Positions 1-37,032 of a stretch of DNA of 37,032 nucleotides are shown here, piece by piece; the first letter of the stretch is position 1; each line of letters opens with the position of its first letter. Where the stretch lies: contig DVHB01000129.1 of assembly GCA_018712405.1 (NCBI GenBank), positions 1-37,032 on the forward strand, read 5' to 3'. A program made the position numbers and the translations under genes. A model generated the notes under the pieces. The model saw only the letters and a program-made list of their open reading frames with translations, searched no databases and was not told the DNA's origin. Source of the stretch: Candidatus Coproplasma stercoripullorum (lineage in GTDB: Bacteria; Bacillota; Clostridia; Christensenellales; Borkfalkiaceae).

Positions 1-28
1 GGCGCGCCTTTCGCGCTTTCGCATAAAA

Positions 29-520
29 TCATCTCTTCTTAAATTCCAGCCTCATCTGGTGCCACACCGCCCCGCCGTGAACGGAAGGGCACACGCCCTC
101 GTCAATAAAGCCGAATTTTGTATAAAAGGGCACAAGGCGCGGCTTGCAGGTGAGCACAACGCCAAGGCGGCGCTCCCTTTCTGCAAGCTCGGCAAAACTG
201 TTAATCAGCGCCGCGGCATATCCTCTGCCGCGGAACTTCGGCAGCACGCCCAGCCCGAATATCATCTGCCAGCCGCCGTTTTCGTCGTGCATGGATACAT
301 CTTCGAACATCGCGTCCGAAAGGTCGCGCTCTTTTGTCGCTGCGCCGTCGATGTATGCGGCAAGTTCGCCGCCCTCATGCAACAGCAAAAAGTGGTTCGG
401 ATAGGCGTTCAGCCTTTCGCGTATAGTTTCAGTATCTGCGCGCTCGGCGCGGTTGAAACATTGCGCCTCGGCGGCGGCAAGAATATTCAAATCGTCGGCG
501 CTGCCAAATCTTATCTCCAT
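29..520 (-). CDS. GNAT-family N-acetyltransferase
   Basis: A 163-residue acetyltransferase of the GNAT fold that should transfer an acetyl group from acetyl-CoA to an unidentified amine. The acetyl-CoA pyrophosphate-binding motif is visible as GVLPKFRGRGYAAAL at about residues 95-109, followed by the usual FYTKFGF strand near the C-terminus (about 137-143). The N-terminal half (EIRFGSADDLNILAAAEAQC) resembles the arylalkylamine acetyltransferase branch of the superfamily. I place the start at the ATG at 520, which begins the conserved fold; the frame is open nine codons further upstream, but that extension overlaps the predicted -10 box. There is no Shine-Dalgarno: a -35/-10 pair lies immediately upstream, so the mRNA is probably leaderless. 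The family is sure; the substrate is unknown. Confidence 0.85.
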   Translation of the reverse strand: MEIRFGSADDLNILAAAEAQCFNRAERADTETIRERLNAYPNHFLLLHEGGELAAYIDGAATKERDLSDAMFEDVSMHDENGGWQMIFGLGVLPKFRGRGYAAALINSFAELAERERRLGVVLTCKPRLVPFYTKFGFIDEGVCPSVHGGAVWHQMRLEFKKR

Positions 521-526
521 GGCTGA

Positions 527-555
527 ATAATAGCATAAAGGCCGCAAAAAATCAA
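527..555 (-). promoter_or_regulatory. Promoter of the GNAT gene, predicted leaderless
   Basis: On the minus strand TTGATT (555-550) and TATTAT (532-527) are separated by exactly 17 bp. The ATG begins at 520, 6 nt after the -10 box, which is where transcription would be expected to start. No purine-rich ribosome binding site fits in between. Confidence 0.6.
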
Positions 556-595
556 GCGCGTGTTGCGCCGAAAAATATCCGTCGCTCAGCTTTTG

Positions 596-841
596 CTACC
601 TGTCGTCGGAAAATTTAATCTCCCTTGGCTTTGAATAGGTGGCCTTGCTCCGCGCCTTTTTCTTTTCCACAATATAATATACCGGCTGCGGCTGGTTCTT
701 ATTTCCGGGCTCTGGTTCGGGCGGCGGAGACTCCTTTTCCTGCATGCTCTTAAGACCGAGCATGGCGAGTTTTACCATATTCACAAATACAAAGCAGGCT
801 ATAAACAGCAGAACAAGATACAGCAGTCCTATGGCTTTCAT
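596..841 (-). CDS. Small single-pass membrane protein, function unknown
   Basis: An 81-residue protein that I do not recognise. Residues 4-29 form one strongly hydrophobic segment (IGLLYLVLLFIACFVFV and following), then comes a Pro/Glu-rich stretch (ESPPPEPEPGNKNQPQP) and a basic C-terminal tail (EKKKARSKATYSKPREIKF). It is therefore probably a membrane-anchored protein with a positively charged tail. The gene is divergent from the DeoC-like gene, with 72 bp between start codons. No clear Shine-Dalgarno precedes the ATG; a TAGTAT hexamer at 853-848 could be a -10 box placed for a leaderless start, but no matching -35 is apparent. The reading frame is supported by the coherent TM-linker-basic organisation rather than by homology. 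Confidence 0.6.
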   Translation of the reverse strand: MKAIGLLYLVLLFIACFVFVNMVKLAMLGLKSMQEKESPPPEPEPGNKNQPQPVYYIVEKKKARSKATYSKPREIKFSDDR

Positions 842-913
842 GCCTGTATACTAACTTAAATCTGTCCGTATATTTTGCCTTTTGTTGGGGCATAATGGTG
901 TAAAAGGTAAATT

Positions 914-1738
914 ATGGAAACACAGAATACATTTGATAATAACATGCGGCAGGATGCTGTACCGTCTGAAGCTCAGGATGTACAAAATGTGCAGCCGCCT
1001 CAGCCGCAGTTTGTATCCCAGCAGGAGAGGCATGAGTTCGACGAGTTCAAGCGCCAGAAACGAGTGGCGGAGGCGCGCGCGCTGATCGCAAAGATAGAGC
1101 TTTCGGCAACATCGGTGACTTACGAGCGCTCCGCTCTTCGCCGCGCGTTGAAAGAGTGTGAAAAGCTCGGCATAGGCGGGGTTTGCGTGCTGCCCTATCT
1201 CGTAAAATCTGCGCGCAGCTTTCTGGGCGAAGATTCGCCGGTCATGATCGTGGCGCTTATTTCGCCTTTCGGCGGGACGGATACAACTGATATAAAGCTC
1301 AGGCAGGTAAAGCGCGCCCTGCGCGACGGCGCGGCGGCGGTGGAGGTCACCGTTCCCGTACCGGCGATAAAAGAGGGCAGCTGGGGCTATGTAAAAAAGG
1401 AGCTGAAAAGGCTGAAACGCGCTTCGCGCAAGGCAATTTTAAGGATAAATTTAGAGGCGCCGCTTTTGACCTCTCAGGAGCTGACCCGCCTTCTGTCCAT
1501 CATTTGCGAAGTCGGAATAACCTGCGTGCGCACTGCCGGCGGAGTGTTCGGAAGCGGTGCCGACGAGGAGGACCTGAAGCTCATCAGGGCCGCAGTAAAA
1601 GACAAGGCGATGATAAAAGCGGAGGGAGCTGAAGCTCCGGGACGAATGGCTACGCTTTTAGAGCTCGGCGCACAGATAACTGGGAGCGAGGCGGCTGTAC
1701 CTATGGCGCAGGCCGTGCTTGCCGCCGCCGAAAAGTAG
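914..1738 (+). CDS. DeoC-like aldolase-fold protein, catalytic lysine replaced
   Basis: A 274-residue protein whose residues 57-273 follow the deoxyribose-phosphate aldolase (DeoC) TIM barrel: KECEKLGIGGVCVLPYLV, then LISPFGGT, then GAAAVEVTVPV, then CVRTAGGVFGSGA, then MIKAEGA. In DeoC the lysine of the KTS/KTG strand forms the Schiff base; here that position is Arg206. The second lysine (Lys235) remains, while the aspartates of the IDxT and EVDxV motifs are Glu62 and Glu144. The protein is therefore DeoC-related but probably not a functional DERA, unless the second lysine has taken over. The first 50 residues are a Gln/Pro-rich, low-complexity extension that DeoC does not need. The ATG is preceded by AAAAGG at a good distance. 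A strong terminator follows, so it is transcribed alone. No deo pathway neighbours are present. Confidence 0.75.
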   Translation: METQNTFDNNMRQDAVPSEAQDVQNVQPPQPQFVSQQERHEFDEFKRQKRVAEARALIAKIELSATSVTYERSALRRALKECEKLGIGGVCVLPYLVKSARSFLGEDSPVMIVALISPFGGTDTTDIKLRQVKRALRDGAAAVEVTVPVPAIKEGSWGYVKKELKRLKRASRKAILRINLEAPLLTSQELTRLLSIICEVGITCVRTAGGVFGSGADEEDLKLIRAAVKDKAMIKAEGAEAPGRMATLLELGAQITGSEAAVPMAQAVLAAAEK

Positions 1739-1792
1739 GGGTCCCGCAATTTCAGTTCGGTATCAACTTTATACAGGGTCTGGAAACAATGA

Positions 1793-1836
1793 ACCGCCGC
1801 CGCGCAAAATCTGCGCGGCGGCGGTCCAAGTTTTTT
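1793..1836 (+). terminator. Rho-independent terminator after the DeoC-like gene
   Basis: A perfect 14-bp GC-rich stem (1793-1806 with 1812-1825, 5-nt loop) is followed by CCAAG and a run of six T. It lies 54 nt after the stop codon and separates this gene from the convergent degV. Confidence 0.9.
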
Positions 1837-1921
1837 ATTTAGGAGTTGTGTAAACAAAGTAGTTAAATATTTTATGCCTTTGCCGCGCTTAAACAGCGGC
1901 AAAACTGAAAGCGGGGAGCGT

Positions 1922-2860
1922 TCAGATCTTGCTTTCGGCGTGCGCGGTCTTGCCTTCTGCCTTCTTTTCGGCGGCTTTTTCTCCGCCGCGCCTGTCTTTG
2001 CCCATAAAGAAGAGCGCTATGGTGCCGGGGCCTACGTGCGCCCCGCTCACAATGTCGTAATATTCAACGGTGACGTCGCGCGCACCCAGTTCTCTTATTA
2101 GTTCGGCAAGATTGTTTGCCTCATCCTCGCAGTCGCAGTGGCAGATTGCCGCCGTCGCGCCTTCCGGGAATACCGCATAATTCTTATAGTATTCGGCGAG
2201 CTCGGCAACAGATTTTCTCCTGCCTTTTACCCTGCCGCACATAACTATCCTGCCGTTCCCGTCAGCCTTCAATATGGGCTTTATGTTCAGAAGCGTTCCT
2301 GCAAGCGCCGTCACTCCCGAAATTCTTCCGCCCTTCCTCAGATATTTCAGGTCCGATACGGTGAAGTAAGAGTTCATCTTCCACTTGTTGCTTTCGATCC
2401 ATTTTACGCACGTGTCGAGCGTTTCGCCCATGTCGCGCAGGTTTGCCGCCTTTACTGCCAGAAGCCCTTCGCCGAGCGAGGAATTAACGGAGTCCGCCAC
2501 ATATATACTGCGGCCCGGATACCTCTTCATCATGGCCTCCGCGGCAAGGTTTGCCTGGTGGTTGGTGCCGCTCACCTGCGAAGATATCGTAAACATCAGT
2601 ACGTCTCTGCCAGCTTTAAGCGAGCTTTCCCACTCGGCCTCAAATCTCTCCTGCGAAATGAGCGAAGTGGATACGTCCGCCCCGCGGCTCATCTCAGAAT
2701 AAAATTGCTTTGCCGACTGCGCAAAGGTAGCGCCGTCTTTGTAGCAGATAACTTCCTTTCCGTTGCAGGTGCATACATAGGAAATCACCTTAATGCCGCA
2801 TTCTTCTATCATCTTTTCCGTAAGGTTTGCCGAAGAATCGACGAATATGTCAAAGTTCAT
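1922..2860 (-). CDS. DegV family fatty-acid-binding protein
   Basis: A 312-residue DegV-type protein. Members of this family bind a fatty acid between two domains and act with fatty acid kinase (FakA/FakB), or are simply lipid-binding proteins. Visible family features are the N-terminal FVDSSANLTEKM (residues 6-17), the STSLISQERF block, FTISSQVSGTNHQANLA, VADSVNSSLGEGLL and DLKYLRKGGRISGVTALAGTLLNIKP. The last 25 residues are Lys/Glu/Ala-rich and look like a disordered tail. AAAGGAGG lies 9 nt before the ATG. No FakA partner is in the window, so the pathway is inferred from the family only. The gene is divergent from the XRE regulator, sharing a 302-bp intergenic region. Confidence 0.9.
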   Translation of the reverse strand: MNFDIFVDSSANLTEKMIEECGIKVISYVCTCNGKEVICYKDGATFAQSAKQFYSEMSRGADVSTSLISQERFEAEWESSLKAGRDVLMFTISSQVSGTNHQANLAAEAMMKRYPGRSIYVADSVNSSLGEGLLAVKAANLRDMGETLDTCVKWIESNKWKMNSYFTVSDLKYLRKGGRISGVTALAGTLLNIKPILKADGNGRIVMCGRVKGRRKSVAELAEYYKNYAVFPEGATAAICHCDCEDEANNLAELIRELGARDVTVEYYDIVSGAHVGPGTIALFFMGKDRRGGEKAAEKKAEGKTAHAESKI

Positions 2861-3127
2861 CAGACTTGGATCCTCCTTTTTAATAAGCTTTAAAATATGT
2901 GAGTAATTTTAATAATATTATGTCTGCTCTATGTTCCGTTAAAATTCAAATTTCTGTCGGCGTGTTTTTTTGCTTCACACAATTAATTATATACTTTTTT
3001 CCGTCGGAAAACACCCTATTGTTTTTTAAATTGCTCTACAGATAAAAAATCGTGCTATACCGCATAAAATGTGCACTCTACCGCAAAAATTTCACACTCT
3101 ACTCACAGTAGAGTCGGTCAATTTGCC
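2861..3127. promoter_or_regulatory. AT-rich divergent intergenic region with repeated CTCTAC boxes
   Basis: This non-coding stretch between degV and the XRE gene is much more AT-rich than its surroundings. It holds CTCTAC hexamers at 3034-3039, 3076-3081 and 3097-3102 and the inverse GTAGAG at 3108-3113. The octamer CACTCTAC occurs at 3074 and again exactly 21 bp later at 3095. The second copy forms a perfect inverted repeat, ACTCTAC-5-GTAGAGT (3096-3114), 13 bp before the -35 box of the XRE promoter. This arrangement suggests an operator array for a DNA-binding protein, most simply the XRE regulator itself. That assignment is inference. Confidence 0.5.
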
Positions 3128-3156
3128 TTGATTTTGTGACTGTTATATGTTAAAAT
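3128..3156 (+). promoter_or_regulatory. Promoter of the XRE regulator gene, predicted leaderless
   Basis: TTGATT (3128-3133) and TAAAAT (3151-3156) with a 17-bp spacer. The ATG is at 3163, 6 nt after the -10 box, so transcription should start at or next to the A of the ATG. No Shine-Dalgarno is present. The -35 hexamer is identical to that of the GNAT gene. Confidence 0.65.
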
Positions 3157-3162
3157 GATGCT

Positions 3163-3762
3163 ATGTACGAAATTGATGACATAAAAGATATCATTGCGGA
3201 AAATCTTGTGCGCTTCCGTACCAAGGCCAATCTTACGCAGGTTCAGCTGGCAGAACTGTTGAATTATTCCGATAAAGCCGTGTCAAAATGGGAGAGGGGA
3301 GAGTCGGTTCCGGATATACGCGTGCTCATGCAGATAGCCGGGATATATAACATCACCCTTGACGATCTTGTCAGCCGTCCTAAGGAGAAAGAAGTGAGGC
3401 CCGTTTTGCATAAACGCAAAAAGCAGGTGCTTATCACCCTTCTTGCCTTTGCCCTGGTGTGGTTCATAGCCACGGGACTGTTCGTCATTTTATGCTATGT
3501 TCCCGATCTTGAGTATGAATGGCTTTGTTTTGTTGCGGCCGCGCTTGCGTCGTCGATAGTTCTTACGGTATTTTCAGCACTTTGGGGGAATAAGATAACA
3601 AATGCGGTTACATGTTCGCTGATTTTGTGGTCGCTTGCTGCGCTGATATATACGGCAATGTATCTGTTCACGGCCGTGCCTTCGCTCTGGCTGCTGTTTG
3701 TCGCTGCATGTCCGTTCGAGGTGCTCATAATTCTGTGGTTCGTATTCCGGAAAGTCAAATAA
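3163..3762 (+). CDS. XRE-family transcriptional regulator with C-terminal membrane domain
   Basis: A 199-residue protein. Residues 9-70 are a Cro/CI-type helix-turn-helix: LTQVQLAELLNYSDKAVSKW followed by ERGESVPDIRVLMQIAGIYNITLDDL. From residue about 88 onward there are four to five hydrophobic helices with short loops (TLLAFALVWFIATGLFVILC, then WLCFVAAALASSIVLTVFSA, then three more), so the DNA-binding domain is tethered to the membrane. Membrane-bound XRE regulators of this shape are common in Clostridia, but their signals are mostly unknown. Upstream are CTCTAC repeats that may be its operator. A perfect terminator follows. The start is supported by the promoter position and by the HTH beginning immediately after it. 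Confidence 0.88.
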   Translation: MYEIDDIKDIIAENLVRFRTKANLTQVQLAELLNYSDKAVSKWERGESVPDIRVLMQIAGIYNITLDDLVSRPKEKEVRPVLHKRKKQVLITLLAFALVWFIATGLFVILCYVPDLEYEWLCFVAAALASSIVLTVFSALWGNKITNAVTCSLILWSLAALIYTAMYLFTAVPSLWLLFVAACPFEVLIILWFVFRKVK

Positions 3763-3779
3763 AAATGCAAATATTTTTG

Positions 3780-3806
3780 TCGGCCGCTAAGCGGCCGATT
3801 TTTTTT
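3780..3806 (+). terminator. Rho-independent terminator after the XRE gene
   Basis: 8-bp stem TCGGCCGC/GCGGCCGA with loop TAA (3780-3798), then eight T. It lies 17 nt after the stop codon. Confidence 0.9.
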
Positions 3807-3888
3807 ATATTCAAATCAAATTATTTTGTTCCGACGGTCAATTTCAAAATTGTTACTAATTCGGCTGATTACATTTTAAATTTGCGCG

Positions 3889-3894
3889 TATAGT
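3889..3894 (+). promoter_or_regulatory. -10 box of the ThrE-type gene, predicted leaderless
   Basis: TATAGT at 3889-3894 ends 7 nt before the ATG at 3902. No Shine-Dalgarno lies between them. The -35 is not clear; CTGATT at 3865-3870 (18-bp spacer) is the best candidate. Confidence 0.45.
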
Positions 3895-3901
3895 ATACCG
3901 T

Positions 3902-5266
3902 ATGGGTAATAAAAACCGTTGCGGCAGGGCAGGAGGCCTGTTTTGCCGGAGTGCCGCTTGTTTTGCAGCAGAGCTGTGCGCCTGCATGATTTCGTGCGGG
4001 GCCTCTGCATGCTATGCAAAAACGTGCGCGTTGCGCGCTTTAAATGCATACGGCATAAAATACGCCGAAGTTTACGCATCTTTGTCACGCATAGTACTTT
4101 GCATTGATCGCTCTGAAGCGGTATGCAGGCGGGTAAGCGCCGTCGTTTATGACTATGCTCTTCTGGAAAAATGCTTAGGGATCCTCTGCCTGTGCGAAGG
4201 CGGCGCGTCTGTTTCTCATGCCGAAAAAATGCTTTCCGCCGCAGTCAGGCATAAGCGCAGCGTATGCTCACAAATATCGGGCGGCGGGCTGGCATGCGCT
4301 TCATTTTGTGCCTTCTTCAAAGGAGGACCGGCGGAAACGCTCGTCTGTCTTGTCGTTAACCTCTTGATTTCCGCAATGTCTGCTTTGCTCCCGCGCAACG
4401 GAGCGGGCGCGGCGCGCCTGTTTTTTCTGTCTCTTTTCGGCGGCGCGATATCGCTCTTATTGTGTTCGTCGGCTTTTATGCTCGGGGTTGACTGTTGCGC
4501 CGAATATGTAATAGCGGGCGGCATAATGACGTCGGTACCGGGATTGAAGTTGTGCGCCGCCCTGCGCGACGGCTTTTCCGGCGAATTTACATGCTGCGCA
4601 CAACGCCTGTTTGCCTGCTTTGCCGAGCTTGCCGCTCTGTCTCTCGGCTATGTTCTGGCGGGAGCGCTGTTTTCCTTCTTGCCGCTTCCGCACTTTTGGG
4701 CGCGACGGTCGGAATTTACCGCTCGGCTTCTCTTCTGCGGCATGGGCGTGACAGGGTTCTGCCTGTTCATGAACGTTCGCCCGGAACGCATTTTTCAATG
4801 TCTGCCGTCTGCGCTGACGGCTTATTCGATCTATTCTCTCGCCCAGCCGCTCGGAATGCACGCGTCGGGTTTTCTCGCCGCGGCCGCAGCTCACGTCTCG
4901 GCACGTGTGCTCTCCCGTGTTTTCGGCGCTCCGCAGGATGTGTTCTTAACGCCCGCTCTCGTGCCCATAGTACCTGGAGCGCAGATGTTTTATGCGGCGG
5001 AGGGACTTTTGAACGCAAATTTTACCCGCGTTCTTTTAAACGGGGCGGATGCGATCGTCTTTTTTGCGGCCATAGCCGCCGGCCTTGCCGCCGCCGCGTC
5101 GGCAGAAAAGGCGGTGCGGGCGCTCTTGTTTATGTGCCGCCGTTCGTTTCCGCGCCTGCGCGCCCGTAGAAGCACTCTCACGGTAAAACCCAAAAAATCT
5201 GTCGGCAGCGGCGCGTGTCCGGTCGTTCGCGGCGGCAAATTTGAGGGGCGACAGCCAAAAATGTGA
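3902..5266 (+). CDS. Threonine/serine exporter (ThrE) family protein, cysteine-rich
   Basis: A 454-residue multi-pass membrane protein with the two halves of the ThrE family joined in one chain. The N-terminal half begins with the typical soluble helical segment (AAELCACMISCGASACYAK, equivalent to the GAExxRVE region) and contains the signature AGGIMTSVPGLKLCAALRDGFSG at about residues 206-228. The C-terminal half contains PALVPIVPGAQMFYAAEGLL, matching the second ThrE domain. Such proteins export threonine and serine or related compounds by secondary transport. Unusually it contains 29 cysteines in 454 residues, 13 of them in the first 100, many where the family has Ala, Ser or Gly. The last 40 residues are basic and cytoplasmic. 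No ribosome binding site is visible. Substrate is inferred from family only. Confidence 0.8.
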   Translation: MGNKNRCGRAGGLFCRSAACFAAELCACMISCGASACYAKTCALRALNAYGIKYAEVYASLSRIVLCIDRSEAVCRRVSAVVYDYALLEKCLGILCLCEGGASVSHAEKMLSAAVRHKRSVCSQISGGGLACASFCAFFKGGPAETLVCLVVNLLISAMSALLPRNGAGAARLFFLSLFGGAISLLLCSSAFMLGVDCCAEYVIAGGIMTSVPGLKLCAALRDGFSGEFTCCAQRLFACFAELAALSLGYVLAGALFSFLPLPHFWARRSEFTARLLFCGMGVTGFCLFMNVRPERIFQCLPSALTAYSIYSLAQPLGMHASGFLAAAAAHVSARVLSRVFGAPQDVFLTPALVPIVPGAQMFYAAEGLLNANFTRVLLNGADAIVFFAAIAAGLAAAASAEKAVRALLFMCRRSFPRLRARRSTLTVKPKKSVGSGACPVVRGGKFEGRQPKM

Positions 5267-5277
5267 GGCAAAAAAAT

Positions 5278-5306
5278 TTACTTATCTGCCGTGTGCGTGG
5301 TATAAT
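5278..5306 (+). promoter_or_regulatory. Probable promoter of gltX
   Basis: TATAAT at 5301-5306 with the weak -35 TTACTT at 5278-5283 (17-bp spacer). It starts 12 bp after the ThrE stop codon and would give a leader of about 30 nt containing AAGGTG. Confidence 0.5.
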
Positions 5307-5340
5307 GTATTTGTTATCAAATTTAAATCAAGGTGTTACC

Positions 5341-6981
5341 ATGGATCTTAAAAAACTTGCCGCAAGGCTCATTCCCGATGAAAACTTACCTGCACTCGAA
5401 GAGTGCGAGCGTCAATATCCCCCCCGTGTTTTAAAGGAGAGGGCGGAGGTCACGCGCCTGGCACCCTCGCCCACGGGCTTTATACATCTCGGCAACTTAT
5501 ACAGCGCGCTTGCCGACGAGCGCGCCGCCCATACCACGGACGGCATATTCTACCTGCGCATTGAGGATACCGACGAAAAGCGCAAGGTCGAAGGCGCGGT
5601 GGAGTCGGTCATCCGCTCTTTGAAGTATTTCGGCATTAATTTCGACGAAGGGGCAGAGATAGAGGGGGAAAATGCCTACGGCCCATATTACCAGCGCCGC
5701 CGCGCGCCGCTCTACCGCGCCTTTGCAAAGGATCTTATAGAGCGCGGTCTCGCCTATCCCTGCTTCTGTACGGAGGAGGAGCTCGACGAGATAAGGCGCG
5801 TGCAGACCGAAAAGAAGGAGATAACGGGCTATTACGGCGAGTACGCCGTATGGCGCGATAAGGGCGAGGAGGAGATATACGCCGCGCTCGATAAGGGCCT
5901 CCCCTACGTGATAAGGCTGAAGTCGCAGGGCGACGTAAACATAAAGCACACCTTCCGCGACGCAATTAAGGGCAGCATCACCGTAACTGAAAATAATCAG
6001 GACGTCGTGATTTTAAAGTCCGACGGCATCCCCACCTATCACTTCGCGCATGCGATTGACGATCATTTCATGCGCACGACTCTCGTCATAAGGGGCGAAG
6101 AGTGGCTCTCCAGCCTGCCCATTCACATAGAGCTTTTCAAAGTGCTCGGCTTCCCCCTGCCGCGTTACGGTCACACCTGTTCGCTCATGAAGGTAGACGG
6201 CGGCACAAAGCGCAAGCTCTCAAAGCGCAAGGACCCCGAGCTTTCGCTCGATTTCTATCGCGCCGCAGGCTACTACCCTCAGGCGGTCATAAAGTATCTG
6301 ATGACCATACTTAACTCCAACTTCGAGGAGTGGGCGGCAAAGAATCCCGAAAAGGATTTTACGCAGTTCCCCTTCTCCGTTTCCAAAATGGGCAAGAGCG
6401 GCGCGCTCTTCGATCTGGATAAGCTCAACGACGTCTCGCGCGACGAGCTTTCCAAACTCTCTCCCGAGGACATGTATGAGTTTTTGAACGGCTGGGTGCA
6501 GGAATTCGGCACCGATGCCGACAGGGCCCACTTCAAAGAGAGGGAGTATATAATAAGCATCCTCGCGCTCATAATGGGTGCGGGGCAGAAGAAGCGCCGC
6601 AAGGATATCGAGCGCGCCGAGCAGGGCGTGCGCCTTATGGACTACTTCTTCGACGACACCTTCACCCCCGCGTATTCCTTCCGCTTCGATAACGATACGG
6701 TAAACGCCATGCTCTCTGCCTTTGCGGCAACTTACAGCGAGGACGACGACAATTCGGCCTGGTTTGCCAAGGTAAAAGCGGCCGCGGCGGCCGCAGGCTT
6801 TGCCTCTGAAAATGCCGAATACAAGGCCAACCCCGCGGCATACAAGGGCAACGTCTCCGACGCCGCCGAGATAGTGCGCATAGCCATAACGGGCAGCCCC
6901 AACTCGCCCGATCTGTGCACGGTCATGGGGATTCTGGGAAGGGAGCGCTCGCTTGCGCGGATAGCCGCCGCGAAGAGATGA
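5341..6981 (+). CDS. gltX: Glutamyl-tRNA synthetase (GluRS)
   Basis: A 546-residue class I aminoacyl-tRNA synthetase that charges tRNA with glutamate. The nucleotide-binding HIGH signature is HLGN at residues 49-52 within APSPTGFIHLGNLYSAL, and the KMSKS signature is KLSKR at 292-296. FYLRIEDTDEKR and YPCFCTEEEL are typical GluRS segments. About 40 residues precede the Rossmann fold, as in the second type of clostridial GltX. The C-terminal portion (about 330-546) is the helical anticodon-binding region. I start at the ATG at 5341, preceded by AAGGTG; the frame is open to 5263 but that part overlaps the TATAAT promoter. Whether it also misacylates tRNA-Gln for the GatCAB route cannot be judged here. 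Confidence 0.92.
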   Translation: MDLKKLAARLIPDENLPALEECERQYPPRVLKERAEVTRLAPSPTGFIHLGNLYSALADERAAHTTDGIFYLRIEDTDEKRKVEGAVESVIRSLKYFGINFDEGAEIEGENAYGPYYQRRRAPLYRAFAKDLIERGLAYPCFCTEEELDEIRRVQTEKKEITGYYGEYAVWRDKGEEEIYAALDKGLPYVIRLKSQGDVNIKHTFRDAIKGSITVTENNQDVVILKSDGIPTYHFAHAIDDHFMRTTLVIRGEEWLSSLPIHIELFKVLGFPLPRYGHTCSLMKVDGGTKRKLSKRKDPELSLDFYRAAGYYPQAVIKYLMTILNSNFEEWAAKNPEKDFTQFPFSVSKMGKSGALFDLDKLNDVSRDELSKLSPEDMYEFLNGWVQEFGTDADRAHFKEREYIISILALIMGAGQKKRRKDIERAEQGVRLMDYFFDDTFTPAYSFRFDNDTVNAMLSAFAATYSEDDDNSAWFAKVKAAAAAAGFASENAEYKANPAAYKGNVSDAAEIVRIAITGSPNSPDLCTVMGILGRERSLARIAAAKR

Positions 6982-7018
6982 CGCCGGGGAACCGCCCGGT
7001 GCAAAGGAAAAATGAAGT

Positions 7019-7873
7019 ATGGTAGGGCAGATCTTACTCGAACTTTGCTTTCTGTTTTTTGTGGGCAGTTGCCTCGGCTGGTGCGCCGAGGTACTGTTCC
7101 GCAGGTTTTTCAGCGCAAAAAAGTGGATAAACCCGGGTTTTTTAACGGGGCCGTACCTTCCGCTGTACGGCTTCGGACTCACCTTTATGTACGCCGTCAG
7201 CTTTATTCCCGTGGATACGGGCAGCGTTTGGGCGGATAAGCTTATACTCATAATAATTGCAGGGGTGCTCCTGACCCTTCTCGAATATATTGCGGGGCTG
7301 ATATTTATAAAGGGAATGAAGATTAAGTTGTGGGACTACTCCAAACAGCCCGGCAACATTCAGGGTATAATCTGCCCGCTGTTTTCGCTAATCTGGACGG
7401 CTGCGGCGGCGATATATATTTTATTCATTCACGGTTACATAATAAGTTGGGTGGCGTGGTTCGTAAACCACCTTGGTTTCGCCTTTTTTGTAGGTCTGTT
7501 TTTCGGCGTGTTTATAGTCGACCTTGCCCACTCTCTCAATTTGTCGGTCAAGATACGCAAATTTGCCAAGGAAAATCACATAATAGTATCGTTTGAAAAA
7601 CTCAAGGAGAGCGTGAAAGACAGCATAGAGCGCGGCAAAGAGCGCGCCGCCGAAAATCTGCAGAAGGGGCGCAAAATGCTTGATGAGCGCAGAGAGCGTT
7701 CCGGGCGCCGCCACGCAAGTTTTCTGTTCGCCTTCAAGGGTAAGAGCGTGCAGGATATGCTCGCCGACTATCTCGAAAGATTTAAAAAATCTAAAGGACG
7801 CGGTGAAAGCGGCGCAGGGGATAAGGATACGGAGCAGTTCGGCGACTTGCGCGGAGACGACAAAGATGAATGA
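7019..7873 (+). CDS. CmpB-family putative ABC-type permease membrane protein
   Basis: A 284-residue membrane protein of the family annotated as putative ABC transporter permease (ABC_trans_CmpB). The N-terminal block LGWCAEVLFRRFFSAKKWIN followed by PGFLTGPYLPLYGFG (residues 20-54) is diagnostic, and WDYSKQPGNIQGIICPLFSLIW (about 104-125) is the second conserved block. There are five to six hydrophobic helices up to residue about 180, followed by about 100 residues of highly charged helix (KLKESVKDSIERGKERAAEN and onward) that is probably cytoplasmic. The biochemical role of the family is unknown and no ATPase partner is adjacent. AAAGGA at 7004-7008 favours the ATG at 7019. It follows gltX by 37 nt and may be co-transcribed. 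Confidence 0.8.
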   Translation: MVGQILLELCFLFFVGSCLGWCAEVLFRRFFSAKKWINPGFLTGPYLPLYGFGLTFMYAVSFIPVDTGSVWADKLILIIIAGVLLTLLEYIAGLIFIKGMKIKLWDYSKQPGNIQGIICPLFSLIWTAAAAIYILFIHGYIISWVAWFVNHLGFAFFVGLFFGVFIVDLAHSLNLSVKIRKFAKENHIIVSFEKLKESVKDSIERGKERAAENLQKGRKMLDERRERSGRRHASFLFAFKGKSVQDMLADYLERFKKSKGRGESGAGDKDTEQFGDLRGDDKDE

Positions 7874-7980
7874 CGTCTGCCAAAATTAACGCAAATTTTC
7901 ACAATTATTTTATAATAAATTTATATCTGTAAACTATAATTTTTTCTGTAACGGGCAAAAACCGCGTGATCTGCGGTCTG

Positions 7981-8012
7981 AGCCGCGCCGTAAGGCGCGG
8001 CTTGAAGTTTTT
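7981..8012 (+). terminator. Hairpin with T-tract between the CmpB-like gene and the ABC transporter
   Basis: 9-bp stem AGCCGCGCC/GGCGCGGCT with loop GTAA (7981-8002), followed 7 nt later by five T (8008-8012). It is 107 nt after the stop codon. Smaller 5-bp hairpins flank it. It may be the terminator of the gltX unit, or a leader hairpin of the ABC transporter mRNA, because TATAAT boxes occur both upstream (7911 and 7935) and nowhere clearly downstream. Confidence 0.5.
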
Positions 8013-8100
8013 CCGCAGTACGATTGTGCGGCAAAAGCCGGCCCAAAACAGTTTCATGCATTTTGATCAGTCAAAGTTTTTTATTTTAAGGAATTAATAT

Positions 8101-10899
8101 ATGCTTCAACTGTGCAACATCAAAAAGGATTATAAGGTAGGCGATTCAACAGTTGCCGCACTCAAGGGCATAAGCCTGTCTTTCCGCCGCAATGAATTTG
8201 TGTCCGTTCTCGGCGCCTCGGGCTGCGGCAAAACTACGCTGCTCAATATAATAGGAGGCCTCGACCAATACACTTCTGGCGACCTCATCATCGAGGGTAT
8301 TTCTACCAAAAATTACAGCGACGGCGACTGGGATACCTACCGCAACCACCGTATAGGATTCGTGTTTCAGACCTACAACCTGATTCCCCATCAAACGATT
8401 CTGGGAAATGTAGAACTTGCTCTGACTCTCTCGGGAGTAAGTCCCAAAGAGCGCAAAGAGCGTGCGGCGGAGGCTCTCCGCAGGGTGGGGCTCGGCAACG
8501 AATTGAATAAGCGCCCCAACCAGCTTTCGGGCGGACAAATGCAGCGCGTCGCCATTGCCCGCGCCCTTGTGAACAATCCTGAGATATTGCTCGCCGACGA
8601 GCCGACGGGCGCGCTCGATACCAACACGTCCGTTCAGATAATGGATCTCATCAAAGAGATAGCAGGCGAGCGGCTGGTTATAATGGTCACGCACAATCCC
8701 GAGCTCGCTTATAAATATTCTTCGCGCATAGTCGAACTCAAAGACGGTCTTGTCGTGTCCGACAGCAATCCGTATTCCTCCGAAGAGGAAGAGGCGGAAG
8801 TCAAGGAGCACAGAGCGCAGCTTGCGGCAGAGAGCGCCGATGAGAGTGGAAGCGGCGAAAATACGCGCGACCTCTCTCCCCGAGAGCAAAAAAAGGCGCA
8901 AAAGGCAGCCGCCCGCGCCGCCGCGTATAAAACAAGGCATTCCAGCATGTCGTATTTCACGGCGTTTGTCTTAAGCGGCAAGAATCTGCTCACTAAAAAG
9001 GCGCGCACGCTTATAACCGCCATTGCGGGCAGCATAGGCATAATATCTGTCTGCCTTGTGCTCGCGCTCTCGTCCGGCTTCAACAACTACATAGGTCAGA
9101 CGGAGGAGGATATGCTCTCATACTACCCCGTCACCGTCAGCGAAACCTCGCTCGACCTCAATTCTGCGATGGCCAGCTTTATGAGCGGCTCCACAAGCAA
9201 CATTGAGATCGACAAAATAGAGGATAAAGTTTATGTGAATTCCTTCCTGTCGCAGCTTGCGCAGGGCATGACTACCACAAATGATCTGACCGACGGTAAT
9301 GTCGCCAATATAAACGGGCAGGATATGACCTATCTCGAGTATCTCGACGCCATGCCCGAAGAACTGTATAACGCCATAATGTATTCATACGGCGTATCAA
9401 TCTCGGCAAATCTTTTCACCGACGTGGAGATAGGTTCCGAATCTACTTCAGAGGACGTAAGCGCTGCCGGCACGCCGATGCATATGTCGCTCGAGAGCCT
9501 GCGCGAATACTACACCTATCTTCTGACGTACCGCGCCGAAGAGTTCTCCAACCTCACACAGTTCGTGCGCTACTTCACCGACGTCGTGAGCGTCATGCCG
9601 GACAGCGACATGAACGAGGAGGGTTTCAGTTGGGAAACCAGCTACGTTAATTCTCAGTACGACCTTATAGCGGGTGACTTTCCCGAAAGTTCCGACGAGG
9701 TTGTGCTCGTCGTCGGCGAAGACAACGACATAATCGACCTGACTTTGGTCCAGCTCGGCTTCATGACGGAGGAGGAGTTTCTCGACCTGTTCATATCCTC
9801 CGAGGACGGCGTGGATGAGGACGAAGAGCCTGCAAGCATCCCATTCGACGAGATAGTCGGCAAAGAATATACGCTGTATTACAATGACGCTGTATTCACG
9901 CCGTCCGACAGTGCTCTCACCGGCTATTCCTATATCTATCAGGGATTCAGACAGGCAACAGATGACGAGCAGCCTGTATCTTCGGAAGACGGCAGAACGC
10001 TTAAAATAAGCGGCATACTCCGGTTGAAAGACGGCCTCACTTACGGCTGCCTGGAGAGCGGCTTATGTCTCACGGAGAGCCTTATCCGCGAATACATTGC
10101 CGAAAATATGCAGTCGCAGATAGTAAACACTCTGAACTCTGCCGAAAATTCCACGGTAATCAATACTCTTGTGGGCGAAATAACTTTCGAGGGCATATTC
10201 GACGGCAACATGCGCCCTACAGCGCGCTATAATTCTACGTCAACGACCATGACGGAACTTGTCCGTCTGCTCGGCGGCAACGATCAGCCTTCGGGACTGT
10301 CCATCTATGCCGTAGATTTCGAGACCAAGCAACAGCTGCTCGACTATCTCGACGCATGGAACGAGGCGGTGGGCGAAGCGCGTGCGGCCTACTTTGAGGC
10401 CAACGGCACATACGACGGCTACGACGGTCCCACCGAGATAAATTATTCAGATACTGTCGGCACCCTGATGGGTATGGTCAACACCATTTTGAACGCCATA
10501 ACTTACGTGCTCGTCGCATTCACGGCCATATCTCTCGTAGTATCAACGGTCATGATAGGCGTAATAACTTACGTTTCCGTCGTCGAACGCACCAAAGAGA
10601 TAGGTATTCTCCGCTCGATCGGCGCGCGCAAGCGCGATATACGCCATGTATTCAATGCCGAAACATTTATCGTCGGCCTGTGCGCGGGACTCATCGGCGT
10701 TATCGTGGCATATCTGCTGCAACTTTTGATAAACGTGATATTGACGCCGCTCACCGGAATTTCAGGCCTTGCGGCGCTGCCGATATGGCAGGCTGTGATA
10801 ATGATATGCGTAAGCGTCGTCTTAACGCTCATTTCGGGCCTCATTCCCGCATCGGCCGCGGCCAAGAAGGATCCCGTAATTGCGCTCCGCACAGAGTGA
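8101..10899 (+). CDS. MacB-like ABC transporter, fused ATPase and FtsX-type permease
   Basis: A 932-residue protein joining an ATP-binding domain to a mechanotransmission-type permease. In the ATPase (about 1-225) Walker A is GASGCGKT (38-45), the Q-loop is Gln90, the signature LSGGQ is 142-146, Walker B is ILLADE (162-167) and the H-loop is His198. A charged linker leads to a first TM helix (about 302-325), then about 450 residues of extracytoplasmic domain, then three TM helices near the C-terminus with the FtsX/MacB motif [19 protein letters not shown]. This order (ABC, TM1, large outer domain, TM2-4) is that of MacB, whose relatives export peptides, lipoproteins or toxins, or move substrates using outer-domain motions. 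No MacA or two-component partner is adjacent. AAGGA precedes the ATG by 8 nt. Substrate unknown. Confidence 0.9.
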
Positions 10900-10923
10900 T
10901 ATCTTCTGTCTGTTCAGTTTTAA

Positions 10924-10966
10924 AGCGCCGCGCCCGCAGCTTTGTTTGCGGACGCGGCGCTCTTGT
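10924..10966 (+). terminator. Probable terminator after the ABC transporter
   Basis: 9-bp stem AGCGCCGCG/CGCGGCGCT (10924-10932 with 10953-10961), extended after one mismatch by CCGCA/TGCGG, followed by the weak T-rich CTTGTGTT. It is 24 nt after the stop codon. Confidence 0.7.
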
Positions 10967-11010
10967 GTTATATATCGCGCACAAATTTGCGCGCGCGGCT
11001 GCCTTTTGAT

Positions 11011-11040
11011 TTGCCTTTTACGCAGATTGTGCGGTATAAT
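11011..11040 (+). promoter_or_regulatory. Promoter of apbE, predicted near-leaderless
   Basis: TTGCCT (11011-11016) and a perfect TATAAT (11035-11040) with an 18-bp spacer. The ATG is at 11052, so the predicted leader is only about 5 nt. There is no Shine-Dalgarno. Confidence 0.7.
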
Positions 11041-11051
11041 ACTTTATACTT

Positions 11052-12248
11052 ATGCTTAAAAAATTTCTTGCAATTTCCGCCGCGGCGATTGCGGCGTGCG
11101 CAGCTCTCAGCGGCTGCGGTACCAATGCTTATGCGCGCTACAGGCGCACTTTCGCATCCTTCGGCGCCATGGCGACAGTATATCTCGACGGAGAGTTTTC
11201 CTCCGACGAACAAAGGCAGGACGCCATAGATACCGCCGAGGAGATCGGCGCCATTCTCACTTCGTTTGAAAATACTTTCAGCACCACGATAGAAGATTCC
11301 GACGTATGCTTATTCAACGCCGCCGCTCCCGGCTCTACGGTCGGTATAAGCGAGGATATGTATAATGTGCTCTCGCTTGCCCTCGAAATGTATGATGAAA
11401 CGGGCGGATACTACAACGCGGGCGTGTACTACAGCGTGGATCTGTACAATTTTGCCGCCCGCCCCGAGGGTGTCACCATGCCGTACGACAGGGAGGAGAA
11501 CAGCGATCTCCCCGACGAGCGCTATGTTGCCGCCTTTTGCGAGCTTTCAAAGAGCTTTTCAAAGATTGAGCTCTATGCTGAGGGAGGCAACTATTACGCC
11601 GTAAAGCCCGAAGATACGGTGGAAGTGGACGGCGTCATCTATTCGCTCGCCATAGATCTATCGGGTATTGCCAAGGGCTACACGGTAGACATCGTGGATA
11701 AGTATATAGAGGACGCGGGCTATCCGAACAGCAGTTTTTCATACGGAATGTCGAGCATAGCGGTAAACAGCACTCTCGCGACCGACAGCGGCGAGTGGTA
11801 CCTCACCTTCCGCGACCCGCGCGGCACTGTCGATGATTATTACATGGCAATAGACGTCAAAGACGCGTGTATCTCCACAAGCGGCGATTATGAAAACTAT
11901 TACGAGGTCGGAGACCGCAGGTATTGTCATATAATCGACCCCGACACCGGCTCGCCGATAACCACGGGAATAGTCACCTCCAGCTGCATAGGCGGCACGG
12001 CCGCTGAGGACGACGCCCGCACTACCGCCGTAATGGCCATGGGGCTTGACGACGCGATAGAGTATATAAATTCGCAGACGGTAAAGGAGCAGGGGCTCAG
12101 GATCACCTTTGTATATCAGAACTCGGCAGGCGAATATCTCCTCGTGACCAACATTCCCGAGGGGGAGTACGAGCTTCTGAACAGCGTCTATATCCCCGCC
12201 AGCCGCATTGACGAAAACGGCAACGTGGTGTTTACGGGAACAAGGTGA
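11052..12248 (+). CDS. apbE: FAD:protein FMN transferase (ApbE), lipoprotein
   Basis: A 398-residue ApbE-family enzyme. It hydrolyses FAD and attaches FMN through a phosphoester bond to a Thr in the (S/T)GAT motif of targets such as RnfG and RnfD. It begins with a lipoprotein signal peptide (KKFLAISAAAIAACAALSGC) with lipobox LSGC, so Cys22 should be lipidated and the enzyme should act outside the cytoplasmic membrane. The family motifs DLSGIAKGYTVD (about 200-211) and HIIDPDTGSPI (about 294-304), plus the preceding FRDPRG segment, are intact. It converges on the Rnf operon, whose RnfG has six predicted FMN acceptor sites. It is probably co-transcribed with the NusG-II gene 36 nt downstream. 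The start is fixed by the signal peptide and promoter. Confidence 0.93.
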   Translation: MLKKFLAISAAAIAACAALSGCGTNAYARYRRTFASFGAMATVYLDGEFSSDEQRQDAIDTAEEIGAILTSFENTFSTTIEDSDVCLFNAAAPGSTVGISEDMYNVLSLALEMYDETGGYYNAGVYYSVDLYNFAARPEGVTMPYDREENSDLPDERYVAAFCELSKSFSKIELYAEGGNYYAVKPEDTVEVDGVIYSLAIDLSGIAKGYTVDIVDKYIEDAGYPNSSFSYGMSSIAVNSTLATDSGEWYLTFRDPRGTVDDYYMAIDVKDACISTSGDYENYYEVGDRRYCHIIDPDTGSPITTGIVTSSCIGGTAAEDDARTTAVMAMGLDDAIEYINSQTVKEQGLRITFVYQNSAGEYLLVTNIPEGEYELLNSVYIPASRIDENGNVVFTGTR

Positions 12249-12284
12249 TCGGCCCGCATCAGAAGGCGCAACGGGGCAAAAAAT

Positions 12285-12779
12285 ATGTCACTCAAAAAGG
12301 TCCGTCAGGTCAAAAAAGACAGATTTTTTAAAATCTGGGATATCCTCATATACGGCTTGATCGCCGCAGTCGTCGCCGCGCTGTTTATAGCCGCTGCGTT
12401 TACCGCGGACAACAGTGCGCTGCAGTCGGTGGAGGTGCGCTACAACAACGCGCTAGCATTCTTCTACGACTTCTCTGCCGACGAATACGAGATCTCTCTG
12501 CCGCAGAACATAGCAGTGGAGGAGAATGAAGACGGCCTTACGGTCACTTTCTGTACAGACGGAGGTTCTCTCACAGAGCCGCGCGACTATAACATAATCT
12601 TTATCGATAAATCAGCGCGCACCGTCAGCGTGACCGAAAGCGACTGCTCAGCTCGCCGCGACTGCGTACACACCCGCGCCATAACAAATTCTTCGGGCGT
12701 TATAGTGTGCACTCCCCACCGTCTGGAGATATCTCCCCCCGGCTTCTCTGATATCGACGGTACTCTCCCCGCGGGGTGA
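12285..12779 (+). CDS. NusG domain II-containing membrane protein
   Basis: A 164-residue protein with one TM helix (about residues 19-41, DILIYGLIAAVVAALFIAAA) and an outer domain that matches the NusG domain II family: VTESDCSARRDCVHTRAI followed by GVIVCTPHRLEI. The paired cysteines SDC...DC and the IVC-P-H-L motif are conserved in this family. It is not the transcription factor NusG. Genes of this family regularly accompany apbE, the Gx transporter and rnf genes in Clostridia, which suggests a role in assembly or flavin handling of Rnf, but its biochemical role is not established. The upstream GGGG is a weak ribosome binding site. It follows apbE by 36 nt and is followed by the shared terminator. 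Confidence 0.82.
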   Translation: MSLKKVRQVKKDRFFKIWDILIYGLIAAVVAALFIAAAFTADNSALQSVEVRYNNALAFFYDFSADEYEISLPQNIAVEENEDGLTVTFCTDGGSLTEPRDYNIIFIDKSARTVSVTESDCSARRDCVHTRAITNSSGVIVCTPHRLEISPPGFSDIDGTLPAG

Positions 12780-12865
12780 TCGCTTCAGACTGCATGCGAT
12801 GCTCTGTCTGCGCCGGCGCGATAAAAGTCATTAGCGCCTTCGGCGCGCTGTCATCTGAATAAAAT

Positions 12866-12908
12866 AAGGCCCTGCCTGCGGCAAAAACGCCGCAGGCAGG
12901 GCCTTTTA
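12866..12908. terminator. Bidirectional terminator between apbE/NusG-II and the rnf operon
   Basis: A perfect 17-bp stem (12866-12882 with 12889-12905, loop AAAAAC) with T residues on the plus-strand 3' side (12904-12907) and the A-rich AAAATAA on the other side, which reads as a T-tract on the minus strand. It lies between two convergent operons and can serve both. Confidence 0.9.
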
Positions 12909-12939
12909 AATTTGCGTCAAATATAAGTTTACGTTCGGA

Positions 12940-13770
12940 TCATCTTACAAGAATTATCTTCCTCGGGCATTTTGAAACGCAGGTGAGGCAGCCCGTGCAC
13001 TTTGAATAGTCGAATACGGGCAGATTGTCAACCATGGTTATCGCGCCGTGCGGGCAGCTCTTCGCGCAGATGCCGCAGCCTATGCAGCCCACCTTGCACT
13101 GTGCACGCACCTCTTTGCCAGGGCAGTGGGAGGAGCATGCCACATATACGGGCGCGCTCGCCGGAATGCGCTCTATTATGTGTTTGGGACAGGCGTTTAT
13201 GCACGCTCCGCACGATATGCACCTCTCGGGTATGACCTTTGCAAGCCTTCCTTCAACCTTTATCGCTTTTTCAGGGCAGACCGCCGCGCAGTCGCCGCAG
13301 CCCAGGCAGGCCGATTTGCAAAGTTTGTTGCCGCCGTAGAGCGTGCTGCACGCTTTGCAGGTGGGGTTTCCTTTATATTCGAATGCGTCGGGCGCATTTT
13401 CCGCGCCGCCGTTGCAATGCACTATCGCAACGGTGGGTTCTTCGTCTTTTATCTCAATGCCCAAAAGTTTTGCGATCTCTGCCTTTTTTTCGGGCGAGGT
13501 CACGTGGCAGTCGGCCAGGTCGCCCTTTCCGCAGGCGAGTTTCTGCGCAAAACCGCTGCAGCCCGAACAGCCGCAGCCGCCGCAGTTTGCGCCCGCCAGA
13601 TTTTCAAGAATGGCCGTAACCTTTTCGTCTACGTTCACTTTAAATACTTTGCCGATTACCAGAATGGCTATAACGAGTACGAGCGCAATCCCCGCAAGTA
13701 TTCCCGCCACAATGCCTACTGTTTTCCAGGTTTCGGCGTTTACTTCGCCTAAGCTCACAAGTAAATTCAT
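12940..13770 (-). CDS. rnfB: Rnf complex subunit RnfB, ferredoxin-accepting iron-sulfur protein
   Basis: A 276-residue polyferredoxin that takes electrons from reduced ferredoxin on the cytoplasmic face and passes them into the Rnf complex. An N-terminal TM helix (about 17-42) is followed by the RnfB-specific Fe-S domain LAGANCGGCGCSGC (58-71). Next come four CxxCxxCxxxCP clusters: CLGCGDCAAVCP (155-166), CISCGACINACP (184-195), CIGCGICAKSCP (229-240) and CTGCLTCVSKCP (258-269). Extra cysteines lie in between (CKAC at 138-141 and ACSSHC at 211-216). AAGGAGG overlaps the rnfA stop codon and is well spaced to the ATG. It is the last gene of the operon and ends 32 nt before the shared terminator. 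Confidence 0.95.
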   Translation of the reverse strand: MNLLVSLGEVNAETWKTVGIVAGILAGIALVLVIAILVIGKVFKVNVDEKVTAILENLAGANCGGCGCSGCSGFAQKLACGKGDLADCHVTSPEKKAEIAKLLGIEIKDEEPTVAIVHCNGGAENAPDAFEYKGNPTCKACSTLYGGNKLCKSACLGCGDCAAVCPEKAIKVEGRLAKVIPERCISCGACINACPKHIIERIPASAPVYVACSSHCPGKEVRAQCKVGCIGCGICAKSCPHGAITMVDNLPVFDYSKCTGCLTCVSKCPRKIILVR

Positions 13771-13780
13771 ATCGCCCTCC

Positions 13781-14386
13781 TTAAACCTGAATGTAACTGA
13801 ATACGGTGAACGCCATGCAGATTATGCTGGCCGTTATCATGGCTATGGGGAAACCCTTTAAAGCTTTCGGCATTTCACCGTAGTTGCCTATCCTTTCGCG
13901 AAGTCCGCTCATAATTATCATTACGAGCGTGAAGCCAAGTCCGGCAAACACCGCATATAAAACCGCCCAGCCTGTGTTCATTGTCGCCGTGCCGATTATC
14001 GAACTCATGTCGCCTATGACCAGCTCGCACACGCCGAGAACGGCGCAGTTTGTGGTTATAAGCGGCAGGTATATGCCCATCGCGTTGTAGAGGGGAGGAG
14101 AGAGTTTCTGTATTACCTTTTCGATCATCTGCACGAGCGCGGCGATGATGAAGATAAAGAATATTATTTCCAGAAAGTCTATGCCTAGCGGCACCATAAC
14201 ATATTCATACAGAGGATATGTCACCGCCGTTGCAATCGCCATGACTATGGTCACGGCAATGCCCATGCCCACGGCCGAGTTTGTCTTTTTCGAAACGCCC
14301 AAAAAGGGGCAGATGCCGTATGTGCGCACGGTAATAAAGTTATTTGTGAGCACGGCGGCAAGAACTATCGCTATAAACGTTCCCAT
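13781..14386 (-). CDS. rnfA: Rnf complex subunit RnfA
   Basis: A 201-residue membrane protein with six TM helices, homologous to NqrE. With RnfE it forms the central membrane core holding a [2Fe-2S] cluster that passes electrons across the membrane. The cluster-ligand cysteines are visible in YGICPFLGVS (23-32) and TTNCAVLGV (about 110-118), in the two symmetry-related half-helices. The RnfA tail KGFPIAMITASIICMAF is typical. The ATG follows the rnfE stop codon directly (TAA-ATG), with CAGGAGG inside the end of rnfE as its ribosome binding site. Confidence 0.95.
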   Translation of the reverse strand: MGTFIAIVLAAVLTNNFITVRTYGICPFLGVSKKTNSAVGMGIAVTIVMAIATAVTYPLYEYVMVPLGIDFLEIIFFIFIIAALVQMIEKVIQKLSPPLYNAMGIYLPLITTNCAVLGVCELVIGDMSSIIGTATMNTGWAVLYAVFAGLGFTLVMIIMSGLRERIGNYGEMPKALKGFPIAMITASIICMAFTVFSYIQV

Positions 14387-15037
14387 TTATGCCACCTCCT
14401 GTACGAGCGATTCATGTGTAAGCGGTCTGTACTTTTTCTCTCTGCGAATGCGTTCCACCGTATCCATTATATAAACGAATATCGCGATGCAAGTGCCGTA
14501 AACAAGGAATGCGCCGGCAGGCGTGGAGAAAGCGCCTATAGAAAAATTCATTATCTGCAGACCGAATACCGAACCGGCTCCCAGGAACTCGCATATTATG
14601 CCCATTATGGTGAGGGCAGCCGTAAAGCCGAGGCCCGTCGCCACGCCGTCGAGCGCCGATTCGATTACCGTGTGCTTGCTTGCAAACGCCTCTGCCCTGC
14701 CGAGAATTATGCAGTTAACTACGATGAGCGCCAAAAATCCGCCCAGGCTGTCGTACAGGTCGGGTACGAATTTTTCAAGCACCATTCTCGCAAGCGTTAC
14801 AAGCGTCGCGATTATAACGATGTATGCGGGGATCCTGACTTCGTTGGGTATAACCTTTCTCAGCGCCGAGATAAGCATGTTGCTCAGCGTGAGTATCACC
14901 ACAACGGTGAGTCCCATGCCCGCCGCGCTGGAGGCGGATGAAATAAGTCCGAGAGTGGGGCAGGTGCCCAGCACCAGCATAAAGGTGGGGTTCTGGAAGA
15001 TGAGTCCGTCTAAGCTTATCTTTGCATATTTGTTCAT
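14387..15037 (-). CDS. rnfE: Rnf complex subunit RnfE
   Basis: A 216-residue, six-helix membrane protein homologous to NqrD and the pseudo-symmetric partner of RnfA. The cysteines expected to bind the shared [2Fe-2S] cluster are in LGTCPTLGL (about 23-31) and VNCIILGRAEAFA (about 109-121). FQNPTFMLVLGTCP is the classic RnfE N-terminus. The start codon overlaps the rnfG stop by 4 nt (ATGA), with GGAGGTG just upstream, indicating translational coupling. Confidence 0.95.
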   Translation of the reverse strand: MNKYAKISLDGLIFQNPTFMLVLGTCPTLGLISSASSAAGMGLTVVVILTLSNMLISALRKVIPNEVRIPAYIVIIATLVTLARMVLEKFVPDLYDSLGGFLALIVVNCIILGRAEAFASKHTVIESALDGVATGLGFTAALTIMGIICEFLGAGSVFGLQIMNFSIGAFSTPAGAFLVYGTCIAIFVYIMDTVERIRREKKYRPLTHESLVQEVA

Positions 15038-17802
15038 TGCGCACCTCCTGTGATATCAAGCACCGCGTCGTAGTTGGCGGCGGCAAACAGCGCCGCATAG
15101 GTGCATAGGAAGTTGGAGTTGGTGGCTCCGGTATGCAGCGCGCCGTCTGCACTTTCGTCAAACTCGCCGTCCGGCGAAAGACCGTTTTCAGAAAGTATTG
15201 AAAGTAATCCGTCGGCGTTTTTGCCTATGAACAGCGAGCCGTCAAGCACGTCTTGGTTCATCAAATCTCCGTAATTCTGGTCTGGCATGACGGATGATCC
15301 GTTCGCAACTATCACAAAGTCGGTAACAATGCCGCCCTCGCCTACGGTCACAGAAATTTCAAACTGTCCCCAGATGAGTCCGTTTGCATTGCTCGCAATG
15401 GTGTAAATAACATTGTTGCCTTCAACGGTTACAGAAGTGTTATCGATGTCAACGTATTGCGTGTACTGATATTCTGCCTGCTGTTCTTCGTCGGCAATCT
15501 CAAGCGCCAGCTCATAGTTTGCCGAGGCAAACAGCGCCGCATAGGTGCACAGGAAGTTAGAATACGTCGCACCCGTTGCAAGCGTCCCGTCGATATCATC
15601 TGTGGTAAAGCCGCTGTCTGCGCCGCCCAAAAGTGCAAGAAGCTCGTCGGTATTTTTGCCAATATACAGGCTGCCGTTTTTAACTTCTTCGGGCATTTTA
15701 TCAATAAATCTGTCGGAGGTGGAGCCGTTGGTTGCTATTTCGTAATCAGAGATAACACCACCCTCACCCACAGTGATATTTATTGTGAACGCCTGCGCAT
15801 GACCGTATGAAGTGGTCACGACTGAGTAATTCACATTGTTGCCGCTCTTTGTTACAGAGGTGCCGTCTATATCTATATACTGGGTATACAGATATTCCTT
15901 TGTCGGTTCCTCGGGCTCCTCTGGCTCTTCGGGTTCCTCAGGCGTGCCGGGTTCGGCGTTTTCAAGCGCCAGCTCATAGTTGGCGGCCGCAAACAGCGCC
16001 GCATAGGTGCAGAGCGAGTTTGAGCGGGTCGCGCCCGTCGTCAGCTGGTCGTCCACATCGCCGAACGTACCGTCGTCGTTGAGAGGAATGAGCGCCAAAA
16101 TCTCGTCGGCGTCTTTTCCGATAAACAGCGAGCCGTCCTTAATATTTTGCGGCATCTGATTTATATAGCTATCGGAGGTTGAGCCGTTTATTTCGATTTC
16201 GTAAGCAGAGATAACTCCGCCCTCGCTTACTGTGATGTTTATAGTGAACGCCTGCGCGGGAGCGTATGCCGTGGTAACTATTCTGTAGTTTACGTTGTTT
16301 CCGTCCGCAGTGAACGTTGTCAGGTAGCCGTTTATATAATCGGTATACTGATATCCCGCAAGCGGATCGGGGGTGCTGTCGGCCGAAAGTTCGTTTCTCA
16401 CGAAAGTCAGCGCCGTATTTATTGCTCCTGCTATTGCCGTGAGCGACATCGTCGCGCCCGTTCCCGTCCATGCCGAAACATCTTCGCCCTCGGCAAAGTC
16501 ACCTTCAAACTGCGATAAAACGTCGTCGTTGTTCACCCGGTTAATATATGACTGGCCGGAGTTGCTGTCTATCACCACTCTGTCTACGCCCTTTACCGAA
16601 CCTTCGTCCATAACTACGACTACCCAGCAGGTGACCGTTCCGCCCGAAAAACCGCCCGTTCCCGTCGCGTTCACAAGGTAGTTTCCGTCATCCTCAATGT
16701 AGTAGGCACTGTTTATACTGCCGCCCGTATATTCTGTTTCAAAGCCGCCGCGCACGGTGATGTCTATCGTGAACGCGCCCGCTCTGCCGTAGCTCGTCGT
16801 CACTACGGTGTAGTCAATGGAATCTTCGTTGACTGTGGCCGTTGTCTGGCCGAGGTCTATATACTGCGTATAGTCGAGTTCTGCACCTTCGGAAACGGCC
16901 GCGCCGCCCTTTATTTCGTCATAGTTGGCAAGCGCAAACAGCGCGGCGTAAGCGCCGAGGAAGTTGGAATAGGTCGCGCCCGTCGCGAGCGAACTGTCTA
17001 TTGTGTCGACGGTGAAACCCTCTTCGGAGAATACTTCAAGTATTCCCTGCTCATCCTTGCCCTCAAAGAGGGAGCCGTCCAGCACCGAACCGTTCATAAG
17101 GTCGCCGTAGTCCTGTTCGGGCATCTGCGAAGAGCCGTTCTGCGTTATGATATAATCGGTGATAACGCCGCCCTCGCCGACTGTCACAGAGATAATAAAC
17201 TGTCCCCATATCAGCCCGTTTGCATTGCTTGCGATTGTGAATACGACGTTATTGCCGTCGACTTCATATGAGGTGTTCTCAAGGTCGATAAACTTGGTGC
17301 GCACAAAGTCTGTGTCTCCTGCAAGCGCCGTGTCATAGTTTGCCGCTGCAAACAGCGCGGCGTAGGCGCACAAAAAGTTGGAGTTGGTCGCGCCCGTGTG
17401 CAATTCGTCGCCGAGGTTTCCCGTGGTAAATTCGCCGTCAAAGTTCAAAAGGGAGCGTATCTGGCTCTCGGTCTTGCGCACAAACAGCGATCCGTCTTTT
17501 ACTTCTTCTGCCATGGAGTCGCCAAAGCCGGCGGTGGAGCCGTCAGTAATTATTTCATAGCTGCCTATGTTGTGCTCGTCAACGCCGACTTCCGTCGCCG
17601 TAACTTCCCTGCCGTATATGTTGTTCAGCACTCTCTGCAGCCTCTCGGCGTCGGATACGTAGAACAGGCTGTTGCATATAGTGAGCAGTATGCCCGATAT
17701 GAGCACTATGGCAAGGAGCACGGCTATGCATTTGAAGGAGGTACTCTTAAAAAAGCCCTTAACGGTAAACGGCTTCTTTTCTTTTACTTTCTCTTCGCTC
17801 AT
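15034..17802 (-). CDS. rnfG: Giant RnfG with six FMN-binding domains
   Basis: RnfG normally has about 200 residues, one TM helix and one covalently bound FMN. This protein has 922 residues. One TM helix (about 23-47) anchors a long extracytoplasmic chain with six FMN-binding domains, each ending in a TGAT flavinylation motif; the acceptor threonines would be 139, 277, 451, 592, 746 and 894. Domains 2 and 6 share NANGLIWGQF and QxYGDLMN; 4 and 5 share AFTINITV and NGSTSD; domain 1 lacks the N-terminal part. Domain 3 (about 375-470) is closest to ordinary RnfG (GTGGFSGGTVTCWVVVVMD, then GTGATMS). A Pro-Glu linker (PEEP repeats, 621-633) separates domains 4 and 5. It lies exactly in the rnfG slot, overlapping rnfD and rnfE by 4 nt each, with AAGGAGG upstream. 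FMN loading is inferred from the motif and the nearby apbE. Confidence 0.92.
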   Translation of the reverse strand: MSEEKVKEKKPFTVKGFFKSTSFKCIAVLLAIVLISGILLTICNSLFYVSDAERLQRVLNNIYGREVTATEVGVDEHNIGSYEIITDGSTAGFGDSMAEEVKDGSLFVRKTESQIRSLLNFDGEFTTGNLGDELHTGATNSNFLCAYAALFAAANYDTALAGDTDFVRTKFIDLENTSYEVDGNNVVFTIASNANGLIWGQFIISVTVGEGGVITDYIITQNGSSQMPEQDYGDLMNGSVLDGSLFEGKDEQGILEVFSEEGFTVDTIDSSLATGATYSNFLGAYAALFALANYDEIKGGAAVSEGAELDYTQYIDLGQTTATVNEDSIDYTVVTTSYGRAGAFTIDITVRGGFETEYTGGSINSAYYIEDDGNYLVNATGTGGFSGGTVTCWVVVVMDEGSVKGVDRVVIDSNSGQSYINRVNNDDVLSQFEGDFAEGEDVSAWTGTGATMSLTAIAGAINTALTFVRNELSADSTPDPLAGYQYTDYINGYLTTFTADGNNVNYRIVTTAYAPAQAFTINITVSEGGVISAYEIEINGSTSDSYINQMPQNIKDGSLFIGKDADEILALIPLNDDGTFGDVDDQLTTGATRSNSLCTYAALFAAANYELALENAEPGTPEEPEEPEEPEEPTKEYLYTQYIDIDGTSVTKSGNNVNYSVVTTSYGHAQAFTINITVGEGGVISDYEIATNGSTSDRFIDKMPEEVKNGSLYIGKNTDELLALLGGADSGFTTDDIDGTLATGATYSNFLCTYAALFASANYELALEIADEEQQAEYQYTQYVDIDNTSVTVEGNNVIYTIASNANGLIWGQFEISVTVGEGGIVTDFVIVANGSSVMPDQNYGDLMNQDVLDGSLFIGKNADGLLSILSENGLSPDGEFDESADGALHTGATNSNFLCTYAALFAAANYDAVLDITGGAQ

Positions 17803-18944
17803 TTGTCGCCGCCCTCCTTATTCTTTTTTTCCTTTACGTATCCGAACGGCCTGCGCCTTATAAAGTTGTCCAAAAGGGGCACAATAAGGTTCATTATTAT
17901 TATCACGAATGACGTGACTTCAAGGTGCGTAAAGTGCCTTAAAACTGCGACAAGCAGGCCGCCGACGGCGTAATAAACTATCTGCGCATACAGCCCTTTG
18001 GGCGAAGTTACATAGTCGGTCATCATAAATATGCCGCCGAACATCACTCCGCCTGAGAGGATGGAGGGCAAAAAGTATGCAAAGTCGCCGTTTAAAGCTA
18101 CCGTCATCAGCCCTGTGACTGCGAGGAACAGCAGCGGCTGCCACCATTTTATCACGCGCCTTATAACTAAGTACAGATATCCAACGATAAGCGCAAGTTT
18201 GCACGTCTCGCCTATGCAGCCCGAAAGTCCCGTTCCGAGGAAGAGATCCAGAAGCGACATTGCTCCGGGATTGCCGTTCATGAGTCCGCCCGTGAGGTAG
18301 GTAGAGCCCGAGGCAAGCGTCCCGCCGTCAATCGGTCCGAAGTGCGCGGCGGTGTAGGTAGTCACCGCGGTGAAGGATATCATCATGAACACCCTGCCCA
18401 CCGCGGCGGGGTTTGCAATGTTCCTGCCCGTGCCGCCGAATACCATTTTAACTATGACTATGGCAAACACCGCTCCTATCGCCGCCTCGTACCAGTGAAC
18501 GGAAGGGGGGAGTATGAGCGCGAGAATGAGTCCCGTAACAACCGATGTGAAGTCGAACTGTATAGCCCAGTTTTTGCACACCGCGCCCGATTTTGCAAAC
18601 GCCGCTCTTCGCAGTTCTGCGCGCTTTGCCTTTAATTGTGCGGCCGCCCCGTCAAAGGCCTGTCCGCTCTTTTTAAGTTCTTTAACCTTTTTTACAAGCG
18701 CCTTCGTGTCCTTGTTTGCAAAGCGCACGTTGAGCCCGCCCTTTGCTATAAAGAAGTACACAAACTCCGCAAGCACGGCAAACGCCATGCACGTTATCTC
18801 AAGGATGAATGCGTCCAAAAGGAAGTACACTATGCCGCAGATCGCCGCGGGCAGCAATGCTATTATAACGTCAAGCATTATGCCCCTTGTAGTGCGCCTC
18901 GACTTAACGTGGGGAGATGTGGATATTACTATGCTGTTGTCCAT
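17799..18944 (-). CDS. rnfD: Rnf complex subunit RnfD with a charged insertion
   Basis: A 381-residue membrane protein of the NqrB/RnfD family, normally carrying a covalent FMN. Family blocks are SPHVKSRRTTRGIMLDV (10-26), TSVVTGLILALILPPSVHWY (133-152), FGGTGRNIANPAAVGRVF (169-186) and the late MTDYVTSPKG. The flavin-acceptor region reads SGST (212-215) where most relatives have SGAT, so Thr215 is the likely site. Between the second and third helices there is a lysine-rich insertion of about 50 residues (about 70-122) not seen in ordinary RnfD. The ATG at 18944 shares one base with the rnfC stop (TGATG), with GGAGG just upstream; the open frame to 19055 overlaps rnfC and is not used. Confidence 0.93.
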   Translation of the reverse strand: MDNSIVISTSPHVKSRRTTRGIMLDVIIALLPAAICGIVYFLLDAFILEITCMAFAVLAEFVYFFIAKGGLNVRFANKDTKALVKKVKELKKSGQAFDGAAAQLKAKRAELRRAAFAKSGAVCKNWAIQFDFTSVVTGLILALILPPSVHWYEAAIGAVFAIVIVKMVFGGTGRNIANPAAVGRVFMMISFTAVTTYTAAHFGPIDGGTLASGSTYLTGGLMNGNPGAMSLLDLFLGTGLSGCIGETCKLALIVGYLYLVIRRVIKWWQPLLFLAVTGLMTVALNGDFAYFLPSILSGGVMFGGIFMMTDYVTSPKGLYAQIVYYAVGGLLVAVLRHFTHLEVTSFVIIIMNLIVPLLDNFIRRRPFGYVKEKKNKEGGDK

Positions 18945-20251
18945 CAGTTGCCTCCTTTTTCGCGAGCGCGCACGGCGGCCTTGGTGTTTCTTATGGCCTG
19001 GATGAGCGGCCTCTTCGCGGGGCACACATATTCGCACACTCCGCACTCTATGCAATACATCGCCCCGCCGAGTTTCACCGCGTTGTCGATGTCACCTGCG
19101 GAGGAGTAGAACGCCGTGTTCATCGGCATCAGGTGCATGGGGCAGTGGTCTGCGCACAGCCCGCAGTTTAAACAGGGAGTGGGCGCCTCTGCGGCGGCCT
19201 CCTTTTCGGTGAGCAGCAGTATTCCGCTCGTCGTCTTTTTAACATAGTTGTCGTAGCTCTTTATGGCAACGCCCGTCATCGGCCCGCCCAAAACTACTTT
19301 CTTGGGCGCTGAGGCTTCGCCGCCGCAACTCTCTATAATATAGCTTATCGGCGTTCCTACGGGCACTTTCACGTTGAGCGGATTTTTGACCGCCCTGCCC
19401 GAAACGGTGAGTATGGCGTCTGTGTACGGTTTGCCCTGCTCTATTGCCTCGCATACGGCAAGACATGTGGCAACGTTGTTGACGATCACGCCTGCGTCTG
19501 CGGGGAGTTGTCCGAATTTCACCTTCCTGCCCGTCGCAACGTAAATAAGTTGCTTTTCGCCGCCCATCGGGTACTTTTTCTTAAGCGTAACCACCTGTAT
19601 GTCGTCATATTTTTCAAATTCGGCGATGGCGTCGGGCTTGTTTACCTCTATGCCCATAAGTATTTTCGGGGCTCCCAGCGCCTTGGCGATATATCTTGCG
19701 CCGCGCACAATTTCGTCGGTGTTCTCTATCATTATGCGGTAGTCGCAGGTGAGGTAGGGCTCGCACTCCGCGCCGTTTATAATAAGCGTGTCCACGGGCG
19801 CCTTTGGTTGCAGTTTTACGGCGGTGGGAAAGCCCGCGCCGCCAAGGCCCACAATGCCGGCGTCGCGCACGCGCGCCACTATCTCTTCGGCCGTCGGATC
19901 GGTCAAAGGGGGAAGATGCTGCTCTCGGCCCTCTCCGTCGCCTTCAATTACAACATATGTGTCCCTGCAGCCGCATTCGTTTTCCAGTTCGGCTATTTTT
20001 GTGACTTTTCCGCTTATGCTTGCAAACACGTTCGAAGAAACTTCGCCGTCTGCCCGTCCAATCAGCTGGCCGCGCGCCACGACGTCGCCGACTTCAACGC
20101 ACGGTATAGCGGGCCTTCCGACCGACTGTTTCATTGCAACGGCAACTTCGGTCGGGGCAGGCAGTTCTGCCACGCGCGCAGCCTTTGCAAGCGGCTTTTC
20201 GTCGGGTATATGCACTCCGCCGAAAAGCATTCTGCCTTTCACTGCTTTCAA
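18944..20251 (-). CDS. rnfC: Rnf complex subunit RnfC, NADH-binding iron-sulfur flavoprotein
   Basis: A 435-residue peripheral cytoplasmic subunit where NAD+ is reduced. VGLGGAGFPTAVKL (about 134-147) and IINGAECEPYLTCDYR (about 156-171) are the FMN/NAD(H)-binding signatures shared with NuoF and NqrF-independent RnfC proteins. Two [4Fe-4S] motifs near the C-terminus are CLNCGLCADHCP and CIECGVCEYVCP. The N-terminal FGGVHIPDEKPLA is typical of RnfC. The start is a TTG at 20251, chosen because a perfect AAGGAGG lies 6 nt upstream (20258-20264); the next in-frame ATG is seven codons later. It follows the Gx transporter gene by 74 nt. Confidence 0.94.
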   Translation of the reverse strand: MKAVKGRMLFGGVHIPDEKPLAKAARVAELPAPTEVAVAMKQSVGRPAIPCVEVGDVVARGQLIGRADGEVSSNVFASISGKVTKIAELENECGCRDTYVVIEGDGEGREQHLPPLTDPTAEEIVARVRDAGIVGLGGAGFPTAVKLQPKAPVDTLIINGAECEPYLTCDYRIMIENTDEIVRGARYIAKALGAPKILMGIEVNKPDAIAEFEKYDDIQVVTLKKKYPMGGEKQLIYVATGRKVKFGQLPADAGVIVNNVATCLAVCEAIEQGKPYTDAILTVSGRAVKNPLNVKVPVGTPISYIIESCGGEASAPKKVVLGGPMTGVAIKSYDNYVKKTTSGILLLTEKEAAAEAPTPCLNCGLCADHCPMHLMPMNTAFYSSAGDIDNAVKLGGAMYCIECGVCEYVCPAKRPLIQAIRNTKAAVRAREKGGN

Positions 20252-20325
20252 TTTCTACCTCCTTGGTCCTGCACGGTTTTATTATTTAAAACATGTGCAT
20301 GATGCGTATTAAAACCTTACTTTTC

Positions 20326-20919
20326 TTAGTCTGAATTATTTTGATTATCTGTAATGTCGCGCCCCGCGCGGGCGCCGTCTTCCGCCTTTGGCAAATTGTA
20401 TGCCGCGCGCACAAATACGCTCTCCGGCACTTTTTTGAATATTATAGTGACGACCGCCCCGACTATCGCGCCCGAAAGCACGCCGATCAGCGCAAGGTAG
20501 GGCATATACGAAAACATCAGCGACGTCCCTGTGACGAGCACGAACACCGCATTCTGCACGATGTTGTGCAACACCGCCGCGGCCACGCTCACAGCCAGAA
20601 CGCTCACGCGCGGATAGGCGATATATATGAGTATTGCCGAAAGAGCAAGCGAAATTACGCCGCCCGTAAGGCTGTACAACAGCATTGATACATTGCCCGC
20701 AAACAGCGAACCGAGCACCGTGCGCACGGCCACCACAACGAGCGCCTCGATCGGTCCGTACAATATCAGCGCCGCCAGCGAAAATATGTTGGCGAGGCCC
20801 ATCTTCGCCCCCGGCACAAACAGCGGGGGGAATTGATTTTCAATTATGAACACAATGAGCCCCAGCGCCGAAAACAGCGCAAGCATTGCTATCTTTTTTG
20901 CGGGGAAACGGCTTTTCAT
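20326..20919 (-). CDS. Gx transporter family protein (heptaprenyl diphosphate synthase component I-like)
   Basis: A 197-residue membrane protein with five to six TM helices of the Gx transporter family, also named heptaprenyl diphosphate synthase component I from an old assignment. FVPGAKMGLANIFSLAAL (about 36-53) and VRTVLGSLFAGN (about 64-76) are the conserved blocks. The fold resembles ECF S components, so uptake of a small molecule is plausible; in Clostridia it is often found beside rnf, apbE and NusG-II genes. As first gene of this Rnf operon it may supply a flavin precursor or another cofactor, which is inference. I choose the ATG at 20919 over the TTG two codons upstream because of the promoter position. 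The C-terminus is hydrophilic. No Shine-Dalgarno. Confidence 0.85.
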   Translation of the reverse strand: MKSRFPAKKIAMLALFSALGLIVFIIENQFPPLFVPGAKMGLANIFSLAALILYGPIEALVVVAVRTVLGSLFAGNVSMLLYSLTGGVISLALSAILIYIAYPRVSVLAVSVAAAVLHNIVQNAVFVLVTGTSLMFSYMPYLALIGVLSGAIVGAVVTIIFKKVPESVFVRAAYNLPKAEDGARAGRDITDNQNNSD

Positions 20920-20927
20920 ATGCAAAC

Positions 20928-20956
20928 ATTATAAAACATTTCGTCCGTTTAGTAAA
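20928..20956 (-). promoter_or_regulatory. Promoter of the Gx-rnfCDGEAB operon, predicted leaderless
   Basis: On the minus strand TTTACT (20956-20951) and a perfect TATAAT (20933-20928) with a 17-bp spacer. The first ATG is at 20919, 8 nt after the -10 box, so the leader is 0-3 nt. All later genes of the operon have strong Shine-Dalgarno sites, unlike this first gene. Confidence 0.65.
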
Positions 20957-21037
20957 TTATTTCCAGCGCAGTTTTTTCGGCGGACGGCTAATTTTTTTGA
21001 ACCTGCCGATATATTTTTTTCCTGCGCACGTTTTAAT

Positions 21038-21075
21038 GCAAAAATGCGGTCCGCAACAGGCATGCGGTCCGCATT
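21038..21075 (-). terminator. Terminator of the secreted-protein gene
   Basis: On the minus strand a 13-bp stem with one central mismatch (21075-21063 with 21055-21043, 7-nt loop) runs into five T (21042-21038). It lies 18 nt after the stop codon at 21094 and separates this gene from the rnf operon. Confidence 0.8.
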
Positions 21076-21093
21076 GTAAGCGTTCTTCAGATT

Positions 21094-22143
21094 TCAATCG
21101 GCGTTTCTCAGCCTGAACGAATAGATGTGTTCCAGTTTTTCGCGAACGAACGCGCCGTATTTTACGCTCGCCGATTCAAACAGTACGTATATCCTGTCCC
21201 CGTCCGAGCACATTCCCTCGCTCATGCTCGGTATTTCGTAGTCGGATAAAAGATTTGCGCTGTCGAGGAAGTATACGTCGTACTCTGTTCCGTTTATCGT
21301 TATGGCGTCGTCGCTGTGCGCGGTGGAGGATGTGCTGAAAGAATATGTGAGTATGTGCGAGTTGTGCAGGCCGTAGCTCTGCGAAAGAATTATCTTCGAG
21401 CCGTCCTCGCTCATCGCCATACCCTGAATTTTTCCGGTTATACTGAATATCCTGCTCGGTGCCGTGGGGGTGGAGGTGGTCGCCGAATAGCGCAGTATGA
21501 TCGCAGTGTTTTCGTCGCCCGCGGGAGTGGTAAAGCGGTGACTCATATCCGTCTCGTAGTTGCCGGCGCGGTAAAATTCACCCACATACAGATAGCCGGA
21601 GCGGTAATAGCAGAACGAGGCGTTGCAGTTTGCATTCCATGAGTTGGTAATCTCCACGGCGCCGTTATCTTCGGCCGCGCTCATCACCTCCGAATAGCTC
21701 AGAACATAAATCTTTCCGCCCGATGCTATCCACACCCTGCTCGTTCCGTTGCTCGCAACGCCGCCCGCATGTCCGGTGTATGCCGATCCGTCGTCAAGCG
21801 TAACGGTGACATAGCCGGTCACGGCTCCGTCTTCCAGAACGTAAATGCGGGAGGGACTGCCGTCGTTCATGTATCCGCTTATAAACATCACGTCGCCGTC
21901 GGCGCTGTTGCCCAGGCCCTGCGGAATGAATCCCTCGTCCAGCGCAGGGATTTCGGTCTCCTGTCTGAACCTTCTTTCAAAGTCAGGGTATCTGTCGCCA
22001 AGATACCACACCATAAGGAATACGCCTAAAGCCGCAACAACGCTTGCGATCACAGCAAAAACCGTTACTATCTTTCTTGTCTTTGCGGGCGCGCCGGCGC
22101 CTGCCGCCGCATCTCTTGCGGCATTTTTTTTCTGCTTATCCAA
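21094..22143 (-). CDS. Membrane-anchored extracytoplasmic protein, possibly beta-propeller, function unknown
   Basis: A 349-residue protein that I do not recognise. A short basic N-terminus is followed by one TM helix (about 25-47, IVTVFAVIASVVAALGVFLMVWYL) and a 300-residue outer domain. The outer part has repeated short beta-strand units typical of a propeller or similar all-beta fold: EGFIPQGLG, then MFISGYMNDGSPSRIYVLE, HAGGVASNGTSRVWIASGGKIYVLS, YVGEFYRAG, GMAMSEDGSKIILSQSYGL, and EGMCSDGDRIYVLFESA. I place the start at a TTG (22143) because GGAG lies 6 nt upstream; another in-frame TTG at 22155 overlaps that GGAG. Good promoter upstream, own terminator downstream, so it is monocistronic. 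A sensor, surface-binding or lactonase-like role is possible; none is supported by a motif. Confidence 0.7.
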   Translation of the reverse strand: MDKQKKNAARDAAAGAGAPAKTRKIVTVFAVIASVVAALGVFLMVWYLGDRYPDFERRFRQETEIPALDEGFIPQGLGNSADGDVMFISGYMNDGSPSRIYVLEDGAVTGYVTVTLDDGSAYTGHAGGVASNGTSRVWIASGGKIYVLSYSEVMSAAEDNGAVEITNSWNANCNASFCYYRSGYLYVGEFYRAGNYETDMSHRFTTPAGDENTAIILRYSATTSTPTAPSRIFSITGKIQGMAMSEDGSKIILSQSYGLHNSHILTYSFSTSSTAHSDDAITINGTEYDVYFLDSANLLSDYEIPSMSEGMCSDGDRIYVLFESASVKYGAFVREKLEHIYSFRLRNAD

Positions 22144-22174
22144 TTTTAACTCCAAAAAATATCAGGTCCTGTTT

Positions 22175-22203
22175 AGTTTAGCAGATTTTGCGCGCAAAGG
22201 CAA
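22175..22203 (-). promoter_or_regulatory. Promoter of the secreted-protein gene
   Basis: On the minus strand TTGCCT (22203-22198) and TAAACT (22180-22175) with a 17-bp spacer. The -35 hexamer equals that of apbE. The predicted leader of about 25 nt contains the GGAG used by the TTG start. Confidence 0.5.
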
Positions 22204-22268
22204 TACATTTTATAAAATTTGTAAAAAGTCGGACAGCGTACCGCAAAATAAGGACGCGCCTGTCGCGC

Positions 22269-22631
22269 CTACTGCCCGAATATTCCCCGCAGAATGAGGC
22301 CGAAAACAAATGTCGCCACGGCGCCCAACAACGCCAGCCATATCTTGAACATTACGTCCCGCCGCCGCTGCGCCTTTGTCCGTCTGTATGCAAATCCGCT
22401 CTCTTTAAGCGTTATAACATACATTCTTTCGCCCTTCCGCTCGGAGGTGATAAGGTCGAAGTACCCGTCCACATGCAGCGCAAACAGCATATCGTCCAGC
22501 CCCTCGCCCGTAAAGTCCGCCTTTTTGGGCAACAGCGAAAGTATGTCGGTCCGAGATATAAGGCAGCAGTCGGTGCCGTCGCACAGCTCGTACACGGCCG
22601 ACATGACCATATTTTCCCTGCGCGACAGCAT
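22269..22631 (-). CDS. Winged-helix-like protein with C-terminal TM helix (second of a tandem pair)
   Basis: A 120-residue protein of unknown function. Residues 1-75 look like a small helical plus wing domain: SRRENMVMSAVYEL, then LDDMLFALHVDGYFDLITSE, then GERMYVITLKESGFAY. A C-terminal TM helix (about 95-117, MFKIWLALLGAVATFVFGLIL) follows a basic QRRRD stretch. The same plan, including the GY-D motif and the Y-V-x-L-x-x-G strand, is found in the gene just upstream, so the two look like diverged tandem duplicates. The start at 22631 sits in TGAGATG right after the upstream stop codon, implying coupled translation; ATG codons 7 and 9 codons later are alternatives. Possibly a membrane-tethered regulator; that is inference. 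Confidence 0.65.
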   Translation of the reverse strand: MLSRRENMVMSAVYELCDGTDCCLISRTDILSLLPKKADFTGEGLDDMLFALHVDGYFDLITSERKGERMYVITLKESGFAYRRTKAQRRRDVMFKIWLALLGAVATFVFGLILRGIFGQ

Positions 22632-22632
22632 C

Positions 22633-23025
22633 TCACACCGCCATAAATATCGCGCACGCGATGGCGCTTCCGGCCGCTCCGCCCAGAAGGGCGGCAAGCG
22701 CATACATGCCTACGGCAAACCTGTTCAGCTTTTCCTTGACCTCTATAACGGTGGGCGAAGTCTCTTTAAGTTCCTCCATGCGGCCCTGCTCCTCGTATAT
22801 TCCGCTTCTGAGCGCCGCCACGCAGTAAGTTCCTCCGCGTGCATATTTCATATCTATATAGCCGCCGCTTTGCAACTTTTTAAGGGCACCCTCGATCTCT
22901 CCGGCGGCGCGGCGCTCGCCGTCCGGCAGCGCGTCGGCAAATTCGTCGCCGTCAATAATGGCGTACCCGCCGTCCTTGCAGACTGCCGTTATTTTATCGA
23001 ATACCGCTCTCTCAATCGTTCCCAT
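22633..23025 (-). CDS. Winged-helix-like protein with C-terminal TM helix (first of a tandem pair)
   Basis: A 130-residue protein of unknown function. The N-terminal part (about 1-80) contains IERAVFDKITAVCKDGGYAI, EGALKKLQSGGYIDMKYARG and TYCVAALRSGIYEE, a pattern like a winged helix in which the wing ends in Y-C-V-A-x-L-x-x-G. The C-terminal TM helix is about 104-128 (FAVGMYALAALLGGAAGSAI and following). The organisation parallels the following gene, which begins one nucleotide after this stop codon. A TATAAT (23033-23028) is only 2 nt from the ATG, too close for a standard start site, and no Shine-Dalgarno is visible; initiation is therefore uncertain. Confidence 0.65.
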   Translation of the reverse strand: MGTIERAVFDKITAVCKDGGYAIIDGDEFADALPDGERRAAGEIEGALKKLQSGGYIDMKYARGGTYCVAALRSGIYEEQGRMEELKETSPTVIEVKEKLNRFAVGMYALAALLGGAAGSAIACAIFMAV

Positions 23026-23105
23026 TTATTATAAAATTTGTCCAAACCGGCCATTTTTATACAGCTCGGCAAAAAACGGGGCGGAGGATAGCGGGATACA
23101 TAGAG

Positions 23106-23139
23106 GGGCGGCGCGGGGTATGCCTGCCCCGCGCCGCCC
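23106..23139. other. Perfect GC-rich hairpin in the intergenic region
   Basis: 13-bp perfect stem (23106-23118 with 23127-23139) with an 8-nt loop, 68 nt after the end of the small membrane protein gene at 23207. No T-tract follows on either strand, so it is either a weak terminator or an mRNA-stabilising structure. Confidence 0.5.
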
Positions 23140-23206
23140 GCGCGTAAAATATAGTTAAATTCAACCATGTATCAATTTTATCGCAAAAACAGGCGACAAG
23201 CGGGCG

Positions 23207-23551
23207 TCAACTCTCCTGCATGGATGCCCATATTATGCCGCCTATCATAAATAAAACGCCGAGCGCCAGTACAACGCAGCACATAATATACAAAACCTTC
23301 GCCCATGCAAGCGGTCTCCGCTTTTGCTGCGTTCGTATGAGTCCGCATGCCGCTATCCCGCACACAATGCCGCCTATTATTCCGTACACGCCGACGGGCG
23401 TGAAGGCAAGGCCGTATAAAACAACTTCCAGAACCCCTGCTGCTGCGCCCAAGATCGCATATATGCTGTCTTTGGCGGTGGCGGGCCCTTCGGGCGCCGC
23501 GGGCGCAGTTTGCTCTTCCGGTATTTGATTTCTGTTCTTCTTATTGCTCAT
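23207..23551 (-). CDS. Small three-helix membrane protein, function unknown
   Basis: A 114-residue membrane protein. A hydrophilic Gln/Pro/Ala-rich N-terminus (1-28) is followed by three hydrophobic helices: about 29-52 (SIYAILGAAAGVLEVVLYGLA), 54-72 (GVYGIIGGIVCGIAACGLI) and 84-108 (KVLYIMCCVVLALGVLFMIGG). Its layout resembles small DUF4190-like membrane proteins, but I cannot assign a family. The start codon overlaps the end of rqcH by 11 nt, with GAGGTG as ribosome binding site inside rqcH, so the two are translationally coupled. Confidence 0.7.
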   Translation of the reverse strand: MSNKKNRNQIPEEQTAPAAPEGPATAKDSIYAILGAAAGVLEVVLYGLAFTPVGVYGIIGGIVCGIAACGLIRTQQKRRPLAWAKVLYIMCCVVLALGVLFMIGGIIWASMQES

Positions 23552-25217
23552 CTTCGCACCTCAGTTCGGCGTGTCCGTCGGGTACGGCAAGCGCCGTCTT
23601 GTAGTCGGTATATACCACAAACCCCGTCTTTCCGCCCGAAGGTTTTTTCACGAATTTTTTCAGCGTGTAGTCCACGGGCACCTTGCCGCCGTCCCGCGCC
23701 TGAGAATACCAAGCGCAAATCTCCGCCGCGACCTTTATCACGTCATCGGGCACGTCGCGCCCTTCTGCCAGCACGCCCACATGGGAGGAGTGGTAGCGTT
23801 GCGCGTGCAGCCACAGATCTCTCTCCGCAAGGCCTCTCGTCAGTCTCTCGTTCTGCATATTGTTCCGTCCCGCGATTATCACAAAGCCGTTGTATTCGTA
23901 TCTTCTGAACGGCGCGCGCGGCGTCTCGCGTTTTTTGCCCCTGGGCGCATTCTCGGCCTTTAATATGCCTAGCGATATCAGCTCCGCTTCGGCTTCCTCA
24001 AAGTCTGAGATGTCGTCCGCTTTCTCCAGCGAAAAGCGTATGCTCTCAAGATAGGCCTTTTCCTCATCGGTCTCCTTTTTCTGTACTGAAAGCGCGTCCA
24101 GAGTGCGCTTCAGCTTTGCATACCTCTTGTAATATTTCTGAGCGTTTTGTGCGGGTGTAAGCTTAGGGTCGAGCGCGATTGTTATTTCCGGCATGTTCTC
24201 GTCGTAATAGTTCACCGCCTTCAGCCTGTCGGCGCCCCGCTCCACGGCATAGATGTTTGCCGTTATCAGCTCGCCCTTCAGCTTCACGTCCTCGATGTCG
24301 TTGCACTCGGAGAGCCTGTTCATTATTATCCCCAGCCTCTTTTCGCATTTCTTTTCGGATGAGCGAAGAGCGGAGTCGAGCTTTCTCTTCCTGTCGTCGA
24401 ACGCCTTCTTTTTGCATACGTAGTCGTAGTAGACCGTCTGCGCTTCCAGAAGGGTGGGGTAATTTTTCTTCTCGCCATCAAAACAGCACACCTTGAAGTC
24501 GGCGGGCGCGCCCTTTTTATATGTCACGCAGGGGGAGTAGAATTTTCCGTTCACATAGTCATATACGTCCGCGGCGGCCGGCCTTCCCGCAAACGCCGCC
24601 TCAATGTCCAGCGCCGTGGCATAGCTTATGCCCGTTATCCTGTTTGCGATGAAGTCTGCGTCGCCTGCACCGCCCGACATGGCGGCCTCCAGTGCCGCAA
24701 GATCGGTGGGGTCGGCCTTGTCCTGCGGTTCGGGCAATTCATACTGCGCCCCCGTGAACAGTATGCGCTTTGCGCCGCTCTCCAAAGAGGTGGTCTTCAT
24801 TGCGCCCAGTATCTTTCCGTTTTCAACAAGTATCACATTACTGTATTTGCCCATTATCTCGCAGTACAACACGCGCTCGGCGCGGTCGAAGTCCCCCGCG
24901 CAGTCGAGCGTTATGGCGGCTATCCTCTCAAACCCGGGCTGTGCGACCGATTTTACGATCGCCCCGGTGAGGTGTTTTCTCAGCAGCATGCAAAAGGATG
25001 GCGCCGCCGGCTGCCCGTGAGCTCCGCTTTCGGCAATGTTTATCCTGCAATTTTGCGCGTGCGCGCATATTTCAAGTTTAACCGTGCCCTTTTGTGTGTA
25101 TATAAAAAGAGTAAGCTCATCCTTTGCGGGCTGGTTTATGCGTGAAACCTTGCCCCCGCGTAGTTTTTGGTCGAGCTCCCGTATAACATACTTAAGCGTA
25201 AATGCGTCCTGCGGCAT
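23541..25217 (-). CDS. rqcH: RqcH, NFACT-family ribosome quality-control protein
   Basis: A 558-residue NFACT protein (older names FbpA, fibronectin-binding). RqcH binds stalled 50S subunits and recruits tRNA-Ala to add C-terminal alanine tails that mark the nascent chain for degradation; ClpP, encoded nearby, is one protease for such tails in Bacillus. NFACT-N is at about 1-200 (DAFTLKYVIRELDQKLRGGK and RINQPAKDELTLF). A coiled-coil middle follows (about 255-400), then NFACT-R (about 430-550: RRYEYNGFVIIAGRNNMQNE, then DLWLHAQRYHSSHV). In NFACT-N the Asp-Arg pair needed for tRNA recruitment in Bacillus appears as Glu-Arg (GFERIAAITL), and the usual PGSHV of NFACT-R reads HSSHV. AGG precedes the ATG and there is a good promoter upstream. 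Confidence 0.92.
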   Translation of the reverse strand: MPQDAFTLKYVIRELDQKLRGGKVSRINQPAKDELTLFIYTQKGTVKLEICAHAQNCRINIAESGAHGQPAAPSFCMLLRKHLTGAIVKSVAQPGFERIAAITLDCAGDFDRAERVLYCEIMGKYSNVILVENGKILGAMKTTSLESGAKRILFTGAQYELPEPQDKADPTDLAALEAAMSGGAGDADFIANRITGISYATALDIEAAFAGRPAAADVYDYVNGKFYSPCVTYKKGAPADFKVCCFDGEKKNYPTLLEAQTVYYDYVCKKKAFDDRKRKLDSALRSSEKKCEKRLGIIMNRLSECNDIEDVKLKGELITANIYAVERGADRLKAVNYYDENMPEITIALDPKLTPAQNAQKYYKRYAKLKRTLDALSVQKKETDEEKAYLESIRFSLEKADDISDFEEAEAELISLGILKAENAPRGKKRETPRAPFRRYEYNGFVIIAGRNNMQNERLTRGLAERDLWLHAQRYHSSHVGVLAEGRDVPDDVIKVAAEICAWYSQARDGGKVPVDYTLKKFVKKPSGGKTGFVVYTDYKTALAVPDGHAELRCEDEQ

Positions 25218-25272
25218 AATTTTTACCTGCCAGATAAGTATTGCGGCGCAAAGAGAGCGCCTTCAAGTATCA

Positions 25273-25301
25273 AGTATACAGCAACCGCGCCAAAAAGTAA
25301 A
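25273..25301 (-). promoter_or_regulatory. Promoter of rqcH
   Basis: On the minus strand TTTACT (25301-25296) and TATACT (25278-25273) with a 17-bp spacer, giving a leader of about 49 nt. Confidence 0.55.
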
Positions 25302-25333
25302 TTAATTATTTGCAGGCAATCTGTTTAAAACGC

Positions 25334-25362
25334 TTTTCAAAAACAAACTAATGTGCTAAAAT
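25334..25362 (+). promoter_or_regulatory. Promoter of tig (and probably clpP)
   Basis: TTTTCA (25334-25339) and TAAAAT (25357-25362) with a 17-bp spacer, giving a leader of about 136 nt before the tig ATG. Confidence 0.5.
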
Positions 25363-25377
25363 TATTTCTATGCGGAA

Positions 25378-25439
25378 ACGTTACCATTTATATAGTAGTG
25401 TAACGTCCCCGCGGCACGGCCTGCCGCCGTAAAGGCGGC
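25378..25439 (+). promoter_or_regulatory. Structured leader of tig with an ACGTTAC inverted repeat
   Basis: ACGTTAC (25378-25384) and GTAACGT (25400-25406) form a perfect 7-bp inverted repeat with a 15-nt gap, starting about 9 nt after the predicted transcription start. A second hairpin, GCCGCC/GGCGGC with loop GTAAA, is at 25423-25439. The sequence does not match CIRCE or the CtsR box, the usual stress operators of clp genes. It may be an operator or an mRNA structure. Confidence 0.4.
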
Positions 25440-25504
25440 GCAGCTTGCCGGTATCAAAGAAAGAAAAATAAAATTTTACAATATATCATTTGGAGAGATT
25501 CATC

Positions 25505-26803
25505 ATGGATTACAAAACAGCACCCGCAGAAAAAAGCACCGTAAAAGTTACCATTACCTATTCCAAAGATGAGTGGGACGAGGCTATAGGCAAGGCATAT
25601 ACCCGCACGAGGGGCAAATACAGCGTTCCCGGCTTCAGGAAGGGCAAGGCTCCCAGACCCGTACTCGAAAATTTCTACGGCAAGGGCGTGTTCTTCGACG
25701 AGGCTTTCAATATTCTCTTCTCGGCTACCTATCCCGACATCATCGCAAAGGAGAAGGATAATTTCACGGCTGTGGGCGACCCTTCGCTCTCCGTCGACGA
25801 GATATCCGACGAGAACGGCGTAACTCTCACCGCCACCGTTCCCGTAAAGCCCGACGTGGAGATAGGTTCTTACAAAGGTTTAAAAATCAGAAGTTATGAG
25901 TATAATGTTACGGACGAAGAAGTCGATAAAGAGGCCAACAGGATCCTTTTGAGCAAGGCCGAGGACGTAGCTGTTTCCGACCGTCCCTGCAAAAACGGCG
26001 ATATCGTTAAAATCGATTTCTCGGGCAGCGTCGACGGCGTGAAGTTCCCCGGCGGCACTGCTGAAGACTATGACCTCGAACTCGGCAGCGGCGCCTTTAT
26101 CCCCGGCTTTGAAGAGCAGGTGGAGGGAATGAGCGTCGGCGAGGAGAAGAACATAACCGTTAAATTCCCCGACGACTATCAGGCCGACGACCTTAAGGGC
26201 AAAGAGGCCGTGTTCGAAATAAAGCTCAAGGGCATAACCGAAAAGAAGTACCCCGAGCTCACCGACGAGTTTGTAAAGGCCAACGGCGGCTGCGAGACCG
26301 TTGAAGAGTACAAAAAGAAGTGCCGCGAAAGGCTTGAGAGCCGCGCCGCGACGCGAAGCGTGAACGAGACGGAGAACAGCATCTTGAAGGCCATCTGCGC
26401 CACCGCCAAGGCCGAGATCCCCGACGCAATGGTGGAGCAGGAGATCGACAAGATGGTTCAGGACTTCTCCTACAGGCTCATGTACCAGGGCGTCAAGCTC
26501 GAGGACTACCTCAAATATATGGGCCTTACCATGGAGCAGTTCCGCTCGCAGTTTACGGGCAATGCCACAGAGCGCGTGATGTCCACCCTCGTTATCGACA
26601 AAATTGTCCGTACCGAGAACATCAAGGCCGAACCTGAAGAGGTTGAGGCGAAGATAGCCGAGCAGGCAGCCTCCGTCGGCAAGACCGCTGAAGAGTATAA
26701 AAAGAATCTCGATCCCCGTCAGAGGGAGTATATCGAGAGCGATATAGTAGTTTCCAAGTTGTTCGATTTCTTAAAGTCCAACAACGAAATGTACACCGAG
26801 TAA
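25505..26803 (+). CDS. tig: Trigger factor
   Basis: A 432-residue ribosome-bound chaperone and peptidyl-prolyl isomerase that meets nascent chains at the exit tunnel. The ribosome-binding loop GFRKGKAPR is at about residues 41-49. The FKBP-type domain spans about 155-240 (VKIDFSGSVDGVKFPGG, then FIPGFEEQVEGMSVGE), and the C-terminal helical cradle follows (about 255-432). The ATG at 25505 is preceded by GGAGAG at a 7-nt spacing; the frame is open five codons further upstream, but that would start inside the ribosome binding site. It heads the tig-clpP-clpX-lon-engB block, which joins folding and proteolysis and is conserved in Clostridia. Confidence 0.95.
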   Translation: MDYKTAPAEKSTVKVTITYSKDEWDEAIGKAYTRTRGKYSVPGFRKGKAPRPVLENFYGKGVFFDEAFNILFSATYPDIIAKEKDNFTAVGDPSLSVDEISDENGVTLTATVPVKPDVEIGSYKGLKIRSYEYNVTDEEVDKEANRILLSKAEDVAVSDRPCKNGDIVKIDFSGSVDGVKFPGGTAEDYDLELGSGAFIPGFEEQVEGMSVGEEKNITVKFPDDYQADDLKGKEAVFEIKLKGITEKKYPELTDEFVKANGGCETVEEYKKKCRERLESRAATRSVNETENSILKAICATAKAEIPDAMVEQEIDKMVQDFSYRLMYQGVKLEDYLKYMGLTMEQFRSQFTGNATERVMSTLVIDKIVRTENIKAEPEEVEAKIAEQAASVGKTAEEYKKNLDPRQREYIESDIVVSKLFDFLKSNNEMYTE

Positions 26804-26884
26804 TTTCGGCAGACTACGGCGCAGAAAATGCGCGCGGCGGGCGCGGTTCAATTATTTATTTCGTCCGCCCGAAGGAGTATTGAA

Positions 26885-27484
26885 ATGAAGATCAATGAAA
26901 GGGGCGCGCTTGTGCCCTATATAGTCGAGCAGACATCCCGCGGGGAACGCTCGTACGATATCTACAGCCGCCTTCTGGAGGACAGAATAGTGTTTTTAAG
27001 CGGCGAGATAGACGATGCAACGGCAAACACCGTAGTCGCCCAGCTGATCTACCTCGAGGCTAAGGATCCTTCAAAGGATATTTCGCTTTACATTAACAGC
27101 CCGGGCGGCAGCGTTTCGGCCGGTCTTGCCATATACGATACCATGAATTATGTGAAGTGCGACGTATCCACCATCTGTATAGGCATGGCGGCCTCGATGG
27201 GAGCCTTCCTGCTCTCGAGCGGCGCAAGGGGCAAGAGGTATGCCCTTCCCAACAGCGAAATAATGATCCATCAGCCTCTCGGCGGCGCGCAGGGCCAGGC
27301 GAGCGATATCAAGATCGCGGCCGAACATATCCTGCGCACTAAGCGCAAGCTCAACGAGATCCTCGCCGCCAACACGGGAAAGCCCGTCGAGCAGCTCGAG
27401 CGCGACACCGACAGGGATAACTATCTTTCGGCAAACGAGGCGCTTGCATACGGCCTTATAGATAAGGTATTTACAAAGAGGTAA
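26885..27484 (+). CDS. clpP: ATP-dependent Clp protease proteolytic subunit
   Basis: A 199-residue serine peptidase that forms the tetradecameric chamber of ClpXP. The catalytic triad is intact: Ser104 in GMAASMGA, His129 in MIHQPLGG and Asp178 in [10 protein letters not shown], each offset by seven from E. coli ClpP. The N-terminal [20 protein letters not shown] contains the axial-loop region. The ATG at 26885 has AAGGAG 7 nt upstream (26872-26877); the open frame back to 26828 is not needed. It follows tig by 81 nt with no clear terminator, and is followed by a strong one, so tig-clpP is probably one transcript. Confidence 0.96.
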
Positions 27485-27500
27485 GGTTACGCACCTTGTA

Positions 27501-27541
27501 ATTTGCGCGCGCCCGCCGCGCTGCGGGCGCGCGCAAATTTT
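27501..27541 (+). terminator. Rho-independent terminator between clpP and clpX
   Basis: A perfect 16-bp stem (27501-27516 with 27523-27538, 6-nt loop) followed by TTT. The stem is unusually GC-rich (alternating GC). It separates tig-clpP from clpX, which must be read through or have its own promoter; none is obvious in the 110 nt that remain. Confidence 0.75.
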
Positions 27542-27651
27542 AAACAGCGGCAAATTCTGTGTGCAGTCAATGCGGCAGATTTTGCATTTCAACAACTACA
27601 CAACATCAGCCGTACATATCGCCCGCTCTATTGCGGGGCGAGGAGGTATTA

Positions 27652-28875
27652 ATGAAAGAAAAGAGATATTGTTCCTTCTGCGGCAAGCCGGAAGACCTGG
27701 TGAGAAAGCTCATCACGGGGCAGAACGGCGCCTGCATATGCGACGAGTGTTTGGAGATAGGCCACGACATGATAAAGGAGGAGGGCGGAGATAAATTCAC
27801 GCCCGTTCCCTTAAAGAAGCCCGCCGAGATTAAGGCCGAGCTCGATAAGTATATCGTCGGCCAGGACGAGGCGAAGAGGGTGCTCTCCGTCGCGGTATAT
27901 AACCACTACAAGCGCATAAACAATGCCGCCGCACACAAGGACGACGACATAGAGATCGAAAAGAGCAACATTCTGCTTTTGGGCCCCACGGGCTGCGGCA
28001 AAACTCTGCTCGCCCGCACGCTCGCCAAAATACTCAACGTTCCATTCGCCACTACCGACGCCACCACCCTTACTGAGGCGGGTTACGTGGGTGAGGACGT
28101 CGAGAACATACTTTTAAAACTCATTCAGAATGCAGATTATAATATAGAGCGCGCCCAGCGCGGAATAATTTACATCGACGAGATAGACAAGATCGCAAGG
28201 AAGGGTGAAAATGTGTCAATCACCCGCGACGTCTCGGGCGAGGGCGTACAGCAGGCGCTCCTTAAAATAATCGAAAGCACCGTTGCAAACGTTCCCCCGC
28301 AGGGCGGCAGGAAGCACCCCCAGCAGGAGTGCCTGAGGATAGACACGACTGATATACTGTTCATCTGCGGCGGCGCGTTTGTCGGACTCGACAAGATAGT
28401 ACAAAAGCGCAAGGATACCACGTCTCTCGGCTTCGGCGGCGAGGTAAAGCTCTCCGACAATGAAGTTTCATACGAGATGCTCGCCGACGTTAAACCCCAG
28501 GATCTCACGAAATACGGGCTCATCCCCGAGTTTGTGGGCAGGGTGCCCATCGTGGTAAGCCTTCACCCGCTCGATGAAGAGGCGCTCGTAAGCATACTCA
28601 CTCAGCCCAAGAACGCAATAATCAAGCAGTACCAGAAGCTCATCGCGCTCGACGGCGTAAAGCTTACGGTAGAGGACGCCGCCGTACGCGAGATAGCCAA
28701 CACCGCCATCCGCTTAAAGACGGGCGCCCGCGGCCTGCGCACGATAATAGAAAGTTTCATGACCCCCGTCATGTATAAGCTTCCCTCCGAACCCGACGTG
28801 GAGGAGGTAATCGTCACCAAAGACTGCGTTACGAGGGATGCGGAGCCTAAGCTGGTCTACAAAAAATCCGCATAA
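27652..28875 (+). CDS. clpX: ATP-dependent Clp protease ATP-binding subunit ClpX
   Basis: A 407-residue AAA+ unfoldase that feeds substrates to ClpP. The zinc-binding domain is at 7-33 (CSFC and CDEC pairs, with an extra Cys28). Walker A is GPTGCGKT (111-118) and Walker B is IIYIDEIDK (172-180). The RKH pore motif is present in GGRKHPQQE, and the ClpP-docking loop reads LGFGG in place of the IGF of E. coli. The ATG at 27652 has AGGAGG 5 nt upstream; the frame is open to 27559 but that stretch precedes the ribosome binding site. A composite repeat region follows before lon. Confidence 0.96.
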
Positions 28876-29001
28876 AAAACTTGCATATGCTTCGTGATAC
28901 GGTGTTGCGCTGCGGCAACCTTCGGTCACTTACGTCAAAGTAAGCTCCCTCAGGTTTTCCTCGCGCGCCTTGTCTCACTCGCATCTTCAAGTTTTTTGCA
29001 C
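28876..29001. repeat. Palindrome-ended repeat element, part 1 of the clpX-lon spacer
   Basis: The element begins with AAAAAACTTGCATATGC just after the clpX stop (28876-28892) and ends with an inverted copy near 28981-28997 (GCATCTTCAAGTTTTTT); 15 of 17 positions match between the arms. The roughly 90 bp between them are GC-rich and unlike a coding sequence. The arrangement resembles a small non-autonomous dispersed repeat. I recall near-identical sequence in other clostridial genomes, often mis-annotated as short ORFs, but I cannot verify that here. Confidence 0.6.
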
Positions 29002-29008
29002 CGCGTTT

Positions 29009-29195
29009 TGTCCCCCTTGCAAAAGGGGGACAGCAACCATACACCTCGCCCCCATTGTGTAAAGGGGGGGGGAATTAAAGGGGAGATTGTTACTCTTCGG
29101 GCAACGCGAATAAAATTGCCCGAACTGTATTTGTCACCAAAGATTCAAGCGGCAATGCCGCCTTTTAAAGGGGGAGCGTCGCTCCCCCTGTTTTT
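29009..29195. repeat. Cluster of hairpins, part 2 of the clpX-lon spacer
   Basis: Four hairpins in 190 bp: TGTCCCCCTT/AAGGGGGACA (29009-29032, loop GCAA), TTCGGGCAA/TTGCCCGAA (29096-29124), GCGGC/GCCGC (29149-29161), and AGGGGGAGC/GCTCCCCCT (29169-29189) followed by GTTTTT. G and C runs of 5-10 recur through it. The last hairpin with its T-run looks like a terminator, although it lies only 20 nt before the lon ATG. The whole looks like an inserted intergenic repeat, not a gene. TTGTTA (29087-29092) and TAAAAT (29111-29116), 18 bp apart, could be a weak promoter for lon. Confidence 0.55.
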
Positions 29196-29214
29196 ATCAA
29201 AGAGAACTTTTATT

Positions 29215-31524
29215 ATGTCCATCAAATATTTTGACGAAATACCGGTAATTCCCATGCGCGGCAGGGTAATATTTCCCGATACGGTCGTATCCTTCGATGC
29301 GGGCAGGCTGATATCGCTCACCGCTATAAAGCGCGCCGCCGACGGCGACATGCGCCTTCTCGTGTGCGCCCAGCCAGACCCCGAGAAGGAGGAAATAACG
29401 GCTGACGACATCTGCCGCGTGGGCACCGTGGTAAAGATAAAGCAGATAACCCGCCTTCCGTCGGACAGCATACGCATCCTCGCCGAGGGGCTGTGCCGCG
29501 TGCGCGTGCGCTCCTTTTCGTATGACGAGTGTTTTCTTGCGGAGGCGGACGAAATAAAGCCCGTCCACGGCGACCTCACGCTGGAGGAGGCTTATTTCCG
29601 TACGGCCCGAGATATAATGCGCGACATCACATCTACCGAGAGCAGGATATCCAAAGATAATATCGCCCGCATGGACAGGTGCGGCGACCCCGACGAATAT
29701 GTGAATATTGCGGCAAGCAGCCTGCCCATCCGCGACGACATAAAGCAGAAAATTCTGGAGTGCGAAAACGTCACCGAGCGGCTGCGCATGCTCGAAAAGT
29801 GTCTCAACGACGAGCTCGAGATAATGCGCCTTTCGCGCAAGATAAGTGCCGCCGTCCGCCAGAATATCGATAAAAACCAGCGCGAATATTACCTCCGCGA
29901 ACAGCTCAAGGCCATACATGCCGAGCTCGGCGACGACGAGGACGAGCGCGAGGCCCTCGCCCAGAAGATAAAAAATAAGGGCATGCCCGAGGAGATAGAG
30001 GAGAAGGCTTTAAAAGAGATCGCCCGCATGGACAAGATGTCGTCCTCATCTCCCGAATACACGGTGATACGCAACTATCTCGACTGGCTCATCAACCTTC
30101 CCTGGAAGGAGGAGACCAAGGACACCGAGGACCTGAAGGACGCCGTAAAGATTTTAAACGACGACCACTACGGGCTCGAAAAGATAAAGGAGCGCATAAC
30201 CGAATACCTCGCTGTATTAAAGCTCACGGGCAATCTAAAGGCGCCCATTCTGTGCTTCGTCGGTCCTCCCGGCGTGGGCAAAACATCTATAGCCACCTCC
30301 GTGGCGCGCGCCCTCGGGCGCAAGTTCGTGCGCATGAGCCTGGGCGGCGTCAAGGATGAGGCCGAAATAAGGGGGCACCGCCGCACCTATGTGGGCGCAA
30401 TGCCGGGGCGCATAATCTACGGCATAAAGAACGCCGGTTCGATAAACCCCGTGTTCCTTCTGGACGAGATAGACAAGCTCTCCTCCGATATGCGCGGCGA
30501 CCCCGCCAGCGCACTTCTGGAGGTCTTGGATCCCGCCCAGAACAGCACCTTCCGCGACAGGTATCTCGAAGTGCCTTACGACCTTTCAAAGGTACTGTTT
30601 ATCACCACCGCCAACAGCGTCGAAACCATACCTTCGCCCCTTCTGGACAGAATGGAGCTCATCGAAATAAGCGGCTATACCGAGGAGGAGAAGCTGCAGA
30701 TCGCCCGCCGCTATCTCATTCCCAAGCGCACCGAGGCCAACGGCCTTAAAGAGGGCGACGTCACCTTTACCGACGGCGCGCTGCGCGCCGTGATAGAGGG
30801 GTATACCCGCGAGGCGGGCGTGCGCACTTTAGAGCGCAGGATCGACGCAGTCTGCCGCAAAATTGCAGTAAAGGTGGCGGAGGGGGGTAAAGCGAGACGC
30901 AAGGTCACGGCCGAAAGCCTTCATTCGTTATTGGGCCCCGCGAGGTTCAGGCAGGATAAGGATGCGCCCCGCCGCGACGAGGTGGGAGCCGCCACAGGGC
31001 TCGCCTGGACGGCGGTCGGCGGCACAACGCTGACCATAGAGGTCTCGGCAATGCACGGCAAGGGCGAAATCCAGCTCACGGGCAAGCTGGGCGACGTCAT
31101 GAAGGAGAGCGCCCGCGCCGCGATAAGCTATATCCGTTCCAACAGTACGCAGTACGGCATAGCAGATTCTGCGTTCGATTCCACCGATATCCACATTCAT
31201 GTGCCCGAAGGAGCCACTCCCAAAGACGGCCCCAGCGCGGGCATAACCATGGCCACGGCCATTCTTTCGGCGTTCACGGGCAAACCCGTGCGCGGCGACA
31301 TCGCCATGACGGGCGAGATAACTCTCCTCGGTAACGTGCTGCCCATAGGCGGGCTCAAGGAAAAGGCGCTCGCCGCCTACCGCACCGGGGTAAAGAACGT
31401 GATAATTCCCGAGGACAACCAAAAGGACCTCGAAGAGATCCCCAAAGACGTCCGCGAAAAAATTAATTTTATCCCCGTAAACAATGTGGGCGCTGTGTTC
31501 CACAATGCCATAGTGGGGCTGTGA
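29215..31524 (+). CDS. lon: ATP-dependent protease Lon
   Basis: A 769-residue LonA protease combining an N-terminal substrate-binding domain (about 8-200, starting [15 protein letters not shown]), a helical segment, an AAA+ domain and a Ser-Lys peptidase. Walker A is GPPGVGKT (350-357) and Walker B is VFLLDEID (413-420). The catalytic Ser674 is in PKDGPSAG, and Lys717 is in [10 protein letters not shown], 43 residues later, as in E. coli. It degrades misfolded and regulatory proteins in the cytoplasm. The ATG at 29215 begins the conserved domain; the frame is open to 28894, but that part is the repeat region. The ribosome binding site is weak (AAGAGAA). engB follows after 9 nt. Confidence 0.96.
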
Positions 31525-31533
31525 TCGTTTCTC

Positions 31534-32160
31534 ATGCTTAAGATAACAGATGTTGCTTTTGTGACCAGCGCGGCTTCAAAGTCGCAGTTCATCCGCTCGG
31601 AAAAGCCGATAATCGCCGTGTGCGGCAAGTCAAACGTCGGCAAATCAAGCTTTATAAACATGCTCGCAAACCGCAAAAAACTGGCAAGGGTGTCAAAGGA
31701 CCCGGGCAGGACGCGGCTTGTGAATTATTTCGACTTCGGCGCGTTCATTCTCGCCGACCTTCCCGGCTACGGCTTTGCCAAGGTATCTAAGGCGGAAAAG
31801 GCGCGCTGGGCGCGGCTCATGGAGGGCTTTTTCTCGGATAAGTCCAACTGCGCCCATGCCTTCTCGTTGGTCGATATCCGCCACGATCCCACGGCTGACG
31901 ATGTGAATATGGTAAATTACTTGTATTCTTCGCTCATACCGTTCACTGTCGTTGCCACCAAGGCCGATAAAATCTCGCGCATGGCCGGGATGAACAATCT
32001 AAAAAAAATAGCCGCGGCGTTGAAGTGCGGTATGGCGGACGTGATACTCACTTCTTCCGAAACGCGGCAGGGCCTTGCCGATGTGCTCGCAAAAATAGAA
32101 CGCGTGACGGAGCTTTATGTTCAGTCGGATTGTGCGGAAGGAAATACGCAAGAAGAATAA
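31534..32160 (+). CDS. engB: Ribosome biogenesis GTPase EngB (YihA/YsxC)
   Basis: A 208-residue small GTPase needed for assembly of the large ribosomal subunit. G1 is GKSNVGKSS (31-39), the switch region includes DPGRTRLVNYF, G3 is DLPGYGFAKV, G4 is TKADK and G5 is TSS. The N-terminal KITDVAFVTSAASKSQFI is typical of the family. It starts 9 nt after lon and is probably translated from the same mRNA; this lon-engB pair is conserved in many Bacillota. The last 15 residues are an acidic tail. Confidence 0.94.
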   Translation: MLKITDVAFVTSAASKSQFIRSEKPIIAVCGKSNVGKSSFINMLANRKKLARVSKDPGRTRLVNYFDFGAFILADLPGYGFAKVSKAEKARWARLMEGFFSDKSNCAHAFSLVDIRHDPTADDVNMVNYLYSSLIPFTVVATKADKISRMAGMNNLKKIAAALKCGMADVILTSSETRQGLADVLAKIERVTELYVQSDCAEGNTQEE

Positions 32161-32180
32161 ATGTTTACAGAGGGAGAGCA

Positions 32181-32927
32181 ATGGGAGAGTTTATGCAGTT
32201 TATGGCGTCGCCTGCGGGCATAGCCATATTCGTTGCGGTGGCGTTGGCGCTGGTAATTTTGATCCTTGGACTCAATTACCGCTTTTTTGCCAAAGCGTTA
32301 CTGGATTTTTTGTTCGGACTTATATTTCTTATAGTGCTCTCGCCGCTCTATGCGGCATGTGCCGCGATAACCAAGAGGAAGGCAGGCACGGTTTTGCAGA
32401 GCCGATGGATAGTGGGCAAGGGCGGCAAGCCCGTCAGCGTGCGCGTGTTCTCCGACTTTGAGCGCGGCGGCAGGCTGGGCTACATATGCCGCAGCGCTCT
32501 TAAATTTTTGCCGCTGCTCCTTTCCGTAGTCTCGGGAAAGCTGTCGCTTGTCGGTCCGGTGCCGCTCTCTCTCCAAGACGGCGCGCTCATTCCCGACGAA
32601 TACGAGGGACGCTTTTCCGCCCGCCCGGGACTGATTTCGCCGGCGGTATGTTTCTATGCCGCATGTCCCGAATATGAAGAGATGTTTGCCGCAGATTGCG
32701 ATTATGTAAAACGGCGCTCGCTGTTCTTCGACGTAAGGGCGTTTTTTACAGCGGCGCTCCGCATCGTGCGCGGCGAAGGGGGCAGGTACATGAAGGTGGG
32801 GCGCGCAGGTTATGCCGCGGCTCTGCTTGAACGCGGAGAAATAACCGACGAACAGTTTGAAAAGGCAGAGCACCTTGCCGTTGAATCAGTGAACGACTTT
32901 TTAAGGTCGTCCTCCAGGGTAGGGTGA
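32181..32927 (+). CDS. Bacterial sugar-transferase homologue lacking the catalytic Asp-Glu
   Basis: A 248-residue protein related to the monotopic phosphoglycosyl transferases (WcaJ/PglC type) that link sugar phosphates to undecaprenyl phosphate. One TM helix (about 12-31) precedes the family core: LLDFLFGLIFLIVLSPLYAACA (40-61), SGKLSLVGPVPL (118-129) and RPGLISPAV (148-156). The catalytic dyad of the family sits in a LDELPQL motif; here the aligned residues are LKFLPLL (107-113), so Asp-Glu is replaced by Lys108-Phe109. GPRP is GPVP and the KFRTM motif is unrecognisable. It therefore seems catalytically dead or repurposed. The ATG at 32181 has AGGGAG upstream and follows engB by 20 nt. No other glycan genes are nearby. 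Confidence 0.75.
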   Translation: MGEFMQFMASPAGIAIFVAVALALVILILGLNYRFFAKALLDFLFGLIFLIVLSPLYAACAAITKRKAGTVLQSRWIVGKGGKPVSVRVFSDFERGGRLGYICRSALKFLPLLLSVVSGKLSLVGPVPLSLQDGALIPDEYEGRFSARPGLISPAVCFYAACPEYEEMFAADCDYVKRRSLFFDVRAFFTAALRIVRGEGGRYMKVGRAGYAAALLERGEITDEQFEKAEHLAVESVNDFLRSSSRVG

Positions 32928-33227
32928 TATCTGCTGTTTCAGCGGTTCTGCACGGAGGTCTTCACGCATGCGGGCAGGGCACTTCATCGTTTGCAATAAG
33001 GAAGTGAAGGAGCGGCTTTCAGCCGCATATGAATAAAATATGATATTGTAATGATAAGCGGCGCGGCGGAAATTATTTCCGCCGCGCCGCTTGTGTCTGT
33101 TTATACCAGCCCAAATAATCGGGGAGCCGCCGTCAGATGCCGCATGAGGAAGCGGTGATATTTTCCGCTGTGCGGAGAATATCATGTGTCTCACGGATCT
33201 TTTCCGTAAAAAATTTCATGAACAGTT
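32928..33227. other. Intergenic region between convergent genes
   Basis: No gene is supported in these 300 bp. They contain a small hairpin GCGGCT/AGCCGC (33012-33026) and the strong terminator listed separately at 33056-33092. The remainder shows no ribosome binding site or promoter that leads to an ORF. Confidence 0.6.
33056..33092. terminator. Bidirectional terminator between the sugar-transferase homologue and the CDF gene
   Basis: Perfect 17-bp stem AAGCGGCGCGGCGGAAA paired with its complement, loop TTA. A-rich and T-rich flanks are modest. Its position between two convergent genes favours termination from both sides. Confidence 0.75.
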
Positions 33228-34391
33228 TCAGCTCTCGATAAACGGGTGCTCGATGTGTACTACGGCTGTAAGCCCGCTCTTTTCAGAGATGGCTGCCTTT
33301 ATCTTTTTAGATATTTCGTCGTCGGTCATAGCCATGCCGTACGGGAATATTGCGTCGAAGTACACGTTGCGTATCTTATCCCAGTTTGCAATGCGCAAGT
33401 CGTGCACGGTGGCGTCGGGGTGGATGGCCTTCACCACGCCTTCAACAAGCTCGCGCACCTCCTCGGTGTCGCCGTCTACAACTATCGGGTCCATGTGAAT
33501 AACGGCTTCAATGCCGAATTTGTCGCGTATCTCGCGCTCCACGTGGTCGATCAGTTCGTGCGTCTCCATGAGGTTGCCGTCGGCGGGTACCTCGGCGTGG
33601 AAACTTACTATCGCGCGCCCCGGGCCGTAGTCGTGGTAAATAAGGTCGTGTATGCCGAGTATATTTTCATGCTCCAGCGCAAGCTTATCTATCGCGTCGG
33701 CCAGCTCCTTGCTCATGGGCCTGCCGAGCAGCGGCGCCTGCGTGGCTTTAACCGCGCCCCAGCCCGACTTGAATATAAATATCGCAACTATAACGCCCGC
33801 AATGCCGTCTATCGGCCAGTCGGTGTACTGCCCCGCGATCAGCGCAACAAGTACCACGCCCGTCGCTATCACGTCGGAGAGCGAGTCTGTCGCCGTCGCC
33901 GCAATGGAGGCGGAGTTTATTCGCTTTGCGATCTTTCTGTTGAAGTAGAACATCCAGAACTTTACAAGTATGGCGGCGATAAGCACGCCCATTGCCTCAT
34001 ACGAAAAAGTCGCGGGTTCGGGCGTTATTATCTTCTCTATCGACGACCACGCAAGCTCAAATCCCATGAATATAATGAGAACCGAAACTATCAGCCCCGC
34101 CACATACTCTATCCTGCCGTGGCCGAAGGGATGCTCCTTGTCGGGCTTCTGCCCCGCAAGTTTAAAGCCTGCAAGCGTTATAACGGAGGAGGCTGCGTCT
34201 GAAAAGTTGTTTATCGCGTCGGCGATTATCGCCACCGAGCCTGCGATTATTCCCACCGTAAGTTTGCCCGCAACCAGCAGTATGTTCAGCACTATTCCCG
34301 TTATTCCCGAAAGCAGCCCGCACCGCGTGCGTACTTTAGGGTCGTCTGCGCTGCCTTTAGGTACGAACAGTCTCAATAAAAGTTCGCTCAT
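33228..34391 (-). CDS. Cation diffusion facilitator, probable Mn2+ exporter
   Basis: A 387-residue CDF-family metal/proton antiporter with six TM helices (about 25-205) and a cytoplasmic domain. The TM2 site is NNFSD (Asn61, Asp65) and the TM5 site is DSLSD (Asp169, Asp173). This N-D-D-D quartet is the pattern reported for manganese exporters such as streptococcal MntE, whereas zinc exporters use H-D-H-D or D-D-H-D. HPFGHGRIEY (87-96) is the conserved loop after TM2. The C-terminal region is longer than usual and has two ferredoxin-like halves, so it may have a duplicated metal-sensing domain. No clear Shine-Dalgarno; a TATAAT is at 34430-34425 about 35 bp upstream. Metal specificity is inferred. 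Confidence 0.88.
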   Translation of the reverse strand: MSELLLRLFVPKGSADDPKVRTRCGLLSGITGIVLNILLVAGKLTVGIIAGSVAIIADAINNFSDAASSVITLAGFKLAGQKPDKEHPFGHGRIEYVAGLIVSVLIIFMGFELAWSSIEKIITPEPATFSYEAMGVLIAAILVKFWMFYFNRKIAKRINSASIAATATDSLSDVIATGVVLVALIAGQYTDWPIDGIAGVIVAIFIFKSGWGAVKATQAPLLGRPMSKELADAIDKLALEHENILGIHDLIYHDYGPGRAIVSFHAEVPADGNLMETHELIDHVEREIRDKFGIEAVIHMDPIVVDGDTEEVRELVEGVVKAIHPDATVHDLRIANWDKIRNVYFDAIFPYGMAMTDDEISKKIKAAISEKSGLTAVVHIEHPFIES

Positions 34392-34524
34392 ATCATGTAT
34401 ACCATAATTTCTGTTTTCAGTATATTATATCACCGCAGCAAAAATATGTAAAGCGCGGTCGCGCCGTTTTAAGCGCGGCCACGCCTTTAATTTTTCCAAT
34501 CGGATAATTTTCACTTTAAAACAG

Positions 34525-34553
34525 TTAAGTTTTTCAATAGTCTGTGATATAAT
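34525..34553 (+). promoter_or_regulatory. Promoter of lspA, predicted near-leaderless
   Basis: A perfect TATAAT (34548-34553) with a weak -35 TTAAGT (34525-34530), 17-bp spacer. The ATG is at 34565, so the leader is about 5 nt and there is no Shine-Dalgarno. A TTG in frame at 34553 overlaps the -10 box and cannot be the start. Confidence 0.6.
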
Positions 34554-34564
34554 TGTATGTAGTT

Positions 34565-35314
34565 ATGAGTGTAAAAGATTTTTTTGTAAAAACAGGCAGG
34601 CGCATAAAGTCCAACTTTGGTTGGAAGAGCGCCCTATTTCTCGTCATATGTATCGGCATGCTAGCCGCCGACCTTCTCACCAAGCACTTTGCCGAATCTG
34701 ACGGCTGGCGCTTTACGGTGATACCCGGCTTTATCGAGGTGGTAGAAGTCAAATACAACGACGGCGCAAGTCTCGGCATGGGCAGCGGACTCGTCCCGCT
34801 GTTTATCGCGCTCACCTTTATTGCCATTCCGATATTTATTGCCGCCATTCTGCTGCTGCCCGAGCGCGCCGCGCTCTTAAAGTTCTGCATCTACATGGCT
34901 CTCGCGGGCGCCATAGGCAACCTTGTCGACAGGATAGCCTTCGGCGAAGTCCGCGATTTCATATATATGAATTTCGGCTTTATCGACTTTATATGCAATT
35001 TGGCCGACGTCTGGCTGATGGTGGGCCTGGTGCTTGTCATAATCGACCTGCTGTTCTTAAGCGAATGGGCGGCTTTTCCGCTCACCAAAAAAGCGCGTGC
35101 GGCGCAGGCCGAGCGCAGAAGGCAGGAGGAACGGGATAAGCTCGGCGCAGATCCCGACGGCTTTGACCTCCCTGCCGACCCCTCCGATCTTGCAGGTTAT
35201 CATGTCGGACCGCATTGCGGCGAAGAGGATGTGAATGACGGGGAACCGGGCAAGCATGACGAAGATTCCGTCTCTGAATCTGAAGACGGAACTGCTGAGG
35301 ACAAAAATGAGTGA
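34565..35314 (+). CDS. lspA: Lipoprotein signal peptidase with a long hydrophilic C-terminal tail
   Basis: Signal peptidase II, which removes signal peptides from lipidated prolipoproteins in the membrane. Four TM helices lie within residues about 22-170. The catalytic aspartates are in GNLVDRIAFGEVRDFI and CNLADVWLMVG, and VKYNDGASLGMG corresponds to the usual NxGAAF segment. The protein has 249 residues, while LspA usually has 150-170: after residue about 172 there is a 75-residue charged tail, first basic (KKARAAQAERRRQEER) and then strongly acidic, probably cytoplasmic. Its substrates in the window would include ApbE and the lipoprotein at the right edge. It overlaps the next gene by 8 nt. 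Confidence 0.92.
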   Translation: MSVKDFFVKTGRRIKSNFGWKSALFLVICIGMLAADLLTKHFAESDGWRFTVIPGFIEVVEVKYNDGASLGMGSGLVPLFIALTFIAIPIFIAAILLLPERAALLKFCIYMALAGAIGNLVDRIAFGEVRDFIYMNFGFIDFICNLADVWLMVGLVLVIIDLLFLSEWAAFPLTKKARAAQAERRRQEERDKLGADPDGFDLPADPSDLAGYHVGPHCGEEDVNDGEPGKHDEDSVSESEDGTAEDKNE

Positions 35315-36224
35315 GGGGGTGTTTTCATTCACGGCAGAGTCCCCCTGCCCGCGCGCGGATGTGTTTTTGAATAGTACTATGCCAAACATAACGCGCTCCG
35401 CTCTCAAAAAAATATTTGAAGGCGGCGGAGTTACGGTAAACGGCAGAACGGCAAAGGCTTCACAGGGGATTAAGGCGGGCGACGAGGTAAAGATAGTCGT
35501 TCCCCCCGCAGAGGAGTGCTCCGTAAAGCCCGAGGCAATTCCGCTCGACATCGTCTATCAGGACAGCGACATTGCCGTGATAAATAAGCCGCAGGGTATG
35601 ACGGTGCATATGGGCAACGGTAATAAGGAAGGTACGCTGGTAAATGCCCTTCTGTATAATCTGGATAACTTAAGCGGCATAAACGGCGTCATTCGGCCAG
35701 GCATAGTACATCGCATAGATAAGGATACTTCCGGCCTTCTTGTCGTCGCCAAGAACGACGCGGCTCATCTCTGCCTCTCGCAGCAGATAGCCGATAAAAC
35801 GTGCTGCAGGCAGTACGTCGCGCTTTTAGAGGGCAACCTTAAAGAGGACAGCGGCACAGTAACGACTTATATCGGCCGCGATCCCAAAGACAGGCTCAGG
35901 ATGGCGGTCGTGCCCGAGGATAAAGGCAAGCTTGCCGTAACCGAATTCCGCGTTTCGCAACGCTTTGAGGGATACACGCTCTGCCGCTTCAACTTAAAGA
36001 CGGGCCGCACGCACCAGATAAGGGTGCATGCAAAATATCTGGGCCATCCCATAGTTGGGGACCCCGTCTACGGCATAAAAAAACAGAAATTTGCACTCAA
36101 AGGCCAGCTCCTGCACGCCGGGCGGCTGGAACTTGATCATCCCTCCACGGGCGAGCGCATGGCGTTCACCGCGCCTCTTCCCGACTATTTTGAGGATATC
36201 TTAAAAAAGCTTAAACCGGTATAA
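35307..36224 (+). CDS. RluA-family 23S rRNA pseudouridine synthase
   Basis: A 305-residue pseudouridine synthase of the RluA/RluC/RluD family. An S4-like RNA-binding domain (about 15-75: RADVFLNSTMPNITRSALKK, then GGVTVNGR) is followed by the catalytic domain. The catalytic Asp is in GIVHRIDKDTSGLLVVAKN and the conserved LKTGRTHQIRVH and GHPIVGDPVYG motifs are intact. The target uridines cannot be told from sequence; RluD is the most frequent member next to lspA. The ATG at 35307 lies inside the lspA end (ATGAGTGA overlap), with GAGG upstream, implying coupling. Confidence 0.92.
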   Translation: MSEGVFSFTAESPCPRADVFLNSTMPNITRSALKKIFEGGGVTVNGRTAKASQGIKAGDEVKIVVPPAEECSVKPEAIPLDIVYQDSDIAVINKPQGMTVHMGNGNKEGTLVNALLYNLDNLSGINGVIRPGIVHRIDKDTSGLLVVAKNDAAHLCLSQQIADKTCCRQYVALLEGNLKEDSGTVTTYIGRDPKDRLRMAVVPEDKGKLAVTEFRVSQRFEGYTLCRFNLKTGRTHQIRVHAKYLGHPIVGDPVYGIKKQKFALKGQLLHAGRLELDHPSTGERMAFTAPLPDYFEDILKKLKPV

Positions 36225-36268
36225 AAGCGGCCGTACCTGCGCAAACGCGTTTCAGTCGGCCGTTTTTT
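36224..36268 (+). terminator. Rho-independent terminator after the pseudouridine synthase gene
   Basis: CGGCCG (36228-36233) pairs with CGGCCG (36257-36262), extended by a G-T and A-T pairs, and is followed by six T (36263-36268). The 23-nt loop contains a smaller GCGCAAACGCG hairpin. Confidence 0.8.
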
Positions 36269-36293
36269 CGTATACTAAAATATGTTCAAACTG

Positions 36294-36322
36294 TTGAAAT
36301 TGTTTTTCTTCGGTGGTATAAT
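36294..36322 (+). promoter_or_regulatory. Strong promoter of the small membrane protein gene
   Basis: TTGAAA (36294-36299) and TATAAT (36317-36322) with a 17-bp spacer. This is the closest match to the sigma-A consensus in the window. The leader of about 24 nt has AAAGGAG (36339-36345). Confidence 0.75.
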
Positions 36323-36352
36323 TATTGCATAAAAATATAAAGGAGATTTTTT

Positions 36353-36679
36353 ATGGCTGAAAATAAGAAGACAACAAAGAAGACTACAAAGCGCACCACA
36401 AACAGGGTAGACATAGTAAAGGTATGCGCCTTCTGGGGCATATTCATTGCCGCGCTGCTCTTTGTCGCAAGGGGCATTCTGGGGTTGTTCGATCTCGGCG
36501 GCGTTGGCGGCACCATAATGAGCATTTTCGATATCCTCGGCAAGCTCGCCCTGTTGGTCGCCGTAGCCTTCCCCGCATACAGCTATGTCCGCGGCAAGGC
36601 CAGGGTATGGCAGATAATTTACTGGGCGGCGCTCGTAGTCTATATTGCGGGCTGCGTGCTCGGGCTGATAAGTTTTTGA
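36353..36679 (+). CDS. Small three-helix membrane protein, function unknown
   Basis: A 108-residue protein that I do not recognise. The first 18 residues are basic and Lys/Thr-rich (ENKKTTKKTTKRTTNRVD), then three hydrophobic helices: about 22-44 (VCAFWGIFIAALLFVARGIL), 57-78 (SIFDILGKLALLVAVAFPAY) and 84-107 (VWQIIYWAALVVYIAGCVLGL). The basic N-terminus should stay in the cytoplasm. It has a near-consensus promoter, a strong ribosome binding site with 7-nt spacing and its own bidirectional terminator, so it is probably well expressed as a single gene. Confidence 0.8.
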   Translation: MAENKKTTKKTTKRTTNRVDIVKVCAFWGIFIAALLFVARGILGLFDLGGVGGTIMSIFDILGKLALLVAVAFPAYSYVRGKARVWQIIYWAALVVYIAGCVLGLISF

Positions 36680-36720
36680 TCTGCCGCGAAATAATACATA
36701 CCGCAAAATTTTATATCAAC

Positions 36721-36757
36721 GCAAAAACGGCTTGTTTAAAAGGCAAGCCGTTTTTGC
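36721..36757. terminator. Bidirectional terminator after the small membrane protein gene
   Basis: Perfect 14-bp stem GCAAAAACGGCTTG/CAAGCCGTTTTTGC with a 9-nt loop (36735-36743). The stem itself contains the five-T tract on each strand. Confidence 0.85.
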
Positions 36758-36886
36758 ATTATAAAATATACTCGAATAAAAATTTATTGTTAAGTGGGTT
36801 GTTAAGAGGCATGTTTTGCAAAAGCATATATGTATGGCAATGAATTGTAAAACCATGTAAGATTTTACCGATATTTTCGTATGCTA

Positions 36887-36916
36887 TTGACTTTTGCCGC
36901 AGAGATAGGGTAAAAT
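36887..36916 (+). promoter_or_regulatory. Promoter of the lipoprotein gene at the right edge
   Basis: TTGACT (36887-36892) and TAAAAT (36911-36916) with an 18-bp spacer, 28 nt before the GTG start. The leader holds AGAGG at 36934-36938. Confidence 0.65.
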
Positions 36917-36944
36917 ATAGATATCTTCATAAAAGAGGCAAAAA

Positions 36945-37032
36945 GTGAAGAAAGTATTTTTGGCGGTTGCCGCGATAGCGGCGGCGGCAAGCATGGCGGT
37001 CGGGATGGCCGGATGCAGCAACGGACTTTCGG
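36945..37032 (+). CDS. Lipoprotein, N-terminal fragment cut by the window edge
   Basis: Only the first 29 codons are inside the window. A GTG start with GAGG 6 nt upstream opens a lipoprotein signal peptide: KKVFLAVAAIAAAASMAVGM followed by AGC, with lipobox MAGC. The mature protein would begin at Cys24 (CSNGLS). Nothing can be said about its function. The frame is too short for a standard ORF search, but promoter, ribosome binding site and signal peptide agree. Confidence 0.75.
   Translation, partial: MKKVFLAVAAIAAAASMAVGMAGCSNGLS

Follow-up and report, generated by a model that had tools for sequence, protein, structure and literature searches.

A 922-residue RnfG with six predicted FMN sites in an rnf operon of Candidatus Coproplasma stercoripullorum

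Rnf is a main energy-saving complex of anaerobes. The window studied here, a 37,032-nucleotide stretch of a contig from the gut bacterium Candidatus Coproplasma stercoripullorum, raises the question of why one Rnf subunit, RnfG, should reach 922 residues and six domains, whereas the ordinary RnfGs compared here have 188 to 209 residues and one domain. We asked what the additional sequence encodes and where electrons held by additional flavins might go.

An enlarged protein in the rnfG slot

The operon is complete (rnfCDGEAB) and lies on the minus strand. It comprises rnfC (18944..20251; TIGR01945, E 9.8e-139), rnfD (17799..19055), rnfE (14387..15037), rnfA (13781..14386), and rnfB (12940..13770), the last four recognized by Pfam and NCBIfam. 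Between rnfD and rnfE is a single open reading frame (15034..17802, minus strand) of 922 residues counted from its ATG. It overlaps each neighbor by 4 nt and thus occupies the exact rnfG position, as the initial annotation stated. At lower coordinates, on the plus strand, are apbE, encoding an FAD:protein FMN transferase (11052..12248; PF02424, E 1e-47), and a gene for a NusG domain II protein (12285..12779; PF07009), which adjoins apbE here and in relatives. On the other flank is a gene for an EetB-family protein (20326..20925, minus strand; PF07456, E 1.5e-33). PF07456 serves as the eetB family in PMC9973259; in Listeria, EetB is the S subunit for FAD export. The Listeria-type combination of an EetB-family gene and apbE beside electron-transfer genes (PF07456, PF02424) is therefore present.

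A recount from the sequence bore out six TGAT motifs and one transmembrane (TM) helix. The motifs start at residues 136, 274, 448, 589, 743, and 891 (predicted acceptor threonines 139, 277, 451, 592, 746, and 894), at spacings of 138, 174, 141, 154, and 148 residues. In 5,000 shuffles of the protein, TGAT occurred 0.08 times on average (maximum, 3) and the looser [ST]GA[ST] 0.26 times (maximum, 4), versus six in the real sequence. The only hydrophobic TM stretch spans about residues 16 to 51, where AlphaFold2 (AF2) places helices at 14 to 19 and 21 to 46, followed by a linker helix at 51 to 63. ApbE has a single match in the source genome (82% complete), the one beside rnf, so that six TGAT motifs on homologous domains coexist with the enzyme that would modify them. 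On sequence grounds, flavinylation of all six threonines is predicted. A CXXCH heme motif is absent from the protein, which rules out a heme-type RnfG like the Christensenellales example described in PMC8238504. An assembly artefact is unlikely, as the repeats are at most 65% identical and the inserted block described below also occurs in the RnfGs of three relatives (L002, L003, and L050).

One core domain and five accessory domains, one of them split

The protein begins with the TM helix region (residues 14 to 46; 17665..17763), which matches the RnfG N terminus of relatives. A two-domain block in the linker, the core domain, and three more domains follow in that order; in short relatives, TM helix and core stand adjacent. 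All of these features are on the minus strand. The block opens with the C-terminal part of accessory domain 1 (residues 78 to 163, predicted acceptor Thr139; 17314..17571), where positions 36 to 123 of A3, our profile of accessory domains, align to 17323-17592 and AF2 predicts a helix at 139 to 154. Domain 2 is complete (residues 165 to 300, predicted acceptor Thr277; 16903..17310; profile match and AF2). After it comes an N-terminal accessory part (residues 310 to 352; 16747..16875) that matches profile positions 1 to 41 and has three predicted strands (321 to 324, 328 to 335, and 345 to 351). The first accessory unit is thus split around the second. Because residues 310 to 352 complement domain 1, the block is probably a circularly permuted insert. 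One profile match placed the start of domain 1 at residue 38 (profile positions 4 to 122), reaching into the TM helix; we judged this front portion to be spurious, since residues 1 to 78 are shared with relatives that lack the insert.

The core RnfG domain (residues 353 to 477, predicted acceptor Thr451; 16372..16746) is the counterpart of the sole domain in the short RnfGs of the genus, with TGAT at 448 to 451 and an AF2 helix at 451 to 472. Behind it are accessory domain 4 (residues 487 to 613, predicted acceptor Thr592; 15964..16344; profile match and AF2), a Pro/Glu-rich linker at about 614 to 639, domain 5 (residues 640 to 767, predicted acceptor Thr746; 15502..15885; profile match), and domain 6 (residues 781 to 915, predicted acceptor Thr894; 15058..15462; profile match and AF2). 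Modeled alone, domain 5 gave a pLDDT of 95.9 and a pTM of 0.91. With the split unit joined, the five accessory units are 44 to 65% identical to one another and the core is 24 to 32% identical to them. By these comparisons the protein is one real RnfG core plus five accessory-class domains. The initial annotation had each TGAT closing a similar domain; the six domains are not all alike, however, and the first accessory one is split.

Standard models do not see these domains. The search with FMN_bind (PF04205) suggested by the initial annotation gave no match in the protein at E ≤ 1, short of the Pfam cut-off (22 bits), and NCBIfam gave nothing at E ≤ 0.1. FMN_bind, a model blind to this family, had no match in the whole source genome, and among 36 proteins in the rnfG position it matched 12 at E ≤ 3e-4 and 27 at E ≤ 1. 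Given what the profile, hhalign, and fold comparisons show, we judge its silence here to reflect poor sensitivity and not absence of the domain.

The A3 profile retrieves ordinary RnfGs (188 to 209 residues) from other Clostridia, with E values per genome of 1.5e-6 to 6.0e-5, and 7 of 8 class-level loci inspected are RnfGs lying between rnfD and rnfE. One class-level match (L117) is a different surface protein, repeat-rich and with one TGAT domain; an order-level match (L103, E 4e-4) turned out to be something other than an RnfG, and we left it out of the support. Aligned by hhalign with A5, an eight-row alignment of ordinary RnfGs, A3 reached probability 96 and E 2.7e-9, and both the TGAT/SGAT motif and a GK lysine fell in register; seven of the eight A5 rows had themselves been retrieved with A3, so the test is not independent. 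The match to the single-domain RnfGs of the genus itself was weak (probability 43). Against PDB sequences, the top two hits of A3 were CPE2226 and RnfG, both weak (E 0.06). Foldseek placed RnfG chains at ranks 1 and 3 and IscU at rank 2, with a best E of 9.5e-3 and no match at 0.001 or better. Profile and fold together point to PF04205 homology, although the PDB and Foldseek E values are singly weak.

Structure prediction, also suggested at the outset, returned an RnfG-like fold in which the last long helix of all six units begins exactly at the predicted acceptor threonine. The fourth motif residue is Ser or Thr in all 50 accessory copies (45 by regular expression, 5 by eye), and 41 of 47 accessory rows have the lysine that lines up with GK in ordinary RnfG; motif, GK lysine, and a Cys are all retained across copies. 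The core has no GK at the corresponding place, by eye. In NqrC, K207 is reported to hold the FMN phosphate (PMC12174285); the GK lysine is at most a candidate counterpart. On the profile, profile-profile, and modeled-fold evidence, we conclude that all six units are RnfG-type FMN domains. The overall pTM of 0.48, with confidence dips between units, suggests that they are loosely joined.

A side branch, a buffer, or neutral growth

A search for homologues in the rnfG position recovered proteins of widely differing length. Across the relatives of one genus, Candidatus Coproplasma among them, RnfG has anything from one to six domains, and the domain count changed 15 times or more on a 64-row tree. 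In this similarity-fetched set, the commonest form, with one accessory domain after the core, accounts for 29 of 65 rnfG-position ORFs, and some relatives have the single domain without extras. Single-domain relatives and frequent changes of number imply that the extra domains are dispensable. The accessory domain also occurs outside RnfG: it is fused to ApbE at L032:7833-9602, and at L060, L072, L077, and L085 it belongs to a protein that carries several FMN motifs and is encoded next to apbE, in the last three next to rnf as well. Lipoprotein-like signal sequences, identified by eye, open the proteins of L077 and L085, as well as that of L060 (read as L032).

We consider the best reading of the enlarged RnfG to be a side branch to extracytosolic acceptors, and give it an even chance of being right. 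Here the RnfG of a complete Rnf (ferredoxin:NAD+ oxidoreductase) has gained five extra RnfG-fold FMN-binding domains. ApbE, perhaps supplied with FAD by the EetB-family protein, would very probably flavinylate most of the six threonines, if not all, giving about six flavins per RnfG. The core flavin would still ferry electrons from the RnfA/E iron-sulfur cluster to RnfD, and the extra flavins would take electrons from it at the outer face and pass them to outside acceptors such as metals, soluble flavins, or quinones, or, in species having them, possibly flavinylated lipoproteins. Oxidation of ferredoxin, and perhaps ion pumping, might thereby be coupled to extracytosolic reduction.

This reading draws on the operon slot, the A3, hhalign, and fold matches, the helix starts at the acceptor threonines, motif retention, dN well below dS, the accessory domain beside apbE and rnf or fused to ApbE in relatives, and the published proposal (2021) of multi-flavinylated RnfGs with a second electron route to extracytosolic acceptors (Meheust et al., PMC8238504). 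Against it stand the lack of an acceptor in the genome, the retained RnfD threonine, the variable domain number, the absence of any [ST]GA[ST] from L004 (which has SSAS and TAAS in place), and the weaker comparisons above (no Foldseek E of 0.001, IscU at rank 2, and hhalign probability 43). The initial proposal that ferredoxin-driven pumping is joined to extracellular reduction finds partial backing in the six domains, the rnf slot with its homologues of varied length, and the apbE and eetB neighbors. A second electron exit for such RnfGs is already in print (PMC8238504) and is therefore not new. If RnfG can bear a flavin chain, Rnf could feed ferredoxin electrons to outside acceptors without hemes, and the one-to-six-domain series in a single operon slot makes the role of multi-flavinylated RnfGs directly testable. 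More tentatively, a length-variable flavin conductor could make Rnf a ferredoxin:extracellular-acceptor reductase whose reach is set by domains added by recombination, the linker-borne permuted pair sparing the swing of the core.

The main rival keeps the electrons inside the Rnf cycle: as a buffer or tethered relay, the extra flavins would hold electrons in reserve or make flavin locally more concentrated, and transfer between RnfA/E and RnfD would be faster or steadier without any exit. RnfD retains a threonine at its FMN acceptor position (SGST). This rules out the loss of the RnfD flavin site that would force a one-way exit; electrons can probably still return to NAD+ in the normal way, and the flavin chain is likelier to branch off or buffer that path than to replace it. 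Searches of the source genome with FMN_bind and FAD_binding_2 found no acceptor or partner for the extra flavins. Only one of seven FAD_binding_2 matches is full-length, and it is a cytosolic L-aspartate oxidase (NF004820, 504 bits versus a cut-off of 472), not an extracytosolic flavoprotein reductase. Similar domains may also share near-equal potentials, as SaFMN3 is reported to show one potential (-184 mV) for three flavins (PMC10339131). However, the core domain must reportedly swing between two sites (PMC12174285), so that five more domains would be a load, and a buffer leaves unexplained the accessory domain in separate proteins beside apbE and rnf. We regard it as possible but somewhat doubtful.

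Largely neutral repeat growth, in which recombination multiplies and shrinks partly flavinylated domains that do little beyond the core shuttle, would account for the many changes of domain number, for motif variants in L004, L008, and L016, and for an rnfG in two pieces at L086. It would also fit a likely exchange between copies, as domain 2 is nearer to domain 6 (65%) than to its own counterparts in L002 (52%) and L003 (58%). Set against this are the retention of motif, lysine, and Cys and a dN/dS, over finite dS only, of about 0.04 to 0.23 in accessory domains (0.09 to 0.14 in the core), accessory dS being >1 in most comparisons and infinite in two; we think neutral growth unlikely. Least probable, and in our view a long shot, is the initially suggested flavin wire leading across or beyond the cell wall. 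Together with the Pro/Glu-rich linker, a row of six domains could span some 20 to 25 nm by rough estimate, but the commonest RnfG, with its one extra domain, is judged too short for the wall, and the units appear loosely joined. Pfam and NCBIfam found no wall-binding domain, a weak negative given that neither assigns the protein to any family.

Relation to published flavin proteins

We consider this RnfG a longer, rearranged variant of flavin strings already reported, one missed by standard models. Ordinary RnfGs (C. tetanomorphum 7zc6_G, A. woodii 9eri_G) likewise lie between RnfD and RnfE and consist of a TM anchor with one FMN_bind-type domain. Multi-domain RnfGs are published (PMC8238504), so a length of about 200 residues with a single domain is usual for the family without defining it. 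The present protein resembles those RnfGs in having more than one FMN-binding domain; the parts of PMC8238504 covered here describe no counterpart of its permuted insert. That census is described as using the Pfam 33.0 FMN_bind model at E 0.001, and our protein, without a match even at E 1 with today's Pfam, was probably missed by a census of this type. As the accessory domains escape that model, such systems may be undercounted. Our literature search, which excluded preprints and most subscription papers, found no title or abstract opening describing the 922-residue architecture, and no paper on Coproplasma and Rnf.

SaFMN3 and CbFMN4 are described as tandem, ApbE-flavinylated covalent FMN domains on flexible linkers (PMC10339131); here the flavins are predicted. 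Their domains are over 80% identical, versus 44 to 65% among our accessory units, and they are not described within an Rnf complex in the covered parts of that source, whereas the 922-residue protein is an Rnf subunit. Extracellular electron transfer in Listeria (FmnB, PplA, EetB) is likewise reported to combine an ApbE-type transferase, a PF07456 FAD exporter subunit, and a flavinylated outer protein (PMC9973259), but here Rnf would serve as the electron source. Searches of the source genome (82% complete) with FMN_bind, P0001, and A3 turned up no PplA-like lipoprotein, though some relatives have the multi-FMN lipoprotein-like proteins. A weak match that might have been a second genomic copy (G000:C22) is a leucine-rich-repeat protein that has Glu/Pro-rich stretches, and we put the match down to low sequence complexity. 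The circularly permuted multi-FMN-bind1 proteins (PMC11334425) are similarly described as FMN domains in tandem, the array being closed by a displaced element. Those proteins displace the C-terminal helix, whereas here the break comes in the loop that joins strands 3 and 4, and the permuted block sits inside RnfG. The helix-first arrangement of L027 and L087 is more like that of the PMC11334425 proteins.

Six TGAT units in an enlarged RnfG

The enlarged rnfG (15034-17802, minus strand; 922 aa, with 4-nt overlaps with both rnfD and rnfE) encodes six TGAT motifs with predicted FMN acceptor threonines, at the positions reported in the initial annotation. In 5,000 shuffles of the protein, the motif occurred 0.08 times on average and at most 3 times. 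A search of the 922 residues with the FMN_bind HMM, which that annotation had proposed, gave zero matches at E<=1, and NCBIfam gave zero at E<=0.1; a PF04205 search of the window's own genome also returned 0 matches. Among 36 rnfG-position proteins, FMN_bind recognizes 27 at E<=1 and, at the stricter E<=3e-4, 12; the window protein is in neither group. We take its missing match to be a limit of the Pfam model.

One unit is the true RnfG domain (the core, residues 353-477); the other five constitute an accessory class, for which we used a profile (A3) of 47 domains, i.e., the 50 collected copies after removal of three that represent the split first domain. Across the class, A3 matched in 14 of 291 genomes: the window genome, one congener, and 12 others (E 1.5e-6 to 7.5e-4). 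Eight of the 12 matches outside the genus were examined (L112-L119), and seven proved to be ordinary RnfGs, 188-209 aa long and flanked by rnfD and rnfE (E 1.5e-6 to 6.0e-5); L117 was rejected as a different surface protein. Alignment of A3 with ordinary RnfGs (A5) by hhalign gave a probability of 96 (E 2.7e-9) and brought the acceptor motif and a GK lysine into register, a result that adds detail and is not independent proof, as 7 of the 8 A5 rows came from the A3 class search. The single-domain RnfGs of the genus match A3 more weakly (probability 43, E 2.4e-4) than they match A5 (97.8); thus, by profile comparison, the accessory class and the core appear to be distinct branches of a single fold.

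Structure prediction, also proposed in the initial annotation, favors the reading of repeated FMN domains. With the accessory domain model (pLDDT 95.9, pTM 0.91), Foldseek ranks RnfG first (7zc6_G, E 9.5e-3, probability 0.99), IscU second, and another RnfG (9eri_G) third, with zero matches reaching E 0.001. Full-length modeling (pLDDT 84.5, pTM 0.48) places the start of the last long helix exactly at the acceptor threonine in 6/6 units (139, 277, 451, 592, 746, and 894). CPE2226 (3o6u) and RnfG (7zc6_G) are the two best of the 8 matches listed for A3 against PDB sequences, both at E 0.06.

Architecture, distribution, and conservation

In short relatives, the core directly follows the TM segment (residues 1-78 here), whereas in the window protein an inserted block separates the two. 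The block consists of an accessory C-terminal part (78-163), a whole accessory domain (165-300), and an accessory N-terminal part (310-352); three more accessory domains follow the core. The split parts align to complementary segments of two profiles that closely resemble each other (A3 positions 36-123 and positions 1-41 of the other), and the simplest reading of these matches is a circularly permuted two-domain insert, its ends meeting at the strand 3/4 turn. One domain 1 match began within the TM helix, at residue 38, an extension judged spurious. The block also occurs in L002, L003, and L050 (Candidatus Coproplasma stercoravium); L027 and L087 have a different, helix-first arrangement after the core.

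Relatives include Candidatus Coproplasma species. The whole-protein query matched in 37/37 genomes of the genus (the window's own included) and 3/24 others (40/61 overall), many matches covering the TM segment and core alone. The initial annotation had suggested searching the rnfG position for homologues of this length; within the genus, this slot holds everything from one-domain RnfGs (199-218 aa; L029, L030, L034, and L037 to L040) up to six-domain forms. Among 65 rnfG-position ORFs, 29 comprise the core plus one accessory domain and 7 the core plus two, in a set that is biased, having been fetched by similarity to the window protein or its domain, that lacks L050 (missed by its filter), and that counts the rnfG of L086 as two pieces and takes in ordinary RnfGs of other orders. 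A quick RnfD plus RnfE tree of 64 rows (omitting one L086 piece, with L044 hand-set to two domains) calls for at least 15 changes of domain number and at least 7 of the single/multiple state; the window falls in a four-to-six-domain clade, many forks of the tree being weakly supported. Across the order, A3 matched in 12 of 297 genomes, 10 of them in the window's family (window genome included). The two matches outside the family are L102, a 544-aa RnfG with three units, and L103, which is not an RnfG. In L086 (7138-8441), rnfG is split into two ORFs, of 318 and 108 aa, reflecting a frameshift or an assembly fault of that MAG, and the RnfGs at L025:1291-2376 and L026:880-2088 have a doubled core-type domain with no accessory class added.

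The acceptor motif [ST]GA[ST] was found by regex in 45/50 accessory copies. The five deviating motifs, their tails read by eye, are SSAS (three times, in L004), TGSS, and TCAT, so that every one of the 50 has Ser/Thr at the fourth position. In A3, 44/47 rows have Ser/Thr at the acceptor column, the exceptions being the three L004 rows, which are aligned differently there; the GK lysine is retained in 41/47, and a Cys located six positions past the acceptor likewise in 41/47. In the window protein, this lone Cys lies at residues 145, 598, 752, and 900, and an extracytosolic Cys beside the flavin might tune its potential or join domains via disulfides. In comparisons with L002 and L003 that give a finite dS, accessory domains have dN/dS of about 0.04-0.23 and the core 0.09-0.14, rough values given that dS exceeds 1 in most comparisons and is infinite in two (domain 2 versus L003, domain 6 versus L002).

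The rnf locus and accessory domains beside apbE

The complete rnfC-rnfD-G-rnfE-rnfA-rnfB operon runs from 20251 down to 12940 on the minus strand. Two plus-strand genes, apbE (11052-12248) and a NusG_II gene, converge on it. Upstream of rnfC is a gene of PF07456, the family that PMC9973259 uses for EetB, the Listeria FAD-export subunit, described there as often adjoining Rnf genes in Clostridia. By eye, 18 of 42 loci have the whole array of EetB and rnfCDGEAB together with NusG_II and ApbE in convergent orientation; contig or flank ends truncate many of the rest. A 353-aa protein (21094-22155, minus strand) with one N-terminal hydrophobic segment by eye adjoins the cluster and matches no Pfam family (E<=0.001) or NCBIfam family (E<=0.1). 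In the window genome (82% complete), searches found a single ApbE, two FeFe-hydrogenase matches, and no further FMN protein by FMN_bind, whole-protein, or A3 queries.

In Ca. C. avicola, an accessory FMN domain is fused to the N terminus of ApbE (L032:7833-9602), a sign that the accessory domain is an ApbE substrate; the fusion is possibly a self-flavinylating transferase, and it adjoins a 1189-aa multi-FMN protein. In L060, L072, L077, and L085, apbE adjoins a gene for a protein that combines several FMN motifs with accessory domains, and in the last three rnf is adjacent as well. By our reading, the proteins at L085:1545-4640 (1032 aa) and L077:7809-9971 (721 aa) begin with lipoprotein-like signals; the latter also contains a domain of the core-RnfG type but lacks the RnfG TM segment.

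Possible roles of the extra flavins

Multi-flavinylated RnfG is of a kind already known. In the literature consulted we found no six-unit RnfG invisible to the census Pfam model, no apparently permuted insert between TM segment and core, no one-to-six-domain RnfG series within one genus, and no accessory domain fused to ApbE; the supplementary gene lists of PMC8238504 may include related proteins.

The RnfG flavin ring is partly exposed. Movement of RnfG is described as carrying its flavin between the RnfA/E iron-sulfur cluster and RnfD, across a gap of ~35 angstrom (PMC12174285). The RnfD acceptor Thr is kept in the window, so the normal Rnf cycle probably runs, as judged from this residue. 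The extra flavins would form a side branch leading to outside acceptors, an existing proposal for multi-flavinylated RnfG (PMC8238504) to which we give about an even chance; it gains some new support from the accessory domains common to RnfG and the apbE-linked lipoprotein-like proteins. An electron buffer inside the Rnf cycle accounts for the same anatomy and is the main rival, less probable than the side branch. The initial annotation had envisaged a flavin wire leading through or past the cell wall; a wire that spans the wall is the least supported form and, in our view, very improbable.

Between two early membrane segments, RnfD has a loop of 74-77 aa, rich in Lys/Glu/Ala, in seven rows: the window (17799-19055), L002, L003, L004, and L005 of the four-to-six-domain clade, and the helix-first L027 and L087. 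The same loop has 18-33 aa in the other rows covered, mostly 33 within the genus (four rows are without the region). The long loop could be a docking helix accompanying long RnfGs.
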